Below, piece after piece: positions 1 to 64,000 of a DNA stretch of 64,000 nt. Both the position numbers and the translations under genes were made by a program. The number at the start of each line of letters is the position of its first letter. The first letter of the stretch is position 1. Under the pieces are notes generated by a model. The model saw nothing but the letters and a program-made list of their open reading frames with translations. It was not told where the DNA came from and searched no databases. Source of the stretch: Hujiaoplasma nucleasis (GTDB taxonomy: Bacteria; Bacillota_I; Bacilli_A; Izemoplasmatales; Hujiaoplasmataceae); contig NZ_CP051151.1 in NCBI RefSeq assembly GCF_013745115.1, positions 1-64,000 of the forward strand. The letters run 5' to 3'.

Positions 1-1022
1 AAATCTTCAGCTTGATCGGCAATAAAGTTTTGTTCTAGAGGTTGGAAAATAGCTTGACCGATAATGAAGACCATAAATACAGAGTATATTGCCATAATAA
101 AGTCATTGGCTCTAAAAACGTAGATGACCGCAATCATAGAGGTTATTTGAATGATTTGTAGAACCAAAAGATTTTTGTTAAATTTAATAATTAGAGGAAC
201 AATAAAAATACTGGTCAAAATTCCAACGATACCTATGATTAGATTATAGTCACCAATAAAGCCGGTACTGTAATCTAACTCGTTGAAGTAAACATCTAAA
301 TACTTGCTTAGATTAGTATGGGCTATTGACATAAATATTAAGGCGATTAAGAAAATCAATAACGTAGAGTTAATTGATTTTATATTTTTAAAACTTTGAA
401 AAAAGTTTGGCTTTTTTTGTAGTGTGATATCTCTTTTGACTTCTTTAATAAATAGATAAATCATTGTGGCGTGAACAACATTAAGTAAGGCTTGAATTAA
501 GAATATTCTTTCTAAAGAGTCTTCACCCGTACCTAATAAGGATACCATGGTTTCATTGGATGAAATAAAACCTCCAACCCAATAACCAACAGATCTACCT
601 AATGCTAAAGCAGCAGCCATCCAAGCAAGATGTTTGGCTCTATTTTCAGGTTTTGAAATTTCTACAGTATGGGAGATGAAAAGAGTCACCGATGCACTGA
701 CGCCAATGCCACTCAATAATCTAAAGAAAACCATCCAATACATATTGTTGACATAAGCAAAGGCAAACTGACCAATACTGTATATCAGTAATCCTCCAAC
801 CATAGCGATTTTCTTATTACCTCTATCCGCAACTACTCCCCAAATTGGAGCTCCAATAACTAAACCTAAACTCATGGTAGAATAAAAGACTCCGAACATT
901 TGATCAGGTATTCCTAAATGTGTCACGAAGGCTGGTGTGACAGGATGACCGATGTTATGAATGAGTCCTTGAAGAAAATAGATGATGACAACAACCATAA
1001 ATGCTTTATTCAATTTATTCAT
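1..1022 (-). CDS. MFS transporter, C-terminus cut by window edge
   Basis: Begins at ATG 1022 (minus strand) after GGAGGTG and runs off the left edge, leaving about 340 codons with no stop. The translation begins MNKLNKAFMVVVIIYF and contains many hydrophobic segments. The loop after TM2 reads GVVADRGNKK, the G-x-x-x-D-R-G-x-K/R signature of the major facilitator superfamily (residues near 60-75). It should be a 12-TM secondary transporter; the substrate cannot be read from sequence. It lies head-to-tail behind the PEP carboxykinase gene but a terminator-like hairpin separates them. Family call is firm, function open. Confidence 0.85.
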   Translation of the reverse strand, partial: MNKLNKAFMVVVIIYFLQGLIHNIGHPVTPAFVTHLGIPDQMFGVFYSTMSLGLVIGAPIWGVVADRGNKKIAMVGGLLIYSIGQFAFAYVNNMYWMVFFRLLSGIGVSASVTLFISHTVEISKPENRAKHLAWMAAALALGRSVGYWVGGFISSNETMVSLLGTGEDSLERIFLIQALLNVVHATMIYLFIKEVKRDITLQKKPNFFQSFKNIKSINSTLLIFLIALIFMSIAHTNLSKYLDVYFNELDYSTGFIGDYNLIIGIVGILTSIFIVPLIIKFNKNLLVLQIIQITSMIAVIYVFRANDFIMAIYSVFMVFIIGQAIFQPLEQNFIADQAED

Positions 1023-1091
1023 AAGACACCTCCATTACAAACAAAAGATATTATACAATATTTTAGATGTTTTTGCTATTTAGATGCAAAG

Positions 1092-1116
1092 AAAAGCAAC
1101 AGTTTTAAACTGTTGC
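1092..1116 (-). terminator. Terminator of PEP carboxykinase gene
   Basis: Stem GCAACAG/CTGTTGC (1096-1102 and 1110-1116) with a 7-nt loop lies 8 nt beyond the pckG stop. On the minus strand it is followed by only four T, so it is a modest intrinsic terminator. Confidence 0.55.
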
Positions 1117-1124
1117 TAATGTAT

Positions 1125-2912
1125 TTAAGAATTTAACCTGACTTTAAGTTGATTTAATTCATCTTTTAGTAAGATTGGCAGAGAGTCACCGTATAAATCC
1201 ATGAAGTATTTCTCTATAGATTTTACCTCATCTAACCATACATCTCTATCAACCTTAGTTAACTCTTTTAGATTATTTTTTGAAATATCTAAAGCATCTA
1301 AATCAAAGGCTTTTAAATTAGGGACATATCCAATAGGTGTTTCTTGGAAATTATCTTTGTTTTCAGTTCTTTCAAGAATCCATTTTAATACTCTAGCATT
1401 GTCTCCAAAACCTGGCCATAAAAATCCTGATTCATCTTTTCTAAACCAATTGACATAGAAAATTTTAGGTAATAAATCTTCTTTTGTCTTATCTATAAAG
1501 GAAGCCCAATGATTAATATAATCTTTGATATTGTATCCTATAAAAGGCAACATTGCAAAAGGATCTCTTCTAATTTTGCCAATATTTTCATCTATTGTAG
1601 CTGCGGTAATTTCTGAGCCCATAATTGAACCTAAGAAAATACCATGTTTGAAATTAAAACTTTGATGAACCAATGGTATTGTCGTTGGCCTTCTTCCTCC
1701 AAATAAAATAGCTGATATAGGAACTGGCTCTTCAAAATTCTCAGCTAGCGTAGGACAGTTAGTAAGAGGCGAAGTAAATCTAGCGTTAGGATGGTCAGGT
1801 CTCATCAAATCACCTTTATACCAGTCATTACCGTGCCAATCAATTAAATGATCTGGTTCTTCATCAGTTAAATCTTTCCACCAAACATCTCCATCATCAG
1901 TTAAAGCAACATTAGTGAAAATAGTGTTCTTTGATACAGTTTTAATGGCATTTGGATTTGACTTTTCAGATGTCCCAGAAGCTACTCCAAAAAATCCAGC
2001 TTCAGGGTTAATGGCATATAATCTTCCATCCTCTTTAAGATGCATCCAAGCGATATCATCTCCAACAGTTTCAGCTTTCCAGCCTTTAATACTAGGATTG
2101 ATCATAGCTAAATTAGTTTTCCCGCAAGCACTAGGAAAGGCTCCTGTAATGTATCTTACCTGATTACTTGGGTCTGTAAGTTTTAAAATAAGCATATGTT
2201 CTGCCAACCAACCTTGCTTCATTGCCATAGAAGAAGCAATTCTTAAGGCTAAACATTTTTTTCCTAATAAAGCATTTCCCCCATAACCTGAACCGTAAGA
2301 CCAAATCATATTTTCTTCAGGAAAATGAGATATATATTTTTCATCTATTGGAGCACATGGCCAAGCAGGATCTTCCATGCCATTTTCTAAAGGATAACCG
2401 ACTGAGTGTAAACATTTGACAAAGTCTTGACCTTGGTTGATAAGATCTATGACTTTAGAACCAGTTCTTGTCATAATTTGCATGTTTAAAGCAACATATG
2501 CACTGTCAGTAATTTCTACACCTAATCTTGACATATCTAAACCAATAGGACCCATTGAAAATGGAATTACATACATAGTTCTACCTTTCATAGAACCCTT
2601 ATAGAGGTTGAGCATGATTGGTTTTAACTCTTCTGAATTAATCCAATTATTGGTAGGGCCTGCAGTGTCTCTTGAACTTGTTGAAATAAAAGTTCTTTTT
2701 TCTATCCTAGCTACATCACTAGGGTGAGACCTGTAGAGCAAGGAATTAGGTCTTTTTTTAGGGTTAAGCCTTATGGCTTTTCCCGTTTTAACTTGATCTT
2801 CTGAAACTCGATCAAATAGAGCTTGTGAACCATCCCATATAATAATATCTTTTGGTTCACAAAGATTATTAATTTCTTCAATCCAGTCTAATAAAATTTT
2901 GTTTTTAATCAT
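1125..2912 (-). CDS. pckG: Phosphoenolpyruvate carboxykinase (GTP)
   Basis: About 595 aa, the length of GTP-dependent PEPCK (EC 4.1.1.32), which interconverts oxaloacetate + GTP and PEP + CO2 + GDP. The P-loop-like kinase-1a motif FPSACGKTNLAM has its lysine near residue 265, and the metal-binding motif GDDIAWM follows. This is unlike the shorter ATP enzyme (PckA). In a fermenter it may run toward oxaloacetate or replenish PEP from amino acid carbon; that is inference. The open frame extends to GTG 2921, but I place the start at ATG 2912: a hairpin at 2919-2939 would bring AGGAG (2941-2945) to about 7 nt from it. Divergent from the NYN gene. Confidence 0.93.
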   Translation of the reverse strand: MIKNKILLDWIEEINNLCEPKDIIIWDGSQALFDRVSEDQVKTGKAIRLNPKKRPNSLLYRSHPSDVARIEKRTFISTSSRDTAGPTNNWINSEELKPIMLNLYKGSMKGRTMYVIPFSMGPIGLDMSRLGVEITDSAYVALNMQIMTRTGSKVIDLINQGQDFVKCLHSVGYPLENGMEDPAWPCAPIDEKYISHFPEENMIWSYGSGYGGNALLGKKCLALRIASSMAMKQGWLAEHMLILKLTDPSNQVRYITGAFPSACGKTNLAMINPSIKGWKAETVGDDIAWMHLKEDGRLYAINPEAGFFGVASGTSEKSNPNAIKTVSKNTIFTNVALTDDGDVWWKDLTDEEPDHLIDWHGNDWYKGDLMRPDHPNARFTSPLTNCPTLAENFEEPVPISAILFGGRRPTTIPLVHQSFNFKHGIFLGSIMGSEITAATIDENIGKIRRDPFAMLPFIGYNIKDYINHWASFIDKTKEDLLPKIFYVNWFRKDESGFLWPGFGDNARVLKWILERTENKDNFQETPIGYVPNLKAFDLDALDISKNNLKELTKVDRDVWLDEVKSIEKYFMDLYGDSLPILLKDELNQLKVRLNS

Positions 2913-2918
2913 TTTGAT

Positions 2919-2945
2919 CACATAGAAAATCTCTATGTGGCTCCT
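2919..2945 (-). promoter_or_regulatory. Hairpin between Shine-Dalgarno and start of pckG
   Basis: On the minus strand, AGGAG (2945-2941) is followed by a perfect 8-bp stem CACATAGA/TCTATGTG (2939-2932 and 2926-2919) with a 5-nt loop, then ATCAAA and ATG 2912. Linear spacing from SD to ATG is 28 nt; with the stem formed it is 7 nt. The stem therefore probably sets ribosome access and could be a point of control. Confidence 0.55.
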
Positions 2946-2992
2946 TTCTATATTTTTTTCTAAATAATTCTAATTTATCTATAAAAATTTGT

Positions 2993-3013
2993 TATAATGT
3001 AAGAGACGAGGTG
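2993..3013 (+). promoter_or_regulatory. -10 box and SD of NYN gene
   Basis: TATAAT at 2993-2998 and GAGGTG at 3008-3013, five bases before ATG 3018. No convincing -35 was seen. The short gap implies a 5' UTR of about 13 nt. Confidence 0.5.
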
Positions 3014-3017
3014 ACTT

Positions 3018-3770
3018 ATGGAAATTAAAGATAAAAGTATTGCATTACTTATTGATGCTGAAAATATTTCTCCTAGCTACATTGAAATTATCATTGATGA
3101 AGCTAATAAATATGGAAAAATAAACTATCGAAGGGTATATGGTGATTGGACAACTCCACAACTAAACCCTTGGAAACAAAAAATGAATGAATTTGGCTTG
3201 ACCCCTGTTCAGCAATATGCTTATACATCGGGGAAAAACTCATCAGACTTTACTTTAATTATTGATGCAATGGATATATTATATTCAGGTAAAGTCAATA
3301 GTTTTTGTATAGTATCTAGTGATAGTGACTTTACTAAATTGGTTACTAGATTAAGAGAAGATAATATGTTTGTCTTTGGAATGGGTGAGTCTAAAACCCC
3401 TATTTCTTTAGTCAACTCTTGTGAAACTTTTTCTTATTTAGATAAGATGCTCATTACTTATGAAAGTGAAGAAAAAGCTCCAAAACGTAAATCTGTTAAA
3501 CAAACTGTTGAAGTTGTTCAAGAAACCAATACAACATCAATCACACCACTTAGAAAAATTAAGCATGAGTTAAAAAATATGATTAATTCTAATTTAGAAG
3601 ATGATGGTTGGGCTTATTGGTCATTAATTGCTCAATTAATTATGAAGAAGTATCCAGGTTTCCATCCTAGAAACTATGGTAAAAATATGAGACCACTTGA
3701 GTTTTTTGAAAAAATGCACGATTTTGAAGTGAAAAAAGAAGATACAGTAATCTATATTAAGAATAAATAA
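3018..3770 (+). CDS. NYN-domain nuclease with C-terminal OST-HTH/LOTUS domain
   Basis: 250 aa. Residues 5-150 are a NYN (PIN-like, DUF88/LabA) domain: the opening IALLIDAENI supplies D13 and N16, and later acidic motifs SDFTLIIDAMD and SSDSDF fit the metal-dependent RNase active site. Residues about 180-250 (PLRKIKHELKNMI to the end) look like an OST-HTH/LOTUS fold, which in characterised proteins binds RNA. The combination suggests an RNA-directed nuclease, but targets are unknown. Monocistronic: own -10 box and SD upstream and a terminator downstream. Possible role in RNA turnover or defence is speculation. Confidence 0.82.
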   Translation: MEIKDKSIALLIDAENISPSYIEIIIDEANKYGKINYRRVYGDWTTPQLNPWKQKMNEFGLTPVQQYAYTSGKNSSDFTLIIDAMDILYSGKVNSFCIVSSDSDFTKLVTRLREDNMFVFGMGESKTPISLVNSCETFSYLDKMLITYESEEKAPKRKSVKQTVEVVQETNTTSITPLRKIKHELKNMINSNLEDDGWAYWSLIAQLIMKKYPGFHPRNYGKNMRPLEFFEKMHDFEVKKEDTVIYIKNK

Positions 3771-3796
3771 AGCCGATAAGGCTTTTTTTTTATCGG
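3770..3796. terminator. Bidirectional terminator between NYN gene and orr
   Basis: AAGCC/GGCTT (3770-3774, 3780-3784) with a 5-nt loop is followed by T-rich sequence on the plus strand. An alternative pairing CCGATA/TATCGG (3773-3778, 3791-3796) spans the T run. It sits at the junction of two convergent genes. Confidence 0.65.
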
Positions 3797-4848
3797 AAAA
3801 CCTTTTCTACATAATCAGAGTTCATTAAGTGCAATAAAGCCGGATAGTTAAGGTTAAAACGAATAATATCACCAAGTTCATAATTTGCGTTTGTTATATC
3901 AATAATGAGATGATCGGATGAACCACCTATTATATTGATATTTTTATCAACCGGACTTAAATTACTTAAAATAACATCTTGTTTTCCGATTGCCAAAATA
4001 GCTCTTTTCATTGGGCCTAAGTCTTTTATATCGACTTTTTCACCAAATGAATTAATGCTTGTAGGTCCATCAGGGAAACTAGGTTTGATTTGCCATTCAA
4101 TGATTTGAGCTTCTAAAATAAAATTATCATGATTAAAATGAGATATTTCTGTTGAATAAGAAGTTTCTTTTCCAAAGAAAATAGATTCACCTAATCTTAG
4201 ACTATTTATTTCTTTAGGAATTTGATTTTTTCCAAAAAGAGTGACAGTTGATGAATTTCCACCAGATATAATTTGAAGTTTACAATTAAAATGAGATTCG
4301 ATATGATTTTTAATCTTAACAAGTCGATTTAAAATTTCTTGGTCAGGAACTAAGCCGCCATAGCAAGTAAGGTTTGTACCAATACCAAGTAGTTCAATAT
4401 GATCAAGTTTCAATATTTGATCAATCACATCTAGATAGTCAGATTTATAATATATACCTTCTCTTAAGTCTCCTAAGTCGAACATTAAGATAATTTGGTG
4501 TATCTTGTTTGCTATTTTGCTAGCCTTATTAAGTTCAATAATGGTTTTAATTTCAGAATTAAGACTCACATCTGCAAATTGAATAACTTCATCAATTTCT
4601 GAAAGCATAGGTAACCTTACTAAAATTTTAGGCAACTTAATATCTTGGATTTTTTTTAGGTTTTGTATTCTTGAATCACCAATATAAGTTACACCTGTTT
4701 CAGCTAATTCCTTTAAAAAATCTAAATGACCAGCAAATACTTTGACAATGGCCATAATATCAAAAATATGGTTATCTTTAGCTAAAGAAACCATTCTTTT
4801 TGCATTCTCAAGTATATTTTTTTGATTAATGATTACTCTGGGATACAT
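3790..4848 (-). CDS. orr: Ornithine racemase (PLP fold type III)
   Basis: 352 aa with an alanine-racemase N-terminal barrel. AIVKVFAGH supplies the expected PLP lysine K36; GGNSSTVTL and LRLGESIFFGKET are cofactor-phosphate and core motifs. Racemases of this family next to oraSE convert L-ornithine to D-ornithine (EC 5.1.1.12), the substrate of ornithine 4,5-aminomutase. It is the last gene of the nine-gene operon, overlapping the glmL stop by one base (TAATG). Sequence alone would allow another amino acid racemase; the operon makes ornithine by far the best substrate. Confidence 0.88.
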   Translation of the reverse strand: MYPRVIINQKNILENAKRMVSLAKDNHIFDIMAIVKVFAGHLDFLKELAETGVTYIGDSRIQNLKKIQDIKLPKILVRLPMLSEIDEVIQFADVSLNSEIKTIIELNKASKIANKIHQIILMFDLGDLREGIYYKSDYLDVIDQILKLDHIELLGIGTNLTCYGGLVPDQEILNRLVKIKNHIESHFNCKLQIISGGNSSTVTLFGKNQIPKEINSLRLGESIFFGKETSYSTEISHFNHDNFILEAQIIEWQIKPSFPDGPTSINSFGEKVDIKDLGPMKRAILAIGKQDVILSNLSPVDKNINIIGGSSDHLIIDITNANYELGDIIRFNLNYPALLHLMNSDYVEKVFR

Positions 4849-6218
4849 TAAACCATCTCCAAACTTTCTTTTAGAAGTACGAGTGAAGCTTCAGGATGTT
4901 TTTTAGATAAAACACCTAAGGATGCCATAATATAATTTCTATCAATCCATATTTGTGAGTTCTTTGGTGGACTTAAGGATAATTCGTTTTGTTCTAATAT
5001 AACTTTTTTCATTAATTGAGCAGAATTATTTAATCTTGTTAAGGCGCCGCCTGTACCAATAATGTGTTTTATATTCGTAAGATCTTTTCCCTCTGCATAG
5101 GTTACTTTACCACCTGCATTAAACATTTTGATTAAGTGACCTGAATGGCGATTTAATGCTTGTTTAAAAGCTTCCAAAGTAAGGCGTTCAGTTAATGGAT
5201 ATTGCTTTAAATTAGGGATTACTTGGTAATTTTTAATTATATTTTCAAGTTCTTTTATATCTATATTAAGTTCTAAAACTAGCCTATCCATGCTAATAAT
5301 ATCAATTAAATTATCTTTGTTAACATAAACCCCCAAGTCACCTTCAACAGTTCTTTTAGAAAATGGTTCAGGAGCAATAAGAATTTTTTCTATTTGTTCA
5401 TTTCCCTGGGTCACAGAGTGAATGTCGGTTGTAGCGCCACCAATATCGACAGTTACTAAGTCCCCCATAGATTTTTGCAATAATATGGAAGCCTCCATAA
5501 CAGCGCCTGGTGTTGGGATAATATCATGATTAATGATATCTTTCACTTTTTCCATACCAGGAGCATGAATAATATGTTTATGAAAGACTTCTTGGATTAT
5601 TTGTCTTGTTTTTTCAACTTGTAAATCATCTATTTTAGGATAGACATTATCAGAAATAAACAAAAATTGTTCTTGATTATTATCAATGAATATTTGTTTA
5701 ACTAGATGGTGATTTTGGATGTTTCCGGCATAGATAATGGGTATATTTAATTTAAGTCCCGCAATAATTTTAGCGTTTTCTATGGCAGTTTTTCTTTCAC
5801 CATAATCAACACCACCAGCAATCATTATTATGTTCAGTTGAAGACTCTTTATTTCTTCAATTTGATATTCGTCTAAAATTCCAGACGTAATCATTTTTAT
5901 GTTTGCACCAGCTCCCAAAGCAGCTTCTTTAGCTGCTTTAACAGTCATATCATAAACTAGACCATGAACTGACATTTTTAGTCCACCTGCAGCTGAAGAA
6001 GAGGCAAAAGTTTCTTTTGCCTTTAAGCTGTCGGTATTTAATTTGATTTTTAAATCTTCGATGGCTTGATTTAATCCGATGTTAACATCTCCTTCTAAAA
6101 CTGTTGTAGGAGAAAATCCACTGCCTAAAAAACGTGGATTATTGGATTCTAATCCATCAAAAGCATTTACTACAGTTGTTGTAGAGCCTATTTCGGCAAC
6201 CAAAGCATCTATGATCAT
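4848..6218 (-). CDS. GlmL/MutL-type ASKHA ATPase, probable aminomutase reactivase
   Basis: 456 aa of the glutamate mutase accessory family (called MutL or GlmL; unrelated to mismatch-repair MutL). Actin-like ATPase signatures are visible: phosphate-1 DALVAEIGSTTT near the N-terminus, phosphate-2 LVTVDIGGATTDIHSV and the adenosine motif IGTGGALTRL. Members lie beside B12-dependent aminomutases, and a reactivating role (exchange of damaged cobalamin) is proposed. Here it directly follows oraE, with no base between oraE stop and its ATG, so OraSE is the likely client. Which client it serves is inferred from position. Confidence 0.85.
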   Translation of the reverse strand: MIIDALVAEIGSTTTVVNAFDGLESNNPRFLGSGFSPTTVLEGDVNIGLNQAIEDLKIKLNTDSLKAKETFASSSAAGGLKMSVHGLVYDMTVKAAKEAALGAGANIKMITSGILDEYQIEEIKSLQLNIIMIAGGVDYGERKTAIENAKIIAGLKLNIPIIYAGNIQNHHLVKQIFIDNNQEQFLFISDNVYPKIDDLQVEKTRQIIQEVFHKHIIHAPGMEKVKDIINHDIIPTPGAVMEASILLQKSMGDLVTVDIGGATTDIHSVTQGNEQIEKILIAPEPFSKRTVEGDLGVYVNKDNLIDIISMDRLVLELNIDIKELENIIKNYQVIPNLKQYPLTERLTLEAFKQALNRHSGHLIKMFNAGGKVTYAEGKDLTNIKHIIGTGGALTRLNNSAQLMKKVILEQNELSLSPPKNSQIWIDRNYIMASLGVLSKKHPEASLVLLKESLEMV

Positions 6219-8411
6219 TTATTTTCCCTTTTTATTTTTGACTAAGAATGAAGCAACGTGGTGACCTTTAGTTCCTCTTGAGAAACCTTGATCTACCCCT
6301 TGTTTTCTAGCGATTTCAGGCGTAACTTGAGTTCCACCGGCTAGAATTAAAAGAGAGTCTCTTACCCCTTTTTCAATTGCATATTCATGAGTCTTTTTCA
6401 TGTTTTTATAATGAACTTCATCATGAGAAATAATGGTTGACATAAGAATTGCATCTGCATTGGTTTCAATAGCTGCATCAACAAGTTTTGTAATAGGAAC
6501 AGATGTACCTAAATAGATGCATTCGATACCATATTTTTCAATACCACCATGTTTAATATCAATGATCTCTCTCAAACCTACAGAATGCTCATCTTCTCCA
6601 ACAGTTCCAGCTACAATCTTCATAGGATGTTCTTTAAGGTAATCTTTAATTTCTTGATCTGTTAATAAGTCTGGTTCTTCAGGTAATGTTAAAGTATCTA
6701 AGTCTATATCAAAATTTACCTTTCCTTTAACTTGAATTCTTGTAGCTTCAGCGACATGTAAAATTTCTCTATGAATAACTTCTGCCTCAGATAAATTCAT
6801 TTTCTTTGCTATTTCTAAAGCTGCAGCTTCGGCATATTTTAAAGAAGTAGGGACTGTAATATCGATGACAACTACGCCATCTGCTAACCACTCAACTTCA
6901 GGTTTAATAATATTAGAGTTAATGTACTTTTCTTTTTCTGCTAGTCTTGTATTTACATTATCTTCAGGGTCTAACTCATCAATGTATTGAATTTTAGAAC
7001 GATCTTCAAAAGTAGAACCCCCAATTAATACTGCAGGATTATCTTCTGGTTTGAGACCATATTGTTGGATATTATTATAACCAAAATGAGCTGTAACTGG
7101 CGCAAAATAATCTTCATCTCTTTCATAAACTGTATGAGCACCAATACCGCCATTAATGGCTCTTGAGATACCATCTCCATTACGTTCAGGATAAATTCCT
7201 GAATCAATAAAATAGCCATCTTCAACTGCTTGGAAGTAGCCTCCATCTTCTAAAAGTTCTTCGAAGAATAAAATGGCTCTTTCCTTGAGTTCTCTAACTT
7301 TATCTGCTAAATAACCTTCTTCTTTAAGTTCAACCATTTCTAGAAGGCCATCCATACCTATCAAAGCTTGTTTGGCAGTATCACATGCTTCTACATTATA
7401 CATATGCCATGGCACATTTCTTCCTTCATCAGGTGTGATGGTTGATTGGATGTCAGCAGAAGTTAATTTAGATATCATCATATTTAATACATGGGTCACC
7501 GTTGCTTCACGAGTAGATGATTCCATATATTTTGTATTCATTTGTGCACGCATTTTATAGTCAGAGAAGAAGTCTCTTAAAGCTTTAGCATAAGGTAGAT
7601 TTATTTTTAAATCTGGTGCTGGGACAGCTGTTGGTGGTACTGTTGATAAGGCGATGTTTTCTTTTTTTATTCCTGCCTTAACTGAAAACAATGAATTAAT
7701 AGCATGTTGAACCATTAATTCTGGCATGACTTTCCAGGCAACCATAGCCGTTGCATTGGCGTTGTGGGCTCCATCAATTTGAAGAATATCTCCCCAAGCC
7801 ATGATTTTTTTAGATTCAGCAGCATCAACAAATGAACGTATCATATTAATGTTTCTATATAAAACATTATATTGAGGATCCTGATGTGCTCCGTTAACGC
7901 CTTCTTCAGCAAACATTACAGCAATATCTGGACCAGCAACTCCAGATACATATGAATGATAATTAATAGGTCTTCCTACTTCATCTTCGATGATATCTAA
8001 AGCTTTTCTTTGAGCTCTAACTTGTTTTCTGGTAATGGCAACGCCACCAATTCCTTGTGGTGTACCCTCAATTAAACCATCAAAATGAGATTGACCAGCT
8101 GTACGAATAACCATTAAGTGGTCTGCACCATGCCAAGCAGCCATTCTCATTCTGCGAATATCATCTTCAAATCTTCCTGATGCTATTTCAGAGGTAATCA
8201 CTTGGATAGGTTGTGGGTCTATGTTATTAAAATATTTAGCAGCAGGTAAAGGAATTGAATTTTTTAGGGGTTTTGATGCATCTGAATAGATGTTGCCTTC
8301 CATGTTTAAATCTTTAACCGGTTGTCTCCATGTCCAGCCACGACGTCTTGGTTGATACTTATCTAAATCCTGAAGGATATAACGAATATCTAGCTTTTCA
8401 TTAACTTTCAT
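6219..8411 (-). CDS. oraE: D-ornithine 4,5-aminomutase, large subunit
   Basis: 730 aa, matching the family length of about 735. With OraS it converts D-ornithine to (2R,4S)-2,4-diaminopentanoate (EC 5.4.3.5) using adenosylcobalamin and PLP. The C-terminal Rossmann domain has the B12 motif D-x-H-x-x-G as DEHSVG, with the cobalt-ligating His at residue 609. Eleven residues later K620 (in DIKHGG) matches the PLP lysine; the same 11-residue spacing separates His618 and Lys629 in the Clostridium sticklandii enzyme. SD GAGGTGA precedes ATG 8411, which overlaps the oraS stop. The cell must make or import B12. Confidence 0.96.
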   Translation of the reverse strand: MKVNEKLDIRYILQDLDKYQPRRRGWTWRQPVKDLNMEGNIYSDASKPLKNSIPLPAAKYFNNIDPQPIQVITSEIASGRFEDDIRRMRMAAWHGADHLMVIRTAGQSHFDGLIEGTPQGIGGVAITRKQVRAQRKALDIIEDEVGRPINYHSYVSGVAGPDIAVMFAEEGVNGAHQDPQYNVLYRNINMIRSFVDAAESKKIMAWGDILQIDGAHNANATAMVAWKVMPELMVQHAINSLFSVKAGIKKENIALSTVPPTAVPAPDLKINLPYAKALRDFFSDYKMRAQMNTKYMESSTREATVTHVLNMMISKLTSADIQSTITPDEGRNVPWHMYNVEACDTAKQALIGMDGLLEMVELKEEGYLADKVRELKERAILFFEELLEDGGYFQAVEDGYFIDSGIYPERNGDGISRAINGGIGAHTVYERDEDYFAPVTAHFGYNNIQQYGLKPEDNPAVLIGGSTFEDRSKIQYIDELDPEDNVNTRLAEKEKYINSNIIKPEVEWLADGVVVIDITVPTSLKYAEAAALEIAKKMNLSEAEVIHREILHVAEATRIQVKGKVNFDIDLDTLTLPEEPDLLTDQEIKDYLKEHPMKIVAGTVGEDEHSVGLREIIDIKHGGIEKYGIECIYLGTSVPITKLVDAAIETNADAILMSTIISHDEVHYKNMKKTHEYAIEKGVRDSLLILAGGTQVTPEIARKQGVDQGFSRGTKGHHVASFLVKNKKGK

Positions 8412-8782
8412 TATTTCACCTCAAAACTTTCTTTTACAAGTGTCCAACCTTGGTCATTAATTAATTTCATGCCAGCTTCTCTAATAGAGATTTTCTCTAA
8501 CTGAGATAGCCTATATATAACATGGCCAGCACCTTTAGTAATTAAATTATGTTTTAATGTTTTTTCAACAAGATCTTTTGCTTCTAAGCTGGAAAAGCCC
8601 ATTCTTAAAACGATAGATCTTTCGATAGCTGGACTAGTATTTTTGTATGCTAAATCAATCAATGGGTTAACAGTTTTTTCTGCAAGTTCCCAAAATCTTT
8701 TCTTAAGTTCATCCTCAGATAGGTTTTTTAGATGTTGACGACGCACTTCATAGTCATCACTTCTTGTTGGTCGTTTATTCAT
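8411..8782 (-). CDS. oraS: D-ornithine 4,5-aminomutase, small subunit
   Basis: 123 aa from ATG 8782, beginning MNKRPTRSDDYEVRRQHL; the open frame continues to TTG 8800, but GGAGG at 8789-8793 sits 6 nt before ATG 8782 and would lie inside the longer version. The C. sticklandii subunit is about 121 aa. OraS packs on OraE to complete the aminomutase and has no cofactor motif of its own. It starts 1 nt after the ortB stop and its own stop overlaps the oraE ATG, so the two subunits are translationally coupled. Confidence 0.93.
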   Translation of the reverse strand: MNKRPTRSDDYEVRRQHLKNLSEDELKKRFWELAEKTVNPLIDLAYKNTSPAIERSIVLRMGFSSLEAKDLVEKTLKHNLITKGAGHVIYRLSQLEKISIREAGMKLINDQGWTLVKESFEVK

Positions 8783-8783
8783 T

Positions 8784-10196
8784 TTATGCCTCCACTTCAA
8801 TTTTATTTTGGTCTAGAATTTTTTTAAGGTAATCCATAGATGTATTGGTTTCATCAACCAAAAATTTTAAATCTTTTTGACTGATTTTATTCAAGTTCTT
8901 TATGTGATTCATAATATATTTGTATTTTATTTCAGTTAAATCAAGGTCTTGAGCTTTTATATAAGATACTTCTTTAGGAAAAACGATTGATTTACCAGGA
9001 ATTTCATTTTTAGGATCACCAAAATAGATACATATTCCATTATCTCTAGCAAAAGCTAGTTGAGCTTGATGGTGTTTTCCAGCAGAAGTATATTCAGTTT
9101 CTTGAACAACTATGATTTTATCTTCAGGTAATTCTTGTGCTAAAGAAAAAGCCGCGGCTAAAGAGGTATTACCTGCTGGCCCTCTTTCAATTCCTTCTAA
9201 AACAGATAGAGCTTCTGTTATAAAAAAAACTTCACCCTGTGTCACAGTTACATAACGATCAATATATCTTAATGCTCTAGCAGCTGACCTTGGAACATCA
9301 GAACGGTCAGGATTCATAATAAAAGGAATGCCAAAACCAGTATGCCCGGTTGTGAATGATTTTTTATTGAAGTCTGTATCACTTGCCATGTGAAGTCCAT
9401 AAAGATTAACAGAAGAACCAACAATATTAATTTTTTTATCAGTCACTTGCTTAATACCTCTTGCGGTGCCTGTTAAATTACCGCCGCCAGCATTCGTAAC
9501 AACTACCATATCAGGCTCTTTATTGGTTATTCTTAGACAGTCTTCTACAAGCTCTGCGCCCAAGGATTCTATACCTTTAATCCCATAAGGTGTATATAAA
9601 GAAGCATTAAAATATCCAGTTTCTTCAAGAAGCAATAAGAATTTATAGAAAAGCTCAGGACCAACACTTAATTGGACAACCTCAGCTCCATATGCCTCAC
9701 AAGCTCTGGCTTTTTCAATGATTTCAGGTTGGCCAATACCTTTTGAATCGTAGCATTCTTGAACAATGATGCATTTTAAACCATACTTAGCGGCTTGAGA
9801 AGCAACAGCAGCTCCGTAATTACCACTAGTTGCGGCTATAACACCTTTATATCCCATTTTCTTGGCTTGATAACAAGATATACTAGCTCGTCTTGCTTTA
9901 AAACTACCCGAATCATTTAAGGCTTCATCTTTGATAAAGATTCTTGCTCCATAACCTGGCTTTGAAACTTTTCGACATAGGTTAGTGATATTTTTGCATT
10001 CCTTAAGTGGGGTATTTCCAACACCACTTTCAGATTGAATTTTTTTAATTTCTTCTAGAGAAAACCCACAATCATCTAGCATTTTTTCATAATCAAAAGC
10101 GATATAATCATGTTCGTATTTTTCATAATCGATACCTACAGATTTCCTCATTATATCATTTTTCCTTGCCATAACAGCTTCATAAGAATTATTCAT
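8784..10196 (-). CDS. ortB: 2-amino-4-oxopentanoate thiolase, beta subunit
   Basis: 470 aa, PLP fold type II (threonine synthase-like). The PLP lysine is K100 in DSGSFKARRA, and SGNYGAAVA and a glycine-rich NAGGGNLTG cofactor-phosphate loop are present. With OrtA it cleaves 2-amino-4-oxopentanoate with CoA to acetyl-CoA and alanine, the last step of ornithine oxidation. I start it at ATG 10196 because GGAG (10206-10209) lies 9 nt upstream; the upstream TTG 10211 and ATG 10205 are too close to or ahead of that SD. The start codon overlaps the end of ortA. Confidence 0.93.
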   Translation of the reverse strand: MNNSYEAVMARKNDIMRKSVGIDYEKYEHDYIAFDYEKMLDDCGFSLEEIKKIQSESGVGNTPLKECKNITNLCRKVSKPGYGARIFIKDEALNDSGSFKARRASISCYQAKKMGYKGVIAATSGNYGAAVASQAAKYGLKCIIVQECYDSKGIGQPEIIEKARACEAYGAEVVQLSVGPELFYKFLLLLEETGYFNASLYTPYGIKGIESLGAELVEDCLRITNKEPDMVVVTNAGGGNLTGTARGIKQVTDKKINIVGSSVNLYGLHMASDTDFNKKSFTTGHTGFGIPFIMNPDRSDVPRSAARALRYIDRYVTVTQGEVFFITEALSVLEGIERGPAGNTSLAAAFSLAQELPEDKIIVVQETEYTSAGKHHQAQLAFARDNGICIYFGDPKNEIPGKSIVFPKEVSYIKAQDLDLTEIKYKYIMNHIKNLNKISQKDLKFLVDETNTSMDYLKKILDQNKIEVEA

Positions 10197-10494
10197 GATG
10201 ATCATCTCCAAAAAGAGTAGATTTTACTATATCATCTATTCTTAGTATTTCTGGCATAAATTTTCCGTAAGTATGCATATACGCAGGGTTTACTTCTATT
10301 AAGGTTCCTGATTCAATTCTTCCAGTCAAAGTTTTAATTTGAACCTCATCATTGAGTTCAGCTTCCTTTAATAAAAATCCTTTAACCCACATGATTAAGG
10401 GTACTTTTTTTGTTTCTTCTGGAAGGTTACCAGCTCTCTCTTCAGATTTTAGAATTACCTTTTTTATTTGAACCCAAGTGTCTTTTTTAATCAC
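10189..10494 (-). CDS. ortA: 2-amino-4-oxopentanoate thiolase, alpha subunit
   Basis: 101 aa from GTG 10494, beginning MIKKDTWVQIKKVIL, the usual OrtA opening. AGGAG at the end of ord lies 8 nt upstream; the alternative GTG 10503 would overlap the SD. OrtA is the small partner of OrtB in the CoA-dependent thiolase. No catalytic motif is recognisable; the call rests on family resemblance, size and position directly ahead of ortB. The gene starts 5 nt after the ord stop, and its last codons overlap ortB by 8 nt. Confidence 0.9.
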   Translation of the reverse strand: MIKKDTWVQIKKVILKSEERAGNLPEETKKVPLIMWVKGFLLKEAELNDEVQIKTLTGRIESGTLIEVNPAYMHTYGKFMPEILRIDDIVKSTLFGDDHHE

Positions 10495-10499
10495 TTGAA

Positions 10500-11555
10500 T
10501 CACTCCTTAATGATTAATTTTCTTACATCACCCATAATGGCTCTTGGAACTGGTAAATCAATCATTGTTTTTAATCCTGGGTGTGCATTTAGTACTTGTG
10601 GAATCATATTAACACAGATTGAAATAGTACCTATTCCACCTTCAACTTCAGGTGAGTTAGCAAGATTAATCGCTGGTTTACCTTTAATTTTAATATAATC
10701 TCCAGTAGATACCCCAACCATTTCAGGTTCGATTTGTTGAGGATGATACATATGAATAACTTTACCGTTATTTAAGATTGCTTTAGCTGACATTTCAACA
10801 CCACAAACATCACCTTTCTTAGCAAAACCATAAGGAGATTTACGATTAATGTCAGTCACGATAGCTTTCATAGATTGTTCAAAGTGGTCTATTTCTAAAC
10901 CTAAGGCATGAGCAATCATATATACAGACTCTTTAAAACCTACATGACCTGCCATTTGGCCTTTGTTAAGCTTATCATTAAATTCTTCAACACTTAAACC
11001 AACACCTTGCTCTTCCATGACGGTTTTTCCAAAAGGTGATAATGAGTTAATTCTAGATATTTCCATATCATCGACTTCTTCCATAACTCCAGACATACAT
11101 ACTGCCAATAAATCCATCATCATTCCTGGATTCACACCAGTCCCTAAGACTGTTACTTTGTTTTTCTTAGCAAGTTCATCCATTTCTTTAGCAAGTTCAG
11201 GTTGGTTTGCAAGAGGGTATGACATTTCTTCGGCAGTAGATATAACGTTAACACCATGTTCGATAATTTTTTTGATTTTAGGGTAAGCACCTTTAGTAAA
11301 AGAATCTGTTGCTAATAATACCAAATCTGGTTTTTGATTAGTTAAGATATCATCAATATCATTAGATATAATCACATCATGATCTTGGTTGTTTTCAAGA
11401 TTTAAAACCTCAAACATACTCTTGCCAACTATCTTATCATACAAGTCACAAATACCAACGATGTCAAATCCTTGTTTTTTTAGGATCATTTTCGCCATCC
11501 CAGAACCCATGGCACCAAATCCCCAAATAACAATTTTAACTTTTTCTTTTTTCAT
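10500..11555 (-). CDS. ord: 2,4-diaminopentanoate dehydrogenase
   Basis: 351 aa with an N-terminal Rossmann fold; VIWGFGAMGSGMAKMI (residues about 8-23) is the dinucleotide-binding loop. Related to dihydrodipicolinate reductase-type enzymes. It oxidatively deaminates 2,4-diaminopentanoate at C4 to 2-amino-4-oxopentanoate, releasing ammonia and NAD(P)H (EC 1.4.1.12/1.4.1.26). ATG 11555 is preceded by GGAGG located inside the end of arcC, two bases past its stop, so it is coupled to carbamate kinase. It ends in TGA, one of the signs that TGA is a stop here. Confidence 0.94.
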   Translation of the reverse strand: MKKEKVKIVIWGFGAMGSGMAKMILKKQGFDIVGICDLYDKIVGKSMFEVLNLENNQDHDVIISNDIDDILTNQKPDLVLLATDSFTKGAYPKIKKIIEHGVNVISTAEEMSYPLANQPELAKEMDELAKKNKVTVLGTGVNPGMMMDLLAVCMSGVMEEVDDMEISRINSLSPFGKTVMEEQGVGLSVEEFNDKLNKGQMAGHVGFKESVYMIAHALGLEIDHFEQSMKAIVTDINRKSPYGFAKKGDVCGVEMSAKAILNNGKVIHMYHPQQIEPEMVGVSTGDYIKIKGKPAINLANSPEVEGGIGTISICVNMIPQVLNAHPGLKTMIDLPVPRAIMGDVRKLIIKE

Positions 11556-11557
11556 GA

Positions 11558-12493
11558 TTATCCTCCAATAATTCTCGTGCCAGTTTGGCCTAATAAAGCT
11601 TCTTTAGCTTTTTCAAGAGAAGCGATTAAAGCTGTTCTATGTGAGTAACCATTTACGAAAGATTTGCATGCTTGAACTTTAGGTAACATAGAACCAGCAG
11701 AGAATTCTTTTGCTTCAATATACATATCTATTTCTTTCATAGTTAAAGCATCCAAGTCTTTTTCATTAACTTTTCCAAAATTTATTTTTACTTTATCAAC
11801 GGCAGTTAATATAACAAGCATATCTGCGTTTAATAAATCAGCTAATTTTGCAGATGCGAAATCTTTGTCAATAACAGCTGCAACACCCTTATAGCCTAAG
11901 TCATCCTTTATAACTGGAATACCTCCACCGCCAACAGTGATAACTAAATGATTTGCATCTACTAGGGTTTTAATGATGTCTAACTCAACGATGCCAATAG
12001 GTTTAGGACTAGGGACAACACGTCTATAACCCCTGTTTGCATCTTCAACCATAATGTATTTTTTTTCTTTCTCCATAAGTTTTGCTGTTTCTAAATCAAC
12101 AAAACTTCCAATAGGTTTACTAGGATTTTGGAAAGCAGAATCATTTTCATCAACGATGACTTGTGTAATAACTGTTGCAACTTTTTGATTCATTTTTTCA
12201 TGGCTTAATTGTTTTTGAATAGCATTTTGCAAATGATATCCAATATATCCTTGACTCATGGCACCACATTCTGGAAAAGGCATTTCTGGATGTTTTTGGT
12301 TGAGCAAATGACTTTCTTCGAAGGCTGAATTGATCATTCCAACTTGTGGACCATTACCGTGGGCAATAATAACTTCATTACCTTCTTTAACCATATCAAC
12401 AATGGCTTTGGCTGCATATTTAACTTTATCTAATTGTTCAATAGGATTATTTCCTAAAGCATTTCCACCAAGAGCAACAACTATTTTTTTCAT
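11558..12493 (-). CDS. arcC: Carbamate kinase
   Basis: 311 aa, the family length. The N-terminus [14 protein letters not shown] is the diagnostic amino acid kinase-fold opening, and TVGGGGIPV in the middle is also typical. It makes ATP from carbamoyl phosphate and ADP, releasing ammonia and CO2 (EC 2.7.2.2). It overlaps the ornithine carbamoyltransferase stop (TAATG), so the two consecutive steps are translated together. No arginine deiminase gene lies in the window, so citrulline supply must come from elsewhere. Confidence 0.96.
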   Translation of the reverse strand: MKKIVVALGGNALGNNPIEQLDKVKYAAKAIVDMVKEGNEVIIAHGNGPQVGMINSAFEESHLLNQKHPEMPFPECGAMSQGYIGYHLQNAIQKQLSHEKMNQKVATVITQVIVDENDSAFQNPSKPIGSFVDLETAKLMEKEKKYIMVEDANRGYRRVVPSPKPIGIVELDIIKTLVDANHLVITVGGGGIPVIKDDLGYKGVAAVIDKDFASAKLADLLNADMLVILTAVDKVKINFGKVNEKDLDALTMKEIDMYIEAKEFSAGSMLPKVQACKSFVNGYSHRTALIASLEKAKEALLGQTGTRIIGG

Positions 12494-13491
12494 TAAAAAT
12501 CCCCCATGGTAGCATACATAACTGCTTTTATTGTGTGCATTCTATTTTCTGCTTCATCAAAGACAACTGATTGTTTTGACTCAAAAACTTCTTCAGTAAC
12601 TTCTAAAGCATCCATGCTAAATTTTTGGAAAATATCTTCACCAATTTTAGTTTCTCTATTATGGAAAGCTGGTAAACAATGCATAAAAATGGCATTTTTA
12701 TTGGCCATATCCATAATGTTTTTATTGACTTGATAAGGTGTTAACTTTTCGATTCTATCTTTCCAAACATGGTCCGGTTCTCCCATTGATACCCAAACAT
12801 CAGTGTAAATAACATCTGCGTTTTCAGCACCTTCTTTAACATCTTCTGTTAAGGTAATGCTAGCTCCGGTTTCTTTTGCGATAAGTTTACATTTTTGAAC
12901 CAAAGCCTCATTAGGCCATAAATCTTTTGGAGCAACGGCTCTAAAATTCATTCCCATTTTTGCAGCACCAATCATTAATGAATTACCCATGTTATTTCTT
13001 GCATCTCCAAAATATGCAAATGTAATATCTTTTAGTTTTCCAAAATTTTCTTGAATCGTTAAGAAGTCAGCTAATATTTGTGTTGGATGGTATAAGTCTG
13101 TTAAACCATTCCAAACAGGAACCTTAGAATATTCGGCTAGTATTTCTACAGTTTTTTGTTCATAGCCTCTATATTCAATACCATCATACATTCTCCCTAA
13201 AACTCTTGCTGTATCTTTGATACTTTCTTTTTTCCCCATTTGAGAGCCAGTTGGACCTAAGTAAGTAACATTCATCCCTAAATCATTTCCACCTGCTTGA
13301 AAAGCACATCTAGTTCTAGTCGAATCTTTTTCAAATAATAATACAATATTTTTACCTTTCAAAGGTTCAAAAGTGATACCTTGATGTTTTTTATCTTTTA
13401 ATTCCTTAGATAAATTTAATAGTGTTTGAATCTCCTCTGGTGTGTAATCTAGAAGTGTTAAGAAACTTCTCCCTTTAAAATTATTTTGCAT
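12493..13491 (-). CDS. argF: Ornithine carbamoyltransferase, probably catabolic
   Basis: 332 aa from ATG 13491, with AGGAGG (13499-13504) 6 nt upstream; the frame continues to ATG 13506, which overlaps the SD. Carbamoyl-phosphate loop STRTR is at residues 57-61, and HPTQ and HCLP motifs follow. Direction: joined to arcC, it should phosphorolyse citrulline to ornithine and carbamoyl phosphate (arcB role). No biosynthetic arg gene is nearby. It is the first gene of the nine-gene operon, so ornithine released here feeds orr and oraSE directly. Gene symbol arcB would be equally apt. Confidence 0.94.
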
Positions 13492-13513
13492 TTTATTCCT
13501 CCTCATATTTTTT

Positions 13514-13529
13514 TGTTAGATATCTAACA
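13514..13529. promoter_or_regulatory. Palindromic operator candidate in argF leader
   Basis: TGTTAGATATCTAACA is a perfect 16-bp palindrome, roughly +7 to +22 from the predicted minus-strand start of transcription. It could be a repressor site or a small RNA hairpin. The same half-site TGTTAGA recurs before the peroxiredoxin gene and near 27270. Confidence 0.5.
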
Positions 13530-13541
13530 CATAACACTAAA

Positions 13542-13570
13542 ATTATATCACTAAAGCGCTTACAAATAAA
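13542..13570 (-). promoter_or_regulatory. argF-operon promoter with internal cre site
   Basis: Minus-strand -10 TATAAT (13547-13542) and a weak -35 TTTATT (13570-13565) with 17-bp spacing. The spacer holds TGTAAGCGCTTTAG (13564-13551), which fits the CcpA cre consensus except for one arm base. Placement between -35 and -10 predicts catabolite repression of the operon. Confidence 0.65.
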
Positions 13571-13637
13571 CCATTAATTACGAAAAGATGTATAAAATAT
13601 CATAGATTAATGAATAGCATTTATGATTCATTTATAG

Positions 13638-13643
13638 TATAAT
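13638..13643 (+). promoter_or_regulatory. -10 box of osmC-like gene
   Basis: TATAAT at 13638-13643, 18 nt before ATG 13662; GAGGTGAAA is the SD. No good -35 is visible. The region is divergent with the argF promoter, about 90 bp away. Confidence 0.45.
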
Positions 13644-13661
13644 ATTTACCGAGGTGAAATT

Positions 13662-14054
13662 ATGGCTTATGATAATATAAAATTAAATTATGATTATGAT
13701 TTTAAAGGTGAAATTATATCACCAACAGCTAAAGCAAATTTAGGTGAAGCTGATAACGGTTTAAAACCTTACCATATGTTGTTTGGTGCTTTAGGATCTT
13801 GTTTTTATGCAACGTTTTTATCTGTTGCTAAAAAGATGAGATTGACATTTGGTTCGGCTTCAATAGAAGTGAGTGGGTATAAATCTGATCCTGAACTCAA
13901 AATATTGGATAATGTTGAAATGAACTTAATCATTACCAATCCAAGTAATGAAGAGAGATTAATTAAATCTGCTAAACTAGGTGCTGAGTACTGTTCAATT
14001 CATGCTTTAGTATCTAAATCAGCTAATATTAAACTTAATGTCGTTTTCAAATAA
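13662..14054 (+). CDS. OsmC/Ohr-family thiol peroxidase-like protein
   Basis: 130 aa. The two family cysteines are present: C47 in GALGSCFYAT and C111 in AEYCSIHALV. OsmC/Ohr proteins reduce organic hydroperoxides through these cysteines using lipoyl or dithiol donors; this one resembles the generic OsmC/YhfA branch rather than classical Ohr, so peroxide specificity is uncertain. Single-gene transcription unit with its own -10 box and a strong terminator. Fits the cluster of redox genes at 13-18 kb. Confidence 0.85.
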   Translation: MAYDNIKLNYDYDFKGEIISPTAKANLGEADNGLKPYHMLFGALGSCFYATFLSVAKKMRLTFGSASIEVSGYKSDPELKILDNVEMNLIITNPSNEERLIKSAKLGAEYCSIHALVSKSANIKLNVVFK

Positions 14055-14079
14055 TCCTAGTTACTAGGATTATTTTTTT
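14053..14079 (+). terminator. Terminator after osmC-like gene
   Basis: 8-bp stem AATCCTAG/CTAGGATT (14053-14060, 14064-14071) with a 3-nt loop, followed by A and seven T. Confidence 0.85.
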
Positions 14080-14139
14080 GAACTTATTAAACTTGCTTGA
14101 AATTCGTCAATGCAATATAATAGAGATATGGGAGATATC

Positions 14140-15285
14140 ATGAATAAAATAGAATTAATTGCAACAACCACTTTTGGCTTAGAAGCAATTGTTAAAAGAG
14201 AACTAGAAAACTTAAATTTTGAAATCAAGGAAGTAGACAATGGTAAAGTTGTTTTTTTTAGTGATTATCAAGGCATAGCTAGAGCTAATTTATGGTTGAG
14301 ATGTGCGGATAGAGTTTTATGGAAAATTGGCGAATTCAAAGCATTAACCTTTGATGAACTTTTCGATCAAACCTTGGCATTGCCTTGGTCAGAATATATA
14401 CCAAAAGATGGAAAATTTACTGTCTTAGGACAATCAGTTAAATCTAAATTATTCAGTATATCTGACTCTCAAGCGATCGTGAAAAAAGCTATTGTTGAAA
14501 ATATGAAGGATAAGTATAATATATCTTGGTTTAAGGAAACTGGAGCTGAATACACAGTGAAAGTATCTTTGTTAAATGATATTGCTACTTTAACCATTGA
14601 TACTTCAGGCGAATCTCTCCATAAAAGAGGATATCGCGTTCAACCAGTGACTGCGCCTATTAAAGAAACTTTAGCTGCGGCTATGGTTTTACTAAGTTAC
14701 TGGACACCTGATAGAATTTTACAAGACCCATTTTGTGGTTCTGGAACCATTGCTATTGAAGCTGCCATGATTGGAAGAAATATAGCGCCGGGCTTACAAA
14801 GAGATTTCGCTTCAAAGCATTGGGAAGTTATTTCTGAAGATATATGGAGAGAAGAAATTAGAAATGCTTATAAAAAAATTAATGTAGACTTAATGATGGA
14901 TATTAGAGCCTCGGATTTGGACGAAGCTAGTGTGAAAGCTGCAATTGAAAACGCAGATGAAGCTGGAGTTCTAGATACTATTAACTTTGAACACTGCAAT
15001 TTTAAATATGCCATCTATGATGGAGATTATGGTATTTTTATCACCAATCCTCCTTATGGTTCAAGACTTTCTTCAAATGAAGACTTATCAGAAATGTATG
15101 AGGAAATAAAAAAAATATTTAGAAGACTTAAAAATTGGTCAAAATACATAATTACTGATGAAGAAAATTTAGAAAAATTAATTAAGTTTGATGCTAATAG
15201 GAAAAGAATTCTTTTTAATGGAAGGATTAAAACCACTTATTATCAATTTTATGGACCAAGGCCAAATGAAAAGGACGATTTATAA
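14140..15285 (+). CDS. THUMP-domain RNA guanine N2-methyltransferase (RlmL/YpsC family)
   Basis: 381 aa from ATG 14140; the longer frame from 14110 would include the -10 box (TATAAT 14116-14121), and GGGAG lies just upstream of 14140. Residues about 45-155 form a THUMP RNA-binding domain; the C-terminal half is a Rossmann SAM methyltransferase with motif I DPFCGSGTIAIEAA and catalytic NPPYG. These enzymes make m2G in 23S rRNA; the Bacillus homologue YpsC is the closest model. Exact target nucleotide is not determinable here. Converges on and overlaps the antiporter gene by 6 bp. Confidence 0.9.
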   Translation: MNKIELIATTTFGLEAIVKRELENLNFEIKEVDNGKVVFFSDYQGIARANLWLRCADRVLWKIGEFKALTFDELFDQTLALPWSEYIPKDGKFTVLGQSVKSKLFSISDSQAIVKKAIVENMKDKYNISWFKETGAEYTVKVSLLNDIATLTIDTSGESLHKRGYRVQPVTAPIKETLAAAMVLLSYWTPDRILQDPFCGSGTIAIEAAMIGRNIAPGLQRDFASKHWEVISEDIWREEIRNAYKKINVDLMMDIRASDLDEASVKAAIENADEAGVLDTINFEHCNFKYAIYDGDYGIFITNPPYGSRLSSNEDLSEMYEEIKKIFRRLKNWSKYIITDEENLEKLIKFDANRKRILFNGRIKTTYYQFYGPRPNEKDDL

Positions 15286-15304
15286 AGAATCGTCCTTGTT
15301 TTTT
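15271..15304. terminator. Shared terminator inside the overlap of two convergent genes
   Basis: 10-bp stem AAGGACGATT/AATCGTCCTT (15271-15280, 15288-15297) with a 7-nt loop; T-rich on the plus side, four T on the minus side. It contains the last codons and both stop codons of the convergent genes (stops at 15283-15285 and 15280-15282). Confidence 0.8.
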
Positions 15305-16458
15305 AATAAAATATTTGAAGTTTGATCAATCAGAACTGCTCCTAGAGGAGCAGTTAGAAAGATTGATAAAACTGAAATAGCTAAGATAATTTTTCCTCCA
15401 GGAATGCCCATTGAAAGCGGTATGGCTCCAATAGCAGCTTGTACAGTTGCTTTTGGAATAAAAGATAGTCCAATGAAAAGTTTTTCTTTTGAATTAAAGT
15501 TAGTTTTGATAATGCTAATAAAAACCCCTAATAATCTAACAAATAAACTCAAAAGTAAAAATAATAAGGTGATTAGACCAATACTTAAAAATAAATTAAT
15601 ATCAACAGCAGCGCCAATTAATACAAATAACATCATTTCAGCAACAACCCAGATTTTAGAAAATTTAGAGGTTAATCTGTGAGCTAGAATCGGATAAAGA
15701 CTAAAGATGGTTATAGCTAATGTTATTATCCCTAATAGGCCTGAAATAGGTAAATAATCTTCTAAGACAATCATCAAAAATGAAAGAGCAAAAAGAATCA
15801 GTACTTTAATAGTATCTCTAACATGTAATTTCTTAAAAACAAATACGAAAAATACACCGATGACAAATCCTAAGATTATACCAAAAATTAAGGAAATTGG
15901 TAGTAGGAGAATTTGTGACCACTCCAATTGATTTGATTCGTAAACCTGCAAGAAAATGGTGAAAACTATAATTACAAATATATCATCTACTGAGGCAGAT
16001 GCTAAAATCAATTGTGGAATTTTTTCTTTAGTTCCTTTTTTCTTTTCAATCAACTGAATCATTCTTGGAACAATTACTGCGGGTGATACAGCTGCGATAA
16101 CTGAACCAAGAATAAAGGCTTCAATGTTTGTTAAATTAAAAAATAGTGGAGCTAACAAACCTATCGCAAGTATTTCAAATAAGGCGGGTAGAAAGCTTAA
16201 AAGAATCGCTGGTCTTCCAACAGCCTTTAAATCCTTAATGACTAAAGACAAACCTGCTCTTATTAGAATAACAACCAAAGCTATTTTTCTTAATTCTGAG
16301 GATATATCTAGTATTTGATGACTTATCAAGTCAAAAACAAAAGGTCCTAGTATGATACCCGTTATTAAAAAGGCTAATAAACCTGGTAAATGTAACTTGT
16401 CAAAAATATAAAACAAAGTAATGCTAATAAGGATAATTAAGGATATGCTTAAAAACAT
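15280..16458 (-). CDS. Cation:proton antiporter (CPA family, Na+/H+ or K+/H+)
   Basis: 392 aa, nearly all hydrophobic, with about 11-12 predicted membrane helices. The paired acidic motif ASVDDIFVIIVF in the middle helix and AVSPAVIVPRMI before it are typical of the sodium/proton exchanger fold (Kef/NapA/NhaP-like). No C-terminal TrkA-N or CBS domain follows, so it lacks the usual Kef regulation. Cotranscribed 3 nt after the thioredoxin-like gene. Ion specificity cannot be read from sequence. Confidence 0.88.
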   Translation of the reverse strand: MFLSISLIILISITLFYIFDKLHLPGLLAFLITGIILGPFVFDLISHQILDISSELRKIALVVILIRAGLSLVIKDLKAVGRPAILLSFLPALFEILAIGLLAPLFFNLTNIEAFILGSVIAAVSPAVIVPRMIQLIEKKKGTKEKIPQLILASASVDDIFVIIVFTIFLQVYESNQLEWSQILLLPISLIFGIILGFVIGVFFVFVFKKLHVRDTIKVLILFALSFLMIVLEDYLPISGLLGIITLAITIFSLYPILAHRLTSKFSKIWVVAEMMLFVLIGAAVDINLFLSIGLITLLFLLLSLFVRLLGVFISIIKTNFNSKEKLFIGLSFIPKATVQAAIGAIPLSMGIPGGKIILAISVLSIFLTAPLGAVLIDQTSNILLKNKDDSL

Positions 16459-16461
16459 AGG

Positions 16462-16773
16462 CTAATTCAAATAAAGATTAAACAATCTTTGTATTTTTTC
16501 AAAATCAATAAATCTAGATTCTCTTAATATTTCTTTTGATTCACTAAAAACTATAATGGTAGGGACTGTAAAGACTAAATGTTGTCCCTGAAATAATTCG
16601 ACATCTTCTAGATAAAGTTGGTAGGAAGGTATGCTGGGATAATCTTCCATAAAAACTTTAAGTTTTTCTGAAAGAGGTTTACACACATTACAGGTTTTTG
16701 TTTTAGCAATAACAACACATAGTTCTACCTTAATGACTTCTTGAAGTTCTTCATAGTTTTTAATAGTTTCCAT
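16462..16773 (-). CDS. Thioredoxin-fold protein with CxxC
   Basis: 103 aa. C28-N-V-C31 is the redox motif, and FTVPTIIVF carries the conserved cis-proline before strand 4. The active site lacks the WCGPC of ordinary thioredoxin, so it belongs to the thioredoxin-like (YdfQ/YtpP-type) group. Probable thiol-disulfide exchange or electron supply to neighbouring peroxidases, by inference. SD GAGGTGG precedes ATG 16773; -10 TATAAT at 16809-16804 on the minus strand. First gene of a two-gene unit with the antiporter. Confidence 0.8.
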   Translation of the reverse strand: METIKNYEELQEVIKVELCVVIAKTKTCNVCKPLSEKLKVFMEDYPSIPSYQLYLEDVELFQGQHLVFTVPTIIVFSESKEILRESRFIDFEKIQRLFNLYLN

Positions 16774-16847
16774 ATTTCCACCTCGATAAAATTTTATAAA
16801 TGTATTATACTATAAATAAGAAAAAAAATATAGTCATGAAATCCGAG

Positions 16848-16883
16848 AATAATATTGACATATGTCAATATTATTTATATAAT
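16848..16883 (+). promoter_or_regulatory. Consensus promoter embedded in a 28-bp perfect palindrome
   Basis: -35 TTGACA (16855-16860), 17-bp spacer and -10 TATAAT (16878-16883) match the sigma-A consensus exactly. Positions 16848-16875 form a perfect palindrome with half AATAATATTGACAT. The dyad covers the -35 and most of the spacer, so a dimeric repressor bound there would block RNA polymerase. The first gene downstream encodes a DNA-binding protein, making autoregulation plausible. Confidence 0.8.
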
Positions 16884-16900
16884 TAAAGAGGAGATAACTA

Positions 16901-17263
16901 ATGTCAAGACCTAATAAACCAAGAATTGTATGTGGCTTACCTGAATATCAAATGTTTGGGCCTAAAGGTAGAAAAGCTAATCAACTTGAAAAAGTTGTTT
17001 TATTGATTGATGAGTATGAAGTCATTCGACTTATAGATCATTTAAAGATGAATCAGGAAGAAGCTGCGACTATGTTGGGTGTAGCTAGAACTACAGTACA
17101 AAGAATTTACACGATAGCTAGAAGTAAAATTGCAGATGCTATAGTTAGTGGAAAGATTTTAATGATTGAAGGTGGAGATTACATTCTTTGTGAAGATGAT
17201 TGTAAGGAATGTTTGGAACCTTTAAGAAGACATAGAAGACACCATTTCGGAGGCAAACAATGA
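16901..17263 (+). CDS. DUF134/UPF0251 helix-turn-helix protein
   Basis: 120 aa of the UPF0251 (DUF134) family. RPNKPRIVCGLPEYQMFGP is the family opening; residues about 48-80 (MNQEEAATMLGVARTTVQRIYTIA) form a sigma-70 region-4-like helix-turn-helix. Four Cys (one near the N-terminus and C-E-D-D-C-K-E-C late) and a basic, His-containing tail (RRHRRHH) suggest metal or Fe-S sensing. It is followed with a 4-bp overlap by a NifX-like gene, a common pairing. The 28-bp operator upstream is its obvious candidate site. Ligand unknown. Confidence 0.87.
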   Translation: MSRPNKPRIVCGLPEYQMFGPKGRKANQLEKVVLLIDEYEVIRLIDHLKMNQEEAATMLGVARTTVQRIYTIARSKIADAIVSGKILMIEGGDYILCEDDCKECLEPLRRHRRHHFGGKQ

Positions 17264-17598
17264 AAGTAGCTTTAAGCACAAAAAATAATATGGTTACCGA
17301 GCACTTCGGTCACTGTGATTATTTTATTGTCTATGAAATAGAAAACAAGGAAATTATTGGTTCTTTTTTAATAAAGAATCCACCGCATCAAAAAGGACAT
17401 TTACCTAAATTTTTAAAGGAAAATGGTATAGATGTTGTCATAGCTGGTGGTATAGGGGCTATGGCTGTTAATTTGCTTGAAGAATTAAATATTCAAGTTA
17501 TCATGAATGTTTGTGGTCATGCAGATGAGGTTATTAAAAAGTATATAAATAATGAGTTGAAATCAAATGGTGAACCTTGTTCTGATCATCACCATTAA
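17260..17598 (+). CDS. NifX/NifB-like (dinitrogenase iron-molybdenum cofactor family) protein
   Basis: 112 aa with the small NifX-like fold: MKVALSTKNNMVTEHFGHCDYFIVYEI at the start and the glycine motif VVIAGGIGAMAVNLL mid-protein. Relatives bind or carry iron-sulfur or iron-molybdenum clusters; stand-alone copies occur in many non-diazotrophs and do not imply nitrogen fixation. The C-terminus ends CSDHHH, a possible metal site. Overlaps the DUF134 gene (ATGA), so they are one operon. Function in this organism unknown; iron-sulfur handling is the best guess. Confidence 0.85.
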   Translation: MKVALSTKNNMVTEHFGHCDYFIVYEIENKEIIGSFLIKNPPHQKGHLPKFLKENGIDVVIAGGIGAMAVNLLEELNIQVIMNVCGHADEVIKKYINNELKSNGEPCSDHHH

Positions 17599-17618
17599 AG
17601 ATTTTTTCTTTGAAAAAT

Positions 17619-17652
17619 ATGTTAGACAATTCTAACATTATATGTTAGAATT
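17619..17652. promoter_or_regulatory. Three-half-site operator candidate before peroxiredoxin gene
   Basis: ATGTTAGA (17619-17626), its inverse TCTAACAT (17631-17638) after CAAT, and a second direct copy ATGTTAGA (17642-17649) 23 bp on. The arrangement forward-inverse-forward looks like cooperative repressor binding. Related half-sites occur at 13514 and 27267. Confidence 0.5.
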
Positions 17653-17689
17653 AATATATAAAAATATAAAATAATTATGGAGGTTTTTT

Positions 17690-18373
17690 ATGGAAGAACA
17701 AGTTAAAGAGTTTTACAAAATGCCTTTAATAGGCGATTTGGCGCCAAGCTTTACTGCTACAACAACACAGGGTGTGATTAATTTTCCTAAGGATTATGAA
17801 GGTAAGTGGGTAATTTTGTTTTCTCACCCAGCAGATTTCACTCCTGTATGTACTACTGAATTCATGACCTTTACAAGAATGCTTGATGAATTCAAAGCCT
17901 TAAATACTGAACTTATCGGTTTGTCAGTTGATTCGTTGTACGCTCATATTGCTTGGCTAAGAAGAATTAACGAATTAGAGTGGAACGGAATGAAGAATTT
18001 AGATGTTACATTCCCATTGATTGAAGATATTAAAATGGATGTAGCCAATAAATTCGGTATGATTCAACCTGGACAATCTTCAACTCAAGCTGTAAGAGCA
18101 GTTTTTGTGATTGATCCAAAAGGAGTCATTAGAACGATTCTATATTATCCACTTTCAACCGGAAGAAACTTTGATGAAATTAAACGTATAATTCAAGCCC
18201 TACAAAAAGCTGACAAAGATAATGTTGCTACTCCAGCTGATTGGAGACCAGGGGATGATGTGATTGTTCCAACTGCTGGATCATGTGGTACAGCTAAAGA
18301 AAGAATGGAATCAAAGGACGATGACACATATTGTTTAGACTGGTTTATGTGTTTTAAAAAAGAAAAAAGATAA
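17690..18373 (+). CDS. Peroxiredoxin, Prx6 (1-Cys-type) family with extra C-terminal cysteines
   Basis: 227 aa. The peroxidatic Cys is C54 in PADFTPVCTTEF, after HPADFTP, typical of Prx6/AhpC-TSA. The extended C-terminal domain fits the Prx6 branch. Three more cysteines lie near the end (C199, C215, C221); the last two are six apart, as in archaeal Prx6 proteins that form a disulfide there (C207/C213 in the Aeropyrum enzyme). It would reduce H2O2 or organic peroxides. SD GGAGG precedes ATG 17690 and an operator-like repeat lies upstream. Monocistronic. Confidence 0.93.
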   Translation: MEEQVKEFYKMPLIGDLAPSFTATTTQGVINFPKDYEGKWVILFSHPADFTPVCTTEFMTFTRMLDEFKALNTELIGLSVDSLYAHIAWLRRINELEWNGMKNLDVTFPLIEDIKMDVANKFGMIQPGQSSTQAVRAVFVIDPKGVIRTILYYPLSTGRNFDEIKRIIQALQKADKDNVATPADWRPGDDVIVPTAGSCGTAKERMESKDDDTYCLDWFMCFKKEKR

Positions 18374-18380
18374 TTAAGAA

Positions 18381-18408
18381 AAAAAGTTGGAATTTTTTCC
18401 AACTTTTT
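18381..18408. terminator. Bidirectional terminator, peroxiredoxin / EEP gene
   Basis: 12-bp stem AAAAAGTTGGAA/TTCCAACTTTTT (18381-18392, 18397-18408) with a TTTT loop serves both convergent genes. Confidence 0.88.
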
Positions 18409-19519
18409 ATTTTAATATAATACTAATTTTCACAGGATTATGGTCAGAGTACTTAAAATCTTCTTGAATAGTTTCTACATATTCGATATCTATATTATTG
18501 GATACAATAAAACCATCAATTAAATAATATTGGTTATTATCAATGTTACTTGTGTCATAAGCTTGATGTAAGAGTCGGCATGTAGGATGATTTGCATCTA
18601 CAGCTAAATTGAAGTTGTTTTGACTAAACCATAATGGGTCTAGAGGGAATGCTTCCCAATAGTTATCTTCTTTAAGTTGGTAAGGATCTTTATATTCATA
18701 ATCTTCTTGATCATTGTAATTTAATAGTGCATCAGGAAAGCTTTGATTAAAGTCACCACCAACAAGAACATAATTGCCTTTTTCATATTCCTCTAACATG
18801 ATATTTTGTAAAGCAACCATTTCTTCTTTACGCATAGAACCATCATCATAGGCTGAAAGATGGACATTAATGACTACAAGTTCTTGTTCAGAACCTTCTA
18901 TGGGATGCCGAGTAATTAATAATGCTCTTTTGAGATTAGCCAACCTAATCGGCCAAGGAAACTCTCCAGGCAATTGAATTCGGGTTGCTGAGGTTATTTC
19001 AAACTTTGAGAAAGTTGCAATACCTGAATTTACTTTCCCCATCATTTGACTCGGATTTAAAGGAAAAGGTACAAAAATTGAACGGTAATTATAGGCAAAA
19101 GCATTTGGAATACCCAATAAATCTTGATAAGTTTGGTACTGATTGGTTTCATAAGATCTTTTAGAATTTGTATCGACTTCTTGTAATAAATAAATATCTG
19201 TATTTTCTCTAGATATGATATTCTTTATGCCATTGATATTGTTTTCAACTTCAGTCAATGAATCCATTTTAGCTTTTTTACCACCATCCATTACAAAATC
19301 TTCAGTTTCACTTAATGATGCATAACCTGTATTAAAAGTTAGAACAGTAATTGAAGTATTTTTTGATATGGTATTTGTTGCTTGATCAGCTGCTTGTACT
19401 TCTAAATTTGTTACTTGCTCAGGTCTAAATTCAAATAGATGCAAAGTTAGTATAAAACCAAACGCAAAGACAACTATAAGTGTAAAGAAAATAAAAAAGA
19501 TTTTTAAAGTTTTTTTCAT
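18407..19519 (-). CDS. Membrane-anchored endonuclease/exonuclease/phosphatase-fold protein
   Basis: 370 aa. Residues 1-30 are Lys-Lys followed by a long hydrophobic stretch, an uncleaved signal anchor or signal peptide, so the body is outside the membrane. Residues about 55-370 have the EEP (DNase I-like) fold: TVLTFNTGYAS, YLLQEVD, NVHLSAYDD, GGDFNQ and C-terminal SDHNPV carry the metal and catalytic Asn/Asp/His. Members cleave DNA, phospholipid or sugar phosphates; substrate here is not known. An extracellular nuclease for nucleotide scavenging is possible. Single gene, convergent with the peroxiredoxin gene. Confidence 0.82.
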   Translation of the reverse strand: MKKTLKIFFIFFTLIVVFAFGFILTLHLFEFRPEQVTNLEVQAADQATNTISKNTSITVLTFNTGYASLSETEDFVMDGGKKAKMDSLTEVENNINGIKNIISRENTDIYLLQEVDTNSKRSYETNQYQTYQDLLGIPNAFAYNYRSIFVPFPLNPSQMMGKVNSGIATFSKFEITSATRIQLPGEFPWPIRLANLKRALLITRHPIEGSEQELVVINVHLSAYDDGSMRKEEMVALQNIMLEEYEKGNYVLVGGDFNQSFPDALLNYNDQEDYEYKDPYQLKEDNYWEAFPLDPLWFSQNNFNLAVDANHPTCRLLHQAYDTSNIDNNQYYLIDGFIVSNNIDIEYVETIQEDFKYSDHNPVKISIILK

Positions 19520-19651
19520 TGAATGTCCCCTTATCTTTCACTATTATATCTTAAAAAAGATAAATAATAAATACATCTTAGATAATAAATTTTATTTCAT
19601 TTTATTTTGTTTGTAAAATGATGTATAATTCTAGTGATAGAGAGGTGACTA

Positions 19652-20146
19652 ATGAAATATCAATTAATAGGTAAAATCACTGGTTTTAAAGGATTAAAAG
19701 GTCAGTTAAAAATAAAGGTCTTATCAGGCTTTTTGAAAGAACGATTTGAAGCTAATTCTCAAATATATATTCAAATTAATCAAGACTATCAAGCTTTTAC
19801 AGTAAAATCATATAATGACAAAGAAAAAACACCTTTATTAGTTTTGGAAAACTATGAGGATATTAATTTAATTCAACATTTAAACAAAAAAGACATTTAT
19901 GCTAATGCTGATGATGATTTTTTATTAGAGGAAAACGCCTATCATCAAGATGAGTTGATTGGATTGAATGTTTTTCAATCAAATGAGTTGAAAGGCCAAG
20001 TTGTTGATATTAAAAACTATCCTAAAGATGATTATTTGTTAGTTAGGACCAAAGAAAAGGAAGTTCTTATACCTTTTAGAGATGAGTTTATTATTTCTAT
20101 GGATGATGAAAAAATAGTAGTTATTGATATGGAGGGTTTGTTTTGA
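19652..20146 (+). CDS. rimM: 16S rRNA processing protein RimM
   Basis: 164 aa, family length. N-terminal RimM barrel (MKYQLIGKITGFKGLKGQLKIKVLSGF) and C-terminal PRC barrel (residues about 95-164, with VVDIKNYPKDDYLLV and LIPF). It assists 30S head maturation by binding S19. TATAAT at 19624-19629 and GAGGTG ahead of ATG 19652 start the unit. It ends in TGA, overlapping the trmD TTG start, so the two are coupled. No rpsP or ylqC/KH gene stands upstream, unlike Bacillus. Confidence 0.94.
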   Translation: MKYQLIGKITGFKGLKGQLKIKVLSGFLKERFEANSQIYIQINQDYQAFTVKSYNDKEKTPLLVLENYEDINLIQHLNKKDIYANADDDFLLEENAYHQDELIGLNVFQSNELKGQVVDIKNYPKDDYLLVRTKEKEVLIPFRDEFIISMDDEKIVVIDMEGLF

Positions 20147-20838
20147 AAATCAGCATATTGACTTTATTTCCAGAAATGGTAGAGCCTTTTCTTAATCATT
20201 CAATTTTAAAAAGAGCAAAAGATCAAAATCAAGTAGATTATCAAATTATAAATTTCCGTGATTTTTCTCAAAATAAACACCAAACCGTCGATGATACACC
20301 CTATGGGGGTGGTGCAGGAATGGTGCTCTCAATTGAACCCATTTATCATGCTTTACAAAGTATTCAAGGTGTTGATGAGGCACATAAGATATTACTTTCT
20401 CCTCAGGGGAATACCTATCATCAAGAACAAGCGAAGAGATTATCTAATATAGACCATCTTGTACTAATTTGTGGTCATTATGAAGGGTTTGATGATCGTA
20501 TTAGGTCTTTGGTTGATGAAGAAATTTCTATAGGAGATTATGTGTTAACAGGCGGAGAAATAGCAGCAATGGCAATTGTTGATTCTGTGGTTAGATTGTT
20601 GCCCAATGTATTAGGAGATCAAGATTCTTTTATAAATGATTCTTTTTATGATGGATTATTAGATTATCCTCAATATACAAAACCTAGAATTTTTAATCAA
20701 ATGGCGGTCCCTGAAGTTTTATTATCTGGCCATCATAAAAACATTGAAGATTGGCGTTTAGAAGAAAGATTAAAACGGACAAAAGAGAGAAGACCTGACT
20801 TATATCAAAAATATATAAACGATAAGAAAAACAAGTAA
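20143..20838 (+). CDS. trmD: tRNA (guanine-37-N1)-methyltransferase
   Basis: 231 aa SPOUT methyltransferase making m1G37, which prevents frameshifting. Motifs: DDTPYGGGAGMVL, LSPQGN and the knot LICGHYEGFDDRI, then GDYVLTGGE. The start is TTG 20143, with GGAGGG at 20131-20136 six bases upstream; no other start fits. The TTG overlaps the rimM TGA. Essential in nearly all bacteria. Confidence 0.97.
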   Translation: MKISILTLFPEMVEPFLNHSILKRAKDQNQVDYQIINFRDFSQNKHQTVDDTPYGGGAGMVLSIEPIYHALQSIQGVDEAHKILLSPQGNTYHQEQAKRLSNIDHLVLICGHYEGFDDRIRSLVDEEISIGDYVLTGGEIAAMAIVDSVVRLLPNVLGDQDSFINDSFYDGLLDYPQYTKPRIFNQMAVPEVLLSGHHKNIEDWRLEERLKRTKERRPDLYQKYINDKKNK

Positions 20839-20845
20839 AAAATGT

Positions 20846-20874
20846 TTGCTTTTAAGAGCGGCATATGCTATAAT
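20846..20874 (+). promoter_or_regulatory. rplS promoter
   Basis: TTGCTT (20846-20851), 17-bp spacer, TATAAT (20869-20874). It separates rplS from rimM-trmD and gives a leader of about 75 nt. Confidence 0.75.
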
Positions 20875-20880
20875 CGAAAT

Positions 20881-20957
20881 GCTGAAAAGAACTATATCCC
20901 TTTGTTCCGCTGATCAATCATGAACCAAGGCAAATTTTAAAAAAGGAGTTGACCAAA
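20881..20957 (+). promoter_or_regulatory. Structured rplS leader, possible L19 autoregulatory RNA
   Basis: The leader can form CCTTTGTTC/GAACCAAGG with one mismatch, and the loop contains TGAT..ATCA. Firmicute L19 mRNAs carry a known leader element in this position; whether this is the same structure needs a covariance model search. Confidence 0.45.
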
Positions 20958-21305
20958 ATGTCGCAGCAATTAATTAATGATATTACAAAAGAATATCTTA
21001 AATCTGATTTACCTGAATTCCGTGCCGGAGATACTTTAGAAGTTGGTATTAAAATTACCGAAGGTAACCGTGAACGTGTTCAGATTTTTGAAGGATTATG
21101 CATCAAGAAACAAGGTGGTGGCGTAAGTCAAACATTTACTGTAAGAAAGATTTCTTATGGTGTAGGTGTTGAAAAAACTTTCTTACTTCATTCTCCTGTT
21201 ATTGATAAAATCGTCGTCAAACGTCGTGGTAAAGTTAGAAGAGCTTATTTAGGATATATCCGTGGATTATCAGCTAAAAAAGCAAGAATTAAAGAAAAAA
21301 GATAG
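20958..21305 (+). CDS. rplS: 50S ribosomal protein L19
   Basis: 115 aa, identical in length to E. coli L19. Conserved [24 protein letters not shown] and [15 protein letters not shown] are present. The start is ATG 20958, nine bases after AAGGAG; an upstream in-frame TTG at 20949 is adjacent to the SD and rejected. L19 sits at the 30S-50S interface. It has its own promoter and a strong terminator. Confidence 0.98.
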
Positions 21306-21306
21306 T

Positions 21307-21335
21307 AAAAAAGGACATTTGATGTCCTTTTTTTT
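21307..21335 (+). terminator. rplS terminator
   Basis: 12-bp A-rich stem with core AAGGACAT/ATGTCCTT and a TTG loop, running into eight T. Confidence 0.9.
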
Positions 21336-21353
21336 ATGGTTTTATGTAAAATT

Positions 21354-21403
21354 ATGAAAATATTTTCATTGATGATTGAAAGCTTTTCATTTTATGGTAA
21401 AAT
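21354..21403 (+). promoter_or_regulatory. ccpA promoter with two cre-like inverted repeats
   Basis: -35 TTGAAA (21376-21381), 16-bp spacer, -10 TAAAAT (21398-21403). A perfect 16-bp palindrome ATGAAAATATTTTCAT (21354-21369) lies just upstream, and TGAAA-GCT-TTTCA (21377-21389) overlaps the -35. Both resemble cre arms but lack the central CG, so autoregulation by CcpA is possible but unproven. Confidence 0.5.
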
Positions 21404-21434
21404 AATAAGTAGAAATCAATAAGGAGTTGATATT

Positions 21435-22451
21435 ATGGCTAAAACAAAAGCGACAATTTATAATGTAGCTATGCGTGCTAATGTTTCATTAGCGACAGTT
21501 TCTAGAACTTTAAATAATCCAGAAAAAGTAAAAAAAGAAACAAGAGACAAAGTCTTAAAAGTGATTGAAGATTTGGGGTATAAACCAAATGCTTTTGCAC
21601 GTGGGTTAGCAAGTCGCAAATCAACTTCTGTTGCAGTGATGGTTCCGGATATGACCAGATCAAGTATTGCAGAAATGGTAAATGGTATCGCCATAGAAGC
21701 TAGAAAATATAATTATTCTTTAATAATCTATGTTTTAAAGGATGAGTATCATGAAGAATCAGAGATGTTAAAAGAGGTTGTAGCTTCACAAGCGGATGGC
21801 ATTTTATACATGAACGATGAAATTAATGAGCAACAATATCAAATGCTTAACCGCATTAAAGATGATTATGATGTGCCAATTGTTCTCGCTAACACTCTTT
21901 ATCCTTTTGAAAACAAATTAACCACAGTTTCTATTGACTATCATAAAGCAGGTTATGGTATCACTAAAGAGTTAATCGAAGAAGGTAGAAAAAATATTTA
22001 TATGCTAACAACGGCCAGAAAATATATGGTTAATGATTTAAAAGAATCTGGCTATTTAAAAGCTATTAATGAAGCCGGATTAGAACCTCATATTTTCAGA
22101 ACTAGTGGTGATATTTCTGTGAATACCATTCATTTTGATGAACTCTTCCATGATGTGGGTAAAAAAATAGATGGCGTCATAGCAGTTAGAGATAGTATCG
22201 CTGTATCTTTTATTAACTCAATGATTGCTAAGGGAAGAAAAATTCCTAAAGATATTTCTGTATTTGGTTTTCAAAATACAAAATATGCTTCATTATCACG
22301 TCCAAAATTATCATGTATAGATATCCCAATTACTGAAATTGGTGTTAGGGCTATGGCTTTACTAAAAGAGGAAATAGATAATGGAACTAGTAAAACCAAA
22401 TATATTGAATTACCTTACAGCATTATACACAGAGATTCAACTAAAAAATAA
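21435..22451 (+). CDS. ccpA: LacI-family regulator, probable catabolite control protein CcpA
   Basis: 338 aa. The N-terminal helix-turn-helix and hinge (TIYNVAMRANVSLATVSRTL, LGYKPNAFARGLAS) and the sugar-binding-protein-like core are LacI family. The ARGLAS hinge and the C-terminal LPYSIIHRDSTKK ending closely resemble Bacillus CcpA (LPHRIEFRQSTK). It sits ahead of tyrS, near where ccpA lies in several Firmicutes. CcpA with phosphorylated HPr represses catabolic genes at cre sites; a strong cre lies in the argF-operon promoter of this window. Another LacI paralogue cannot be fully excluded. Confidence 0.83.
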   Translation: MAKTKATIYNVAMRANVSLATVSRTLNNPEKVKKETRDKVLKVIEDLGYKPNAFARGLASRKSTSVAVMVPDMTRSSIAEMVNGIAIEARKYNYSLIIYVLKDEYHEESEMLKEVVASQADGILYMNDEINEQQYQMLNRIKDDYDVPIVLANTLYPFENKLTTVSIDYHKAGYGITKELIEEGRKNIYMLTTARKYMVNDLKESGYLKAINEAGLEPHIFRTSGDISVNTIHFDELFHDVGKKIDGVIAVRDSIAVSFINSMIAKGRKIPKDISVFGFQNTKYASLSRPKLSCIDIPITEIGVRAMALLKEEIDNGTSKTKYIELPYSIIHRDSTKK

Positions 22452-22471
22452 ATAACTTCTAGGGGGACACA

Positions 22472-23710
22472 ATGACATTATACGAAGACTTAAAATGGCG
22501 TGGTTTAATATATCAAGAAACTGATGAAAGTTTGCGCCAAAAATTAAATGAGGAACAAATGACCTTTTACATTGGTACAGATCCAACAGCTGATAGCTTG
22601 CATGTTGGACATTTAATGGCCAATTTGGTTGCTAAAAGATTAGAACTATACGGCCATAAACCAATCTTGGTTATTGGTGGGGGAACAGGGCTTATTGGTG
22701 ATCCTAGTTTCAAAGCTGATGAAAGAAAATTATTATCAATAGAAGATTCTTTAAAAAATGCTGCTGGTATTGAAAAACAAGTAAAAAGATTATTACCAAC
22801 AGCCACTGTAGTTAATAATTACCAATGGTTATCATCTTTAAATGCTATTGAGTTTCTAAGGGATCTAGGTAAACATTTCTCAATCAATTATATGATGGCT
22901 AAGGATTCAGTAAAATCTAGGATTGAAAAAGGTATTTCATTTACAGAATTTTCATATCAGATTATTCAAGCATGGGACTTTGAACATTTATATAAAAATT
23001 ATAATTGTACACTTCAAATTGGTGGACAAGATCAATGGGGGAATATTACTTCTGGCTCGGAATTAATCCGTAGAATTCATGGTGCTGATAAAAAGGTTTA
23101 TGGGCTAACCTTCCCACTGGTCACAAAATCTGATGGAACCAAATTTGGGAAAACAGAATCAGGTGCAGTTTGGTTAGATCCTGCAAAAACAAGCCCTTAT
23201 GAATTTTATCAGTTTTGGATTAATACTCCAGATGCTGATGTAATTACTAGGTTAAAACAATTCACTTTTCTTTCTAAGGAAGAAATTCAATCACTCGAAG
23301 AATCACTTATCAATGAACCTGAAAAAAGACTTGCGCAAAACACACTTGCAAAAGAAGTTGTTGAAATGGTTCATGGTAGTGAAGCTTTAATAAAGGCGAT
23401 TCGCGTAAGTGAGGCTTTATTCAGCGGAGAAATTAAAGATTTAGATGTTGAAGAAATAGAAATGGGATTTAAAAATATCCCTTCCCAAACTGTAGAAGGT
23501 GAAATTGGTTTAATTGATGCTTTATCTGAATTATCACTTGTTCAATCTAATAGAGAAGCAAGAGAAATGATTAAAAATAACGCTGTTAGTGTAAACGGTG
23601 AAAGAGTAAATGATACTTACTTTAACATTTTGAAAGAAAATGCAATTGGAAAAAAATATACAATATTAAGAAAAGGTAAGAAAAAATACGGTGTTATCAA
23701 ACATTCTTAA
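22472..23710 (+). CDS. tyrS: Tyrosyl-tRNA synthetase
   Basis: 412 aa class I synthetase. HIGH-type motif HVGH is at residues 44-47, and the KMSKS equivalent is KFGKT near residue 229; the C-terminal S4 RNA-binding domain (residues about 345-410) is present. Charges tRNA-Tyr. Begins 20 nt after ccpA and follows AGGGGGA; unlike thrS and pheS it has no T-box leader, so it is probably read from the ccpA promoter. Confidence 0.98.
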   Translation: MTLYEDLKWRGLIYQETDESLRQKLNEEQMTFYIGTDPTADSLHVGHLMANLVAKRLELYGHKPILVIGGGTGLIGDPSFKADERKLLSIEDSLKNAAGIEKQVKRLLPTATVVNNYQWLSSLNAIEFLRDLGKHFSINYMMAKDSVKSRIEKGISFTEFSYQIIQAWDFEHLYKNYNCTLQIGGQDQWGNITSGSELIRRIHGADKKVYGLTFPLVTKSDGTKFGKTESGAVWLDPAKTSPYEFYQFWINTPDADVITRLKQFTFLSKEEIQSLEESLINEPEKRLAQNTLAKEVVEMVHGSEALIKAIRVSEALFSGEIKDLDVEEIEMGFKNIPSQTVEGEIGLIDALSELSLVQSNREAREMIKNNAVSVNGERVNDTYFNILKENAIGKKYTILRKGKKKYGVIKHS

Positions 23711-23741
23711 AAAAGAGCTGTCGATTAAGACAGCTCTTTTT
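23709..23741. terminator. Bidirectional terminator tyrS / CNNM gene
   Basis: GAGCTGTC/GACAGCTC (23715-23722, 23729-23736) flanked by A and T runs. The stem includes the last codons and the stop of the minus-strand gene. Confidence 0.9.
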
Positions 23742-25023
23742 CTATTGTAATTAAGACTTTATCTATCCGGTTATTTATCACGGATTTGACTTCAAATACA
23801 TAATTTTTATGGTATACTACATCAGCTTTTGTTGCCTTAGGAATATATTCAAGTTCATCGATGATAAGACCGCTTAGAGTTTCATTATCTGTATCAATAT
23901 ATATATTTAAATAGCGGTTTATATCCTGAATAGACATCGTCCCATTAACTAAATATTGGTGGTCTGAAATTTGTTTGATTTCTTCTTCAATAGGATCATA
24001 TTCATCATAGATATTACCAACAATTTCTTCAATAAGATCTTCAATGGTAATGACACCTTCCATGCCACCATAATCATCGAGTATTATTGCCATTTGATAG
24101 TTGTTTTCTTGCATTTTTCTAAATAGTTTATTTATTTTGATACTTGTAGGAACATAATAAGGTTTTCTTAGAAGTTTTTTAATATCTAAATTATCAAAAC
24201 CAATTTTCTTTGCGCTAATCAATATATCTTTTACATGAATAATACCTAAAATATTATCAATATTGTCTTCATAGATTGGAATTCTTGAATACCTAGATTC
24301 CATAATTTGATTAAGGATTTCCTCTAAGGTATCTTCAATGTCGATAGCATAAACATTCGTTCTTGGGGTCATAATTGCTTCAGCATGAATATCATCAAAA
24401 TTAAAGATGTTCTCTAACATTTCTTTTTCTTGTGTTTGATACAAGCCTTCTGAATGACCATGTCTAATTAGACTCTTAATTTCACTTTCAGAGAGTTCAT
24501 TATCACCTTGTCGTTTCTTAATTCCAAGGATATTTAATATACCTTTCGTGGTTTTTGATAACAACCAAACTGCAGGTTTAGTAATGATCATTGCAAAATA
24601 TACAACTCTAACTGAACTTAATGAGAACCTTAAAGGATTCAATAAAGCAATTCTTTTGGGCACTAACTCCCCAAAGACCAAAGTAATATAAGATAATACA
24701 ACTGTAATCAAAATGACAGCTATATTTTGAGGTATATTAATATTGATATTTGCTAGTATTTGAACAAGATTATCTGATAAGTTTGAACCAGCCAAAGCAC
24801 TTGATAAGAAGCCTGCTAAGGTGATTGCTACTTGAATGGTAGATAAGTATCTTGTTGAGTCCGATTTAATTTTTTTTAACAAAACAGCTTTTTTATTTCC
24901 ATTTTTTATTAAATCATCAATCTTAGATTGTTTAACAGAAACTAAAGCCATTTCACTAGCAGCAAAATAGCCATTGATGATGATTAAAATGAGTATAAAT
25001 AAGAGTATCAGTTCAATTTCCAT
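23725..25023 (-). CDS. CNNM/CorC-type transporter (hemolysin family)
   Basis: 432 aa: four-helix DUF21 membrane domain (1-190), tandem CBS domains (about 205-330; MTPRTNVYAID and EDNIDNILGIIHVKDIL), a CorC/HlyC C-terminal domain (about 345-425). Family members export Mg2+ or Co2+ or affect sodium-coupled Mg2+ efflux; the old name hemolysin C is misleading. Lies 3 nt after the metal P-type ATPase gene, so a two-gene ion homeostasis operon. Confidence 0.92.
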   Translation of the reverse strand: MEIELILLFILILIIINGYFAASEMALVSVKQSKIDDLIKNGNKKAVLLKKIKSDSTRYLSTIQVAITLAGFLSSALAGSNLSDNLVQILANININIPQNIAVILITVVLSYITLVFGELVPKRIALLNPLRFSLSSVRVVYFAMIITKPAVWLLSKTTKGILNILGIKKRQGDNELSESEIKSLIRHGHSEGLYQTQEKEMLENIFNFDDIHAEAIMTPRTNVYAIDIEDTLEEILNQIMESRYSRIPIYEDNIDNILGIIHVKDILISAKKIGFDNLDIKKLLRKPYYVPTSIKINKLFRKMQENNYQMAIILDDYGGMEGVITIEDLIEEIVGNIYDEYDPIEEEIKQISDHQYLVNGTMSIQDINRYLNIYIDTDNETLSGLIIDELEYIPKATKADVVYHKNYVFEVKSVINNRIDKVLITIEKELS

Positions 25024-25026
25024 CCT

Positions 25027-27165
25027 TTATTCCTTCTTTATTTTTGCTTTTGAAGTTAAGTATTTTTTTTCATAAATAATTCTTAAAGCATTTAATACAC
25101 ATAAAATAGCTACACCCACATCAGCGAAAATTGATAGCCACATCCACATAAAACCAAAAGCAGACATTGTTAAGAAAATTATTTTGACACCTATGGAGAA
25201 AATAATATTTTCTGCAGAAAGAAATCTAGTTTTTTTTGCGATCCGAAAGGCTTTATCAAGTAACCTAATATCGTTGTTAATGATAATAACATCAGATACC
25301 TCAATGGCTAGATCAGATGCAGAGCCCATTGAGACACCAATATCTGCACTTTTTAATAAAGGTGCATCATTGATACCATCGCCAACAAACATAGATACTG
25401 AGTTGGTTGTTATGTTATTGAATTGTTCAATTTTACCCTCAGGTAATAATTCAGCATAATATTCAATGCCACCCAATTGCATAGCTATATCTCTCGCTGA
25501 TTTTTCATTATCTCCAGTTAACATGACTGTATCATATTCTTGCGATAATTCTCTTACTGTCTGCATTGAAGTTTCTTTTAATTCATCTTTAATTATGATA
25601 TAGCCAATATAATTATTATCATATGAAACAAAAGTATAAGAACCTATGGGTAATTTTTCATCTTCTATGAAAATATTGTTTTTCTTTAAAAAAGATTTTG
25701 ATCCAGCCAAAAGAATTTTTCCATCTATGGTACCTTGAATACCATATCCAGGAACCTCTTGTATGTTTTCAACATCAAAAACCTCTTGGTGGTTAAAATC
25801 AACAATAGCCCTAGCAATCGGATGATTTGAGTAGCGCTCAATAGAAGCAGCATACCTTAATGTTTCTTCATTGCTGTATTCTTGAATAAAGAAATCTCCA
25901 TGAGTTAAGGTACCGGTTTTATCCATGGCAATTGTTTCAACTTCAGTGATTGAATGGAGATAAGAAGACCCTTTAAATAAAATGCCATGTTTAGCTGCAG
26001 TTCCTATACCTGCATAATATGATAAAGGTACTGAAAGAACTAATGAGCATGGGCAAGATATAACAAGGAAAATAGCTGCCCTATATATATATCCATAAGG
26101 AGTCAGTACATTATTAATATCAAAAATTAATCCATATAAAACAAGTAATCCAGCTAAGCTTACAACAATAGGTGTATAGACTTTAGCGAATTTAGTAATC
26201 AGTAATTCTCTTTTAGATTTTTTGTTGGTTGAGTTTTCAATTAAATCAATAATTTTCGATAAGGTAGAGTTCTCATAGGTTTTGGTAACTTCTAAATGAA
26301 TAATGTCACCAACATTAATATTACCACTGAGAATTTGGTCTCCTTCATTGACTGTTTTTAATTTAGATTCACCTGTTAATTCAGAAGTGTTTAAGGATGT
26401 AGAACCTTTGACGATCACACCATCTAAAGGAATACGCTCTCCATTTTTGACAACCAAAATATCCCCGATATGAACTTGATCTGGTTCTTTAATAATAACT
26501 TCATTGTTTTCAAGAACATTTGCATAATCTACTTTTAAATTAATTAATGAAGCAACTTCATTTCGAGATTTATCAACGGCTCTACCTTGTAGGTATTCAC
26601 CCACAGAATAAAATATCACAACTGCAATTGCTTCTTCATATTGACCGATGGCCATAGCTGCAATAGTTGCTATAATCATTAGAGTGTTTTCATCAAAGAA
26701 ATTAAAATTCTTTAATCCGCGAATTTGTAAGAAAAGCATCTTAGAGATTAAGAATAGATAACCAACCCAATATAGAATATCACTTAAGGGTGATTCAATC
26801 TGCGGTATATTAATATTAAACCATCGATTAATTAAAGGAAAAACTCTAAAACCAATTAAGTCAAGTAAGATAATAAAAACACCTATAAGCACGTATTTAT
26901 ATTCGCCTATAAAAGTTTTCTTTTTTATTTCAACCTGATCTTCAATATAATGTGTCAGAATATTATCTTCCAAAACATCAACAATAGCCTTGATTTCATT
27001 TAAAGCTTGTTCTTCATTATAATTATCTTTAAAATCGACTAAAAGAACTTGATTTGCGAAATTAAAAGAAGCGCTATTTACATAACTTAAACGTGAAGTT
27101 CGTCTTTCAACTTTAGCAATACAGTTTGTACAAGTTAGGTTTTCCATTTTTATTTTTCTTACCAT
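25027..27165 (-). CDS. Heavy-metal P1B-type ATPase (Zn/Cd/Co-like)
   Basis: 712 aa from ATG 27165, with AGGAG about 10 nt upstream; the frame runs on to TTG 27195 but that precedes the SD. N-terminal HMA domain with C12-T-N-C15; membrane motif SCPCSLV marks P1B ATPases; DKTGTLT is the phosphorylated Asp loop, SNHPIA the HP motif and GDGINDAP the hinge. CPC plus a single HMA suggests Zn/Cd/Pb rather than strictly Cu, but this is not certain. Preceded by a promoter overlapped by large inverted repeats, consistent with metal-responsive control. Confidence 0.93.
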   Translation of the reverse strand: MVRKIKMENLTCTNCIAKVERRTSRLSYVNSASFNFANQVLLVDFKDNYNEEQALNEIKAIVDVLEDNILTHYIEDQVEIKKKTFIGEYKYVLIGVFIILLDLIGFRVFPLINRWFNINIPQIESPLSDILYWVGYLFLISKMLFLQIRGLKNFNFFDENTLMIIATIAAMAIGQYEEAIAVVIFYSVGEYLQGRAVDKSRNEVASLINLKVDYANVLENNEVIIKEPDQVHIGDILVVKNGERIPLDGVIVKGSTSLNTSELTGESKLKTVNEGDQILSGNINVGDIIHLEVTKTYENSTLSKIIDLIENSTNKKSKRELLITKFAKVYTPIVVSLAGLLVLYGLIFDINNVLTPYGYIYRAAIFLVISCPCSLVLSVPLSYYAGIGTAAKHGILFKGSSYLHSITEVETIAMDKTGTLTHGDFFIQEYSNEETLRYAASIERYSNHPIARAIVDFNHQEVFDVENIQEVPGYGIQGTIDGKILLAGSKSFLKKNNIFIEDEKLPIGSYTFVSYDNNYIGYIIIKDELKETSMQTVRELSQEYDTVMLTGDNEKSARDIAMQLGGIEYYAELLPEGKIEQFNNITTNSVSMFVGDGINDAPLLKSADIGVSMGSASDLAIEVSDVIIINNDIRLLDKAFRIAKKTRFLSAENIIFSIGVKIIFLTMSAFGFMWMWLSIFADVGVAILCVLNALRIIYEKKYLTSKAKIKKE

Positions 27166-27202
27166 GAGATTCACTCTCCTTATGTTAGTAGCCAAAATAG
27201 TA

Positions 27203-27256
27203 GTAATATATAAACATATATATTACATTATACTAGTATATAAGATGTAAAGTCAA
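27203..27256 (-). promoter_or_regulatory. Promoter and operator of metal ATPase operon
   Basis: Minus strand -35 TTGACT (27256-27251), 18-bp spacer, -10 TATAAT (27232-27227). A 24-bp inverted repeat, arms GTAATATATA/TATATATTAC around AACA (27203-27226), covers the start of transcription; a 12-bp palindrome TATACTAGTATA (27229-27240) lies over the -10 and spacer. Layout fits an ArsR/SmtB-type metal repressor, though no such gene is in view. Confidence 0.65.
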
Positions 27257-27266
27257 ATATTATTGG

Positions 27267-27330
27267 ATGTTAGAGAAATCTAAAACTTTAGTCGTTTACT
27301 GTTTGAAAATATAGATCTCTATGATAAAAT
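27267..27330 (+). promoter_or_regulatory. pepV promoter with upstream TGTTAGA-type repeat
   Basis: -35 TTGAAA (27303-27308), 16-bp spacer, -10 TAAAAT (27325-27330). Upstream, ATGTTAGA-GAAA-TCTAAAAC (27267-27286) is an imperfect version of the repeat before the peroxiredoxin gene, with the same 4-bp spacer. Confidence 0.45.
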
Positions 27331-27352
27331 ATGGATGTTAGGATGTGATATT

Positions 27353-28708
27353 ATGAATTGGTTAGACATTGCGAAAAATTATGAAGAAGAATATATCCGC
27401 ATTGTAAAGGAATTGTTACAAATACCAACAGTTTTAGAAAAGTATGATCCTGAAAATTTAGAAGCCCCTTTTGGCTTGGAAATTCGTAAAGCTTTGGATT
27501 ATATGTTAGATTTAGGGAAGAAAGATGGCTTCTTAGTGAAAGATATAGATCATTATGCAGGTCATATAGAAATGGGTGAAGGCAAAGAAGTCTTAGGAAT
27601 TCTTGGACATTTAGATGTTGTGCCAGCAGGTGGAAAATGGAACCAACCACCTTTTTCAGCTTATGAAGAAGATGGAAAGATTTATGCACGCGGCGCTATG
27701 GATGATAAAGGTCCTACGATAGCTGCATATATTGCTATGAAGATGTTAAAAGATCAAGGCGTTAAGTTAAACAAAAAAGTTAGATTAATCTTAGGTACAG
27801 ATGAAGAATCAGGTATGAGAGGTATTAAACGTTATTTAGAGAAAGAACAAATGCCTGATTTAGGTTTTGCTCCAGATGCAGAATTTCCTTTAATTTACGC
27901 TGAAAAAGGAATCTATGCTTTTACCTATACTGGAAAAGTAACAGATAAACTTTTAATGTCATTAGAAGCTGGAGATAGATTTAATGTCGTTCCTGATGAA
28001 TGTAAAGCTATTTTAAGTGAGAATAAAGACAAAGAGTTTAACAAATTTTTAAAAGATAATAAAATCCAAGGTGAAATTAAGGACAATAATGAATATGTTG
28101 TTTATGGCAAAAATGCTCATGCGGCTTGGCCACATTTAGGTGTCAACGCTATTTCTTTGATGACTAAATTTTTAATTAAATTGACCAATAATCCTTTTGT
28201 ACATATGTTGAATAAATATTTGACTGATGATCATTTAGGAAAGAAATTAGGACTTGATATTCACGATAAAGAAATGGATGATTTAACGCTTAATTTAGCC
28301 TTTATACACTATGATGGTAAAGAAGTTGAAGTTGGACTTAATATAAGATATCCAAAGAATTATGATTTTGAAGAAGGCGAAAAAAAGATTATTAAAGCGG
28401 GAAAAGAGTTTGCATTAATTTATAATAAGAATTCTAATTCCAAACCTCATTACGTGTCTCCTGAAGATGATTTAGTAAAAGCTTTACATGAGTCATATAT
28501 TAAATATACCAATGATACTGAAAGCAAAATAATGAGTATTGGTGGCGGAACCTATTCAAGAGTTTTGAAAAAAGCTGTTGCCTTTGGACCTGCACTACCT
28601 GGAGATGAAGACCTAGCTCATCAACCTAATGAATATTTAAAGGTAAAAGATATGATGAATGCAGTCGCTATTTACGCAGAAGGTATTATGAGATTGGCAG
28701 GATTTTAA
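27353..28708 (+). CDS. pepV: Dipeptidase PepV-type (M20 metallopeptidase)
   Basis: 451 aa from ATG 27353 after AGGATGTG; the frame opens at 27335 but ahead of this SD. Di-zinc ligands are visible: GHLDVVPAG (His, with the nearby Asp), MDDKGP (bridging Asp), TDEESGMRG (Glu pair) and the late His near DEDLAHQPNE; KNAHAAWPHLG is the lid domain. PepV-type enzymes release amino acids from dipeptides in the cytoplasm. In a peptide and amino acid fermenter this would feed the ornithine pathway. Followed by trmB at 1 nt. Confidence 0.93.
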   Translation: MNWLDIAKNYEEEYIRIVKELLQIPTVLEKYDPENLEAPFGLEIRKALDYMLDLGKKDGFLVKDIDHYAGHIEMGEGKEVLGILGHLDVVPAGGKWNQPPFSAYEEDGKIYARGAMDDKGPTIAAYIAMKMLKDQGVKLNKKVRLILGTDEESGMRGIKRYLEKEQMPDLGFAPDAEFPLIYAEKGIYAFTYTGKVTDKLLMSLEAGDRFNVVPDECKAILSENKDKEFNKFLKDNKIQGEIKDNNEYVVYGKNAHAAWPHLGVNAISLMTKFLIKLTNNPFVHMLNKYLTDDHLGKKLGLDIHDKEMDDLTLNLAFIHYDGKEVEVGLNIRYPKNYDFEEGEKKIIKAGKEFALIYNKNSNSKPHYVSPEDDLVKALHESYIKYTNDTESKIMSIGGGTYSRVLKKAVAFGPALPGDEDLAHQPNEYLKVKDMMNAVAIYAEGIMRLAGF

Positions 28709-28709
28709 T

Positions 28710-29363
28710 ATGCGTCTTAGAAATGTAAAATACGCAAAAGAGTTGATTCACTCCTATCCTGATTATGTGGTATTAAAACCTAAAAATCATAAAGGAAAAT
28801 GGCGTGATTTATTTGAAAATAAGAAACCAATTCAAGTAGAAATCGGTTGTGGTAAAGGTAAATTCATCTATGAGTCTGGACTATACAATCCAGAAAAGAA
28901 TTTTATAGGTATCGAAAAATTTGATTCAGTTATTGTTAGAGCTCTAGAAAAGTTAATATTAGAGCCGCTAGATAATGTGAAATTAATTCGTTTTGATGCA
29001 ACTCATATTAATGATATATTTAAAGAAAATGAGGTTGAACATTTATATCTTAATTTTTCTGATCCTTGGCCTAAGTTAAGACATTCGAAAAGAAGATTAA
29101 CATCACCTCAGTTCCTTGAGAAGTATCATCATATTTTAAAAGATGGTGCTATTATTGATATGAAAACAGATAATTACGCTTTGTTTGAATACTCTTTAAT
29201 GATGTTTAATCAATCTGATTATTTTGCTATTATCGATGTATCTTTAGATTTATATAAAGATTTACCAGCAACTAATATTCAAACAGAGTTTGAAATGAAG
29301 TTTGTTGAAGAAAACAATGCTATATATTATATAAAAGCTCAACACAAAGGAGAAATTGAATGA
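28710..29363 (+). CDS. trmB: tRNA (guanine-46-N7)-methyltransferase
   Basis: 217 aa. SAM-binding motif EIGCGKGKF and family signature YLNFSDPWPKLRHSKRRLT are clear. It forms m7G46 in the variable loop of tRNA. Starts 1 nt after pepV and ends in TGA overlapping the next ATG, so three unrelated genes share one transcript. Confidence 0.95.
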   Translation: MRLRNVKYAKELIHSYPDYVVLKPKNHKGKWRDLFENKKPIQVEIGCGKGKFIYESGLYNPEKNFIGIEKFDSVIVRALEKLILEPLDNVKLIRFDATHINDIFKENEVEHLYLNFSDPWPKLRHSKRRLTSPQFLEKYHHILKDGAIIDMKTDNYALFEYSLMMFNQSDYFAIIDVSLDLYKDLPATNIQTEFEMKFVEENNAIYYIKAQHKGEIE

Positions 29364-30424
29364 AAAAGTTTTATAAAGATTTAGTTGAAATACCTGGGGT
29401 ATCCTCTCATGAAAAATATGTTAGAAAATACATGAGAATGCATTTAGAGAAATTAAGTGATAAAATCATTGAAGATAACTTAGGTTCGATATTTGGTGGG
29501 ATTAACTTAGAGTCTGAAGGTCCGACAGTAATGATGGCAGGGCATATGGATGAAATAGGCGCTATGGTAAAAGGCATCAATAAAAATGGTACAGTAAAGA
29601 TGATGGCTATTGGCGGAATAAGCCCTCAAGTAGTTGTTTCACAACATATGAATATTGTGAGAGATGATGGGTCATTTGTTCCTGGTGTGGTTGGAGCAAA
29701 ACCACCTCATCTATTGAGAGATAATACCAGTAAACAAGTTTCAAGTTTTGATGACTTTCATTTAGATATTGGGGCTGATGATGAAGATCATGCTAGATCA
29801 TTAGGAATTAAAATTGGTCAACAAATTGTTTTTGAAAACGATTATAAAGAATCAATTGATGGGAAAAAGATTTTTTCAAAAGCTTGGGACAATCGTTTTG
29901 GGTCAGCCATGGCTTTAGATTTATTAGAAGATATCGATAGAAGTAAATTAAAATGTAAATTCTATGCTGGAGCCAATGTTCAAGAAGAAGTAGGCTTAAG
30001 AGGAGCAACAACATCAACTTATATGGTAAACCCTGACTTGTTTATAGCAGTTGATTGTTCTCCTTGTTCTGATACTTTTGAAAAAACTGAGGTTGGAGGA
30101 AATTTAGGAGAAGGTTTCTTAATTCGTTTTTATGATCCTAGAGCTTTAATGCATCAAGGTATGAAGAAGTTTATTGAAGAGTTAGCAGAAAAAAACAATA
30201 TCAAGTTTCAATATTATAGTTCCTTAGGCGGAACTGATGCAGCAGCTGCACAGTTATCGCGAGGAGGGACTTTAGCTTGTACAATTGGTATGCCAGCTAG
30301 ATATATTCATTCAACAACATCGATGATTCATAAAGATGACTATCTAGCAGTTAAAAGTATTATCTTAAAAATGCTTGAAACACTAGATTGGGATACAATA
30401 AAAGAAATTAAATCAAACGTATAA
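29360..30424 (+). CDS. M42-family aminopeptidase
   Basis: 354 aa, M42 (PepA/FrvX/TET) metallopeptidase. Metal and catalytic residues: AGHMDEIG (His), KAWDNRFG (bridging Asp), VQEEVGLRG (Glu-Glu), AVDCSP (Asp) and late His in RYIHSTTSM. M42 enzymes form large oligomers that trim short peptides. The ATG overlaps the trmB TGA. With PepV it indicates intensive peptide use. Glutamyl versus broad specificity cannot be told. Confidence 0.93.
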   Translation: MKKFYKDLVEIPGVSSHEKYVRKYMRMHLEKLSDKIIEDNLGSIFGGINLESEGPTVMMAGHMDEIGAMVKGINKNGTVKMMAIGGISPQVVVSQHMNIVRDDGSFVPGVVGAKPPHLLRDNTSKQVSSFDDFHLDIGADDEDHARSLGIKIGQQIVFENDYKESIDGKKIFSKAWDNRFGSAMALDLLEDIDRSKLKCKFYAGANVQEEVGLRGATTSTYMVNPDLFIAVDCSPCSDTFEKTEVGGNLGEGFLIRFYDPRALMHQGMKKFIEELAEKNNIKFQYYSSLGGTDAAAAQLSRGGTLACTIGMPARYIHSTTSMIHKDDYLAVKSIILKMLETLDWDTIKEIKSNV

Positions 30425-30485
30425 TTTAATTAATTATATAGATTCTTATGAGACCACAAAAAGTGTGGCTTGGAAAGGAAAAAAA

Positions 30486-31193
30486 ATGCAAAAAGAAAAA
30501 GTAGTATTATCTAAACACGACAAAATTCGTCGAATGACTATCTTGGCTATGTTTGTCGCAATTATTATTGTTATGGGTATGGTTCCCTTCTTAGGGTTCA
30601 TTCCCTTCTTAGGATTATCTTTTCAAATAATTACTATACCGGTAATTATTGGGGCAGTGATTTTAGGAAGAAAAGAAGGTTTAATTCTTGGAACTGTCTT
30701 TGGGATTGTATCTTTAATTAGAGGTGCAATGAGTGGAGGATTTGATTTTCTATTTGTATTACCTTGGATTTCAGTTTTACCAAGAATGATTTTTGGATGG
30801 GTTATCTATGATGTCTTCAAGTTTTTTAAAAAACTATTGCCGAAGAATCGTTTGGTTGCTTTGGCCTTAGGGTTTTTAATTGTCTCTTTAATTCACACCC
30901 TTCTTGTGGTGCCAATGCTTGCGACAGGATTCCCGATTGTTTTTGAATCACCTAGTATCTATGAAGGCGTTCTAAAGGGTGAATACGGTGCAGATACTAT
31001 CGCTGGATTGGAAGGCTTACAATCATTTAATACCATCATTAAATGGATGTTTGGTGTTTTAATCAGCAATGGTATAGGAGAGGCTGTCTTAGCCATGTTA
31101 ATTGGTTCTGTAGTCACTGATCGTTTGATAGCTTATTTAACTTCAAATAACGAATCTATTTTAATAGGAAGCGTTTATGAAGTTAGCAATTGA
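30486..31193 (+). CDS. ECF transporter S component, probable pantothenate (PanT)
   Basis: 235 aa from ATG 30486, after GGAAAGG; the open frame from GTG 30465 crosses a small hairpin (CCACA/TGTGG, 30452-30467) and the SD. About six hydrophobic helices with the small residue-rich segment IIGAVILGRKEGLILGTVFG, typical of the ECF substrate-specific component family. It needs the shared EcfA/A'/T module encoded elsewhere. The overlap with coaX (17 bp) argues that the vitamin is pantothenate. Confidence 0.8.
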   Translation: MQKEKVVLSKHDKIRRMTILAMFVAIIIVMGMVPFLGFIPFLGLSFQIITIPVIIGAVILGRKEGLILGTVFGIVSLIRGAMSGGFDFLFVLPWISVLPRMIFGWVIYDVFKFFKKLLPKNRLVALALGFLIVSLIHTLLVVPMLATGFPIVFESPSIYEGVLKGEYGADTIAGLEGLQSFNTIIKWMFGVLISNGIGEAVLAMLIGSVVTDRLIAYLTSNNESILIGSVYEVSN

Positions 31194-31926
31194 TATTGGT
31201 AACACCACCATTACAATTGGTTTATCAAAAGATGGAATTGATATTTTAAAAATATATAAGATTAATACAGACAAGCAAAAATCATCTGATGAATATGCAG
31301 TGATATTGAATGACTATATTAAAGAATGTAATCAAGTTATTATTTCTTCAGTCGTTCCTGAACTCAATGAAGGATTTAGAGATTATTTTCAAGATACATT
31401 TAATTTAAAACCTATGTTTGTTGGACATGGAATTAAAACAGGTATAAAGATTAATTCTGATAATCCAAAGGAAGTTGGTGCTGATTTAATTTCTAATTCA
31501 GTTGCGGCAACCAATCTTTATGATGAAACTTGTTTAATTATTGATTTAGGTACAGCAACGACTTTTACCTATTTAGAAGATAAGACTTTAAGAGGTGCAG
31601 CTATAGCTACTGGCCTAACAACCAGTAAAGATGCACTGTTTTCAAAAACCTCTTTATTACCCCAAGTTGAGCTAAGAGCTCCAAAGAAAGCCTTGGGTAA
31701 AAATTCAGTAGATGCTTTTAGATCTGGATTAATTTATGGGCATGCTTCAATGATTGATGGTATGGTAAGACGGATTAAACTGGAAATCAAAAAACCTGAT
31801 TTAACAGTTATTATGACTGGAGGACATACAAGATTTATTCATGAATTATGTGAAGAAAAAATTATTAGAGATGACTTACTAATTCTTAAAGGTTTACTTA
31901 TCATCTTAGATAAGAACACAAATTAA
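31177..31926 (+). CDS. coaX: Type III pantothenate kinase
   Basis: 249 aa, ASKHA fold. Motifs: MKLAIDIGNTTITIGL (phosphate 1), GADLISNSVAA, and IDLGTATTFT (phosphate 2). It phosphorylates pantothenate, the first step of CoA synthesis; type III enzymes are not inhibited by CoA. Starts within the last codons of the S component gene, so uptake and trapping of pantothenate are coupled. CoaE, the last CoA enzyme, is at 35.5 kb. Confidence 0.95.
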   Translation: MKLAIDIGNTTITIGLSKDGIDILKIYKINTDKQKSSDEYAVILNDYIKECNQVIISSVVPELNEGFRDYFQDTFNLKPMFVGHGIKTGIKINSDNPKEVGADLISNSVAATNLYDETCLIIDLGTATTFTYLEDKTLRGAAIATGLTTSKDALFSKTSLLPQVELRAPKKALGKNSVDAFRSGLIYGHASMIDGMVRRIKLEIKKPDLTVIMTGGHTRFIHELCEEKIIRDDLLILKGLLIILDKNTN

Positions 31927-31937
31927 TATTTAATCAT

Positions 31938-31967
31938 AAAAAATGCACTTGACTAAGTGCATTTTTT
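31938..31967 (+). terminator. Terminator after coaX
   Basis: 13-bp stem with core ATGCACTT/AAGTGCAT (31938-31950, 31955-31967), GACT loop, A run before and T run after. Confidence 0.9.
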
Positions 31968-32008
31968 CTTTAATTATGATAAAATAAATCAGTCAAAGAG
32001 GTGGAAAA

Positions 32009-34627
32009 ATGAAAAAGAAATTATTATTGGTAGATGCTAGTAACTTATTATTTAGGTCTTATTATGCAACAGCCTATACAGGTAATTTAATGCAAACAAG
32101 TGATGGAAAATTCACCAATGGAATTTATGGTTTCGTTAGAGCTATGAAAACCCTGCTTGAAAGAGGTTATACTCATGTTATAGTTGCTTTAGATTCTTTA
32201 GGAAAAACCCATAGACATCAAATCTATGAAGACTATAAAGGCACTAGACAAGATACACCACCTGAGCTGATAGAACAATTTGCATACATGGAAGATTATT
32301 TAAAGGCAGCTGGTGTTTATTTTTATAGACAAGAATCATTTGAAGCTGATGATGTTATAGGTTATGCAGTGAAGCATTTCAAGGATGATTTTGATGAAAT
32401 CATGATTTATAGCAATGATCAAGACTTAATGCAGTTAATTGATGACCACGTCTTTCAATTGATTTCAAAAAAAGGATTATCTGAAATCGAGATTTATGAT
32501 AAAAAAGCACTTGACGAAAAATTAGGATTAAGTCCCCAACAAATACCTGATTTTAAAGGTTTAGTAGGTGATTCATCGGATAATATTCCCGGGATAAAAG
32601 GTGTTGGAAAAAAGACTGCTGAAAAATTATTAAAAGAATATCATTCTCTAGAAAATATTATTGAGCATATTGATGACCTAAAAGGAAAGCTTAAAGAACG
32701 CATAGAAGAAGGCAAAGATCTTGCGGTTTTTTCTAAAGAGTTAGCGACTATTAAGTGTGATTTTGATAATCAAATGAATATCAAAGATTCCGAATATAAA
32801 GGATACAAAGAAGAAGCATTGGCTAATTTCTACAGACAAATGAGTTTCAGATCATTTTTAAATGAAATTAATAAAGATAAAAAAGTTGAAATATATGAAT
32901 ATAAAAGTATTAGTGGTCAAGAGTTAGAACAAGTAAAACTTGGAGATGGCTACTTACACCTAGAACTATATGAAGATAATTATCATAGTTCTGATAAAAT
33001 TGGATTCTCATTAATAAGCAACAATCAAACTTATTATATAGATTATGACCAAGCTTTAAAATCAAAGAACTTTACAAACTGGCTAAAAGATGAAGATAAA
33101 AAGAAGTATGTATATGATTTAAAGAAAATCAAAGTAGCTTTGCTTTGGGATGGGTTTGATTTAAGGGGTGTTGATTTCGATTTATTGTTAGGCGCTTATT
33201 TAATCAATCCTAATATCTATCAAGATGATTTCTCTCAAGTTGTTAGATCCTTAGACCATGATGATGTCTTATCTGATGATCTTATTTATGGGCGTGGAGC
33301 TAAAAAGACAATGCCTGAAAAAGAAAGATTAATCAAACACATGATCACTAAAGTTAAAGCAATTAAAGCCCTACACCAACAAGTTAAAGAGAAAATCCAA
33401 GAAAATCAACAAGTTGTCTTATTCAATGAAATAGAAATTCCTTTGGCTAACACTCTGGCTATGATGGAATTTGAAGGTATTAATATTGACCAAGAACAAC
33501 TTATTTCTTTAGGAAAAGACTTAGATAAGCAGCTCCATAGATTAGAATCTGAAATCTATGCTCTGGCTGGGGAAGATTTTAATATCAATTCACCAAAACA
33601 GTTATCAGAAATTTTATTTGAAAAATTAGATCTTCCAGCTAAGAAAAAAACAAAAAGTGGTTATTCAACTGATATATCAGTCTTAAATAAATTGAAGAAT
33701 ATTCATCCTATCATTAATTTAATCATTGACTACAGAACTTACTCAAAGTTAAAATCTACTTATATAGAAGGCTTATTGGCCGCTTTACAACTAAAAGATG
33801 ATCAGAAAATCCATACCATATACCAACAAGCATTAACAAAAACAGGTAGATTATCTTCTAAAGAACCTAATTTACAAAACTTACCAATTAAGACAGAAAT
33901 TGGCAGAGAATTAAGAAAGGTTTTTGTTGGAGAAAAGGACCATGTGCTTTTATCGCTTGACTATTCACAAATTGAGCTAAGGGTTGTTGCAGAACTAGCT
34001 AATGTCAAGAACCTAAAATTAGCATTTAAAGAAGATAAGGACATACACTTAGAGACTGCTAAAAAAATTTTTGGAAAAGAAGAAATATCAGCCAATGAAA
34101 GATCAATTGCAAAGGCCATTAATTTTTCAATCATCTATGGTAAAACCACTTGGGGTCTTTCAGAGGAACTAGATATTTCACCTAAAGAAGCTGAACGATT
34201 TATCAATGCTTATTTTGAAACATACCCAGAGATTAAAGAATACACCGATAAGCAAATTGAATTTGCTCAAAAACATGGATATGTAGTCACGATGTTTAAC
34301 CGTAAAACCTTTATTCCTGAAATAGGGTCGAAAAATTATCAAACAAGAGAATTCGGTAAAAGAATTGCGATGAATGCACCTATTCAAGGAAGTGCTGCAG
34401 ATATTTTAAAAGCAGCTATGGTTAAGATTGATCGTTTATTTAAAAATGAGAAAGTGAAATCTAAAATAATTCTTCAAATTCATGATGAAATTGTCTTGGA
34501 TGTTTTTAAAGATGAACTCGATAAAGTCATCGAGATTACCAAGACTACTATGGAGAATATTTTAGATATTGAAAGTAAATTACTTGTCCATTATTCTTAT
34601 GGTCAAAGTCTTTATGAGGTTAAATAA
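32009..34627 (+). CDS. polA: DNA polymerase I
   Basis: 872 aa: N-terminal 5'-3' exonuclease (1-290; SFEADDVIG, YSNDQDLMQL, GDSSDNIPGIKGVGKKTA), central 3'-5' exonuclease-like region (about 300-465), and polymerase domain with motif A LDYSQIELR, O-helix RSIAKAINFSIIYG and motif C QIHDEIVLD. The proofreading metal-binding residues are missing: where E. coli has D-x-E this protein reads YLHLELYED, so proofreading is probably dead as in Geobacillus Pol I. Heads a Bacillus-like run polA-mutM-coaE-dnaB-dnaI. Confidence 0.97.
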   Translation: MKKKLLLVDASNLLFRSYYATAYTGNLMQTSDGKFTNGIYGFVRAMKTLLERGYTHVIVALDSLGKTHRHQIYEDYKGTRQDTPPELIEQFAYMEDYLKAAGVYFYRQESFEADDVIGYAVKHFKDDFDEIMIYSNDQDLMQLIDDHVFQLISKKGLSEIEIYDKKALDEKLGLSPQQIPDFKGLVGDSSDNIPGIKGVGKKTAEKLLKEYHSLENIIEHIDDLKGKLKERIEEGKDLAVFSKELATIKCDFDNQMNIKDSEYKGYKEEALANFYRQMSFRSFLNEINKDKKVEIYEYKSISGQELEQVKLGDGYLHLELYEDNYHSSDKIGFSLISNNQTYYIDYDQALKSKNFTNWLKDEDKKKYVYDLKKIKVALLWDGFDLRGVDFDLLLGAYLINPNIYQDDFSQVVRSLDHDDVLSDDLIYGRGAKKTMPEKERLIKHMITKVKAIKALHQQVKEKIQENQQVVLFNEIEIPLANTLAMMEFEGINIDQEQLISLGKDLDKQLHRLESEIYALAGEDFNINSPKQLSEILFEKLDLPAKKKTKSGYSTDISVLNKLKNIHPIINLIIDYRTYSKLKSTYIEGLLAALQLKDDQKIHTIYQQALTKTGRLSSKEPNLQNLPIKTEIGRELRKVFVGEKDHVLLSLDYSQIELRVVAELANVKNLKLAFKEDKDIHLETAKKIFGKEEISANERSIAKAINFSIIYGKTTWGLSEELDISPKEAERFINAYFETYPEIKEYTDKQIEFAQKHGYVVTMFNRKTFIPEIGSKNYQTREFGKRIAMNAPIQGSAADILKAAMVKIDRLFKNEKVKSKIILQIHDEIVLDVFKDELDKVIEITKTTMENILDIESKLLVHYSYGQSLYEVK

Positions 34628-35458
34628 ATGCCTGAATTACCAGAAGTAGAAACTGTAAGGCAACAGCTCAAACCTTTGATTATTGGTAAAAAGATCCAAT
34701 CAGTCATCATTAGATATCCTGGCATTATTCAAATGGATGTATTGTTGTTTGAATCACTTTTAATCCATAAGGTCTTTAACGACATTCGACGTTTGGGGAA
34801 ATATCTTATATTTGATTTTGATAATATTTCATTGGTATCTCATCTCAGAATGGAAGGCAAGTATTACCTGAGAAAATCTTTAAAAGAAATGACCAAACAC
34901 GATCATATTGCATTTAAAATAGGTGAAGACTTATTTTTGACCTACCACGATGTTAGAAAATTTGGTACAATGGAATTGGTTGAAAAAAGCAAGTTGTTTG
35001 AACTGAAATCCTTATCTAAATTAGGTCCTGAAGCCAACGATGAAAAAATTAATTATGATGATATCTATGTTAAAATAAAGGGGTCAGATAGACCTATTAA
35101 GTCTATTTTGCTAGATCAAACAATTATATCAGGCTTAGGGAATATCTACGTTGATGAAACTCTGTTTTTATCATCTATTCATCCAGAGACAAAGGGTTCT
35201 TCTCTTTCCAAAAACCAAGTCAGTAAAATCTTAATTAATGCAAAAAATGTTATTAATCAAGCTATAGAGCTTGGGGGAACGACTATACGTACTTACCATT
35301 CTACATTGGGTATTGATGGAAGATTTCAAAACAAATTAAATGTACATACAAAAAAAGACCAAGCTTGCCCTATTTGTGGTGAATTAATTATAAAAATAAA
35401 AGTAGGAGGGCGTGGGACCTATTTGTGTCCACATTGCCAGAGGAAGGAGACTTCATGA
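34628..35458 (+). CDS. mutM: Formamidopyrimidine-DNA glycosylase
   Basis: 276 aa. Starts MPELPEVETV, where Pro2 is the catalytic nucleophile after Met removal and Glu3 assists. The C-terminal zinc finger CPICGEL...CPHCQRK is intact. Excises 8-oxoguanine and related lesions. ATG follows directly after the polA stop and its TGA overlaps coaE. Confidence 0.97.
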   Translation: MPELPEVETVRQQLKPLIIGKKIQSVIIRYPGIIQMDVLLFESLLIHKVFNDIRRLGKYLIFDFDNISLVSHLRMEGKYYLRKSLKEMTKHDHIAFKIGEDLFLTYHDVRKFGTMELVEKSKLFELKSLSKLGPEANDEKINYDDIYVKIKGSDRPIKSILLDQTIISGLGNIYVDETLFLSSIHPETKGSSLSKNQVSKILINAKNVINQAIELGGTTIRTYHSTLGIDGRFQNKLNVHTKKDQACPICGELIIKIKVGGRGTYLCPHCQRKETS

Positions 35459-36045
35459 AGGTTATAGGTGTTACAGGTGGCGTTGCCTCAGGTAAAACTT
35501 TAATTAGTGATTGGTTTGAAAAAGTTCACATTAAGGTTATCGATGCTGATAAAGTTTATAAAAGATTAACCCATACCAATAAAGAGATGTACCAAGAAAT
35601 TATCGATACATTTGCTTTAACAGAAAAATCTAATCAAGAACTTGATTTTAAATCCTTAGCTAAAATTGTATTTAATGATAAGGAAAAATTAAAAATACTT
35701 AATTCATTAACTCATCCTTATGTTATTAAAGAAATAGAAGCAATGATTGAAACTTATCGTGTAGAAGATTATCCTTTAGTGGTTTTAGATGTTCCGCTCT
35801 TATTTGAAGCTGGAATGGAGAAGTATTGTGATGAAATTATTTGTGTATATGCAGATAGGGAAAGCCAAATTGAACGATTAATGAAAAGGGGCCATCTTGA
35901 TAGAAAGACTGCCATTCAAAGAATAGATTCACAAATGTCTTTAGATGAAAAAAAAGAAAAATCAGATTATGTTATTGATAATTCATGGTCAAGAGACCAT
36001 ACATACCATCAATTTATTCAAATCTTATCAAAATTAAAATCATAG
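35455..36045 (+). CDS. coaE: Dephospho-CoA kinase
   Basis: 196 aa from ATG 35455 (overlapping the mutM TGA); GGAAGGAGA lies just upstream. P-loop GVTGGVASGKT is at residues 5-15, and LDVPLLFEAGM is the family motif. Catalyses the final step of CoA synthesis. Needed for the CoA used by OrtAB. Confidence 0.96.
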   Translation: MKVIGVTGGVASGKTLISDWFEKVHIKVIDADKVYKRLTHTNKEMYQEIIDTFALTEKSNQELDFKSLAKIVFNDKEKLKILNSLTHPYVIKEIEAMIETYRVEDYPLVVLDVPLLFEAGMEKYCDEIICVYADRESQIERLMKRGHLDRKTAIQRIDSQMSLDEKKEKSDYVIDNSWSRDHTYHQFIQILSKLKS

Positions 36046-36055
36046 GAGTAATATC

Positions 36056-37285
36056 TTGGAAAGAATCAAAAGAAATGATGTTTTTGTTGTGTCAGCGGAA
36101 GGTTTATGTTCAATTGTTGATTACCAAGTCTTATCATTGTTGTACCAACCGATTATAGGACAAAGTGCTTTGTCTTTATACTTAACTTTATTAAGCCTTA
36201 TTGACAGACAAAATTTAGTCTCAGAAGAATATTTACATTCAGATTTAGAATCATTATTGAATATGGAAGTCAAACAAATCGAAGAAGAACGTTACAAACT
36301 CGAAGCTATTGGTTTGTTGGTAACGTTTTTTACTTCTGATTCTTTTACCTATGAGATTAAAATGCCCTTATCTGCGAGAAGTTTTGTTAACGATGGGATT
36401 TTAGGTGAATATCTAATTTCTAATATCACTAAAACAAGGTTTAAAAAAATTATAAAAATCTTTAAAGTTAAACAAGCTAACCAAAGACAAAAGTATAATA
36501 TATCTAAAGCTTTTAATGAGGTTTTTCCCAACATTGTTAAAGTCTACAAAGAAGATTATGAAAGTGCGCTTTTATCTGGAAAATCTCAATCTTTTAGAAA
36601 TATGAATGGACATGAAGTTGATTGGCGTTTCTTATCAGATAGCATTTCTGAAGAAATTTTAAATGTTAAAAGCTTAACTGAGGCGGTAAAAAATAAAATT
36701 CATCAATTAGCTTATGTTTATGACTTAAATGAAATAGAATTAAAAGAAGTTATTATCAAATCACTAGATGATAACCATCAATTAAGTATTGAAAATCTTG
36801 CTAGAAATGCTAGAAATTTCTTTGATAAAAGACAAGGTGAACTTAATGAAAATAAAGACAATCATCAGGGGATTTATCAAGATAAAAGTTTAGAAAAGCC
36901 TGAGAGTTTAGAAGATTATTTTGAATCTATTTCGCCAAAGACATTATTGGCTGAATTGAATGATGGTGTTGTTTTGACATCAGATTTAAAAATAGCTGAA
37001 AGATTAATGGATGAAGTGGGTTTAAACACTGGTGTAATCAATGTTTTATTAGCTTATGTATATAAACAAAAAGACAATAAATTACCTGGATATGCTTATT
37101 TTCAAAAAGTAGGACTAAGCTGGAAACGAAATAAGATTAATTCTGTAAAGACTGCCTTACAATACATTAAGCATATAGACTCAATGAAAAATAAAAAATC
37201 TAGCGGATACTATAAGCCTGAAAAAACAGATGTAAATATAGAATGGTTGGATGAGTACTTGAATCCAGAAGGGAATGAATCATGA
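36056..37285 (+). CDS. dnaB: Replication initiation/membrane attachment protein DnaB (Bacillus type)
   Basis: 409 aa of the Firmicute DnaB/DnaD family, not the E. coli helicase. N-terminal winged-helix region (YQVLSLLYQPIIGQSALSLYLTLL) and C-terminal DnaB_2/DnaD-like domain (about 300-400, with LMDEVGLNTGVINVLLAYVYKQKDNKLPGYAY) are visible. It helps DnaI load the replicative helicase at the origin and restart sites. Start is TTG 36056 with AGGAG 7 nt upstream; no ATG or GTG fits. Overlaps dnaI by 4 bp. Confidence 0.9.
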   Translation: MERIKRNDVFVVSAEGLCSIVDYQVLSLLYQPIIGQSALSLYLTLLSLIDRQNLVSEEYLHSDLESLLNMEVKQIEEERYKLEAIGLLVTFFTSDSFTYEIKMPLSARSFVNDGILGEYLISNITKTRFKKIIKIFKVKQANQRQKYNISKAFNEVFPNIVKVYKEDYESALLSGKSQSFRNMNGHEVDWRFLSDSISEEILNVKSLTEAVKNKIHQLAYVYDLNEIELKEVIIKSLDDNHQLSIENLARNARNFFDKRQGELNENKDNHQGIYQDKSLEKPESLEDYFESISPKTLLAELNDGVVLTSDLKIAERLMDEVGLNTGVINVLLAYVYKQKDNKLPGYAYFQKVGLSWKRNKINSVKTALQYIKHIDSMKNKKSSGYYKPEKTDVNIEWLDEYLNPEGNES

Positions 37286-38178
37286 AAAAAGTCGATGAAT
37301 TACTAAATAACTTTAATGCTAAGATAGATTATGATGGCTTAATAGATCGTTTTATGAATGAGCCTACAACAAAAAAATTTATACTTGACCATGATTTAAC
37401 GAGAGATCAAATTATTAAATCAGCTCATATCTTCCTAACTTATATAGAAGAGTACAAAACATGTAATGATTGTCATAGCCTTGAAGATTGCAAACTACAA
37501 ACAAAGGGATTTACGCCACATTTAACTTACCACAATAACCGAATTCAAATAGAATATGAAAATTGCCGATACAATCAAAATCGGTCTGCTAATAATATTT
37601 CAGCCATGTATATACCAAAAAGAATATTTGAAGCTTCATTAGAGGACATGGATTTAATAGGGGAAAGCAGAAAATTAATCCACGCATACATGCATAAATT
37701 TTTAAAAAATGATTTGAAAGAAAATTTTATGAAAGGTATGTATATTTCTGGAAAATATGGATCTGGTAAAACATATGTATTGGCTGCTTTAGCCAATGAA
37801 TTGGCTAAACAAGGTAAAAAAATTATTTTTGCTTATTATCCAGATTTAGTAAGGGAATTGAAATCTTCTATTGGCAACGGTGATTTAGAAGAAAAAATCC
37901 GTCAATTAAAGGTTATTGAAATATTGTTTTTAGATGATATAGGTGGAGAATACTTTTCAAAATTTATAAGAGATGAAGTCTTGGGTTCAATTTTACAACA
38001 TCGATTACTTGATAATAAACCAACATTCTTTTCATCTAATTTTCCGATTCAAGAGTTGGTTAATGTTATAAAAGAAAGTAATACCCAGCAAGAAACTGTA
38101 TCTGCATTCAGAATTATTCAAAGAATCAAAAGAATGACTGAAGAATTTATTTTGAAAGATATGCCACGAATTTCTTGA
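37282..38178 (+). CDS. dnaI: Helicase loader DnaI
   Basis: 298 aa. N-terminal domain with C-x-x-C...C...C cluster (CNDCHSLEDC, ENCRYNQ), the zinc-binding helicase-interaction module; C-terminal AAA+ ATPase with Walker A GKYGSGKT and Walker B LFLDDIGGE. Loads the replicative helicase DnaC. Its TGA stop is part of the thrS promoter -35 box (TTGACA, 38175-38180). Confidence 0.94.
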   Translation: MKKVDELLNNFNAKIDYDGLIDRFMNEPTTKKFILDHDLTRDQIIKSAHIFLTYIEEYKTCNDCHSLEDCKLQTKGFTPHLTYHNNRIQIEYENCRYNQNRSANNISAMYIPKRIFEASLEDMDLIGESRKLIHAYMHKFLKNDLKENFMKGMYISGKYGSGKTYVLAALANELAKQGKKIIFAYYPDLVRELKSSIGNGDLEEKIRQLKVIEILFLDDIGGEYFSKFIRDEVLGSILQHRLLDNKPTFFSSNFPIQELVNVIKESNTQQETVSAFRIIQRIKRMTEEFILKDMPRIS

Positions 38179-38202
38179 CAATTTCATAAACAATCGTATA
38201 AT
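38175..38202 (+). promoter_or_regulatory. thrS promoter
   Basis: TTGACA (38175-38180), 16-bp spacer, TATAAT (38197-38202). The -35 overlaps the dnaI stop codon. Confidence 0.8.
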
Positions 38203-38208
38203 ATAATT

Positions 38209-38404
38209 AACAACGATGAAGAGGACAAGATCATTAAAAATAACATTATAGCGACTTTGGGAGGGTGTGAGCCAAAGATGGATATTAATGATTACTACCT
38301 TGGAGTTTGCTTTAATAAAGCACGTACCAGGCGTTAACGGTTTAAGCTATAAATTAAGGTGGTACCGCGATTAGTCGCCCTTTGAATAAGGGTGGCTTTT
38401 TTTA
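38209..38404 (+). ncRNA. T-box leader of thrS (tRNA-Thr sensing)
   Basis: The invariant T-box AAGGTGGTACCGCG is at 38356-38369, followed by a 9-bp terminator stem with GU pairs (38374-38382, 38388-38396) and T run. Stem I precedes it; the specifier is probably ACC at 38297-38299 (ACT at 38294 is next to it), both threonine codons. Uncharged tRNA-Thr should bind specifier and T-box and disrupt the terminator. Confidence 0.92.
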
Positions 38405-38419
38405 TTAGGAGGAAATAAT

Positions 38420-40324
38420 ATGAAAATCAAATTACCAAATGGTTCAGAATTAAATTATAATGAACCTAAAGTTTTATCAGAAATCGCTGATGATATATCA
38501 ATATCATTAAGAAAAAAATCATTAGTTGCTAAAGTCAATGGTAAACTTATGGATATGGATAGAACAATATCTGAAGATGCTGAAGTTGCTTTTATAACAG
38601 AAGAAGATTCTGAAGCTTTAGATGTTTTGAGACATTCTGCAGCACATTTATTGGCAGAAGCAGTAAAAAAACTATATCCACAAGCTAAATTTGGAGTTGG
38701 GCCAGTTATAGAAGATGGTTTCTTCTACGATATCGACTTAGGAGATACTGTTTTAACTGAAGCTGATTTATCAGTGATCGAAAAAGAAATGAAAAAAATA
38801 GCTTCACAAAATTCACAGATAAAAAGATCGGTTTTATCTTATGAGGAAGCTTTAGAAAAATTTAAAGATGATGAATATAAAATTGAGTTGATTACTGAGT
38901 TGCCAAAAGACGAAGAAATCAGCATTTATGAACAAGCACATTTTACTGATTTATGTCGTGGACCTCATTTACCTGGTACTAAATGGCTGAAAAATGTTAA
39001 ACTCTTAAGTTTGGCAGGTGCTTACTGGCGTGGTAACAGCGATAATATTCAATTAACCAGGGTTTACGGTACTGCTTTCTTTACTAAAGAGGATTTAGAT
39101 GAACATCTTCATATGTTGGAAGAAAGAAAGAAAAGAGATCATCGTAAATTAGGTAAAGAACTTGATTTATTTATGTTAAGTGAGTTTGGTCCTGGTTTTC
39201 CTTTCTGGTTACCAAATGGAATGATATTAAGAAGAGAATTAGAAAACTTCTGGTATGAAGAACATCAAAAAGCAGGATATAAGCTTATCCAAACACCTAT
39301 TATGTTAAATAAGGAACTGTGGGAAATATCAGGACATTGGAAAAACTATCATGACAATATGTATACTTCAGAAATTGATGATAAAGAGTATGCTGTAAAA
39401 CCAATGAACTGTCCTGGTGGAATCTTAGTATATAAAAGAGACTTACATTCTTATAAAGACTTTCCTTTAAAATTAGGTGAATTAGGTTTAGTTCATCGAC
39501 ATGAAGCAAGTGGAGCTTTAAATGGTTTGTTTAGGGTAAGAAACTTTACTCAAGATGATGCTCATATTTATATGACTGAAGAGATGATCAAAGATGAAAT
39601 TGTAGAGTTAGTTAAGTTATATGACTACATGTATAAAGTCTTTGATTTAGATTATCATATTGAATTAAGTACAAGACCAGAAGATAAGTATATTGGTGAT
39701 ATTGAAACCTGGAATCGTTCTGAAAAAGCTTTGGCTGATGCATTAGACGCCATGGGCATTGAATATATCATTAATGAAGGCGATGGAGCTTTTTATGGTC
39801 CCAAACTTGACTTTAAACTAAGAGACTCAATGAAAAGAATATGGCAATGCGGTACAATTCAATTAGATATGAATTTGCCTGAAAGATTTGAACTAACTTA
39901 TATCAACGATCAAGGAGAGAAAAAAAGACCTGTTATGTTACACAGGGCCTTATATGGCTCAATTGAACGTTTTATAGGAATTTTAATTGAACATTATGCC
40001 GGAGCTTTCCCGACATGGTTAGCCCCAGTTCAGGTTGAGGTCATTCCTGTAAATAATGACTATCATTTAGATTTTTCTAAGCAATTATTGAGTGCTTTAG
40101 AAAAGGAAAAAATAAGAGTGCATTTAGATGATAGGGATGAGAAGTTAGGTTATAAAATTAGAGAGGCACAAACAAAAAAAATCCCTTACCAAATTGTGGT
40201 AGGAGATAATGAACTTGAAGCTAATGAAGTCACTTATAGACGTTACGGCGAGAAAAAGCAAGTGAGTGTTAAGTTAGATGAATTTATTGAATTAATAAGA
40301 AAAGAAATTGCAGACAAAAAATAA
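38420..40324 (+). CDS. thrS: Threonyl-tRNA synthetase
   Basis: 634 aa, full-length class II synthetase. N-terminal TGS domain (1-60), editing domain (HSAAHLLAEAV, HFTDLCRGPH zinc/editing motifs), catalytic core (MNCPGG, YGPKLDFKLRD, LHRALYGSIERF) and C-terminal anticodon domain. SD AGGAGG precedes ATG. Expressed through the T-box leader; monocistronic with a strong terminator. Confidence 0.98.
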   Translation: MKIKLPNGSELNYNEPKVLSEIADDISISLRKKSLVAKVNGKLMDMDRTISEDAEVAFITEEDSEALDVLRHSAAHLLAEAVKKLYPQAKFGVGPVIEDGFFYDIDLGDTVLTEADLSVIEKEMKKIASQNSQIKRSVLSYEEALEKFKDDEYKIELITELPKDEEISIYEQAHFTDLCRGPHLPGTKWLKNVKLLSLAGAYWRGNSDNIQLTRVYGTAFFTKEDLDEHLHMLEERKKRDHRKLGKELDLFMLSEFGPGFPFWLPNGMILRRELENFWYEEHQKAGYKLIQTPIMLNKELWEISGHWKNYHDNMYTSEIDDKEYAVKPMNCPGGILVYKRDLHSYKDFPLKLGELGLVHRHEASGALNGLFRVRNFTQDDAHIYMTEEMIKDEIVELVKLYDYMYKVFDLDYHIELSTRPEDKYIGDIETWNRSEKALADALDAMGIEYIINEGDGAFYGPKLDFKLRDSMKRIWQCGTIQLDMNLPERFELTYINDQGEKKRPVMLHRALYGSIERFIGILIEHYAGAFPTWLAPVQVEVIPVNNDYHLDFSKQLLSALEKEKIRVHLDDRDEKLGYKIREAQTKKIPYQIVVGDNELEANEVTYRRYGEKKQVSVKLDEFIELIRKEIADKK

Positions 40325-40326
40325 GT

Positions 40327-40358
40327 AATAAGCCCCTGATTAGGGGCTTATTTTATTT
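40327..40358. terminator. Bidirectional terminator thrS / rqcH
   Basis: 11-bp stem AATAAGCCCCT/AGGGGCTTATT (40327-40337, 40342-40352), GATT loop, T-rich on the plus side. Confidence 0.9.
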
Positions 40359-42015
40359 TTTTTAATTCGCTAATTTTTGTTTCATCTGGATCTATATAAA
40401 TAGTTTTTTGATTTGAATATGATACATAGGAGCCTAGTTCACCAGGAATTTTTTTGATGTTTTTTACAAGGGTATAATCAACCGCAACTGATCCAGACAT
40501 TTTACTCTTAGAAAAATATGCAGCTAGATTCGCTGCGTGTCTAATAGTTTCCTCTGTTAGTGAGTCTCCATGAACAATCACGTGTGAACCACTCTGGTTT
40601 TGAACATGAAACCACATATCATTTTTATGAGCTAATTTGTGAGTTAAATAATTGTTTTGTAAATTATTTTTTCCTACATATATTTTTGTTTGTTCATTAA
40701 AAATGTATGTATCATAATTTAATTTAGCAGCTTTATTAGTTTTCTTTGATTTTTTTTGAGCTAGGTATTTTAGGGTAATTAATTCTTCTTTAATTTCATC
40801 TAAATCTTGATAATTATAATTATTGTTAATTTGATCCTTTAGATTTATAAAATAATTAAGTTCATGTTTTGTTAGAATGATTTGTTTATTTAAATGTTCT
40901 ATAGCAGATTTGAGTTTCTTGTATTTTTTATAATATTGATTAGCATTTTCAATAACAGATTTTTTTCGATCAAGTTCAACACTTAGTTCTTGATTTAATT
41001 CATAAGAGAAGCCAATATATTCATAATCCGTGGCTTGGATCTTGTGTTGGTCTTGGATAAGCAAGTCTGCTTTCATTCGATATATATCATTTTGCTTAGC
41101 TTTTTTTAGATCTTTGGATAGATTTTCTAGTTTATTCTTATATTTATTGACTTGATTTTTCGAGAATTGACTTAAGTATTTATGGATTTGTTTTACTTTT
41201 TCTTTGTCTGTTTGCTCATAATAATAGAATTCTAATAAAGCAGATATACTTTTAAAATGCCTTTTAGGATTTTGAAAAATATCTAGATAATAAAAATGAG
41301 ATCTATCCTTTAACTCTAGAGTAGGATTGATGGGTTGATTTAGAATTTCTTTATAGACTAGATACATTTCAGATGATTTATGATGGGCTTCTTTAATAAT
41401 ATGTTGAGCCAATAAGGGTGAAATACCTCTTAATGCGTTGATAATATCTCTATAATTTAGATTATCTTGACTAAAGAATTTTTCTATTGAAACTAAGTCT
41501 TCGGGGTCTATTTTATTATCATTTGGTAATAAATAATGAGCACCATTGACGATAGTTCGATCGATGTCTTCAAAGGGATGAATGTGCTTATAAGCATTTA
41601 ATATTTGCTTATTATTGTCAGTAATAATCAAGTTTGCATATCGCCCAAAAAGTTCAATGAAAAGATAATAATTGGTTTGGTCACCTAAATCATTAACATT
41701 CAAAGTTTTAATTTCAATAATTCGATCATTGTTTAAGGAATTGATGGATTGAATGGTTCCACCTTCTATATGTTTTCTTAAAAACATACAGAAACCTCCA
41801 GGTTGGTCAAATTGATTAAGGTTTTTATCAATGAGATGGATTCTGGAATTGGCAGTTGAAAGTGATAGATATAGATTTTTGTTTTCAGCTTGAACTCTTA
41901 CGATGAATAAAAAATCAGAATGTGATATCTGAGAAATTTTCTGTATTCTACCTGAAATTAGTTCTTGATTAAGTTCTTTGCTTAAGTATTTTATAAATCT
42001 TCCATCAATACTCAT
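40348..42015 (-). CDS. rqcH: Ribosome quality control protein RqcH (Rqc2/NEMF homologue)
   Basis: 555 aa from ATG 42015 (GGTGA upstream; the longer frame to 42030 overlaps the SD). N-terminal NFACT-N domain with the Asp-Arg pair D97-R98 in NNDRII, exactly the numbers reported as required in Bacillus RqcH; central HhH and coiled coil rich in Lys and Asn (about 290-420); C-terminal NFACT-R domain (KIYVGKNNLQNNYL, DMWFHVQ, GSHVIVHG). It binds split 50S with stalled peptidyl-tRNA and adds C-terminal alanine tails. Often misnamed fibronectin-binding protein. Confidence 0.95.
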   Translation of the reverse strand: MSIDGRFIKYLSKELNQELISGRIQKISQISHSDFLFIVRVQAENKNLYLSLSTANSRIHLIDKNLNQFDQPGGFCMFLRKHIEGGTIQSINSLNNDRIIEIKTLNVNDLGDQTNYYLFIELFGRYANLIITDNNKQILNAYKHIHPFEDIDRTIVNGAHYLLPNDNKIDPEDLVSIEKFFSQDNLNYRDIINALRGISPLLAQHIIKEAHHKSSEMYLVYKEILNQPINPTLELKDRSHFYYLDIFQNPKRHFKSISALLEFYYYEQTDKEKVKQIHKYLSQFSKNQVNKYKNKLENLSKDLKKAKQNDIYRMKADLLIQDQHKIQATDYEYIGFSYELNQELSVELDRKKSVIENANQYYKKYKKLKSAIEHLNKQIILTKHELNYFINLKDQINNNYNYQDLDEIKEELITLKYLAQKKSKKTNKAAKLNYDTYIFNEQTKIYVGKNNLQNNYLTHKLAHKNDMWFHVQNQSGSHVIVHGDSLTEETIRHAANLAAYFSKSKMSGSVAVDYTLVKNIKKIPGELGSYVSYSNQKTIYIDPDETKISELKKIK

Positions 42016-42097
42016 ATATTCACCATCCATTAATATGACTAAAACATATTATAACATATATAATTGACTTTATTTAGTCATTCTTAATGAAAAATAT

Positions 42098-42126
42098 TTT
42101 ACTATTTTCAAAAGATGTGGTAAGAT
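42098..42126 (+). promoter_or_regulatory. Probable gmk promoter
   Basis: TTTACT (42098-42103), 17-bp spacer, TAAGAT (42121-42126). Modest matches; about 30 nt before the gmk SD. Confidence 0.45.
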
Positions 42127-42163
42127 ATGTGGTAACAAAAAAGTATTTAATGGAGGGATTAAT

Positions 42164-42790
42164 CTGAAGTTAAATGAAAGAGGACTCTTGGTGGTTATAA
42201 GTGGACCATCAGGCGTTGGAAAAGGTACCATTCGAAAAGCACTTTTTAAAATTCCAGATAATAACTTTTGTTACTCAGTGTCAATGACCACAAGAAAACC
42301 TCGCCAAGGGGAAGTAGATGGTGTTGATTATTTTTTTGTCAGCCGTGAAGAATTTGAAGAACGTATCAAAAATAATGGTTTTCTTGAGTACGCAGAGTTC
42401 GTAGGCGAATACTACGGGACGCCCATGGATTATATTGAAAAACAAATGGATAAGGGCAAAGAAGTTATCATTGAAATTGAAGTTCAAGGTGCTTTACAAG
42501 TTAGAGAAAGACTTCCTGAAGCCGTATTTATATTTATCGTTCCACCTTCAAAAAAATCTTTGTTGGATCGTTTAAAAATTAGGGGTACAGAGGAAGCATC
42601 TAAAATTCAAGAACGTATAAATAAGGCTGAAAGAGAATTTGGATTAGCTTATAAATATGATTATATTGTTGTGAATGATCAAGTAGAAAATGCTGCAGAT
42701 AGAATCTATGCTATTATTAGAGCGGAACATGCTAAAACAGAACGATCAATTCATAAGTACTATAAACTTTTGGAGGAAGAAAATGATTAA
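42164..42790 (+). CDS. gmk: Guanylate kinase, apparent CTG start
   Basis: 208 aa if started at CTG 42164: (M)KLNERGLLVVISGPSGVGKG, matching the Bacillus Gmk opening MKERGLLIVLSGPSG. P-loop GPSGVGKG is at residues 14-21; SMTTRKPRQGEVDGVDYFF and GMP-binding YAEFVGEYYGT follow. GGAGG (42152-42156) is 7 nt before CTG. The only in-frame standard start is TTG 42188, which lacks an SD at useful distance and trims the first strand. The in-between ATG at 42174 is out of frame. Phosphorylates GMP to GDP. Overlaps rpoZ. Confidence 0.92.
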   Translation: MKLNERGLLVVISGPSGVGKGTIRKALFKIPDNNFCYSVSMTTRKPRQGEVDGVDYFFVSREEFEERIKNNGFLEYAEFVGEYYGTPMDYIEKQMDKGKEVIIEIEVQGALQVRERLPEAVFIFIVPPSKKSLLDRLKIRGTEEASKIQERINKAEREFGLAYKYDYIVVNDQVENAADRIYAIIRAEHAKTERSIHKYYKLLEEEND

Positions 42791-43124
42791 AGATTCAGAT
42801 ATTGAAAAATTAAAAGAAATGAAAGAAGAGCTTAAGTATATCCCAACTCAAGGTAATCGTTTTGGTGACTATAGTTTTGGTGGCTTCTTAGATGAAGAAG
42901 AAGAACCAGAAAAACTAGAAAATAAAGATGGGCTAAGATACCCGTCAATTGATGAGTTGCTTCTAGTTGTGGATTCAAAATATAAGTTAGCTTATACTTC
43001 TGCAAAACGTGCCAAAATCATTAAGAAAACAAATCATTCTTCAGTAGATAACAGGTGTGTAAAACCTGTTGGTAAAGCTTTAGAAGAAATACTTGCTGGA
43101 AAAGTAACAGCCAAATTTGAATAA
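42783..43124 (+). CDS. rpoZ: RNA polymerase omega subunit with N-terminal extension
   Basis: 113 aa from ATG 42783 with GGAGG at the end of gmk. The omega core starts near R52 (YPSIDELLLVVDSKYKLAYTSAKRAKIIKK) and ends KPVGKALEEILAGKV, as in Firmicute omega (about 67 aa). The first 50 residues, ending in an acidic stretch DEEEEPEKLENKD, have no counterpart in Bacillus omega that I recognise. No in-frame start with an SD exists at the core, so the extension is probably translated. Omega supports RNAP assembly and stability. Confidence 0.87.
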   Translation: MIKDSDIEKLKEMKEELKYIPTQGNRFGDYSFGGFLDEEEEPEKLENKDGLRYPSIDELLLVVDSKYKLAYTSAKRAKIIKKTNHSSVDNRCVKPVGKALEEILAGKVTAKFE

Positions 43125-43140
43125 TTTGGTTGTTTTTTTT
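43106..43140 (+). terminator. rpoZ terminator
   Basis: 11-bp stem AACAGCCAAAT/ATTTGGTTGTT (43106-43116, 43124-43134), one GU pair, 7-nt loop containing most of the rpoZ stop, then T run. Confidence 0.85.
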
Positions 43141-43227
43141 AGCTTAATTTTAATCAGTAATTTTATTTATTTATAAAAAAATCCAAGCTTTTATATGGTA
43201 TAATATTAAGGTATTGGAGATGATATT

Positions 43228-46200
43228 TTGGAAAAACTAACAAAACTATTAAATGAATTAAATTTAGAAAACCAAATCATAGAAGATTATGGATATATTG
43301 AGTTTGTTGAAGTTGACGAAAGAAATAAAACTTGGTTTTTTTCTTTCATATTTGAAAAAGTTATACCTATTTTACATTTTAGACACTTTATTACAAAACT
43401 CCAAAATTTAAAAAATATCTATCAATCAGTTGAACAAATAGATTTTAAAGTATCTTTTAATGAAATTGATGGAGAAATTCTTGATTATTATGATTATGCC
43501 ATTGATATATTGTCTGAAAACGATAAAAGGATTTCACCCTTAAAAGATTATCCTAAAGATTTAGAAGATAATGTTATAAAAGTCTATGTCCCTAAAGGTG
43601 CAGTTACTCCAGCAACATATAGAAATATTATTGAAAATCAATTAAAGAAGTTAGGCTTTGATTTTTCTATTCAAGTTTTAGTGGATGAAAATCAAACTTC
43701 GATTGATGATGAAATTGATAATCAAGTCAATGAGTTTATAGAAAGACACCATAAATTATTAGGCCAAGAAGCTATTGAATATATTTATTTAAATGAATCT
43801 AATAATATTCATGATTTTTCTGAAATTAATGAAATTCCTAAGAGTGATATGGATTTAGAAGAATATAAAGAACGTCACGGGGGAAAAGCCTTATTTAATG
43901 TACAAGGCATTTGTGTCTTTGCAGAAATTGATGAATCAAATAATAAGGCATCAGCTAAATTTATTATTACAAATCAAAAAGACTCAGTTTATATTATGAA
44001 AAGAAATATTAGACCAACAGATATGAAATTTTATAAAGAGATAGAAGTTGGGATGGGGCTTATTGTAAAATCATTTGGTATGTACGATAATTATATAGGC
44101 GAGACAGTTTTACATATTATTAATTTAGCCCACTCGAATAAAGTAATATCTAAAGATTTAAGAATCGATCAAGCAGACACTAAGAGAGTAGAACTCCATA
44201 TGCATACAAAAATGTCATCTTTAGATGGGGTTGCGGATGTCAAGGATTACCTTGAGAGAGCGATAAAGTGGGATCATAAAGCTATTGGTATTTCAGATAC
44301 AGGATCCGTTCAATCATTTCCTATCTTAGAAGGAGCGCTAAAATCTTCAAATATAAAGCCTCTTTATGGATTAGAACTAACCTATGTTGATGATGATTCA
44401 ATTACAATTACCAGAGGAGAAGATCAAAGATTATTAAGTGAAGCTACTTATGTTATTTTTGATATTGAAACGACTGGGTTAAGTTTAAATCATGATGAAT
44501 TAATTGAAATTGGGGCTGTAAAAGTAAAAAATGGTGCCATTTTAGGTGAGTTTGGTGAACTCATTAATCCAGGCATCAATATTACACCCTTTACAACAAA
44601 ATTAACCGGCATTACTCAATCAATGTTAACTGGAAAAAGAACCATAAAGCCAGTTTTACAAGATTTCTATGAGTTCTCTAAAAATTGTATACTTATAGCC
44701 CATAATGCAGAATTTGACCTAGGGTTCCTAGATCATAATTATAAAAAGTATGGGATTACTAACCATATTAATCCTTCGATTGATACTTTAAATTTAGCTA
44801 AAGCCCTAATACCAGAGAGAACTAGATATGGTTTAGATGCCTTATCAAAATATTTTAAAGTGAGGTTAGATCAACATCATAGAGCTGTTAATGATGCTAA
44901 AGCAACCAATGAAATATTTTTACATTTGTTAAAGATTTTAAGAAAAAATGGTTTTAATAAATTTTCTGATTTAAATTTGATTTTAGATGAGAATGAAATA
45001 TATAAATTCCCATTTCCAAAACAAATTAACCTTATGGTTCGCCAACAAAAAGGTTTAAAGAATTTATATAAAATTTTATCTGAGTCTCTTACAACTTATT
45101 TTGATAGAGGCGCTAAGATAACAAAATCATATTTAGATCATCATCGTGAAGGACTTCTTGTTTTAAGTGGTGGTTTGGACTCACATTTCTTTGATATTGC
45201 CTTAAATAAGACGCGAAGAGAACTTGTCAAAGCTGCTCGATATTATGATGTTTTAGAAGTGCCACCATTAAGCCATTTTAACTTCTTAGAAGAAGAAAGA
45301 CCTAATTGGCAACATGTGATTCAGAAAGTGATTAAAAGCATTGTTGAAGTAGGTAAAGAATTGAATATACCTGTTGTAGCGACAGGAGATGTTCATCATT
45401 TGGATCCACAAGATTTATTATATAGAGAAATTCTAATTAACACACCTTTAGTAGGGGGTGGAGGATTTCATTCCTTATATGGTAGAAAAACAAAACCTAA
45501 TCAGTACTATATGACCACTGAAGAAATGCTTGAAGAGTTTCAATTCTTAGGTGAAGAGACGGCTTATGAAATTGTTGTTAAGAATTCAAATGCCATAGCT
45601 GATATGATTGATCATATTCAAATTATACCTGATGAATTGGCTGCACCTACCGATGAATTTTTAGCAGAACAAGGTGTTCCATCAATTTCAAAAAAAGTAG
45701 AAAAAATGGTCAATGATCAAGTGACAGCACTTTATGGGAATCCTTTACCTGAACTTGTAAAACATAGGGTAGAAAAAGAGTTAGGTAATATCATTAAGCA
45801 TAAGTTTTCTACGGTATATTATATTTCTCATTTACTTGTAAAAAAATCCTTAGAAGAAGGTTACTTGGTTGGATCAAGAGGCTCTGTTGGTTCATCATTG
45901 GTGGCGACACTAATGGAAATTACCGAAGTCAACCCATTGCCACCACATTATGTATGTCCACATTGCCATTTTTCTGCATTTAAAAAAACAGATGAAGAAA
46001 TTAAAATGTATGGTTTAAATGATTTTGAAAGAGAAAATCAAACTTTATTAAGTGAAACTGATTGTGGATGGGACTTACCACAAAAGGAATGTCCTGTTTG
46101 TGGAACACTGATGAAACGCGATGGTCATGACATTCCTTTCGAAACATTTTTAGGGTTTAATGGTGATAAAACTCCGGATATAGATTTAAATTTCTCTGGT

Positions 46201-47691
46201 GATTATCAAGGTGTTGTGCATGAGTATATTCGTAAATTGTTTGGTAAAAACCATGCCTTTAGGGGAGGAACCATATCAACATGTGCTGCGAGAACATCTT
46301 TTGCTATGGTGAAAGATTATTATAAAAAAATCAATGACCAAAGAAAAAAAGAAGGCATTGATCCAATTTTAATTAGAAGAGCTGAAATGGAACGTTTGGC
46401 CTTGGGTATTGAAGGTTCAAAAAGAACAAGTGGTCAACATCCTGGAGGAATTGTTGTTGTTCCAAATAATCGATCAATATTTGATTTCACACCGATTCAG
46501 TATCCAGGGGATTCAACAGATCATTCTTGGAAAACAACTCACTATGAGTATCATTCTATAGAAAACAATCTTTTTAAACTTGATGTTTTAGGACATGATG
46601 ACCCAACCATGATTAGATATTTAATGGATTTAGTTAAGGCCCATCAAGAGGAAGTTCCTTTTGATGATCCCAAAGATATTCCAGTTGATGATAGCGATGT
46701 GTATCGTTTATTATCTGGTACAGAAATTCTTAATTTAACTAAGGAAGACATCCAATCAGATGTAGCTTCATATGGAGTCCCTGAGTTAGGAACAAGTTTT
46801 GTTAGAGGCATGTTAAGTGAATCTAAGCCAAAATCATTTGCTGAACTCGTCAAAATTTCAGGTTTGTCTCATGGAACTGATGTTTGGTATGGTAACTCAC
46901 ATTCTTTGGTTACTGGTAGAGAAAAAAGATTCGGAAAGTTAGATTTTAAAGATATCATTGGTTGTCGAGATGATATTATGGTTGACTTAATGGCTTGGGG
47001 TATGAAACCAACCCTAGCCTTTGAAATCATGGAGTTTGTTAGAAAAGGCAAAGCTGCAAAATCTCCGGAAAAGTGGATGGGTTATGCAGAATTAATGAGA
47101 GATGCTAATGTGCCTGAATGGTATATATGGTCATGTTCAAAAATTAAATATATGTTTCCAAAAGCCCATGCAACAGCATATGTTTTAATGGCCTTAAGAA
47201 TTGCCTGGTTTAAACTTTACAAACCAATTTATTTTTATGCAGCTTATTTTTCTAAAAGAGCTACAGCTTTTGATGTTGATGTCTTATATAGAAATGAAGT
47301 TGGTATTGTCAATAAAATGAATGAAATAAAGGCTCAAGGTAATAAAGCATCTAATAAAGAAAAAGAACTATTAACGACTCTAGAAGTCGCTTTAGAAATG
47401 GTTAAAAGAGGTTTTACATTTAAACCAATTGACCTTTATCTTTCACAGGCTAGAGATTTTATTATATCTGAAGATAAAAAGTCTTTAATTTTACCTTTTA
47501 TTGTGATAGACTCTATGGGTGAAAAGGCTGCTCAATCTGTTGTAGAAGCAAGACAAGAAAGAGACTTTATATCTAAAGAAGATGTTAAACAGAGAACTAA
47601 GTTATCCAAGGTCTTATTTGAAAAACTAGAGACTCTAGGAACCTTTGATGGTATGAATAACGAGAATCAAGTTTCAATATTTGATTTCTAA
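43228..47691 (+). CDS. polC: DNA polymerase III alpha subunit, PolC type
   Basis: 1487 aa, the replicative polymerase of low-GC Gram-positives. Order: N-terminal and OB domains (1-310), PHP part 1 (VELHMHTKMSSLDGV), inserted 3'-5' exonuclease (about 405-575; FDIETTGL, HNAEFDLGFL, HRAVNDAKAT), PHP part 2, zinc module (CPHCHF...CPVCGT), palm with TPDIDLNFSGDYQ, and C-terminal HhH. The exonuclease looks active. The PHP motif reading TDHG-V-QAFP in relatives is SDTGSVQSFP here, losing a His. Start is TTG 43228, GGAG 8 nt upstream; TATAAT at 43199-43204. Confidence 0.97.
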   Translation: MEKLTKLLNELNLENQIIEDYGYIEFVEVDERNKTWFFSFIFEKVIPILHFRHFITKLQNLKNIYQSVEQIDFKVSFNEIDGEILDYYDYAIDILSENDKRISPLKDYPKDLEDNVIKVYVPKGAVTPATYRNIIENQLKKLGFDFSIQVLVDENQTSIDDEIDNQVNEFIERHHKLLGQEAIEYIYLNESNNIHDFSEINEIPKSDMDLEEYKERHGGKALFNVQGICVFAEIDESNNKASAKFIITNQKDSVYIMKRNIRPTDMKFYKEIEVGMGLIVKSFGMYDNYIGETVLHIINLAHSNKVISKDLRIDQADTKRVELHMHTKMSSLDGVADVKDYLERAIKWDHKAIGISDTGSVQSFPILEGALKSSNIKPLYGLELTYVDDDSITITRGEDQRLLSEATYVIFDIETTGLSLNHDELIEIGAVKVKNGAILGEFGELINPGINITPFTTKLTGITQSMLTGKRTIKPVLQDFYEFSKNCILIAHNAEFDLGFLDHNYKKYGITNHINPSIDTLNLAKALIPERTRYGLDALSKYFKVRLDQHHRAVNDAKATNEIFLHLLKILRKNGFNKFSDLNLILDENEIYKFPFPKQINLMVRQQKGLKNLYKILSESLTTYFDRGAKITKSYLDHHREGLLVLSGGLDSHFFDIALNKTRRELVKAARYYDVLEVPPLSHFNFLEEERPNWQHVIQKVIKSIVEVGKELNIPVVATGDVHHLDPQDLLYREILINTPLVGGGGFHSLYGRKTKPNQYYMTTEEMLEEFQFLGEETAYEIVVKNSNAIADMIDHIQIIPDELAAPTDEFLAEQGVPSISKKVEKMVNDQVTALYGNPLPELVKHRVEKELGNIIKHKFSTVYYISHLLVKKSLEEGYLVGSRGSVGSSLVATLMEITEVNPLPPHYVCPHCHFSAFKKTDEEIKMYGLNDFERENQTLLSETDCGWDLPQKECPVCGTLMKRDGHDIPFETFLGFNGDKTPDIDLNFSGDYQGVVHEYIRKLFGKNHAFRGGTISTCAARTSFAMVKDYYKKINDQRKKEGIDPILIRRAEMERLALGIEGSKRTSGQHPGGIVVVPNNRSIFDFTPIQYPGDSTDHSWKTTHYEYHSIENNLFKLDVLGHDDPTMIRYLMDLVKAHQEEVPFDDPKDIPVDDSDVYRLLSGTEILNLTKEDIQSDVASYGVPELGTSFVRGMLSESKPKSFAELVKISGLSHGTDVWYGNSHSLVTGREKRFGKLDFKDIIGCRDDIMVDLMAWGMKPTLAFEIMEFVRKGKAAKSPEKWMGYAELMRDANVPEWYIWSCSKIKYMFPKAHATAYVLMALRIAWFKLYKPIYFYAAYFSKRATAFDVDVLYRNEVGIVNKMNEIKAQGNKASNKEKELLTTLEVALEMVKRGFTFKPIDLYLSQARDFIISEDKKSLILPFIVIDSMGEKAAQSVVEARQERDFISKEDVKQRTKLSKVLFEKLETLGTFDGMNNENQVSIFDF

Positions 47692-47756
47692 ACAAATTAT
47701 CACAAAAAAATCAAAAATATAGTATATAATATGATTACTTATAGGAGGTTAACTAT

Positions 47757-48461
47757 ATGAGAATGAGAAGTACAAATCCAGTGCTTACTAAAATGTCGAA
47801 TTATGATTATGTGACGGATAGACCTATTACTTATACTAATGTGACTGTAAAAACACTATTTTTATTAGGTATTGCTGTTTTAACAGCTTTAGCTTCACTT
47901 ATTTATTTTCCTGAATTTTTAACACCAGGTGTTTTAATCGGCGCAATGATTATTGGTTTTATTTCTGTTATCATTGGAACAAGATCTATTAATTATGCAC
48001 CAATTTTTGGAATAATATACGCAGTTAGTGAAGGTTTGGTTCTTGGAGTAGTATCAGCATTATTCGCTTATATGTATGAAGGCATAGTGATCACTGCTTT
48101 AACAACTACCCTATTGGTATTTGTCATCATGCTTTTATTATTTTCAACCAATGTTATTAAAGTCAATCAAAAATTTGCTTCATTTATGGTTGTTGCGCTC
48201 ATTTCGGTAATTATCATGTCCTTGATTGGTATTTTATTACCTAGTGTTTTTGGCGGTTCTTTCTATACTATTATTGTATTGGTTTCAGCAGGATTGTCAG
48301 CTTTCTTCTTGTTATTAGATTTTCAAAGCATTAAGACTTCTGTTGAATCTGGTATGGATCAAAAAGTTGGTTGGATACTTGCATTAGGTTTAATGATTAC
48401 CATTGTATGGATTTATATAGAAATGTTAAGATTACTTGCTTTATTTAGTAGAAATAATTAA
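47757..48461 (+). CDS. Bax inhibitor-1/YccA-like membrane protein
   Basis: 234 aa with seven predicted membrane helices (from about residue 30 onward), matching the Bax1-I/YccA-like integral membrane family. The acidic residues near LLLDFQSIKTSVESGMD fit the family pattern near helices 6-7. Related bacterial proteins include a pH-gated calcium leak channel (YetJ) and an FtsH modulator (YccA); which applies is unknown. GGAGG precedes ATG and a -10 TATAAT lies about 35 nt upstream. Confidence 0.82.
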   Translation: MRMRSTNPVLTKMSNYDYVTDRPITYTNVTVKTLFLLGIAVLTALASLIYFPEFLTPGVLIGAMIIGFISVIIGTRSINYAPIFGIIYAVSEGLVLGVVSALFAYMYEGIVITALTTTLLVFVIMLLLFSTNVIKVNQKFASFMVVALISVIIMSLIGILLPSVFGGSFYTIIVLVSAGLSAFFLLLDFQSIKTSVESGMDQKVGWILALGLMITIVWIYIEMLRLLALFSRNN

Positions 48462-48462
48462 C

Positions 48463-48491
48463 TTGTAAATAAGGTGAAAATTTTGTATAAT
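48463..48491 (+). promoter_or_regulatory. pheST promoter
   Basis: TTGTAA (48463-48468), 17-bp spacer, TATAAT (48486-48491). Confidence 0.75.
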
Positions 48492-48497
48492 AAAGTA

Positions 48498-48705
48498 ACA
48501 CAATGATAAAGAACAAGTAGCTTAATTTTATACTGATAGAGAAAATGCGGTTGGTGCAAGCATTGAGTATATATTAAGTGAATTCATCTTTTGAGTGAGA
48601 CCAATCATCTCCGTATATCTGCGTTAAAGATCAAAGTGCTAGTTAACTAGAACTAAGGTGGTACCACGGTGATTAATCGTCCTTGCATAAGGACGATTTT
48701 TTTTT
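48498..48705 (+). ncRNA. T-box leader of pheST (tRNA-Phe sensing)
   Basis: T-box core AAGGTGGTACCACGG at 48655-48669, then a 10-bp terminator AATCGTCCTT/AAGGACGATT (48675-48684, 48689-48698) with GCAT loop and nine T. The probable specifier is TTC at 48583-48585 (phenylalanine). Controls pheS and pheT by readthrough when tRNA-Phe is uncharged. Confidence 0.92.
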
Positions 48706-48722
48706 GGAAAAGGAGAATAATA

Positions 48723-49748
48723 ATGCAAGAAAAAATTAATTTATTGGTAAAAAAAGCCATAGAAGAACTCAATCATACAAAAGATATGAATGAATTAATG
48801 CTTTTAAAATCTAAATTTTTAGGTAAGAAAAGCGAATTCAATCAATTTATGCAAGAGATAAAAAATTTGCCTAATGAGGAAAAACCAAAAGTGGGGCAAA
48901 TGGTTAACCTTGCAAAAAATGAAATTAGCCAAAAAATAAATGAAGTTAAAAGACAAATTGAAGAAGAGCAAATTCTTAATCAATTAAAAAAGGAAACCAT
49001 AGATATTTCTTTGCCTGGAAAAAAATTCCCTCTTGGAAAAAAACATGTTATTACCCAAACGATAGAAGAAATAGAAGATATTTTTATTGGACTTGGTTAT
49101 GAAATCAAAGAAGGTCCTGAACAAGAACAAGACCTTTATAATTTCGAAATGTTAAATTTACCTAAAGACCATCCTGCTAGAGATATGCAAGATTCACTTT
49201 ATATTAGTGAAGATACTCTACTAAGAACGCATACTTCACCTGTTCAAGTTAGGACACTTTTAGAGTATGTAGGTAAAAAACCGGTAAAAATTATTGCACC
49301 AGGAAGGGTTTATCGAAAGGATGATGATGATCAAACACATTCTCATCAATTTCATCAAGTAGAAGCCCTTGTTGTAGATAAAAAAACATCTTTGTCAGAC
49401 TTAAAGGGTACTTTGTTGATTGCTGCTCAAAAGTTATTTGGTTCTGAAAGACAAATCAGATTAAGACCTTCTTATTTTCCATTTACTGAGCCAAGTGTAG
49501 AGGTTGATGTATCTTGTTATGTTTGTTCAGGTAAGGGTTGTTCAATGTGTAAAGAGACAGGTTGGATAGAAATATTAGGCGCTGGAATGGTTAATAATAA
49601 TGTTTTAAAAGCTGCTGGTTATGACCCTGATCTTTATCAAGGTTTTGCCATTGGTTTTGGTGTTGAGCGTATAGCAATGCTTAAATTAGGTATAGATGAT
49701 ATTCGAAATCTTTATACAAATGATTTAAGATTCAACTCACAATTTTAG
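48723..49748 (+). CDS. pheS: Phenylalanyl-tRNA synthetase, alpha subunit
   Basis: 341 aa from ATG 48723 after AAGGAGAA; the longer frame from 48669 begins inside the T-box terminator and is rejected. N-terminal coiled coil binds tRNA-Phe; class II motifs include [43 protein letters not shown] and [10 protein letters not shown]. Forms the alpha2-beta2 enzyme with PheT, which follows after 10 nt. Confidence 0.97.
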
Positions 49749-49758
49749 GAGGCCGAAA

Positions 49759-52131
49759 ATGAAAGTATCTATCAATTGGTTGAAAAATTATTTTAATGAG
49801 ACATTAGATCCTCATCAATTAAAGACAAGTTTCAATTTAATGAGTCAAGAAGTTGAAGCTCTTTATCCTTTAGTGCAAGCCGAACATTTAGTCATAGGCT
49901 ATGTTGAGAAAGCTCAACAACATGAAAACGCTGATAAGCTAAAAGTTTGTCAAGTTAATGTTGGAGATGAATCTTTACAAATTATTTGTGGTGCGCCAAA
50001 TGTTGATGCAGGACAGAAGGTTATTGTTGCTTTGGCAGGTGCTGTTTTACCAGGTAATTTTAAGATTAAAAAAGCGAAAATTCGTGGTGTTGAATCAAAT
50101 GGAATGATTTGTTCTTTGGCGGAGTTAGGTGTACAAGACTTTGATAAATCTGAAAAAGGAATATATGTATTAGATGACCAAGCACCTATTGGACAAGATC
50201 CTTTAAAATATATGGGGCTTGATGATTGGGTCTTAGACCTAGACTTGACTGCTAATCGCGCAGATTTATTATCGATGAGAGGTGTTGCTTACGATGTTAA
50301 AGCCATGCTTGATATTGAACTAGAAATAAAAAAACCTCAAGTCCATAGAAAATCATCTCAAGCAAAATTAGAAATAAGAACAGAAACGAAAGATGCACCA
50401 ATATATTATGGTCAAATAATTGAAAACATCCAAGTTAAAGACAGCCCTTATTGGTTAAAATCTAGACTCTTATCTGCAGGCATACGGCCTATTAACAACG
50501 TTGTCGATATAACCAATTATGTGATGTTAGAGTATGGGCAACCCCTTCATGCTTTTGACTATGAAAAAGTAAATTCACAAGAGATTCTTGTCAGAAATGC
50601 AAAAGAAGATGAAGTAATCTTAACTTTAGATGAAACTGAAAGAAAATTACTTACAACAGATATAGTCATTACTGATGGAAAAAAACCAATTGCACTGGCG
50701 GGAGTTATGGGAGGTTTTGAAACCGAAGTAGATGTAAACACAAAATCAATTCTATTAGAATCAGCTGTTTTCAATCCTGTTTCAGTTCGTAAAACATCAA
50801 AGAGGTTGAATTTAAAGAGTGAGTCATCTTCACGTTATGAAAAAGGAATCAATTCAGAACTTACCAAAGAAGCTTTAGATAGAGCCTGTGAATTGTTTGA
50901 ACTCCTAGCCAAAGGTCAAGTGATGGGTCAACCTTCTTATTACAATCATATGGATGAAAAAAACCAAGATTTTTATCTTAGTTTAGAAAAATTAAATACA
51001 GTTACAGGTCATCATTTTACGATCAAAGAAGTTGAGGATATTTTAAGAAGATTAGATTTTGAGTATAAAAGAAAAGATAAAGAGTTTTCTGTTAAAATAC
51101 CAGCTAGGAGATTAGGCTTTGATTCATATCAAGACATTATTGAAGAAATTGTCAGAATATATGGCTATGATAAAATAGGAACCAGTTTACCTTTAACACC
51201 ATCACAAGGAAGATTGACTAAGAAACAAATGTTTAAAAGAGAGATTCGTCAATTGTTTACAAGTCTTGGTTTTCATGAAACCAATACTTATTCACTTACT
51301 AATCTCGAGTCAGCTCAGAAATATGATAGAGAACCTATTAGTCTAGTAAAAATTATGAATCCACTAAATAAAGATCGAGAATATTTAAGACATTCTACTC
51401 TACCTGCATTAACAGAAGTTTTTTCATACAATCATGCAAGAAAAATTTCTGATATTTTCTTGTTTGAAATTGGAAAACGATATAGTCAAGAAAATGAGCT
51501 TGAGTTATTAAGTGGTTTGATGCATGGAAATTACATGGGTTCTTTATGGCAAAAACAGATGAATCCTGTTGATTTTTACCTAATTAAAGGTCTTATAGAA
51601 AGATTTTTCCAAGATTTAAAGATTTCAAATATTGATTATAGACTTTCAAATAAGATGATTCCTAATTTGCATCCAGGAATATCAGCTGAAATTTATATTG
51701 AAAATCAATATTGTGGCTTTATCGGCAAATTACATCCTGAAGAAGAGAAAGTTTTGGATGCTAAAGATATTTATGTATTCGAACTTGAGTTAGATGTTAT
51801 TTATGCTTCTCATGAAAAACAAGTCAAAAGCTTTGAACCTATTTCAAAATATCCAAGTGTATCAAGAGATATTGCTTTGCTTGTAGATCAAATCATACCT
51901 GCAAAAAATCTTATAGATACTGTTTATCAAATATCAAACAATTCATTAAAAACAGTCCAAGTCTTTGATGTATACCAAGGTCAACATTTAGAGAATGGTA
52001 AAAAATCTGTTGCCTTGCAATTAATATTTGAAAACAATGAAAAAACATTAGAGACAGAAGAAGTTGATCAAATGGTCAAACGCATCATTAAGGCTTTAGC
52101 TGAAAAACATCAAGCAGTGTTAAGGCAATAA
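49759..52131 (+). CDS. pheT: Phenylalanyl-tRNA synthetase, beta subunit
   Basis: 790 aa, normal length. N-terminal EMAP/OB tRNA-binding domain (about 40-150), B3/B4 editing domain (about 210-360), B5 domain (about 400-475), catalytic-like core and C-terminal ferredoxin-like anticodon domain (about 697-790, YPSVSRDIALLVD). The editing domain appears present, unlike some mycoplasmas that lost it. AGGAGG precedes ATG. Confidence 0.97.
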   Translation: MKVSINWLKNYFNETLDPHQLKTSFNLMSQEVEALYPLVQAEHLVIGYVEKAQQHENADKLKVCQVNVGDESLQIICGAPNVDAGQKVIVALAGAVLPGNFKIKKAKIRGVESNGMICSLAELGVQDFDKSEKGIYVLDDQAPIGQDPLKYMGLDDWVLDLDLTANRADLLSMRGVAYDVKAMLDIELEIKKPQVHRKSSQAKLEIRTETKDAPIYYGQIIENIQVKDSPYWLKSRLLSAGIRPINNVVDITNYVMLEYGQPLHAFDYEKVNSQEILVRNAKEDEVILTLDETERKLLTTDIVITDGKKPIALAGVMGGFETEVDVNTKSILLESAVFNPVSVRKTSKRLNLKSESSSRYEKGINSELTKEALDRACELFELLAKGQVMGQPSYYNHMDEKNQDFYLSLEKLNTVTGHHFTIKEVEDILRRLDFEYKRKDKEFSVKIPARRLGFDSYQDIIEEIVRIYGYDKIGTSLPLTPSQGRLTKKQMFKREIRQLFTSLGFHETNTYSLTNLESAQKYDREPISLVKIMNPLNKDREYLRHSTLPALTEVFSYNHARKISDIFLFEIGKRYSQENELELLSGLMHGNYMGSLWQKQMNPVDFYLIKGLIERFFQDLKISNIDYRLSNKMIPNLHPGISAEIYIENQYCGFIGKLHPEEEKVLDAKDIYVFELELDVIYASHEKQVKSFEPISKYPSVSRDIALLVDQIIPAKNLIDTVYQISNNSLKTVQVFDVYQGQHLENGKKSVALQLIFENNEKTLETEEVDQMVKRIIKALAEKHQAVLRQ

Positions 52132-52136
52132 AGACT

Positions 52137-52153
52137 GTTCACTTAGAGTGAAC
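52137..52153 (+). other. Small hairpin between pheT and rlmN
   Basis: GTTCACT-TAG-AGTGAAC, 7-bp stem with 3-nt loop and no T run, 18 nt before the rlmN ATG. It may be an mRNA processing or stability element rather than a terminator. Confidence 0.4.
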
Positions 52154-52171
52154 AACAAGGAAGAGGATTTT

Positions 52172-53209
52172 ATGAAACAACATTTTTACGATCTTACCAT
52201 TGAATCACTAAAATCATTGTTGATGAACAATGGTTTTAAATCTTACAGTGGTGATCAAATATTTAAATGGGTTTATGAACAAAATGTTACAAACCCTGAG
52301 TTAATGACCAATATATCAAAAGCCTTAAGAGATTTTCTAGTAGAAAATATCGTTTTCGATTACATGAATGTTGTAAATAAACAAGTTGCACAAGATGGGA
52401 CTGAAAAATATTTATTTAAATTGCATGATGGTCATGTTATTGAAACAGTTTTAATGAACTATGATTATGGTCAATCTGTTTGTGTAACTTCACAAGTAGG
52501 TTGTTCTATGGGTTGTTCTTTTTGTGCATCAGGTATTATCACAAAAAAAAGAGACTTAAGTGTTGCAGAATTGGTAAATCAAGTAGCTTCAATTCAACAT
52601 CATTCTAAAGTCAAAGTAACGCACATCGTTGTTATGGGAACAGGTGAGCCTTTTGATAATTATGATAATGTGATGGATTTCATACGCATCATTAATTATA
52701 AACATGGTTTTCAAATTGGTGCTAGACATATCACAGTTTCTACATGTGGTATTGTGCCTAGAATATATGATTATGCTAAAGAAGTCATTAAATCAAATTT
52801 AGCCATTAGTCTACATGCACCCAATAATGAAATAAGATCTAGATTAATGAAGATTAATAAGGTGTTTTCAATCAATGAATTGATTAAAGCGGTGAAAGAT
52901 TATGTGGATATGACTAATCGAAGGGTAACTTTTGAATATATACTCTTAAAAGGGGTCAATGATGATATAAGTCATGCCAATGAATTGAGTGATTTAATTA
53001 GGGGAATAAATGCATACGTGAATTTAATTCCTTATAATCCTGTGGATGATTTTGATTACAAAAAAACGGATCAGATTAGGGCGCAAAAATTCTATCAACA
53101 ATTAGAAAAAAGAGGAATTAACGCCACTTTAAGAAGAGAACTTGGTAGTGATATTGATGCAGCATGTGGGCAGTTAAGACTTAAAAAGGAAAGAGAGAGC
53201 CTTCAATAA
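52172..53209 (+). CDS. rlmN: Dual-specificity 23S rRNA/tRNA adenine C2-methyltransferase
   Basis: 345 aa from ATG 52172 (GGAAGAGGA upstream; the open frame extends to GTG 52148). Radical SAM cluster C111-x3-C115-x2-C118 in CSMGCSFC; the catalytic C-terminal cysteine is in DIDAACGQL. Methylates A2503 of 23S rRNA and A37 of tRNAs. Cfr (drug resistance) is the alternative family member; length and housekeeping context favour RlmN. Confidence 0.95.
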   Translation: MKQHFYDLTIESLKSLLMNNGFKSYSGDQIFKWVYEQNVTNPELMTNISKALRDFLVENIVFDYMNVVNKQVAQDGTEKYLFKLHDGHVIETVLMNYDYGQSVCVTSQVGCSMGCSFCASGIITKKRDLSVAELVNQVASIQHHSKVKVTHIVVMGTGEPFDNYDNVMDFIRIINYKHGFQIGARHITVSTCGIVPRIYDYAKEVIKSNLAISLHAPNNEIRSRLMKINKVFSINELIKAVKDYVDMTNRRVTFEYILLKGVNDDISHANELSDLIRGINAYVNLIPYNPVDDFDYKKTDQIRAQKFYQQLEKRGINATLRRELGSDIDAACGQLRLKKERESLQ

Positions 53210-53241
53210 ACATTGACTGAAAGGCTATTTTTTGGTAAAAT
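53198..53241 (+). promoter_or_regulatory. rlmN terminator overlapping pfkA promoter
   Basis: AGCCTT/AAGGCT (53198-53203, 53221-53226) followed by ATTTTTT makes a weak terminator. The pfkA -35 TTGACT (53213-53218) lies in its loop and -10 TAAAAT (53236-53241) follows after 17 bp. Confidence 0.6.
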
Positions 53242-53264
53242 AATGTGAAGATAGGAGAAAAAAA

Positions 53265-54407
53265 ATGAAAAAAGAAATTAAAAAAATCGCACTTCTCACA
53301 GGAGGAGGAGACTGTTCTGGATTAAACGCTGTAATCAGAGCGGTTGTAAAATCAGCGATATTAAAATATAACTATGAAGTGATCGGATTTAAGGGCGGCT
53401 ATCATGGTCTTTATACGGATGATTATATAAAAATGGATTTAACTACAGTCCGAGGTATTTTTCATCAAGGTGGTACCATTTTAAAAATGTCTAATAAAGA
53501 CAACTTATTTAACTACCCTGTTGAAGACAAGGATGGTAAGGTTGTTTATCAAGATGTTTCTGATATTGCAGTTCAAAACTTAAAAAAACATAATATAGAT
53601 GCATTGGTAATTATTGGTGGTGATGGTACTTTAACTTCTGCGAGAGATTTCGGAAGAAAAGGTGTTAATGTTGTTGCTATACCAAAAACAATTGACAATG
53701 ATGTGCCAGCAACTGAAATTACTTTCGGTTATAGAACTGCTTTAGATCATATTATGCAAAGTTTAGATGCTTTACATACGACAGCTTATTCTCATGATAG
53801 AGTTATGATTCTTGAAGTTATGGGCCGTAATGCTGGATGGTTAGCTTTAGAAGGCGGAATTGCGGGGTCAGCTGATGTTATTTTAATACCAGAAATACCA
53901 TATGATATTAATTCTGTTGCTAAAACAGTATTGGATCGTTATAAAAGAGGGTCAAAATTCTCAATTATTTGTGTATCAGAAGGAGCAAAACCTCTAGATG
54001 GTAAGGTAACCATTAAGAAGATTGACAAAGACAGCCCTGATTCAGTCAAACTAGGTGGTGTCGGTGAAGTGGTTGCTAGTGAATTAGAAAAAGTAATAAA
54101 ACCAATCACTGGTCAAGATATTCGTGTGACCACTTTAGGTTATATCCAACGTGGTGGTGTAACCAATACATTCGATAGAATTTTAGGCACAAAATATGGG
54201 TCATATGCAATTGATATGATAGAGAAGAATGAGTTTGGCCGCATGGTGATTATTAAAAATGATACCATGAGTTCGGTAAGAATTGAAGAAGTTGTAGGTT
54301 CTGGTGAAATTGGTGAAACTAGTCGTGGTGGAGCTAGAATTGTAAATCCTCACGGTGACTTAGTGAATGCAGCTAGAGATATTGGCATCACTTTTGGTGA
54401 TGAATAA
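53265..54407 (+). CDS. pfkA: 6-phosphofructokinase
   Basis: 380 aa PfkA-superfamily enzyme. The opening LLTGGGDCSGLNAVIRA, GGDGT, PKTIDNDVPATEITFGYRTA and EVMGRNAGWLALEGG are all present. The two residues used to predict phosphoryl donor give mixed signals: Gly in GGDGT (ATP type) and Lys in PKTIDND (common in PPi and group III enzymes). It is longer than the 320-aa bacterial ATP enzyme, fitting the group III branch. ATP is the likelier donor, but PPi cannot be excluded. Confidence 0.94.
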   Translation: MKKEIKKIALLTGGGDCSGLNAVIRAVVKSAILKYNYEVIGFKGGYHGLYTDDYIKMDLTTVRGIFHQGGTILKMSNKDNLFNYPVEDKDGKVVYQDVSDIAVQNLKKHNIDALVIIGGDGTLTSARDFGRKGVNVVAIPKTIDNDVPATEITFGYRTALDHIMQSLDALHTTAYSHDRVMILEVMGRNAGWLALEGGIAGSADVILIPEIPYDINSVAKTVLDRYKRGSKFSIICVSEGAKPLDGKVTIKKIDKDSPDSVKLGGVGEVVASELEKVIKPITGQDIRVTTLGYIQRGGVTNTFDRILGTKYGSYAIDMIEKNEFGRMVIIKNDTMSSVRIEEVVGSGEIGETSRGGARIVNPHGDLVNAARDIGITFGDE

Positions 54408-54437
54408 AAATAAAATAATTTTTTATAGGAGGACATT

Positions 54438-54980
54438 ATGGAATTAAAAGGAAGTCGCACGGAAAAAAACTTGCAAGAAGCTTTTGCTGGGGAGTCAATG
54501 GCGAGAAATAAATACACTTATTATGCTGAAAAAGCAAGAGAAGAAGGGTATGTAGATATCGCTGAATATTTTGAAGAGACTGCAGTAAATGAAAGAGAAC
54601 ATGCACGTATTTGGTTTAAATTATTACATGATGGTGATATTCCTGCCACTGATCTAAATTTAGTAGATGGTGCGGATGGGGAACATTATGAATGGACAGA
54701 TATGTACAAAGGATTTGCTGAAGTTGCTGAAGAAGAAGGATTTAAAAAAATTGCCTTCTTATTTAGAAAAGTTGCTGAAATAGAAAAAAGACATGAAGAA
54801 AGATATTTAGCATTAATTGATAGATTAAAAAACGACAAAGAATTTATGTCGGATAACGAAGCTGAAGTTTGGATTTGTTCAAATTGTGGTCATTTACATT
54901 TTGGACCAAGAGCACCAAAGATTTGTCCAGTTTGTGATTATCCTCAAGCATATTTCAAACGTTATACAGAAAAGTTTTAA
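54438..54980 (+). CDS. rbr: Rubrerythrin
   Basis: 180 aa. N-terminal ferritin-like di-iron domain (1-140; [38 protein letters not shown] carry the Glu/His ligands) and C-terminal rubredoxin domain with CSNCG and CPVC. Reduces H2O2 in anaerobes using NAD(P)H through rubredoxin partners. It supports an anaerobic or microaerobic lifestyle. Monocistronic, with AGGAGG SD and a strong terminator. Confidence 0.96.
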
Positions 54981-55005
54981 AGAAGGCCTAGCCTTCTTTT
55001 TTTCA
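54979..55005 (+). terminator. Rubrerythrin terminator
   Basis: 9-bp stem AAAGAAGGC/GCCTTCTTT, loop CTA, then T run. It includes the last bases of the stop codon. Confidence 0.88.
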
Positions 55006-55074
55006 ACTTAATTCGTTTATCCTCAACATGAATTATGGTATAATAACTTTAAAGTGATCATTGGAGGCATATAT

Positions 55075-55953
55075 TTGAAAAAAGGTAGAATAATAAAACT
55101 TATAGGTGGTTTATATACGGTCATAGACGATGAGGGACAAAGATTCACTTTGAAACCTTTGGGGATATTTAGGCATAGAAATGTACAATTAAAGGTTGGT
55201 GATGTTGTTGATTTTAATGAAGATTCCATTACGAAACTTTATGAAAGAAGAAATGATCTATATCGTCCTTTCATTGCTAATGTTGACCAAGTTTTATTGG
55301 TGAATTCAGTCAAAGAACCAGATTTCAGCTTTTTACTTTTAGATAAATTTATTACATTGATAGAGTCCAACCATATTGATACCATTATTATAATGACTAA
55401 AGTAGACTTATTATCAGACAATGAACTCAGTGATTTAAAAGAAAAGATGGCTTATTATGAAAAATTTTATCCTGTTATCTATACAAGTTCAAAAACCCAA
55501 GATAACTTACATGCCATAAAAGAAATAACCAAAAACAAAATTAATGTTCTTGCTGGACAAACAGGGGCAGGGAAATCATCAATTTTAAATGCTATGAATC
55601 CTAAATTAGATATTAGGACTAATGAAATATCAAAAGCGCTAGGCAGAGGAAAACATACAACGAGGCATGTTGAATTGATTGAGTTTGGAGAAGGTTATAT
55701 AGCAGATACACCTGGTTTTTCAAATCTAGAATTTCAAGATTTAACTTTAGAGAATATTAAATATTACTTTATTGATTTCTTCCAATTATCTCATAAGTGT
55801 AAATTTAATGAGTGTAGTCACATCCACGAACCTGGGTGTGAAATAAAAAAACAAGTAGATAAAGGTACAATAATTAAAGAAAGATATGAAGATTACATAA
55901 ATATCTATGAAGAAGTAAAAGCAATTAAACCAAAGTATAGGAGGGATAAATAA
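55075..55953 (+). CDS. rsgA: Ribosome biogenesis GTPase RsgA
   Basis: 292 aa from TTG 55075, 7 nt after GGAGG (55063-55067); the frame opens at GTG 55054 ahead of the SD. -10 TATAAT at 55039-55044. OB domain, circularly permuted GTPase (G4 TKVD before G1 GQTGAGKSS and G3 DTPGF), and zinc site C-x4-C-x-H-x5-C in CKFNECSHIHEPGC. Assists late 30S maturation. Starts the conserved rsgA-rpe-thiN set; the usual prpC-prkC pair is not upstream. Confidence 0.95.
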   Translation: MKKGRIIKLIGGLYTVIDDEGQRFTLKPLGIFRHRNVQLKVGDVVDFNEDSITKLYERRNDLYRPFIANVDQVLLVNSVKEPDFSFLLLDKFITLIESNHIDTIIIMTKVDLLSDNELSDLKEKMAYYEKFYPVIYTSSKTQDNLHAIKEITKNKINVLAGQTGAGKSSILNAMNPKLDIRTNEISKALGRGKHTTRHVELIEFGEGYIADTPGFSNLEFQDLTLENIKYYFIDFFQLSHKCKFNECSHIHEPGCEIKKQVDKGTIIKERYEDYINIYEEVKAIKPKYRRDK

Positions 55954-56591
55954 TGATTTGTGCACCTTCATTTTTAAGTTCAAATTTTAGTAAACTTAAG
56001 CAAGAAATATTATCAATTAATGAAGCTAAATGGCTTCACTTTGACGTCATGGACGGATTGTTTGTTTCTAATACAACTTATGATCACCAAATGTTGAAAA
56101 CCATTGGTGAATTTTCAAATCAGGTTTTTGACTGTCATTTAATGATTGAAAAGCCTGAAAAATATGTTGATAATTATATAGAAAATGGTGCAGATTATAT
56201 TACTTTCCATTATGAGGCAAGTCATAATCCGCTAAAACTAATTCAATACATTCAATCTAAGGGTGTTAAAGCTGGAATTTCTATTAAACCTAATACACGT
56301 GTGGAAGTATTAGATGACTTACTTGAATATCTTGATTTGATATTAATTATGTCAGTAGAACCTGGTAAAGGTGGACAAAAATTCATTCCTAATGCCTTAG
56401 ATAAAATTAACTATTTAAATAATATACGAACACAAAAGAAATATGAATATCTTATTGAAGTTGATGGAGGTATTCAGTTTGATACAGCTAAGATGGTAAA
56501 AAATGTTGGCTGTGATGTGATTGTTGTTGGGTCTTTTATTTTCAACCAAAGCAATAGAAATCAAATAATTAAGGAATTAGAAAATGTTTGA
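55953..56591 (+). CDS. rpe: Ribulose-phosphate 3-epimerase
   Basis: 212 aa TIM barrel. Metal and catalytic residues in HFDVMDG and CHLMI; phosphate-binding loops MSVEPGKGGQKF and VDGGI. Interconverts ribulose-5-P and xylulose-5-P. One-base overlap with rsgA and 8-bp overlap with thiN (rpe ends in TGA). Confidence 0.96.
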   Translation: MICAPSFLSSNFSKLKQEILSINEAKWLHFDVMDGLFVSNTTYDHQMLKTIGEFSNQVFDCHLMIEKPEKYVDNYIENGADYITFHYEASHNPLKLIQYIQSKGVKAGISIKPNTRVEVLDDLLEYLDLILIMSVEPGKGGQKFIPNALDKINYLNNIRTQKKYEYLIEVDGGIQFDTAKMVKNVGCDVIVVGSFIFNQSNRNQIIKELENV

Positions 56592-57219
56592 TAAAATTAA
56601 AATAGTCATTGGTCCCAATGACTATCATTTTCATAGATTGTATTTTGAAGAGGTGAATGAATTCATTATAGGAGTTGATTCGGGATTAGAATATCTGCTT
56701 GATTTTCATAAAGATATCGATTTAGCTGTAGGTGATTTTGATTCAATTAATCCAGATACTTATAATAAAATAAAAGGTAAGTGTAAGAAGATTATTCATT
56801 TAGAAAAAAGAAAAAATAAGACTGACTTGGCATATGCCTTAGAATATGTTTATGAAAATTATGATTATAAGCAAATTGAAGTCTATGGTGGCATTAGTGG
56901 TAGAATTGATCATTTTATCGCTAATTTGAATTTGATGAAAAAATACAGATTTTCGTTAAAGGATGATTATCATTATATGTTTATCTTGAATAAAGGAAAG
57001 CACCATATTGATAATTTTAAAAAATATATTTCTTTTTTTGCTATTGAAGATGTTTATGATTTGCAATTAAAAGGATTTAAATATAGTTTGGACAACTATT
57101 ATCTTTCAACTAGTGATTCTTTATCGGTTTCTAATGAAGGAAGTGGTGATTTATCTTTTTCTAAAGGTAAATTATTAGTGATTATGTCTGAAGACCAGAG
57201 AGTAGGAGATAAACAATGA
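56584..57219 (+). CDS. thiN: Thiamine pyrophosphokinase
   Basis: 211 aa. GVDSGLEYLLD, GDFDSI and KNKTDLAYALEY are the ATP and thiamine-binding motifs; C-terminal beta-rich thiamine-binding domain follows. Makes thiamine pyrophosphate from thiamine and ATP. It ends in TGA overlapping the ATG of the lipoprotein protease gene (ATGA), so the proteases are appended to this housekeeping operon. Confidence 0.93.
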   Translation: MFDKIKIVIGPNDYHFHRLYFEEVNEFIIGVDSGLEYLLDFHKDIDLAVGDFDSINPDTYNKIKGKCKKIIHLEKRKNKTDLAYALEYVYENYDYKQIEVYGGISGRIDHFIANLNLMKKYRFSLKDDYHYMFILNKGKHHIDNFKKYISFFAIEDVYDLQLKGFKYSLDNYYLSTSDSLSVSNEGSGDLSFSKGKLLVIMSEDQRVGDKQ

Positions 57220-58490
57220 AGAAAAAAATTATATTAATCTTGGTAATAGCATCCGCACTTGTGCTCAGTGGTTGTTCTATATTATTGCCATTAGACACAA
57301 CAGATTTTTCAACCAACACAAATACTAGTGAGGAAATAACTATAGATTATGATCAATTGCATGACGATGTATATGATAGTGTTTATAATAGGATTTATAG
57401 TGACTTGTATAATGAAATTAAATCTCAAATCGCTGAAGATATTAGTCAAGAAGAAGTAGAATTAATTTATCAAAATATTAGAGATGATATTTTAAGTAAG
57501 ATAGAGTCAGGAGATATCGAAATACAAGCTCTTACTGTTTTTGATAGGATGACTTATCTTGCATTGACCACAGCTAAAGCAGTTGTAGGTGTTAATAATT
57601 TGAATCTCAATGGAGAAATTAACTCAACAGGCTCAGGGGTTATCTATAAAAAGGATGGTAATCAATACTATATTATTACTAATGAACATGTTGTGAAGGA
57701 TGCAGTATCTGTTGAGGTACAATTCGGAGATGGAACTTTAATATCAGCTGAAGTTTTAGGTGTTGAGAAATTAGTAGATATTGCTGTATTAAGATTTATA
57801 TCTGAAGAAAGTTTTCAAACTGCTGAATTTGGTGATTCATCAGGGGTACAAAAGGGTGAATTTATCACTGCAGTAGGTAATCCATCAGGTTTTGATTATT
57901 TTAACACAATGACTTTTGGTATTATCTCTGGTATTAACCGTTACTTTGATATTGACGAGGATGGCACCAGAGACATGTTTGTTAATTATCTTCAACATGA
58001 CGCTGCTATAAATGCTGGTAATAGTGGGGGGGCTTTATTTAACCTCGAAGGTGAAATTATTGGGATCAATACTTTAAAAATAGTTGATTACTCAATTGAA
58101 GGTATGGGCTTCGCTATTCCATCAAATTTAGTGGAGTTAATTGCAGGTGATATTGAACTTTATGGTGAATCAAAAAGAAAACCGATGTTGGGTATAACCT
58201 TTATAGATATTTACCAAAATAAAGATGTTATTAATGCAGAGGAACAAATCATTCCTGAAAATATTAATCAAGGATTTTATATTCAGTCTGTGGTATCAGG
58301 ATCTTCAGTTGATGGTTATGTTCTTGCAGGTGATATTGTCACACAAATTGGAAATGTAGTTATTGAAAGTACAAGTCAATTTGTTGAAGAATTTAGTCAG
58401 TATTTGGTGGGAGACACCATTGACATTGTTGTTTATAGAAATGGTCAGTATATAACATTAACAGATATAGTTTTGAAAGGTCGTGAATAA
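57216..58490 (+). CDS. HtrA/DegP-like serine protease, lipoprotein with PDZ domain
   Basis: 424 aa. Lipobox LSGC puts a lipidated Cys at residue 20. Residues about 45-100 are a helical stalk with Tyr every fourth residue (DDVYDSVYNRIYSDLYNEI). S1C trypsin-like domain follows with triad H158 (NEHVV), D188 (VDIAVL) and S270 (GNSGG). A PDZ-like domain fills about 315-424. Expected outside the membrane, where it would degrade or hold misfolded exported proteins. Tandem with a second, shorter paralogue. Confidence 0.92.
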   Translation: MKKKIILILVIASALVLSGCSILLPLDTTDFSTNTNTSEEITIDYDQLHDDVYDSVYNRIYSDLYNEIKSQIAEDISQEEVELIYQNIRDDILSKIESGDIEIQALTVFDRMTYLALTTAKAVVGVNNLNLNGEINSTGSGVIYKKDGNQYYIITNEHVVKDAVSVEVQFGDGTLISAEVLGVEKLVDIAVLRFISEESFQTAEFGDSSGVQKGEFITAVGNPSGFDYFNTMTFGIISGINRYFDIDEDGTRDMFVNYLQHDAAINAGNSGGALFNLEGEIIGINTLKIVDYSIEGMGFAIPSNLVELIAGDIELYGESKRKPMLGITFIDIYQNKDVINAEEQIIPENINQGFYIQSVVSGSSVDGYVLAGDIVTQIGNVVIESTSQFVEEFSQYLVGDTIDIVVYRNGQYITLTDIVLKGRE

Positions 58491-58491
58491 T

Positions 58492-59433
58492 ATGAAAAAA
58501 CTTCTTATCTATTCTTTAGTTTTTATTAGCCTTTTGACTTTCAGTATTATTTCTTTGTCGGCAGAAACAACGACTGATATTACCACTGAAAACACAAGCG
58601 AAAACATAAGCGAAACATCTCGAACTTATACTTATACAAGTTACGATGATTTACTTAATCAAATTGAAGAGGAAGTATACGCAGAAATTTATCAAGATGT
58701 TTATGAAGACATATATCAAGATATATTATCTCAGGTCGATGAAGACTTATATACTCAAATTTACGCGGATATTGAAGCTAGTTTGAATAGTCGTTTTACT
58801 GAACTTAGCATGGTTAATGATCTAACACAAAATCAAATTTATGATGTTGTTGAAATTGCTAATCAATCCGTTGTGGGTGTCGAAACATATTTAGATAATG
58901 CAGGACAAGCAGTTGGGTCAGCTGTTATTTATGACTATGATGACATTAATCAAATTTATTATATAATATCAAACTATCATGTGGTTGAAGATGGTAATAA
59001 CTATAAAGTAAGATTTGAAAATGAAGAAACAGTAGTTGCTAATTTGCTTAAATATGATGAAGAAGCAGATATCGCCATTCTATCATTTTCAAGTGTAGGT
59101 CTTGAGGGTCTATCAGCGGCCATTCTTGGATCTTCAAGCGATTTACAAAAGGGTGAAATAATCCTAGCTGCTGGACATCCCCAAGGTTTTAATTTCTTTA
59201 ATTCAATTACTTTTGGTGTTGTGGCTGGTTTAGATAGAAGTGTCAGTGGCGAAACAATTACTTACATCCAACATGATGCTGCCATTAATTCTGGAAATAG
59301 TGGTGGTCCGATTTTTAATCTTCAAGGAGAGGTTGTTGGTATTAATGTCTTAAAATATGCTGATGAAGAAATAGAGGGAATGGGCTTTTCAATTCCAATA
59401 GATCTTGTTAAAGATATTATTGCTAATCAATAA
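58492..59433 (+). CDS. HtrA-like serine protease without PDZ domain
   Basis: 313 aa from ATG 58492 (AAAGG about 11 nt upstream; GTG 58483 is the alternative). N-terminal signal peptide MKKLLIYSLVFISLLTFSIISLSAE with no lipobox Cys, so secreted or anchored. A Thr/Ser/Glu-rich stretch, then a Tyr-every-fourth helix (EVYAEIYQDVYEDIYQDI), then the S1C domain with triad H163, D193 and S270. The protein ends right after the protease domain. Clearly a duplicate of the upstream gene. Confidence 0.9.
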   Translation: MKKLLIYSLVFISLLTFSIISLSAETTTDITTENTSENISETSRTYTYTSYDDLLNQIEEEVYAEIYQDVYEDIYQDILSQVDEDLYTQIYADIEASLNSRFTELSMVNDLTQNQIYDVVEIANQSVVGVETYLDNAGQAVGSAVIYDYDDINQIYYIISNYHVVEDGNNYKVRFENEETVVANLLKYDEEADIAILSFSSVGLEGLSAAILGSSSDLQKGEIILAAGHPQGFNFFNSITFGVVAGLDRSVSGETITYIQHDAAINSGNSGGPIFNLQGEVVGINVLKYADEEIEGMGFSIPIDLVKDIIANQ

Positions 59434-59435
59434 AA

Positions 59436-59460
59436 AAAGAACCTACTTGGTAGGTTCTTT
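59436..59460. terminator. Bidirectional terminator, protease gene / ridA
   Basis: 11-bp stem AAAGAACCTAC/GTAGGTTCTTT with TTG loop; A run on one side, few T on the other. Confidence 0.85.
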
Positions 59461-59462
59461 AC

Positions 59463-59837
59463 TTATTTACACGCGATAGCATCAATTTCTATGAGCACAT
59501 CTTTTGGTAGTCTTGCAACTTCAACAGCAAATCTTGCTGGTTTATGATTTTGAAAGAAAGATTGGTAGACTTCATTCATTAGGGTAAACATTGACATATC
59601 TTTTAAAAACACTCCACACTTAACAATGTTTTCTTTCTTTAATCCTGCAGCTTCAACAATCCCTAAAATGTTTTCAAGACTTTGTTTTGTCTGCGATTGG
59701 ATATCTTCACCCACAAGTGTCATTGTGCTTGGAACAAAGGGTATTTGGCCTGATACATAAAGAGTATCATTTGCCATGACGCCTTGAGAATAAGGGCCAA
59801 TGGCTTTAGGTGCATTATCAGTTTGAATCATTTTCAT
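59463..59837 (-). CDS. ridA: RidA-family enamine/imine deaminase
   Basis: 124 aa YjgF/YER057c/UK114 family. Opening AIGPYSQGVMANDTLYVSGQIP and C-terminal RFAVEVARLPKDVLIEIDAIA with the catalytic Arg are present. Hydrolyses reactive 2-aminoacrylate-type enamines formed by PLP enzymes. That fits an organism using PLP amino acid enzymes heavily, though this gene is 46 kb from the ornithine operon. Minus strand, AGGAGG SD. Confidence 0.95.
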   Translation of the reverse strand: MKMIQTDNAPKAIGPYSQGVMANDTLYVSGQIPFVPSTMTLVGEDIQSQTKQSLENILGIVEAAGLKKENIVKCGVFLKDMSMFTLMNEVYQSFFQNHKPARFAVEVARLPKDVLIEIDAIACK

Positions 59838-59901
59838 TTGAATTACCTCCTTAATACCATTATATAGGAAAGCTCAATAATTGTCATTAGCCAATAAAAA
59901 T

Positions 59902-59925
59902 AAAAAAGATGCTATTCGCATCTTT
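59902..59925 (-). terminator. rpmB terminator
   Basis: 8-bp stem AAAGATGC/GCATCTTT (59905-59912, 59918-59925), 5-nt loop, followed on the minus strand by further T. Confidence 0.8.
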
Positions 59926-59939
59926 ATTATCAGTTATAT

Positions 59940-60131
59940 TTATGCTCTTTGTATTTTACCGCTTTTCAATGCTCTAGCAGAAACGTATACTCGTTTTACT
60001 TGACCATCTTCATCTATAACTCTTACTTTTTGTAAGTTCGCTTTCCATTGTCTTCTTGTAGCTTGTAATGAGTGCGAACGATTATTACCAGACATAGATT
60101 TTTTGCCTGACACACTGCATACTCTTGGCAT
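59940..60131 (-). CDS. rpmB: 50S ribosomal protein L28
   Basis: 63 aa. [21 protein letters not shown]...[14 protein letters not shown] is the L28 pattern, with only one Cys in the start region, so the zinc-free (C-minus) type is likely. GGAGTGATATC precedes ATG; a plausible minus-strand promoter is TTGATT (60195-60190), 16 bp, TAAAAT (60173-60168). Divergent from the fakA-like gene, as in Bacillus. Confidence 0.96.
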
Positions 60132-60240
60132 GATATCACTCCGTTTCTGTTAAATTTCAGCAATACCATTTTATCATATATTACAAATAAATCAAGTATT
60201 ATATCTAAGAAATTCGAATAATGAGTCAAAACCAAATATA

Positions 60241-60269
60241 TTGCATTTTTAAAATTCATATGGTATAAT
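60241..60269 (+). promoter_or_regulatory. Promoter of fakA-like gene
   Basis: TTGCAT (60241-60246), 17-bp spacer, TATAAT (60264-60269). The leader of about 55 nt ends with AAGGGG before ATG 60333. Confidence 0.75.
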
Positions 60270-60332
60270 GCTTATGCTTTTTATCAAAGGTCTAACACGA
60301 CGCATCTATTATAAAAATAAGGGGTTTTATAT

Positions 60333-62012
60333 ATGTCAACATTATCACTAGATGGTAAGTTATTTAAAAAATTAATTATTAATGGATCAATTAAATTAAA
60401 AATCAATATGAATAGAATCGATGATCTTAATGTTTTTCCTGTTCCAGATGGAGATACAGGATCAAATATGTCAGCAACAATGCTTGCTGGTGCAAATGCA
60501 TTAAGAGAAACTGAAGAAACAGAAATTGGCAAAGTAGCTAAAGTATTATCAAGAGGTATGTTAATGGGCGCGAGAGGAAACTCTGGTGTCATTTTATCGC
60601 AATTATTTAGTGGCATTGCTAAGGGTTTAGAAGGACTTGTTGAAGCCAACATGTCTGATTTTGGTCATGCTTTAAGAAGAGGTGTGGAACAAGCTTACGC
60701 TTCAGTTATACATCCAGTTGAAGGGACAATTTTAACTGTTTCCAGAGAAGCAGCTGATCGAGTAGTTTCTGTCGTAAAAGACTTAGAGGATTATGAAGAA
60801 TTATTTGAGATTTATTTAAAAGAACTTAGAGCCTCTCTTGAAAGAACACCTGAATTATTACCTGTACTAAAAGAAGTAGGTGTTATTGATTCTGGTGGAG
60901 CTGGTTACATTGAAGTCGTTGAAGGTATGCAAAAAGCATTGTTAGGTGAGATTTATCCTGATGATTCAGTGACAGATGAAAGTTATAAGGTTGGCTCAAC
61001 TAAAATTCAAAACACCCACATAGGTGATGGAGAACATTTCGGATACTGTACTGAGTTTATTATGCAAATTGATAAAATGAGTGAATTTTCACAAAAGAAA
61101 TTTATTGATATGATTAGCCCACTAGGTGATTCATTAGTGGTTGTTCAAGATGATAATATTCTTAAAGTTCATATTCATACAAAAACACCTGGAGATGCTA
61201 TGAATTTAGCTCAATATTATGGATTTTTCATTAATATTAAAATTGAAAATATGACTTTACAACATACAGAGGTTTTGATTCATCAAGATCAAGATCATCA
61301 AGATGATTGTGGTTGTGGACATGATCATTCATTGTCTGTAGCTCCGGCATTAAAGAAAAAATATGCCATTGTCGCTGTTGTTAATGGTAATGGGTTAAAA
61401 GAAACTTTTATTGAAATGGGTTGTGACTATATTATCGATGGTGGGCAAACTATGAATCCATCTGTTGAAGAATTTATAAAGGCTACTGAAAAAATCAACG
61501 CTGACAACATCATTATTATTCCAAATAATAAGAATGTTATGTTATCAGCCGAAGCAGCAAGAGACATGATTGAAGATAGATCTGTTCATGTTTTAAAGGC
61601 AACGACTGTTGCCCAAGGATATTCTGCTTTAACGATGTTTGATGCTACTGAAGATATTAAAACTAATATTAGTGAGATGACATCTTATCTAGATAAAGTA
61701 AAAACTGGTGAAGTCACTTATGCCATTCGTGATAGTAAAAACAATGGTGTAGAGATTAATAAAGATGATTTTATGGGTATTTTAGATGGAAAGATTATCC
61801 ATTCAATTCCTGATAGATTAGATGCCACAAAGGCTTTAGTTGATGCAATGGTTGAAGAACGTTCAGAAATCATCACTATCATGTATGGCGTCAATGTAGA
61901 TGATGACGAAATTGATGAGTTGGTTGCATATATAGAAGATACTTATGAATTAGAAGTCGACTTGATTAATGGTGGACAAGAAGTTTATTCTTATATTATC
62001 TCAGTTGAGTAA
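60333..62012 (+). CDS. fakA: DhaL-domain fatty acid kinase-like protein (FakA/YloV)
   Basis: 559 aa. N-terminal DhaL (Dak2) ATP-binding domain: NVFPVPDGDTGSNMSATM and MGARGNSGVILSQLFSG are Mg-ATP motifs. The C-terminal half is the FakA/YloV module that meets the FakB lipid-binding partner. Known role: phosphorylation of FakB-bound fatty acid for phospholipid synthesis. Between the domains (residues about 317-333) sits a His/Asp/Cys-rich segment (HQDQDHQDDCGCGHDH) that may bind metal. Between rpmB and recG as in Bacillus, but yloU and sdaAAB are missing. Confidence 0.9.
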   Translation: MSTLSLDGKLFKKLIINGSIKLKINMNRIDDLNVFPVPDGDTGSNMSATMLAGANALRETEETEIGKVAKVLSRGMLMGARGNSGVILSQLFSGIAKGLEGLVEANMSDFGHALRRGVEQAYASVIHPVEGTILTVSREAADRVVSVVKDLEDYEELFEIYLKELRASLERTPELLPVLKEVGVIDSGGAGYIEVVEGMQKALLGEIYPDDSVTDESYKVGSTKIQNTHIGDGEHFGYCTEFIMQIDKMSEFSQKKFIDMISPLGDSLVVVQDDNILKVHIHTKTPGDAMNLAQYYGFFINIKIENMTLQHTEVLIHQDQDHQDDCGCGHDHSLSVAPALKKKYAIVAVVNGNGLKETFIEMGCDYIIDGGQTMNPSVEEFIKATEKINADNIIIIPNNKNVMLSAEAARDMIEDRSVHVLKATTVAQGYSALTMFDATEDIKTNISEMTSYLDKVKTGEVTYAIRDSKNNGVEINKDDFMGILDGKIIHSIPDRLDATKALVDAMVEERSEIITIMYGVNVDDDEIDELVAYIEDTYELEVDLINGGQEVYSYIISVE

Positions 62013-62020
62013 AAATACTT

Positions 62021-62046
62021 AAGAAGGCGATGCCTTCTTTTTTTTT
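62021..62046 (+). terminator. Terminator after fakA-like gene
   Basis: AAGAAGGC/GCCTTCTT (62021-62028, 62032-62039), GAT loop, seven T. Confidence 0.88.
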
Positions 62047-62077
62047 GTCTTGTGTAAAAAAAATAGCGAAAAAATGT

Positions 62078-62083
62078 TATAAT
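62078..62083 (+). promoter_or_regulatory. -10 box of recG
   Basis: TATAAT, 29 nt before ATG 62113. A -35 at proper spacing is not clear. Confidence 0.45.
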
Positions 62084-62112
62084 ATTTATTAAAGATTAAT
62101 GCGGTGAAACTT

Positions 62113-64000
62113 ATGAGTGATTTAGAAAAAGTAAATGGGTTGGGGCCTAAAACAATTAAAAAATTAAATGATCTTTCAATCAACTCGATTGAAGATTTAT
62201 TGTTATGTTTTCCTAAATCATATAAAATTCAAAAAAAGACACCCATTGAACAAGTCAAGATTAATCAAGTTGTAAGTATAGATGTGGAAGTCCTAAGCAA
62301 AGCAACTATATTTTTCTTTAGAAAAAACTTAAGTAAACTTACATTTAAAGCCCAAAGTCAAGGACAATCATTTAGAATAGATATTTTTAATAGACATTAT
62401 TTATCGAGTCAAATATATCCATCGGTTAAACTTGTGGTAACGGGTCGATTTAAGGAGCGATTTAATGCTTTCACAGCTAGTGATATCGTATTAGAAAAGA
62501 ATTATGAAGAAGGAATCATCGCCCAATATCAATTGGGAGATATAAATGATGGACGGATCAAAAAAGTGATTCATCAATTACTGATTGATAATATTCTTAT
62601 AAATGAAACACTACCTAAAGAACTCTTAGTTAGTAGAAAACTCGAACCTATCAATCAGCTTATTAGATATATTCATATTCCAAATGATGAAATGGAATTA
62701 AGTCGAGCGATCTATCGTTTAAAGTATGAGGAATTAATCTTATTTGCCCTAAGGATTGAACTGATAAAAGGACTTCAAAAGTCTTCTCAAAGTTTTATTA
62801 AACACTATAATATTGACCTTGTAAAAGATTTTATTAAAGAAATTGGCTTTGAACTTACCAAAGGACAAAAAGAAGCCACAAATGAAATTTTTAGGGATTT
62901 AAGATCTTCTAAACAAATGAATCGACTATTACAAGGGGATGTAGGTTCAGGAAAAACTATTGTCGCAGTTTTAGCTTCTTTAGCCGTTGTATCAGCTAAA
63001 TCACAAGTTGCAATTATGGCTCCTACTCTTGTTTTAGCCCATCAACATTATCTTGTTTTTGAAAAATATTTAAAAACATATAATGTAAATATTGCATTAC
63101 TTACGAGTGAAAGTCCTGCAAAAGAGAAAAGGCAAATTTTAAGTGATATATCTAATCATAAAATTGATATTATTATAGGAACTCACGCGTTAATTCAAGA
63201 AAACATCGAATTTTTAAATTTAGGTTTGGCCATTATTGATGAACAACACCGATTTGGCGTTGAACAAAGAAAAAAACTAAGGCAAAAGGGATATTATCCC
63301 GACCTCTTGTTAATGTCAGCTACACCAATACCAAGATCTTTAGCAATATCTATTTTTGAAAGTTCAGATATTTCCCAAATCACAGAAAAACCATTAGGGA
63401 GAAAATCCATAATTACCAAAGTATATGAATATTCTCAAATAAAGTCAATCTATCAATTAATAAGACTAGAAATTAACTTGAATCATCAAGTATATGTGGT
63501 TTGCCCACTCATTGAGGAAAGTCAAAACTCAAATAGATTTTCTACAGAAGAAGTATATCAATTATTAAGCAAGAAATTTGATCCGAATTTGATGGACATT
63601 TTACATGGTAAATTAAGCGATAAAGATAAAATAAAAATTTTAAATAGATTCCAAAAGAATCAAATCAAAATTCTTGTCTCTACTAGCCTTATCGAAGTTG
63701 GCGTTCATGTCGATAATGCAACGACTATGCTAATCATGAACGCAAATACTTTTGGCTTAGCTCAACTTCATCAGTTAAGGGGAAGAATTGGAAGAAGTGA
63801 TTTACAATCATATTGTTGTTTGATTGTTGATGATGGTCTTGAAGATTTGGACAGGTTAAGTATATTAGAAAATACTGATGATGGCTTTAAAATTAGTGAG
63901 TATGACTTAAAGTTGAGAGGACCAGGAGAGGTATTTGGTAATAATCAAGCAGGTGTTCCTAAATTTAATTTTGCAAATTTAATTGAGGATGAAGCATTAC
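62113..64000 (+). CDS. recG: ATP-dependent DNA helicase RecG, cut by window edge
   Basis: About 629 codons are present from ATG 62113 (GGTGAAA upstream) to the right edge without a stop; full RecG is near 670-690 aa. N-terminal wedge/OB domain, Walker A LLQGDVGSGKT, DEQH-type Walker B AIIDEQHRFG, motif III LMSATPIPR and motif VI QLRGRIGRS are all visible. Remodels stalled forks and recombination intermediates. Own -10 box after a strong terminator. Confidence 0.95.
   Translation, partial: MSDLEKVNGLGPKTIKKLNDLSINSIEDLLLCFPKSYKIQKKTPIEQVKINQVVSIDVEVLSKATIFFFRKNLSKLTFKAQSQGQSFRIDIFNRHYLSSQIYPSVKLVVTGRFKERFNAFTASDIVLEKNYEEGIIAQYQLGDINDGRIKKVIHQLLIDNILINETLPKELLVSRKLEPINQLIRYIHIPNDEMELSRAIYRLKYEELILFALRIELIKGLQKSSQSFIKHYNIDLVKDFIKEIGFELTKGQKEATNEIFRDLRSSKQMNRLLQGDVGSGKTIVAVLASLAVVSAKSQVAIMAPTLVLAHQHYLVFEKYLKTYNVNIALLTSESPAKEKRQILSDISNHKIDIIIGTHALIQENIEFLNLGLAIIDEQHRFGVEQRKKLRQKGYYPDLLLMSATPIPRSLAISIFESSDISQITEKPLGRKSIITKVYEYSQIKSIYQLIRLEINLNHQVYVVCPLIEESQNSNRFSTEEVYQLLSKKFDPNLMDILHGKLSDKDKIKILNRFQKNQIKILVSTSLIEVGVHVDNATTMLIMNANTFGLAQLHQLRGRIGRSDLQSYCCLIVDDGLEDLDRLSILENTDDGFKISEYDLKLRGPGEVFGNNQAGVPKFNFANLIEDEAL

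Follow-up and report, generated by a model that had tools for sequence, protein, structure and literature searches.

The locus at 16848–16883 of the Hujiaoplasma nucleasis genome raises the question of why an exact consensus promoter should be overlapped by a perfect palindrome, and of which protein would read it. In the reading that we consider very probable, the DUF134 protein encoded downstream uses the palindrome as its operator and is a sigma-region-4-like autorepressor that controls NifX/MinD/Mrp (“orange protein”-like) operons. The window referred to below is the whole stretch of DNA that was analysed, 64 kb in length.

The palindrome, its promoter and the two genes

The preliminary description had reported a 28-bp perfect palindrome fused to a perfect consensus promoter, and both features were recovered exactly (Table 1). 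The two arms of the dyad, AATAATATTGACAT and ATGTCAATATTATT, match perfectly with zero gap, and the palindrome overlaps an exact TTGACA-17-TATAAT promoter (16855–16883) such that the centre of the core lies about −29 relative to the predicted transcription start. No other even perfect palindrome with arms of at least 9 bp is present in the window. The chance of arms of at least 12 bp is 0.017 per first-order random window, and arms of at least 13 bp were seen in none of 60 simulated windows of this kind. Exact matches to TTGACA-16/18-TATAAT are also in excess (two found, 0.28 expected per window), the other one being a TTGACA-16-TATAAT promoter at 38175–38202. Further CATATG dyads are found in the window at 2191, 20860, 47175 and 56829, the last of which appears to lie within coding sequence.

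Table 1. Coordinates of the features discussed; the last row is numbered on the genome
Feature	Position	Strand	Basis or remark
Perfect palindrome, 28 bp, AATAATATTGACATATGTCAATATTATT	16848..16875	.	computed
Operator core TTGACATATGTCAA, predicted DUF134 binding site	16855..16868	.	two-site genome match, kept in relatives
TTGACA −35 element, left half of operator	16855..16860	+	sequence
TATAAT −10 element, 17 bp after −35	16878..16883	+	sequence
Ribosome binding site AAAGAGGAG	16885..16893	+	sequence
DUF134 (UPF0251/COG1342) helix-turn-helix protein, 120 aa, predicted autorepressor	16901..17263	+	Pfam, alignments, model
NifX/MTH1175-like Nitro_FeMo-Co protein, 112 aa	17260..17598	+	Pfam, PDB search
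Second TTGACATATGTCAA copy	1541935		13 bp after TTGACA-16-TATAAT, directly before the operon's ribosome binding site

The gene identities first proposed, DUF134 followed by a NifX-like protein, were confirmed by Pfam, with matches to PF02001 (DUF134; E 1.6e-25, 89.9 bits for a cut-off of 27) and to PF02579 (Nitro_FeMo-Co; E 7e-22, 77.9 bits for a cut-off of 26.3) that place both proteins within their families. The two genes share 4 bp (ATGA), and this DUF134 gene is the only one in the source genome. A PDB search returned MTH1175 (1eo1) and others as solved relatives of the NifX-like protein; for DUF134, no structure was found in the PDB by sequence search. The window protein conforms to the residues conserved in alignments of DUF134 members (E40, R43, D46, R63, T65 and an R-P start). 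Its helix-turn-helix covers approximately residues 52–71, with the recognition helix VARTTVQRIY, and C11, C97, C101 and C104 are candidate metal or cluster ligands. The likeness to sigma factors is one of resemblance only, the score against PF04545 (sigma-70 region 4) being 21.1 bits, below the cut-off of 24.1. The best Foldseek matches of a structural model of moderate confidence (pLDDT 70) are sigma −35-binding domains, with E values of 0.07 and worse.

Several neighbouring features were also observed. A conserved peroxiredoxin gene of the 1-Cys type (17690–18373) comes after DUF134-NifX in most family genomes. Between it and the NifX gene lies an inverted repeat, TTCTAACATTATATGTTAGAA (17620–17660), which is at best partly retained in two relatives (L024, L039). 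Divergent from DUF134, at 16462–16773 on the minus strand, a gene whose position is kept within the genus encodes a small thioredoxin-like protein with a KTCNVCKP motif and without a Pfam match.

Occurrence of the dyad in the genome, in relatives and across bacteria

The core TTGACATATGTCAA matches exactly at two places only in the 1,808,583 bp (1.81 Mb) genome, the looser pattern TGRCATATGYCA matches the same two places only, and both copies precede Nitro_FeMo-Co operons. The operon behind the second site encodes a DUF5320 protein, a Nitro_FeMo-Co protein, two CbiA/MinD-type ATPases, both carrying 4Fe-4S ferredoxin domains according to Pfam, and a small membrane protein. Since this second copy precedes the DUF5320-NifX-like-ATPase operon, a two-operon regulon is predicted for the DUF134 protein. 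The locus had first been described as a self-contained sensor circuit. DUF134 repressing its own NifX-linked promoter through the dyad is indeed supported, whereas self-containment had to be given up, because the second operon shares the operator, as seen in the source genome and in the relatives examined.

The comparison of orthologous DUF134-NifX pairs that had been suggested at the outset revealed the dyad before such pairs across the family as well as in other phyla. Of some 30 distinct DUF134 genes at the family level, about 22 carry the core, with at most three mismatches, 46–59 bp before the start codon. In most of the remaining relatives, DUF134 lies behind a DUF5320 gene heading the same operon, and the dyad stands before DUF5320. 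The outer AT-rich arms of the 28-bp dyad are confined to the 16848 locus; the relatives and the second genomic site keep the inner 14–16 bp only. The early notion of the dyad as an operator thus stands for its inner 14 bp and not for its full length, and the operator is taken here as 14 bp, the 28-bp version being rejected. Remote copies of the motif precede DUF5320-NifX-MinD-MinD operons in six family genomes (L101-L105, L116), occur as a tandem pair before NifX-MinD-MinD-NifX in L107, and precede a Mrp-type gene and NifX in L108; the remote match in L106 lies at an unrelated place. The scan of genome contigs yielded one close relative.

Among the Bacilli, 33 of 53 genomes with DUF134 and 34 of 243 without it contain the pattern WTGRCATATGYCAW (odds ratio 10, P 3e-12, over 296 genomes with relatedness ignored); the reversed pattern, used as a control, has 13 sites in total vs 86. 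Of the 44 sites located in DUF134-bearing Bacilli genomes, 26 are at most 700 bp from the DUF134 gene. Within the first set of loci, 13 of 16 sites from DUF134-bearing genomes precede DUF134, DUF5320, NifX or Mrp-type genes. All 13 sites of this set from DUF134-lacking genomes are without NifX, DUF5320 or MinD nearby, and lie mostly inside ORFs; overall, inspection covered about half of the matches in DUF134-lacking genomes.

The association extends over Bacilli, Clostridia, Negativicutes and Gammaproteobacteria. When 86 DUF134 genes were clustered into 47 below 60% identity, 41 of these 47 had a CATATG dyad at most 450 bp upstream, compared with 1.9 expected and a maximum of 9 in shuffles. 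Upstream of DUF134, CATATG heads the 64 palindromic hexamers and, within 120 bp, all hexamers. Plasmid records contributed DUF134 genes from Clostridia (Peptoclostridium, Subdoligranulum, Pusillibacter, Roseburia), Negativicutes (Selenomonas) and Gammaproteobacteria (Citrobacter, Klebsiella, Morganella, Proteus, Aeromonas, Salinivibrio), with CATATG dyads directly upstream in all but Salinivibrio and one Parabacteroides gene. In Salinivibrio (L144 2811-3459), DUF134 and NifX are separated by a VapBC toxin-antitoxin pair, and a tandem dyad pair is found directly before the NifX gene. Selenomonas has an additional site before a Mrp gene. A clear site is absent upstream of DUF134 in Parabacteroides, L049 and L054, and sites are degenerate in L011, L013, L022 and before the Salinivibrio DUF134 gene itself. 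Viral contigs yielded one distant DUF134 relative, with sites; in phages, no DUF134 relatives were found.

Two further observations concern these distant groups. Plasmids of Klebsiella, Citrobacter, Aeromonas, Morganella and Proteus (L138-L142, L144, L145) carry DUF134-NifX with paired xxGCATATGCxx sites, next to varying combinations of genes for a PaaI thioesterase, Dps, an ArsR-family protein, an FAD oxidoreductase and TauE or SLAC1, a neighbourhood suggestive of an island for sulfur or oxidative stress. A DUF134 subgroup with a CPxCGxxH tail and a VSRQTFQLI helix (L047, L049, L053, L056) has, in three of its four members, TTAGCATATGCyAA sites 360–455 bp upstream and not at its own start.

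The outer operator bases vary with the DUF134 clade, as TTGACATATGTCAA, TGTGCATATGCACA, TGAACATATGTTCA or wwwGCATATGC, the clade of the window protein having TTGA around the CATATG centre. Most single DUF134 proteins whose recognition helix is [VI]ARTT have TTGACATATGTCAA sites. For DUF134-NifX fusions with VSRAT[IV]QRLL the site is TGTGCATATGCACA in 8/10 of the group, two ISRTTVQRIYAS proteins have TGAACATATGTTCA sites, and VSRQT proteins have GCATATGC-centred sites. Recognition-helix residues are correlated with operator bases far more strongly than under permutation. Residues elsewhere are as well, so that much of this covariation reflects clade structure, and shared ancestry therefore accounts for part of it. 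No single residue determines the operator type; position 64 was considered as a specificity residue but found no support, as Roseburia pairs SRAT with TTGACATATGTCAA.

A different, co-occurring regulator could in principle bind the dyad, DUF134 being just one of its targets. Binding by DUF134 is indeed a prediction, and in two genomes (G009, G298) the operator stands before NifX operons with no DUF134 detected. Both of these genomes are incomplete, however, and such a regulator would have to follow the DUF134 gene over four bacterial classes whose regulators otherwise differ, precede lone fused DUF134-NifX genes, and change its site with the DUF134 clade, which makes this explanation unlikely.

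Site position in promoters and its bearing on function

Promoters were assigned to 95 sites by eye-independent rules, the Gammaproteobacteria assignments resting on weak promoters, and two positions dominate. In 48/95 cases the site is centred at −28/−29 and supplies the −35 element with its TTGACA; in 40/95 it lies just after the −10 element, at about −1 to +24 and mostly −1 to +11. Tandem pairs occupy both positions, 28–39 bp apart. No site is centred upstream of −35, as would be usual for classical activators. Repression is suggested by this arrangement, since the sites lie where a bound protein would block the polymerase.

Some MerR-like regulators activate from between the −35 and −10 elements. 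With this precedent, DUF134 could be imagined to bind the dyad as an activator or dual regulator, for example when it bears a cluster, and the tandem sites at −28 and +4 to +11 would permit more than plain blocking. This is nevertheless improbable, because the sites overlie the −35 element or the transcription start with none centred further upstream, and the near-consensus promoters with their 16–18 bp spacers need no help. That the palindrome arose by chance or has a structural role, without any regulator (an AT-rich cruciform, or a −35 element with a fortuitous mirror copy) is extremely unlikely: TTGACA alone could be selected for promoter strength and the outer arms are not conserved, but the right half TGTCAA is kept though required by no promoter element, the same dyad recurs after −10, where it is not a −35, and its conservation is far above that in shuffles.

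Proposed autorepression and its relation to known systems

What is observed is the sites, with their conservation, fixed promoter position, covariation and co-occurrence with DUF134; binding by DUF134, repression as its effect, and the signal are inferred. DUF134 would bind the CATATG-centred dyad, presumably as a dimer. As the −35 hexamer forms the left operator half, the bound protein would exclude RNA polymerase, and a very strong promoter would be silenced by its own product (negative autoregulation). The DUF5320-NifX-like-ATPase operon would also be repressed through the identical site just past its −10 element. A change in cell state may then inactivate DUF134 and turn both operons on. 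This state may be how much iron, metal sulfide or Fe-S cluster is available, sensed by way of the conserved cysteines or the NifX partner. C11, C97 and a C-terminal cysteine occur together in 52/86 DUF134 proteins, and 12 fused proteins, in which all three are missing, have a NifX domain instead. Our best guess is thus a cluster, metal or sulfide signal, in view of the cysteine set or fused NifX domain in these proteins and of the role of the genes presumed to be regulated in handling clusters of Fe-S or metal.

It would be attractive to see in DUF134 a repressor for which the −35 hexamer serves as a half-site. Its extension to the whole family is more tentative: DUF134 proteins would possibly be bacteria-wide sigma-region-4-like repressors whose operators are two facing −35-like elements, and which would compete directly with sigma. 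They would sense iron-sulfur or metal-sulfide clusters through their cysteines or through a NifX domain, fused or as a partner, a NifX-type cluster carrier thereby becoming the sensor arm of a transcription circuit. With region 4 of sigma-70/ECF factors, DUF134 shares the helix-turn-helix sequence, the predicted fold and the −35-like TTGACA half-site. In contrast, DUF134 is a stand-alone protein with beta elements and a Cys tail, and its target is a dyad, not a single hexamer.

The autoregulated helix-turn-helix repressor is a well-known kind of system, and the likeness to small repressors of this type lies in the regulator gene, the operator dyad over its own promoter and the small linked regulon. 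The present case differs in that the −35 hexamer is itself one of the two operator halves, in belonging to an uncharacterised family, and in an operator common to a second metal-cluster operon. DUF134 occurs in bacteria and archaea. A literature search, with subscription journals and regulon databases outside its scope, returned neither function nor operator for DUF134/UPF0251/COG1342, in agreement with the initial statement that no operator is established. The family-wide operator, its merger with the −35 element and the NifX/MinD/Mrp regulon appear to be new.

The closest known gene sets are the orange protein (ORP) operons of Desulfovibrio vulgaris, which are described as sigma-54 dependent, with a cognate regulator and IHF (PMC6345978). 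These ORP complex operons have in common with the operon at 1541935 a Nitro_FeMo-Co protein and two MinD-type ATPases with two 4Fe-4S ferredoxin motifs (PMC6345978). The latter operon has an ORP-type gene set (NifX-like protein plus two ferredoxin-containing MinD ATPases) and matches the Desulfovibrio set in part; MrpORP is found in the Peptoclostridium copy. Control differs from that in Desulfovibrio, with sigma-70-type promoters and the DUF134 operator. Neither of the two promoters here is of the sigma-54 type with a DVU2106-type activator, both having TTGACA/TATAAT.

If this reading is right, DUF134 would at once acquire a function, an operator and a regulon, together with a binding code specific to each clade. 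The predicted code is directly testable at the bench with short oligonucleotides, over a range that extends from Bacilli to Klebsiella plasmids. A dedicated regulator would be gained for the NifX/MinD/Mrp (ORP-like) cluster-handling genes, which are poorly understood, and the physiological signal of their operons would be opened to experiment.
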